Assembly: GCF_001854865.1 (NCBI RefSeq) | Contig: NZ_MDDW01000029.1 | Coordinates: forward strand, 254,692 to 265,688 | Origin: Rhizobium sp. LCM 4573 | Lineage (GTDB): Bacteria > Pseudomonadota > Alphaproteobacteria > Rhizobiales > Rhizobiaceae | Direction of reading: 5' to 3' | DNA length: 10,997 nt | Shown here: positions 1 to 10,997 of the stretch, piece by piece | How positions within the stretch are numbered: position 1 is the stretch's first letter | Layout of the letters: each line of letters starts with the position of its first letter | Translations under genes and position numbers: made by a program | Notes under the pieces: generated by a model | The model's input: the letters and a program-made list of their open reading frames with translations, nothing else | Told to the model about the DNA's origin: nothing | Databases searched by the model: none

Positions 1-98
1 TCTTCGTCCGGAATGATGCGGCTATAGGGAATGTTGGGATCGTAGTGAATCAGAACCTTGCCGATGTCGAAAACGATGTGGTCGATTTTTGCCGCCAT
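1..98 (-). CDS. HAD-family hydrolase, N-terminal fragment (cut by window edge)
   Basis: Only the first 32 codons are present. They begin at the ATG read from position 98 and run off the left edge. The N-terminus contains a beta strand ending in FDIGKVLIHYDP (residues 9-20), which is motif I of haloacid dehalogenase-type phosphatases. The nucleophile is the Asp of FDIG. The second Asp of the usual DxD is replaced by Gly, as in YihX-like HAD-IA members. Purine-rich AAGGGAG lies 11 nt before the ATG, with a second AAGG nearer. The gene follows mutY on the same strand after a 38-nt gap, so co-transcription is likely. The substrate cannot be inferred from this fragment; a sugar-phosphate or nucleotide phosphatase would be typical of the family. 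Confidence 0.8.
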   Translation of the reverse strand, partial: MAAKIDHIVFDIGKVLIHYDPNIPYSRIIPDE

Positions 99-136
99 GA
101 ATGCCTTGGCTCCCTTGGATTAACTGAACCCGTGAA

Positions 137-1201
137 TCAATCGGGTTGGAACGCCCGCGGAATAGCCTGGGCGATTGCTTTTTTCATGACGGTCGGCAGC
201 GCCTGGGCATCAAGATTTGTGACCGGCTCCCACCATCCGTCATCGCGCGTCACCTTCTCCGCCAACGTCCGGAAAACGGATAGCCTCAGTTCGAAATGGG
301 TGAAGACGTGGGTAACTGCGCCGCAGGCCTCCCAATCCGCGGGAAAAGGCGCATGATCTGCGGTAGAGCCGCCGTCGATGCGCGAGGTCCAGCCGGTGGT
401 GGGCACTTCCGTCATGCCGCCCAGAAGCCCGCTTTCGACACGCCGCCGCAGCAGTACCTCGCCCTCCGGCGTCACCGCCACGAAGGCGGCGCCAGCCCGC
501 ACGGGCTTTTCCTTCTTGGCCGCCTTCACTGGAAACCTCTCCGGATCGTGCTCGGCAAAGGCGAGACAGTCTTCGCTGAGCGGACAGAGAATGCAGCTCG
601 GCCTCTTCGGCGTGCAGATCGTGGCGCCGAGATCCATCATCGCCTGCGCGAAATCGCCGGGCCGATCCACGGGTGTCAATGCAGCCACCCTGGCCTTCAT
701 CATCGGCTTCGAGCCGGGCAGCGGCTCGTCGATCGCGTAAAGGCGGGAAATCACCCGCTCGACATTGCCGTCCATGACGGCTGCCGGCCGATTGAAGGCG
801 ATCGCCGCGACGGCCGCCGCGGTATAGTCGCCGATGCCGGGAAACTGCCGCAAGCCTTCCTCGGTATCGGGAAACACCCCGCCGTGCTCGCCGGCTACCG
901 CCTCTGCGCATTTCTTGAGGTTGCGGGCACGCGCGTAGTAGCCGAGGCCCGCCCAGGCCGCCATCACGTCCTCGACCGCCGCATCGGCAAGGTCGGTCAC
1001 CTTCGGCCAGAGCGCCAGGAATTTCGCGAAATAGGGTTTGACCGCCTGCACCGTCGTCTGCTGCAGCATCACTTCCGAAAGCCAGACGTGATAGGGATCG
1101 GCGAGTTTCCCCGCCTTCGCCGCCGCCGGGCTCACTCGCCAGGGCAGCTCCCGGTGGTGCCGGTCGTACCAGGCGAGGAGTTTAGTTGCCGTATTGTGCA
1201 T
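137..1201 (-). CDS. mutY: A/G-specific adenine DNA glycosylase MutY
   Basis: This enzyme removes adenine mispaired with 8-oxoguanine in the cytosol, preventing G:C to T:A transversions. The open frame extends upstream to 1237; residue numbers here count from that ATG. The helix with catalytic Glu55 (LSEVMLQQT), the helix-hairpin-helix at about 131-140 (FPGIGDYTA) and catalytic Asp156 (VMDGNV) are intact. The 4Fe-4S cluster motif C208-x6-C215-x2-C218-x5-C224 is also complete. The C-terminal half (from about residue 245) is the NUDIX-like 8-oxoG recognition domain; it carries FTHF where E. coli has FSHF. Start choice: ATGs at 1237, 1219 and 1201 are possible and none has a strong Shine-Dalgarno (1237 has only AGG). 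I prefer 1201 because family members, as I recall them, begin only a few residues before LLxWYDRHHRxLPWR, and because a putative promoter overlaps 1237. The HAD gene follows 38 nt downstream. Confidence 0.97.
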   Translation of the reverse strand: MHNTATKLLAWYDRHHRELPWRVSPAAAKAGKLADPYHVWLSEVMLQQTTVQAVKPYFAKFLALWPKVTDLADAAVEDVMAAWAGLGYYARARNLKKCAEAVAGEHGGVFPDTEEGLRQFPGIGDYTAAAVAAIAFNRPAAVMDGNVERVISRLYAIDEPLPGSKPMMKARVAALTPVDRPGDFAQAMMDLGATICTPKRPSCILCPLSEDCLAFAEHDPERFPVKAAKKEKPVRAGAAFVAVTPEGEVLLRRRVESGLLGGMTEVPTTGWTSRIDGGSTADHAPFPADWEACGAVTHVFTHFELRLSVFRTLAEKVTRDDGWWEPVTNLDAQALPTVMKKAIAQAIPRAFQPD

Positions 1202-1221
1202 ACTGACGGGAGGTTGCATTA

Positions 1222-1249
1222 TTGGCCGAAGGGTCATTTTGACCTATAT
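1222..1249 (+). promoter_or_regulatory. Candidate sigma-70-type promoter for the small membrane protein and DUF721 gene
   Basis: TTGGCC (1222-1227), a 16-bp spacer and CTATAT (1244-1249) resemble the rhizobial consensus CTTGAC-N17-CTATAT. Transcription would start near 1256 and read rightward. On the other strand CTCGAC, an 18-bp spacer and CATATA (read from about 1274 to 1245) could drive mutY, so two promoters may share the same AT-rich core. This is inferred from consensus matching only. Confidence 0.3.
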
Positions 1250-1266
1250 GAGCGCGAACTTTCACG

Positions 1267-1467
1267 ATGTCGAGTGAGCAGATGAGGACAGGGAAGGCAC
1301 TTCGCTGGGTTTTCCGCGCCGCGCTTGCTCTAATGACCGTGACTGTATTCGCAATTGTGGTGGTGGTGCTGAATTTGTCCAGCGGTTGGTGTCCCCACGG
1401 AGATTTTGATCAATACCAGGCAGATCATCCTGCCTGTCCCACCTCCGTTTCGAGTACGAAGCCTTGA
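1267..1467 (+). CDS. Small single-pass membrane protein of unknown function
   Basis: The frame encodes 66 residues: a short basic N-terminus (R7, K10, R14, R17), one hydrophobic segment at about residues 18-37 (including a run of four valines), and a polar tail of about 28 residues with two Cys that would lie in the periplasm under the positive-inside rule. I do not recognise the family. In favour of a real gene: the membrane protein layout, a promoter-like sequence just upstream, and a stop codon overlapping the next gene's start (TTGA at 1464-1467), which suggests translational coupling. Against it: no good Shine-Dalgarno before the ATG at 1267, and third-position GC visibly lower than in smc or ppdK. 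The in-frame ATG at 1282 is an alternative start that keeps the TM segment. It could also simply be a leader for the DUF721 gene. Confidence 0.5.
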   Translation: MSSEQMRTGKALRWVFRAALALMTVTVFAIVVVVLNLSSGWCPHGDFDQYQADHPACPTSVSSTKP

Positions 1468-1964
1468 AGAAACCATTCACGCCGAAGCGCGAACTGCAAA
1501 TCTCCGAAGTGGCGAACGGGATCATCGATCCCGTTCTGGCCCGCCGTGCCGGCATTTCCACCGCGCTCCTCGGCTCGTGGGATGAGATCGCCGGCGAGGA
1601 ATTCGCCGATTGCACGCGGCCCGAAAAGATCGCCTGGCCGCGTCGCGATGCGGCCGGCGAGGCCGAAGGTTACCAATCCGGCGTGCTGACGATCGCCTGC
1701 GAAGGCGCCCGCGCTCTCTTCCTCACCCATGCGCAGGGCGAGCTGATCTCCCGCATCAACAGCTTCTTCGGCTTTCCGGCGGTGCGCCAGATCCGCATCG
1801 TCCAGAAGCCGATATCGGCCACCTTCCGTCACCCGCGCAAGCCGCCACCCTTGAAGGGAGAGGCCGCGCGCAAGCTTCAGGAGATGACGGCGGGCATCGA
1901 GAGCGAGGTCTTGAAAAGGGCCGTCGAGCGGCTCGGCACGGCGGTTCTCCAGAAGAAGCGGTAA
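1464..1964 (+). CDS. DUF721 domain protein (DciA-like)
   Basis: The product is 166 aa. The DUF721 domain covers about residues 10-105, starting with ISEVANGIIDPVLARRAGI and a conserved SWDEIAG stretch followed by a beta-rich region. The C-terminus (about 125-166) is a charged helix rich in Lys and Arg. DUF721 includes DciA, the replicative-helicase loader/operator of bacteria lacking DnaC/DnaI, so a role at the replication fork with DnaB is the best guess; no experiment can be read from sequence. The start is a TTG at 1464 that overlaps the stop of the upstream small ORF by four bases (TTGA). No in-frame ATG or GTG closer to the domain offers a better choice and no strong Shine-Dalgarno is visible, so initiation is probably by coupling. 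The neighbourhood (mutY, smc) fits chromosome maintenance. Confidence 0.88.
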   Translation: MKKPFTPKRELQISEVANGIIDPVLARRAGISTALLGSWDEIAGEEFADCTRPEKIAWPRRDAAGEAEGYQSGVLTIACEGARALFLTHAQGELISRINSFFGFPAVRQIRIVQKPISATFRHPRKPPPLKGEAARKLQEMTAGIESEVLKRAVERLGTAVLQKKR

Positions 1965-1965
1965 G

Positions 1966-2052
1966 GCATGTCGCGCAAAACTGTGCAGCGGTTTTACGAT
2001 AACGGCATGCGTAAACTGAAGGCGTGAGCGAATCCGCAAGATCGTACCGCCT
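1966..2052. repeat. Intergenic palindromic mosaic element resembling rhizobial RIME/ABC-type repeats
   Basis: The element starts two bases after the DUF721 stop. An outer stem GCATGTCG (1966-1973) pairs with CGGCATGC (2003-2010) using one G-U pair. An inner stem CGCAAAAC (1974-1981) pairs with GTTTTACG (1991-1998) with one mismatch, around a loop TGTGCAGCG. A second, weaker palindrome follows, AGGCG (2020-2024) with CGCCT (2048-2052). From memory, near-identical sequence (CGCAAAA, TGTGCAGCGGTTTT, CGATAAC, CATGC) recurs in intergenic regions of many Rhizobium, Agrobacterium and Sinorhizobium genomes. Transcribed, it would form a cruciform-like RNA hairpin that may stabilise or end the DUF721 mRNA. 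Only one copy is seen in this window, so repetition is inferred from recall. Confidence 0.6.
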
Positions 2053-2188
2053 GTTCCCGTACAGCTTCCGTTCAGTTCAGGTCTGTCACACATCTTTGAA
2101 GAGATTTCCGTATCGACGGCTTGTTAGTGCCTTGGGGCCGGGCTACGGAAATGACGAAGAATTCAGCTTTCTTGAACAAGGGTGTTCC

Positions 2189-2887
2189 ATGCAGCTTACC
2201 GAAACCACCATCACCCGGCGTGCTCTCCTCGGCAGCGCCGCCGTCGCGGCTCTCTGCCTGGCTCCCCCGCTCGGCGTTTCGCAGGCGTTTGCCCAGACGC
2301 TTCCCGAATCCGCAGGTGACGTGGACATGGCCGAAGTGCTGAAGCCCGGTCCGCTGCCGGAAATGGCGCTCGGCCCGGAAAATGCGAAGGTTCAGATCGT
2401 CGAATACATGTCGATGACCTGCCCGCATTGCGCCAACTTCCATAACAACACCTTCCCCGCGATCAAGACGAAGTATGTGGATAGCGGCAGGGTCCGCTTC
2501 ATCGTGCGCGAATTCCCCTTCGATCCGCGTGCCGCGGCCGCCTTCATGTTGGCCCGCTGCAATCCTTCCAAGCCGGAGGAGCGCACCACGCCGGAACAGT
2601 ATGAAGCGATGGTTTCCATGCTCTTCAAGCAGCAGCAGAGCTGGGCCGCAGCCGAAGATGGCCGCGCCGCGCTGCTGCAGATGTCGAAACTTGCAGGTTT
2701 CTCACAGGAGAGTTTCCAGGCCTGCTTGACGAACCAGAAACTTCTCGATGATGTGAATGCAACCATGCAGCGGGGTGCGAACGACTTCGGCGTCAATTCC
2801 ACGCCGACCTTCCTGATCAATGGGAAGAAATACACTGGAGACATGTCGGTTGATTCCATGTCGGCGCTCATCGACAGCCTGCTTTGA
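2189..2887 (+). CDS. Secreted DsbA-family thiol:disulfide oxidoreductase
   Basis: The product is 232 aa and acts in the periplasm in disulfide formation or reduction. The N-terminus is a signal peptide: TRRALLG at residues 9-15 resembles a twin-arginine motif, then a hydrophobic stretch and a likely cleavage site AFA|Q at about 35/36. The thioredoxin fold carries the CPHC active site (C78-P-H-C81, the DsbA type) and the cis-proline loop NSTPTFLING (cis-Pro206). C124 and C179 in the helical insertion may form a second disulfide. The open frame extends upstream to a GTG at 2024, but that lies in the intergenic repeat; the ATG at 2189 has AAGG seven nt upstream and puts the signal peptide at the N-terminus. 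smc follows after 36 nt. The family (DsbA/DsbG/Com1-like) is certain, the redox partner is not. Confidence 0.95.
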   Translation: MQLTETTITRRALLGSAAVAALCLAPPLGVSQAFAQTLPESAGDVDMAEVLKPGPLPEMALGPENAKVQIVEYMSMTCPHCANFHNNTFPAIKTKYVDSGRVRFIVREFPFDPRAAAAFMLARCNPSKPEERTTPEQYEAMVSMLFKQQQSWAAAEDGRAALLQMSKLAGFSQESFQACLTNQKLLDDVNATMQRGANDFGVNSTPTFLINGKKYTGDMSVDSMSALIDSLL

Positions 2888-2889
2888 TC

Positions 2890-2910
2890 CTTTCCCCCAG
2901 CGGGGGAAGG
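2890..2910 (+). promoter_or_regulatory. Hairpin in the short dsbA-like/smc junction
   Basis: CTTTCCCCC (2890-2898) and GGGGGAAGG (2902-2910) pair over nine positions, one of them T-G, around the three-base loop AGC. The hairpin begins two bases after the upstream stop codon and ends just before the smc Shine-Dalgarno AAGGGG (2912-2917, spacing 6 to the ATG). No T-tract follows, so it is not a normal intrinsic terminator. It may protect the 3' end of the upstream message or tune smc translation. Confidence 0.45.
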
Positions 2911-2923
2911 CAAGGGGCGCGGC

Positions 2924-5900
2924 ATGAAATTCACCAAGCTGCGCCTCGTCGGGTTCAAGTCCTTCGTGGAGCCGACGGAATTCGTCATCGAGCGTGGGCT
3001 GACCGGCGTGGTCGGCCCGAACGGCTGCGGCAAGTCCAATCTTGTCGAAGCGCTGCGCTGGGTGATGGGCGAGAACTCCTACAAGAACATGCGCGCGTCC
3101 GGCATGGACGACGTGATCTTTTCCGGTTCCGGCAACCGTCCGGCACGCAACACCGCCGAAGTCGGCCTTCATCTCGACAATTCGGATCGCACCGCGCCCG
3201 CCGCCTTCAACGATAGCGACGAGATCCAGGTCTCCCGCCGTATCGAGCGGGAAGCCGGCTCCGTCTATCGCATCAACGGCAAGGAAGCGCGCGCCAAGGA
3301 CGTCCAGCTTCTTTTCGCGGATGCCTCGACCGGCGCCCGCTCGCCTTCCATGGTGGGGCAGGGGCGTATCGGCGAACTCATCCAGGCAAAGCCGCAGGCT
3401 CGTCGCCAGCTTCTGGAAGAGGCGGCGGGCATTTCCGGCCTGCATTCGCGCCGCCACGAGGCTGAGCTTCGCCTGCGCGCCGCCGAAGGCAATCTGGAGC
3501 GCCTGGAAGATGTCGTCACCCAGCTAGAAAGCCAGATCGAAAGCCTGAAGCGCCAGGCGCGTCAGGCAAACCGCTTCAAGGCGCTGTCCGCCGATATCCG
3601 CTCCCGCGAGGCCATGCTGCTGCATATCCGCTGGGTGCAGGCCAAGGAGGCCGAGGGAGAGGCCGAAAGCGCGCTCAACCAGGCGACTATCGTCGTCGCC
3701 GAAAAGGCGCAGGCGCAGATGGAGGCCGCCAAGGGCCAGGGCATCGCCAGCCTCAAGCTGCCGGAACTGCGCGAGGAGGAGGCGAAGGCGGGAGCAGCCC
3801 TCCAGCGTCTGCAGATCGCCCGGGGCCAGCTCGAGGAGGAGGTCAACCGGCTCCTGAAACGCCGCGACGAACTCACCCGCCGGCTTGCGCAGCTCGCCGA
3901 GGATATTCGGCGCGAGGAGCGCTTGGTGGCGGATAACGCCGCCTTTCTCGCCAAGCTCGACCAGGAGGAAGGCGAACTCAATGAGCTCCTGGCCGATTCC
4001 GGCGTGGAAGCAGAGGACGTGCGGGTGGCCTTCGAGACAGCCGCCGAAACCCTTGCGGCAAGCGAAAAGCTGTTTGCCGCCATCACCGCCGAGCGCGCCG
4101 AGGCCGCGGCCGCGCGCAACCAGCTTGAACGGTCGATCCGCGATCTTTCCGAGCGCCGCCAGCGGCTCGACAGGCAACTGAGCGAGGCGGAAGCGGAGCT
4201 TGCGTCGATCACCGAGCGGCTCTCCGGCCTCGATGATCCTTCCGAAAAGCGTGAGGCGGTGGAAGCGGCCGAGTTCGCGGTCGAAGAGGCCGCCGCGATC
4301 GCCGAGGAGGTGGAGGCGGCGCTTGCCGAGGCGCGTTCGAACGAAACGCTTGCCCGCGCGCCGGTGGAAGCTGCCCGTGCAAGCCTCAACGGGCTCGAAA
4401 CGGAAGCCCGCACGATCCGCAGGATGCTTGCCGCCGGCGATGCGTCGGGTGATTTCGCGCCGGTCGCGGAAATGATCCGCGTCGATCGCGGTTATGAAAC
4501 CGCACTCGGCGCGGCCCTGGGTGATGATCTCGAAAGCTCGGTCGATGTGTCCGCCCCGGCCCATTGGTCGCTCAACGGCGATGGCGCCGGCGATCCGGTC
4601 CTGCCGGAAGGCGCTGAACCGCTCATCGAGCGCGTTACGGCCCCTCCGGAGCTTGCCCGCCGTCTGCGCCAGATCGGCGTGGTTGGGCCGGCGGACGCCT
4701 CGAGGCTGATTGCGCTTTTGAAGCCCGGCCAGCGTCTGGTGACGAAAGAGGGGGCGGTTTACCGCTGGGACGGTCACGTGACGGGCTCGGAAGCACCTGG
4801 CGCGGCAGCCCTTCGGCTCGCCCAGAAGAACCGGCTTTCCGAGCTGGAAGCGGAAATCGACGAGGCGCGCATCCTGCTTTCGGAGACGGAAGACGCGCTT
4901 GCCGCCGCCGTCGGCGAAATCGCCGCGCAGGAGCGGCATCTTGCCGAGGCTCGCGACCGCGGCAGGCTTGCCGCACGCCGGCTTGCCGAAGCCCGCGAAG
5001 GGCTTGCCGCCGCCGAACGCGCCGCCGGCGACCTGATGCGCCGCCGCGATGTGGTGGCGGAAGCGGTGAGCCAGGTGAAGGCGCAGCTTGAGGAGCTCGG
5101 CATTCAGGAGGAGAATGCCCGGATCGAACTGGAAGACGCGCCGGACATTTCGAATATGGATGAGCGGCTGCGCGGCCAGCAGATGGTCGTAGCGACCGAT
5201 CGCGGTCTGCTGGCGGAAGCGCGTGCCCGTCACGAGGGGCTGAACCGCGAGATCGAGGCGCGCCGCCGCCGCCTGAGCGCGATCGCCCAGGAGCGCGCCT
5301 CCTGGCAGGCCCGGGCCGCGAGCGCCGAGGATCATGTGGCGACCCTGCGGGAACGCGAGGAGGAGGCGCGCGAGGAGATAATTGATCTCGAGGCGGCGCC
5401 GGAGGAGTTCGACGACAAGCGCCGCACCCTGATCGACGAGCTGCAGAAGGCGGAAGAGGCGCGCCGAGCGGCCGCAGACCGGTTGGCCGAGGCTGAAATC
5501 CGCCAGCGCGAGGCGGACCAGATAGCCGCAACGGCGCTCTCGGAGCTTGCCGAGGCCCGCGAAAAGCGCGGCCGGGCAGAGGAGCGCCTGGTTTCGGCAG
5601 CCGAAAAGCGCCATGAAAGCGAACAGCGCATCCGCGAGGCGCTCGGCGTCGCGCCGCATGAGATCTTGCGCCTCGCCGGTCTTCAGGCGGGGGGTACGCC
5701 TCCTGATCCGCGCGATATCGAGCGCGAAGTTGACCGGTTGAAGATGGAGCGCGAGCGGCTCGGGGCAGTCAACCTGCGCGCCGACGAGGAACAGCAGGAG
5801 CTTGCCGAAAAGCTCGCGACGCTGGTGCGTGAGCGCGACGATGTGATCGAGGCGATCCGCAAGCTGCGCGGCGCGATCCAGAGCCTCAACCGCGAGGGCC

Positions 5901-6385
5901 GTGAGCGGCTGATCGCCGCCTTCGACGTGGTCAACACGGAATTCCAGCGCCTCTTCACGCATCTTTTCGGCGGCGGCACGGCCGAGCTGCAGCTCATCGA
6001 ATCGGATGATCCGCTGGAAGCCGGGCTTGAAATTCTGGCCCGCCCTCCGGGCAAGAAGCCGCAGACCATGACGCTGCTTTCGGGCGGCGAGCAGGCGTTG
6101 ACGGCGATGGCGCTGATCTTCGCGGTCTTCCTCACCAATCCGGCGCCGATCTGCGTGCTGGACGAGGTGGATGCGCCGCTCGACGACCACAATGTCGAGC
6201 GCTACTGCAACCTGATGGACGAGATGGCCGCTTCCACCGAGACGCGGTTCGTCATCATCACCCACAATCCCATCACCATGGCGCGCATGAACCGGCTGTT
6301 CGGCGTCACCATGGCCGAGCAGGGGGTTTCGCAGCTCGTTTCCGTGGACCTGCAGACCGCCGAGCTGATGCGCGAAGCAAGCTGA
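2924..6385 (+). CDS. smc: Chromosome partition protein Smc
   Basis: The product is 1153 aa, the normal length for a bacterial SMC ATPase. As a homodimer with ScpA and ScpB it extrudes DNA loops and helps compact and segregate the chromosome. The N-terminal head has Walker A at residues 31-38 (GPNGCGKS) and the GQGRIGELI and EEAAGI motifs at about 145-170. Long Ala/Glu/Arg-rich coiled-coil arms span about 170-500 and 630-1015. They are split by a hinge at about 505-625 that begins near FAPVAEMIRV. The C-terminal head has the ABC signature LSGGEQ (1052-1057) and Walker B ICVLDE (1076-1081), followed by a D-loop DAPLDDHN and a switch His in IITHNP. All ATPase motifs are intact. The ATG at 2924 has AAGGGG six nt upstream. 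ScpA and ScpB are not in the window. It is probably co-transcribed with the dsbA-like gene. Confidence 0.99.
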   Translation: MKFTKLRLVGFKSFVEPTEFVIERGLTGVVGPNGCGKSNLVEALRWVMGENSYKNMRASGMDDVIFSGSGNRPARNTAEVGLHLDNSDRTAPAAFNDSDEIQVSRRIEREAGSVYRINGKEARAKDVQLLFADASTGARSPSMVGQGRIGELIQAKPQARRQLLEEAAGISGLHSRRHEAELRLRAAEGNLERLEDVVTQLESQIESLKRQARQANRFKALSADIRSREAMLLHIRWVQAKEAEGEAESALNQATIVVAEKAQAQMEAAKGQGIASLKLPELREEEAKAGAALQRLQIARGQLEEEVNRLLKRRDELTRRLAQLAEDIRREERLVADNAAFLAKLDQEEGELNELLADSGVEAEDVRVAFETAAETLAASEKLFAAITAERAEAAAARNQLERSIRDLSERRQRLDRQLSEAEAELASITERLSGLDDPSEKREAVEAAEFAVEEAAAIAEEVEAALAEARSNETLARAPVEAARASLNGLETEARTIRRMLAAGDASGDFAPVAEMIRVDRGYETALGAALGDDLESSVDVSAPAHWSLNGDGAGDPVLPEGAEPLIERVTAPPELARRLRQIGVVGPADASRLIALLKPGQRLVTKEGAVYRWDGHVTGSEAPGAAALRLAQKNRLSELEAEIDEARILLSETEDALAAAVGEIAAQERHLAEARDRGRLAARRLAEAREGLAAAERAAGDLMRRRDVVAEAVSQVKAQLEELGIQEENARIELEDAPDISNMDERLRGQQMVVATDRGLLAEARARHEGLNREIEARRRRLSAIAQERASWQARAASAEDHVATLREREEEAREEIIDLEAAPEEFDDKRRTLIDELQKAEEARRAAADRLAEAEIRQREADQIAATALSELAEAREKRGRAEERLVSAAEKRHESEQRIREALGVAPHEILRLAGLQAGGTPPDPRDIEREVDRLKMERERLGAVNLRADEEQQELAEKLATLVRERDDVIEAIRKLRGAIQSLNREGRERLIAAFDVVNTEFQRLFTHLFGGGTAELQLIESDDPLEAGLEILARPPGKKPQTMTLLSGGEQALTAMALIFAVFLTNPAPICVLDEVDAPLDDHNVERYCNLMDEMAASTETRFVIITHNPITMARMNRLFGVTMAEQGVSQLVSVDLQTAELMREAS

Positions 6386-6442
6386 CGGCCGGATTTCTAC
6401 CCCCGATATTTCATCCCCGAGAATTCGATTCAAATGCGTGAA

Positions 6443-6460
6443 ATCACCCATATGGGTGAT
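6443..6460. promoter_or_regulatory. Perfect 18-bp palindrome, putative operator
   Basis: ATCACCCATATGGGTGAT is identical to its own reverse complement. It lies 58 bp after the smc stop, and its right end is 12 bp before a CTATAT box (6473-6478). Its centre is about 34 bp before the start expected from that box, so it sits where a -35 element should be, and no CTTGAC-like -35 is present. The form suits a dimeric helix-turn-helix regulator, repressing or replacing -35 recognition. I cannot assign the regulator. Confidence 0.45.
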
Positions 6461-6485
6461 GTTCGAAATGGGCTATATATGCCTT

Positions 6486-6627
6486 TATCCCGTCACACTT
6501 CTTAACCCGCGTTAGGGGTTTCGACGGTCCAACAGTTTCATGCACCCCCCGTTCGGGCCTCCTGTCCTGGACGGAAAGCTTTGCGGGGCCGCTTGTGATC
6601 CGGCCCCGCAAAGCTTTGCTTTCTCTT
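6486..6627 (+). ncRNA. Candidate trans-acting small RNA with anti-Shine-Dalgarno hairpin loop
   Basis: A CTATAT -10-like box at 6473-6478 would start an RNA near 6486. Three hairpins follow. Hairpin 1: CCGTC (6490-6494) with GACGG (6523-6527), enclosing AACCC (6504-6508) with GGGTT (6516-6520). Hairpin 2: CCGTTCGGG (6549-6557) with CCTGGACGG (6566-6574), nine pairs including two G-U, exposing the loop CCUCCUGU. Hairpin 3: a perfect 17-bp terminator stem (6575-6617) and a pyrimidine tract. CCUCCU in a loop is complementary to Shine-Dalgarno sequences and is typical of several rhizobial trans-sRNA families, which block ribosome binding, often with Hfq. There is no convincing ORF. It might instead be an unusually structured smc 3' UTR, or a known alpha-r family member I cannot identify from sequence alone. 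Confidence 0.55.
6575..6627 (+). terminator. Strong intrinsic terminator-like hairpin between smc and ppdK
   Basis: The left arm AAAGCTTTGCGGGGCCG (6575-6591) and the right arm (6601-6617) pair perfectly over 17 bp around the 9-base loop CTTGTGATC. The sequence after it on the plus strand is GCTTTCTCTT, T- and C-rich but not a pure T-run. On the minus strand no T-rich stretch follows, so the direction is rightward. It would end both smc read-through and the candidate sRNA and insulate ppdK. Confidence 0.75.
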
Positions 6628-6692
6628 CCCCTCGTGCTCTTTCCTAATTCTTCCCGGCAAATCGATTGCTGCATTGCAACATAATCCTGCCG

Positions 6693-6704
6693 TGAAACGT
6701 TTCC
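6693..6704. promoter_or_regulatory. Putative LacI-family (Cra/FruR-like) operator upstream of ppdK
   Basis: TGAAACGTTTCC contains the perfect 10-bp palindrome GAAACGTTTC and matches 11 of 12 positions of the enterobacterial Cra (FruR) site TGAAACGTTTCA. It lies 58 bp before the ppdK start codon. A CATAAT -10-like box (6680-6685) just upstream would place transcription start inside the site, but it has no clear -35. Cra controls gluconeogenic genes such as ppsA in E. coli, which makes the position before ppdK suggestive. Whether this organism has a suitable LacI-family regulator is unknown. Confidence 0.35.
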
Positions 6705-6762
6705 AAACTGTCGCAAAAGCTGTAATCGTTAAGAAAAATACTGCGGCGGGTGGAGAGCAGGC

Positions 6763-9450
6763 ATGGTGAAATGGGTCTATCGCTTCGGCGGCGACGAGGC
6801 GGAAGGGCGAGTAGCCGATGTGGCGCTGCTCGGCGGCAAGGGCGCCAATCTCGCGGAGATGGCAAGCCTCGGCCTGCCGGTCCCGCCCGGTTTCACCATC
6901 GTCACGGAAGCATGCGCTTGGTATTTCGGCAATGGCTGCACCCTGCCGGATGACCTGAAGGCCCAGGTTCTGGAGGGGATTTCCCGTATAGAAGGGTTGA
7001 CCGGCCGCGCCTTCGGCGGCGGCGCGAGGCCGCTTCTCCTCTCGATACGTTCCGGTGCGCGGGCCTCCATGCCCGGCATGATGGATACGGTGCTGAACCT
7101 CGGCCTCAACGACCGCACGGTGCAGGCGCTGGGCCATGACGCGGGCGATGCACGCTTCGCCTGGGACAGCTATCGCCGCTTCATCCAGATGTATGCCGAC
7201 GTGGTCATGGGGCTGGATCACGAGATCTTCGAGGAGATACTGGAAGACGAGAAGGCGCGCTTCGGCCATGAGTTCGACACCGAACTCTCGGCGGTGGAGT
7301 GGCAGCATGTCGTCGGCCTCTACAAGCGGGTGATCGAGGAGGAGTTGGGCGAGGATTTCCCGCAGGATCCGCATGTCCAGCTCTGGAAGGCCATTGCCGC
7401 CGTCTTTGCAAGCTGGATGAACCCTCGCGCCGCCACCTACCGCATGCTCCACCGGATTCCGGAGGATTGGGGCACGGCGGTCAACGTCCAGGCCATGGTG
7501 TTCGGCAATCTGGGTTCCTCTTCCGCCACCGGCGTCGCCTTCACCCGCAACCCTTCGACCGGCGAAAACGAGCTTTACGGCGAGTTCCTGGTGAATGCTC
7601 AAGGCGAGGATGTCGTGGCCGGCATCCGCACGCCCCAGGCGATCACGGAGGAGGGGCGGCTTGCCTCCGGCTCCGACAGGCCCTCGATGGAAAAGCTGAT
7701 GCCCGAGGCCTTTGCGGAGTTCAGGGAAATCTGCGCCCGGCTGGAGCGGCATTACCGCGATATGCAGGATCTCGAATTCACCGTCGAGCGCGGCAAGCTC
7801 TGGATGCTGCAGACCCGCTCGGGCAAGCGCACGACGCGCGCGGCCATGAAGATCGCAGTCGACATGGTGGAGGAAGGGCTGATCGCCGAAGAGGAGGCGA
7901 TCTGCCGCATAGAGCCGGCTTCGCTCGACCAGTTGCTGCATCCGACCATCGATCCGCGCGTGGAACGCCACCTCGTGGGTTCCGGCCTTCCCGCATCGCC
8001 CGGGGCTGCGACCGGCGAGATCGTCTTCACGGCGGAAGAGGCGGTCCAGGCCGAGGAGGAGGGGCGCAAGGTCATCCTTGTGCGCATCGAGACGAGCCCC
8101 GAGGATATCCACGGCATGCACGCGGCCGAAGGCATTCTCACTACGCGCGGCGGCATGACCAGCCATGCGGCGGTCGTGGCGCGCGGCATGGGCATACCAT
8201 GCGTGGTCGGCGCCGGATCGATGCGCGTCGATATGCGCAACGAGGTGCTGATGGGGCTCGGCGGACTGACGCTGAGGCGTGGCGACACGGTGACCATCGA
8301 TGGCTCCTCCGGCCAGGTCTTGAAGGGTGCCGTGCCGATGATCCAGCCGGAGCTTTCGGGCGATTTTGGCCGGCTGATGACATGGGCCGACAAGACCCGC
8401 CGCATGACCGTGCGCACCAATGCCGATACGCCGCAGGACGCCCGCGCCGCCCGCTCCTTCGGGGCCGAAGGCATTGGGCTCTGCCGTACCGAACACATGT
8501 TCTTCGAGGGCGGCCGCATCCACGTGATGCGCCGCATGATTCTCGCCGAGACGGAGGAGGGGCGCCGCTCTGCACTCGCCGAACTGCTACCCATGCAGCG
8601 AGCCGATTTCACCGAGCTCTTCACGATCATGCACGGCCTGCCGGTGACGATCCGCCTTCTCGACCCGCCGCTCCACGAATTCCTGCCAAAGACGGACGAG
8701 GAGATCGCGGATGTCGCGGCGGCCATGGGCATGGAACCCGCCTTCCTGCGCCGCCGCGTCGATGCGCTGCACGAGTTCAACCCTATGCTCGGCCTGCGCG
8801 GCTGCCGCCTTGCCATTTCCTATCCCGAGATTGCCGAGATGCAGGCGCGCGCCATCTTCGAGGCCGCGGTTGCCGCAGCCGAAAAGACGGGCGAGCCGGT
8901 CGAGCTGGAGATCATGGTGCCGCTGGTCGGCCTGCGCTCCGAGCTAGACTACGTCAAGGGCGTCATCGATCGCGTGGCTGCCGCCGTGGGCGAGGAAAGC
9001 GGCAGGAAGATCGGCTATCTGGCGGGCACCATGATCGAGCTGCCGCGCGCGGCACTCCGCGCCCATGTGATCGCCGAAACCGCCGAGTTCTTCTCCTTCG
9101 GCACCAACGACCTGACCCAGACGACCTTCGGCATCTCCCGCGATGACGCGGCGGGCTTCATTCCGATTTACCAGAAGAAGGGCATCCTCGAGCACGACCC
9201 CTTCATCTCGCTGGATTTCGACGGCGTCGGCGAGCTGATCCGGCTGGCAGCGGAGCGGGGACGCTCCACCCGGACCGATCTCAAGCTCGGCATCTGCGGC
9301 GAGCATGGCGGCGATCCGGCCTCCATACGCTTCTGCGAGGAGGCCGGGCTGGACTATGTCTCCTGCTCGCCCTTCCGCGTGCCGATCGCGCGGCTTGCCG
9401 CCGCTCAAGCCGCGATCGAGCAGAGGAAGGTCAAGGCACCGACGCCTTGA
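6763..9450 (+). CDS. ppdK: Pyruvate, phosphate dikinase
   Basis: The product is 895 aa, normal for bacterial PPDK. It interconverts pyruvate + ATP + Pi with PEP + AMP + PPi in the cytosol, linking glycolysis and gluconeogenesis. The N-terminal ATP-grasp domain (about 1-345) begins with FGGDEAEGR and GGKGANLAEMASLGLPVPPGFT-type sequence (residues 25 onward). The central phosphohistidine domain has GGMTSHAAVVARG with catalytic His468; the adjacent Thr466 is where the regulatory PDRP kinase acts in other organisms. The C-terminal PEP/pyruvate barrel (about 530-890) ends with LGICGEHGGDP, whose Cys845 is the general acid/base. Both residues are shifted by 13-14 from the Clostridium symbiosum enzyme (His455, Cys831). 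The ATG at 6763 has GGTGGAG upstream. The gene is isolated from smc by a strong terminator and overlaps the convergent glycosyltransferase gene by 20 bp. Confidence 0.99.
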   Translation: MVKWVYRFGGDEAEGRVADVALLGGKGANLAEMASLGLPVPPGFTIVTEACAWYFGNGCTLPDDLKAQVLEGISRIEGLTGRAFGGGARPLLLSIRSGARASMPGMMDTVLNLGLNDRTVQALGHDAGDARFAWDSYRRFIQMYADVVMGLDHEIFEEILEDEKARFGHEFDTELSAVEWQHVVGLYKRVIEEELGEDFPQDPHVQLWKAIAAVFASWMNPRAATYRMLHRIPEDWGTAVNVQAMVFGNLGSSSATGVAFTRNPSTGENELYGEFLVNAQGEDVVAGIRTPQAITEEGRLASGSDRPSMEKLMPEAFAEFREICARLERHYRDMQDLEFTVERGKLWMLQTRSGKRTTRAAMKIAVDMVEEGLIAEEEAICRIEPASLDQLLHPTIDPRVERHLVGSGLPASPGAATGEIVFTAEEAVQAEEEGRKVILVRIETSPEDIHGMHAAEGILTTRGGMTSHAAVVARGMGIPCVVGAGSMRVDMRNEVLMGLGGLTLRRGDTVTIDGSSGQVLKGAVPMIQPELSGDFGRLMTWADKTRRMTVRTNADTPQDARAARSFGAEGIGLCRTEHMFFEGGRIHVMRRMILAETEEGRRSALAELLPMQRADFTELFTIMHGLPVTIRLLDPPLHEFLPKTDEEIADVAAAMGMEPAFLRRRVDALHEFNPMLGLRGCRLAISYPEIAEMQARAIFEAAVAAAEKTGEPVELEIMVPLVGLRSELDYVKGVIDRVAAAVGEESGRKIGYLAGTMIELPRAALRAHVIAETAEFFSFGTNDLTQTTFGISRDDAAGFIPIYQKKGILEHDPFISLDFDGVGELIRLAAERGRSTRTDLKLGICGEHGGDPASIRFCEEAGLDYVSCSPFRVPIARLAAAQAAIEQRKVKAPTP
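9431..9450. terminator. Palindromic overlap of the convergent ppdK and glycosyltransferase ends
   Basis: The 20 bp shared by both genes form the inverted repeat TCAAGGC / GCCTTGA, seven perfect pairs around the loop ACCGAC. The outermost bases are the two stop codons: TGA of ppdK at 9448-9450 and, on the other strand, TGA read from 9433 to 9431. It would make a hairpin in either transcript. Flanking T-tracts are weak (TATTCGTTAA to the right, CCTTCCTCT on the other strand), so termination strength is doubtful. Confidence 0.45.
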
Positions 9451-10495
9451 TATTCGTTAATCCGCCGATCCACTCGCCCATGCCCTTGAACGTCTGCTCC
9501 CAGGTAGGCAGCGACTGGCCGAAGCGCCAGGCGCGTTCGGCTTCCGCGGTGAGGCGTTCGGGAACGGCAAGCAGGCTGTCGATAAGCTCGGCCATAGCTG
9601 GCGGATCGTCGGCCGGAGCGCCGATCACCCCGCCGCTTGCCCAGGTCGCCACCGCGCCGGAATCCGTCGTGACCACCGGAACGCCGCGGCGAAGCGCTTC
9701 GGCCACGGCCATGCCGTAACCCTCATAGCGCGATGCGGCGACGAAAAGGCTTGTGGCCTGCCAGAGGGAGGCGAGTTCAGCGTCGGAAACCTCTCCCAGC
9801 AGTTCGATGCGCTCGCCAAGGCCGAGTTCTGCGATTTTCAGGCGGAGTTGCGCGGCAAGCGCCGGATAGCGGTTCGGATCGCCCGCGATCCGCCACCGCC
9901 AATCCGTCGCGCGCAGCCGGCTTGCGGCTTCCAGGATGTAATCGTAGCGCTTGCGGGGGATCACCGCGCCGATGGACAGGATCTGCAGCGGCCGCGCATC
10001 ACCGACCTTCGACCGAGGCGCCCACTCGTTACCGGGCACGGCGACCCTGATCCGGCTGGCGTCGATGGAATAGTGCTCCTCGAGATAGCGTCTCGATTCC
10101 TGCGAGGTGACGATGATGCCGGCACTCAAGGCAAGCGCCTCTCCCTCCATTTGGCGCAACCGTATTCCCTCGCTGTCATGCGGGTTGCCGTGCTCCACCA
10201 CGAGCGAATGGTGAAAGATGGAGACCACCGGAAATGCCGCATGGCGCAGGAGCGGCAGGAGCTGGCAGACATGGATGTGGTCGGTAAGGAGCAGACCGTC
10301 CCCGACCGCCGAAAGGTTTGGCGCGAGAGCCGCGAGCGTTTCCCTGTCGATCGCCGGAAACGCCGTCTCGATGCCCATCGGCAGAATGCGGCTTCCCTGC
10401 CTGGCAAGGGCCTCTATCAGGCGGCTGTTGTAGACGAAGCCGCCGGTGCGCCGCGCATAGTCGCGGCTCGAAAAATAATGGATGTCTCTGGTCAT
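9431..10495 (-). CDS. Glycosyltransferase family 4 (GT-B fold)
   Basis: The product is 354 aa, with no signal peptide and no membrane segment, so it is probably cytosolic or peripheral to the inner membrane. The N-terminal acceptor domain starts after HYFSSRDYARRTGGFVYN, with the GG loop typical of GT4 enzymes. The C-terminal nucleotide-sugar domain starts at LSIGAVIPRKRYD (about 173-185), whose Arg181/Lys182 would bind the donor phosphates. It contains the EX7E motif E258-GYGMAVA-E266 within SRYEGYGMAVAEAL. These features indicate a retaining glycosyltransferase; donor and acceptor cannot be told. A role in cell-surface polysaccharide or glycolipid synthesis is a guess. The ATG at 10495 is preceded by GGGGCGGGG, not a classical Shine-Dalgarno. 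The lipoprotein gene ends 24 nt upstream on the same strand, so the two are probably one operon. Confidence 0.93.
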   Translation of the reverse strand: MTRDIHYFSSRDYARRTGGFVYNSRLIEALARQGSRILPMGIETAFPAIDRETLAALAPNLSAVGDGLLLTDHIHVCQLLPLLRHAAFPVVSIFHHSLVVEHGNPHDSEGIRLRQMEGEALALSAGIIVTSQESRRYLEEHYSIDASRIRVAVPGNEWAPRSKVGDARPLQILSIGAVIPRKRYDYILEAASRLRATDWRWRIAGDPNRYPALAAQLRLKIAELGLGERIELLGEVSDAELASLWQATSLFVAASRYEGYGMAVAEALRRGVPVVTTDSGAVATWASGGVIGAPADDPPAMAELIDSLLAVPERLTAEAERAWRFGQSLPTWEQTFKGMGEWIGGLTNIKASVP

Positions 10496-10519
10496 CCCCG
10501 CCCCGGCATCGATGCGGCT

Positions 10520-10792
10520 TCACCGTCTGCGATCGTGAACGATCACCCGCCGCTCCACGAACATGGGGCCCCAGGCGGTACGCGCCTGCTGCTCGCGCCA
10601 GCTGCGGCTTTCGGCCCGGCGATCCAGGTCGAGGTCGAGCAGGCACCGCGCCATGCCTTCCGTGCCCGGCCGGAAGCCGTAGCTTCTGCAATGCTGCTCG
10701 TCCGCAGCGCGGCGTTCCTCGGGCGACATGGTTTCGCAGGCCGTGAGCATGAGGGGAAGGGCGGCGACAAGGAGCAGACGATAGGCACGCAT
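10520..10792 (-). CDS. Small lipoprotein of unknown function
   Basis: The product is 90 aa. Residues 1-19 form a lipoprotein signal peptide: MRAYR, a hydrophobic core, and the lipobox LTAC with lipidated Cys19. The residue after it is Glu, not Asp, so no classical inner-membrane retention signal is present and sorting to the outer membrane is plausible. The mature part has two Cys, C35 and C50, framing a segment with YGFRPGTEGMARC. This CxxYGFxxGTxxxAxC pattern recurs, as I recall, in many small alphaproteobacterial lipoproteins of unknown role, and the pair may form a disulfide. The C-terminus is basic (ends DRRR). The ATG at 10792 has GGAG nine nt upstream. It is the first gene of the probable operon with the glycosyltransferase. 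Confidence 0.85.
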   Translation of the reverse strand: MRAYRLLLVAALPLMLTACETMSPEERRAADEQHCRSYGFRPGTEGMARCLLDLDLDRRAESRSWREQQARTAWGPMFVERRVIVHDRRR

Positions 10793-10910
10793 GGCAAGAC
10801 TCCATAAGCTCGGCAGGACGGAACGATCCCGATTCCATTCCCCGCCGACCTGTTCTACACATTGAATCTATACATTGAAGACCATCTCTTCGCGAGGATG
10901 TTCCTGCAAG

Positions 10911-10997
10911 ATGACCGTCCGTTTCGTCAGGCCTGTTTCGCATTCGGCTTACGCCGCCCGGCGGATCGGCCTCGCCGCGCTCATTCTGTTCCTGCTG
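10911..10997 (+). CDS. N-terminus of a membrane protein, possibly DUF1499 family (cut by window edge)
   Basis: The ATG at 10911 opens a frame that continues to the last base of the window, 29 codons. The peptide begins MTVRFVRPVS, has a basic ARRIG, then a hydrophobic run (LAALILFLL) that looks like the start of a first transmembrane helix. From memory this N-terminus resembles rhizobial DUF1499-domain membrane proteins, but too little is present to be sure. GAGGA lies 12 nt before the ATG, a rather long spacing. The gene is divergent from the lipoprotein gene with 118 bp between them, which must hold both promoters. Within that gap ACATTGAA occurs twice (10859-10866 and 10872-10879), 13 bp apart. 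Confidence 0.6.
   Translation, partial: MTVRFVRPVSHSAYAARRIGLAALILFLL

Follow-up and report, generated by a model that had tools for sequence, protein, structure and literature searches.

A conserved small RNA family between smc and ppdK in Rhizobium and related Rhizobiaceae, with a probable trans-acting role

The window analysed here, a 10,997-nucleotide stretch of the genome of Rhizobium sp. LCM 4573, contains smc (2924-6385; Pfam SMC_N, PF02463) and, downstream of it, the pyruvate phosphate dikinase gene ppdK (6763-9450; PPDK_N and PEP-utilizers domains, PF01326/PF00391/PF02896), both on the plus strand. The smc stop at 6385 and the ppdK start at 6763 are separated by 377 nt, and it is in this gap, again on the plus strand, that the elements of a small RNA (sRNA) gene are found. 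They begin with a perfect 18-bp palindrome, ATCACCCATATGGGTGAT (6443-6460), a candidate operator that overlaps the place of the -35 element. This is followed by the -10-like box CTATATATG (6473-6481) and a putative start of transcription at about 6486-6490. The 5' domain (6486-6543) is predicted to fold into hairpin 1, with an outer stem (6490-6494/6523-6527) and an inner stem (6499-6506/6511-6518). Next comes the motif ACCCCCC (6544-6550), a candidate C-rich seed in which positions 6544-6548 are unpaired and 6549-6550 open the stem of hairpin 2. Hairpin 2 itself (6549-6574), a candidate anti-Shine-Dalgarno seed, consists of a 9-bp stem (6549-6557/6566-6574) and the loop CCTCCTGT (6558-6565). 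A terminator hairpin (6575-6617) with a perfect 17-bp stem (6575-6591/6601-6617) and a 9-nt loop (6592-6600) completes the structure, and is followed by the pyrimidine tail GCTTTCTCTTCCC (6618-6630). This layout of a -10-like box, three hairpins, the hairpin 2 loop and the 17-bp terminator stem agrees base for base with that proposed in the first-pass annotation, which had also described the second and third hairpins as abutting, as they indeed do at 6574/6575.

The segment 6486-6630 has a predicted folding energy of -61.0 kcal/mol, compared with -42.5 +/- 3.7 kcal/mol for 200 dinucleotide shuffles (z -5.05), none of which folded to so low an energy. The T tail is weak in the window species (GCTTTCTCTT) and stronger in some relatives (e.g. 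TTTTTT), and this weak U tail may mean that the window sRNA terminates poorly. A simple scanner applied to 6300-6800 called no consensus sigma-70 promoter and no terminator; the terminator was missed because the scanner's rule takes loops of 3-8 nt and the loop here has 9, in addition to the weakness of the T tail. A 34-codon open frame starting at ATG 6541 was considered as a possible small protein and rejected, since many relatives have no ATG at this place and the insertions and deletions in the loop do not come in threes. Further downstream, between the sRNA tail and ppdK, lies a second element, TTGC..GCAACATAATCCTGCC (6666-6691), which is found in 30 of 43 loci from the window's genus and may be the promoter region or an operator of ppdK itself.

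A search with plain DNA gave matches in 53 of the 57 genomes of the window's genus (g1), and outside the nearest relative these were almost solely confined to about 6527-6630. Following inspection and the use of a covariance model, the conserved core (6543-6627) was recognised in 52 of the 57. The covariance model gave no match in the g1 genomes G009, G042, G045, G067 and G051, and the DNA-search match in the last of these proved to be a bare hairpin and was dropped from the count. One member of this genus (G014) is identical over more than 1000 bases to Rhizobium wenxiniae HU50 (now Aliirhizobium wenxiniae, NCBI). In genus g46, the core was found by covariance model R1 in 104 of 148 genomes; this genus corresponds to Rhizobium in the narrow sense, as its genome G264 is identical to that of Rhizobium croatiense (L070) over the stretch compared. 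A further model, R2, detected the core in 23 of 39 genomes of g34 and in the single g116 genome, and the core is also present in one genome of g113. We accept five genera as carriers, namely g1, g46, g34, g116 and g113.

Across an even sample of the family, R2 matched 19 of 394 genomes, drawn from 9 of 109 genera, compared with 15 of the same 394 for R1, indicating that R1 misses members. The family search with plain DNA matched 11 of 297 genomes, and an even sample of the order gave three matches in 249 genomes, all of them in g1 or g46. Single weak model matches in g26, g38, g53 and g107 (E 4e-4 to 4e-3) were rejected; these loci have no smc match and resemble isolated terminators or chance hits. 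Among 28 loci scanned, Neorhizobium xiangyangii (L063) and two Ensifer loci (L067 and L072) gave no match. The smc-ppdK gap of L063 is only 124 nt long, and its ppdK is 81% identical to that of the window over the stretch compared. The genomes without a match (5 of 57 in the window's genus, 44 of 148 in g46 and 16 of 39 in g34) suggest that the sRNA is not essential, although searches of more than 40 genomes used strict filters, so that these absences are not firm.

Within the window's own genome (G000), the model search returned one full-length match, the terminator of that same locus on the other strand, and one weak match to a terminator only (E 0.36). The sRNA is therefore single-copy in its own genome. 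In the g113 genome (G300) there are two copies of the locus, L278 and L282, which lie on different contigs and have equal model scores; the contamination estimate for this genome is 9%. Both copies keep ACCCCCC and the stem, and in both the UCCUG loop is replaced.

Two alignments were used to examine the conservation of the core: A1, in which 53 unique cores were aligned by sequence alone, and A3, a structure-fitted alignment of 42 loci picked for diversity, which leans towards structure. In A1, the A and five C columns of ACCCCCC are invariant and the sixth C is missing in one core (L013); ACCCC is also preserved in g34 and g113. The loop sequence UCCUG is likewise invariant in all 53 cores. 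The first-pass annotation had singled out CCUCCU as an anti-Shine-Dalgarno sequence in this loop, and the motif is there in the window, but it is a variant peculiar to the window species and the conserved part of the loop is UCCUG. Thus CCUCCUG is seen in the window species only and UCUCCUG in L002, L038 and L050, while all other loops read UUUCCUG or GUUCCUG.

When the structure described above is imposed on A1, 97.3% of 1359 cells are paired. Changes on both sides of a pair were observed in 8 pairs and 84 cells, compared with means of 4.6 pairs and 14.4 cells for shuffled controls, and with at most 2 pairs and 9 cells for structures slid along the alignment. RNAalifold, run unaided, predicted 20 pairs, all of which lie within the 26 counted. 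In A3, double changes were found in 12 of these 26 pairs. Both sides have changed in four of the nine pairs of the hairpin 2 stem in A1 (six of nine in A3). One stem pair, that of columns 10 and 33, occurs in five forms: CG, UA, UG, GC and AU. Of the 17 terminator-stem pairs, 11 are invariant and 4 show double changes in A1, and the corresponding numbers for A3 are 7 and 6; the stem does vary in g34 (GCCUUGCGAGGCC). The terminator stem (6575-6617) is more invariant than termination needs, which the sRNA mechanism proposed below leaves unexplained. Sequences that stay constant next to or within a changing stem, as the unpaired ACCCC and the loop UCCUG do here, are typical of pairing sites, which suggests such a role for both motifs.

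Of the three stems that the first-pass annotation proposed to test for covariation, hairpin 2 and the foot of the terminator covary, but the sequence of hairpin 1 cannot be aligned beyond the nearest relative (G010). Its sequence is accordingly not conserved, but a structured 5' domain does recur in relatives. Among 29 loci that carry the strict palindrome defined below, the mean fold z of this domain is -2.11, with 23 of the 29 falling below -1. The 60-nt 5' domain of the window itself has a z of -0.98, a fold no better than that of most shuffles. Hairpin 1 is thus best described as a structured yet freely changing 5' end. In several g1 relatives (e.g. L004-L007, L034 and L036), the domain carries TTGGAACGC followed by a hairpin. 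The sequence GGAAC resembles the -35 motif of sigma-EcfG; it is absent from the upstream region of the window between 6380 and 6490.

The palindrome was traced in relatives with the strict pattern ACCY-N4-RGGK, searched for in the 200 nt that precede the core. Of the 52 loci in the window's genus, 30 have it (shuffled mean 0.6), as do all nine g34 loci (shuffled mean 0.1) and 6 of 34 unique g46 upstream regions (shuffled mean 0.2), one of which (L202) has the palindrome placed elsewhere and may be a chance occurrence. The strict pattern is missing from the other 22 window-genus loci, from 28 of the 34 unique g46 upstream regions and from the single g116 and g113 loci. Three g46 loci (L187, L196 and L203) carry CCCCATTTGGGTGATG, which falls outside the strict pattern. 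A palindrome upstream of the sRNA therefore recurs in three genera. In loci L015-L023 of the window's genus, about 0.7-1.05 kb lie between smc and the sRNA, and the strict palindrome is also absent.

The exact palindrome is unique in G000. Allowing up to three mismatches, there are 32 sites in this genome, compared with 3 for the reversed sequence, which is non-palindromic and hence a weak control; both of the sites with two mismatches sit inside long open frames. With one mismatch allowed, the palindrome is found in 32 of 57 window-genus genomes, in 30 of them at the sRNA. Three near-copies lie away from the locus (G045:C39, G005:C17 and G066:C5), and inspection by eye gave no sign of a second sRNA there. 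Visual inspection also revealed a TATA-like box after the palindrome in many relatives, and the spacing between palindrome and -10-like box seems to be some 8-10 bp longer in g34 and g46 than in g1, a difference of nearly one helical turn. The position of the palindrome over the -35 region in the window would suit either an activator or a repressor of the sRNA promoter. VtlR was considered as the regulator and rejected, as its box, in the form GCAT-N3-TG-N3-T given in the published account (PMC7486931), is missing from the palindrome.

It was important to establish whether the core could simply be a part of one of its neighbours. It lies on the same strand as smc, in the window 158 nt past the smc stop, and contains a strong terminator hairpin, all of which would be expected if it were only the smc terminator within a 3' UTR, possibly processed into a 3'-UTR-derived RNA. 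We consider this very unlikely. In 89 loci, taken from all accepted genera except g113, the distance from smc to the core ranges from 136 to 2500 nt (measurable in 76) and that from the core to ppdK from 102 to 1261 nt (measurable in 82), so the core stays in relatives in which smc is as much as 2500 nt away. In L070, the stretch between smc and the core contains a 425-codon open frame on the opposite strand. A terminator would also not account for a hairpin 2 that covaries and presents invariant unpaired bases, or for the palindrome and TATA-like box between smc and the core. The possibility that the hairpins act in cis, as a leader or attenuator that controls read-through into ppdK, has the orientation in its favour, with the core upstream of ppdK on the same strand, and a G-rich ppdK start region whose pairing rank falls within the top 3-11% in two of the three genomes compared. 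This too seems highly improbable to us. The distance to ppdK reaches 1168-1261 nt in L011, L016 and L014. In g34 it is about 1270 nt in two of nine loci (L273 and L274), and the flanks of the other seven, like those of L187, gave no ppdK match. In L056 and L058, smc upstream and ppdK downstream both lie within 6 kb, outside the first flanks. The element at 6666-6691 could, moreover, be ppdK's own promoter region, and in the third genome the pairing rank of ppdK does not stand out. That ranking compared the two seed segments with start regions, against a background of crude open-reading-frame calls covering 378-400 kb per genome. With the best start taken for each gene, ppdK ranked 28th of 255 in G000, 12th of 272 in G480 and 101st of 250 in G043 (16th, 9th and 64th at the start with the best Shine-Dalgarno sequence), and we do not find it convincing as a pairing target either. 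The widely varying distances to smc and ppdK indicate that the sRNA belongs to neither gene and, together with the L070 frame, are explained neither by an smc terminator nor by a ppdK leader. The earlier claim of a free-standing sRNA-type gene, beyond an smc terminator, is borne out by these distances and by the compensatory changes in hairpin 2 and the terminator.

Taking these observations together, we think it probable that the locus encodes an independently transcribed, trans-acting sRNA of the Rhizobiaceae, which has a regulated promoter and pairs with G-rich or Shine-Dalgarno sites in mRNAs. A regulator would bind the palindrome at 6443-6460 and control the promoter whose -10 box lies at 6473, giving a transcript of approximately 130-145 nt in the window species. 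From its 5' end, this RNA would comprise the variable structured domain, an exposed ACCCC, the short hairpin presenting UCCUG(U) and a Rho-independent terminator. ACCCC is complementary to GGGGU and UCCUG(U) to (A)CAGGA, both of which resemble ribosome-binding sites, and the two motifs probably pair with several mRNAs at G-rich or Shine-Dalgarno sequences. Conserved unpaired bases within and beside a changing stem, together with complements of this kind, make a trans-acting sRNA that blocks translation the most likely reading. Such pairing could sometimes open translation instead, given that GsrN is described as activating katG through its C6 seed (PMC5869019), and Hfq probably takes part. The g113 genome, which keeps ACCCCCC without the UCCUG loop, suggests that the C-rich stretch may matter more.

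The same conserved elements might instead bind a protein, making the RNA a sponge or scaffold. The short conserved unpaired motifs would fit such a role, as would the unusual invariance of the terminator stem (of its 17 pairs, 11 never vary in the 53 sequences and 7 never vary in the wider set), but each motif occurs only once per RNA and both complement ribosome-binding-site-like sequence, so we give this explanation very little weight. The trans-acting, mRNA-pairing sRNA can also be taken a step further, to a core regulatory RNA of Rhizobium-type Rhizobiaceae with two seeds (ACCCC and the UCCUG loop), whose promoter would be the sole strong genomic site of a dedicated regulator and which would serve as that regulator's private switch on many mRNAs. 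We regard this extension as speculative and rather unlikely. For the trans-acting sRNA itself, the value of the family is that it presents a concrete, testable regulator in Rhizobium sensu stricto and its relatives. The conserved seeds are the obvious sites for mutation, the signal that switches the sRNA could be traced through the near-unique palindrome, and the covariance model allows it to be annotated in many genomes together. If it does regulate many mRNAs, it would add a node to post-transcriptional control in rhizobia, and one that work in Sinorhizobium may have missed, as the two Ensifer loci examined are without it.

The first-pass annotation had looked to the Rfam models to assign this RNA to a known family. 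The whole window gave no match to Rfam 15 at the gathering score, and at E up to 5 the region 6380-6770 matched mir-3192 alone, with 17.9 bits where 80 are needed, which we regard as a chance match. In the literature searched, no sRNA is named between smc and ppdK; the supplementary tables to the tiling-array work in R. etli (PMC2881028) and to the RNA-seq work in Agrobacterium (PMC3738593) lay outside this search, and an unnamed entry in them is quite possible.

Among described sRNAs, NfeR1 and the alpha-r14 family (SmelA075, SmelA099) are rhizobial trans-sRNAs which, as here, have an anti-Shine-Dalgarno hairpin loop and a variable stem around a conserved loop (PMC3927594, PMC7143759). According to these accounts, they have three or four hairpins, each with the loop CCUCCUCCC, and several copies per genome. 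The window sRNA, in contrast, has only one such hairpin, with the loop CCUCCUGU, and exists as one full-length copy in its own genome without an Rfam match. Its loop is not that of the known rhizobial multi-hairpin families: theirs is described as CCUCCUCCC (PMC3927594), and that of the relatives here is mostly UUUCCUG(U). GsrN of Caulobacter exposes six tandem cytosines, proposed as a seed for G-rich mRNA sites (PMC5869019); the ACCCCCC of the window, nearly invariant in the core alignment and with four of its C predicted to be unpaired, is a candidate for a similar role. In the same description, GsrN and the relatives proposed for it are preceded by a sigma-EcfG promoter and, in most cases, encoded close to the general stress response genes (ecfG/phyR/nepR outside C. 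crescentus). Here, no GGAAC occurs in 6380-6490, and the neighbours identified by Pfam are smc and ppdK.

EcpR1 (SmelC291) of Sinorhizobium is also a stem-loop trans-sRNA of the Rhizobiales, and its loop motif pairs with mRNAs. It is reported to lie between divK-pleD and rpmG and to have the loops UCCGCCGCAUCU and UCCUCG (PMC4414408), unlike the present sRNA with its smc and ppdK neighbours and a core alignment from which UCCGCCGCAUCU is absent. PmaR (C10) of Agrobacterium shares an accessible C-rich region, proposed in that case to pair with mRNAs, and is described as a one-long-stem spoon with a loop, located between two hypothetical genes, with reports confined to Agrobacterium and a single Rhizobium strain (PMC6234868). 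The three hairpins and the smc and ppdK flanks set the present sRNA apart from PmaR, by the description of the latter and not by its sequence. By described features, then, this sRNA is not a member of alpha-r14/NfeR1, EcpR1, GsrN or PmaR, although by analogy it could work like alpha-r14/NfeR1 or GsrN. Like trans-encoded sRNAs in general, it is a free-standing intergenic gene with its own terminator and a conserved structure, and it probably represents a new family of this known kind, for which Rfam holds no model.
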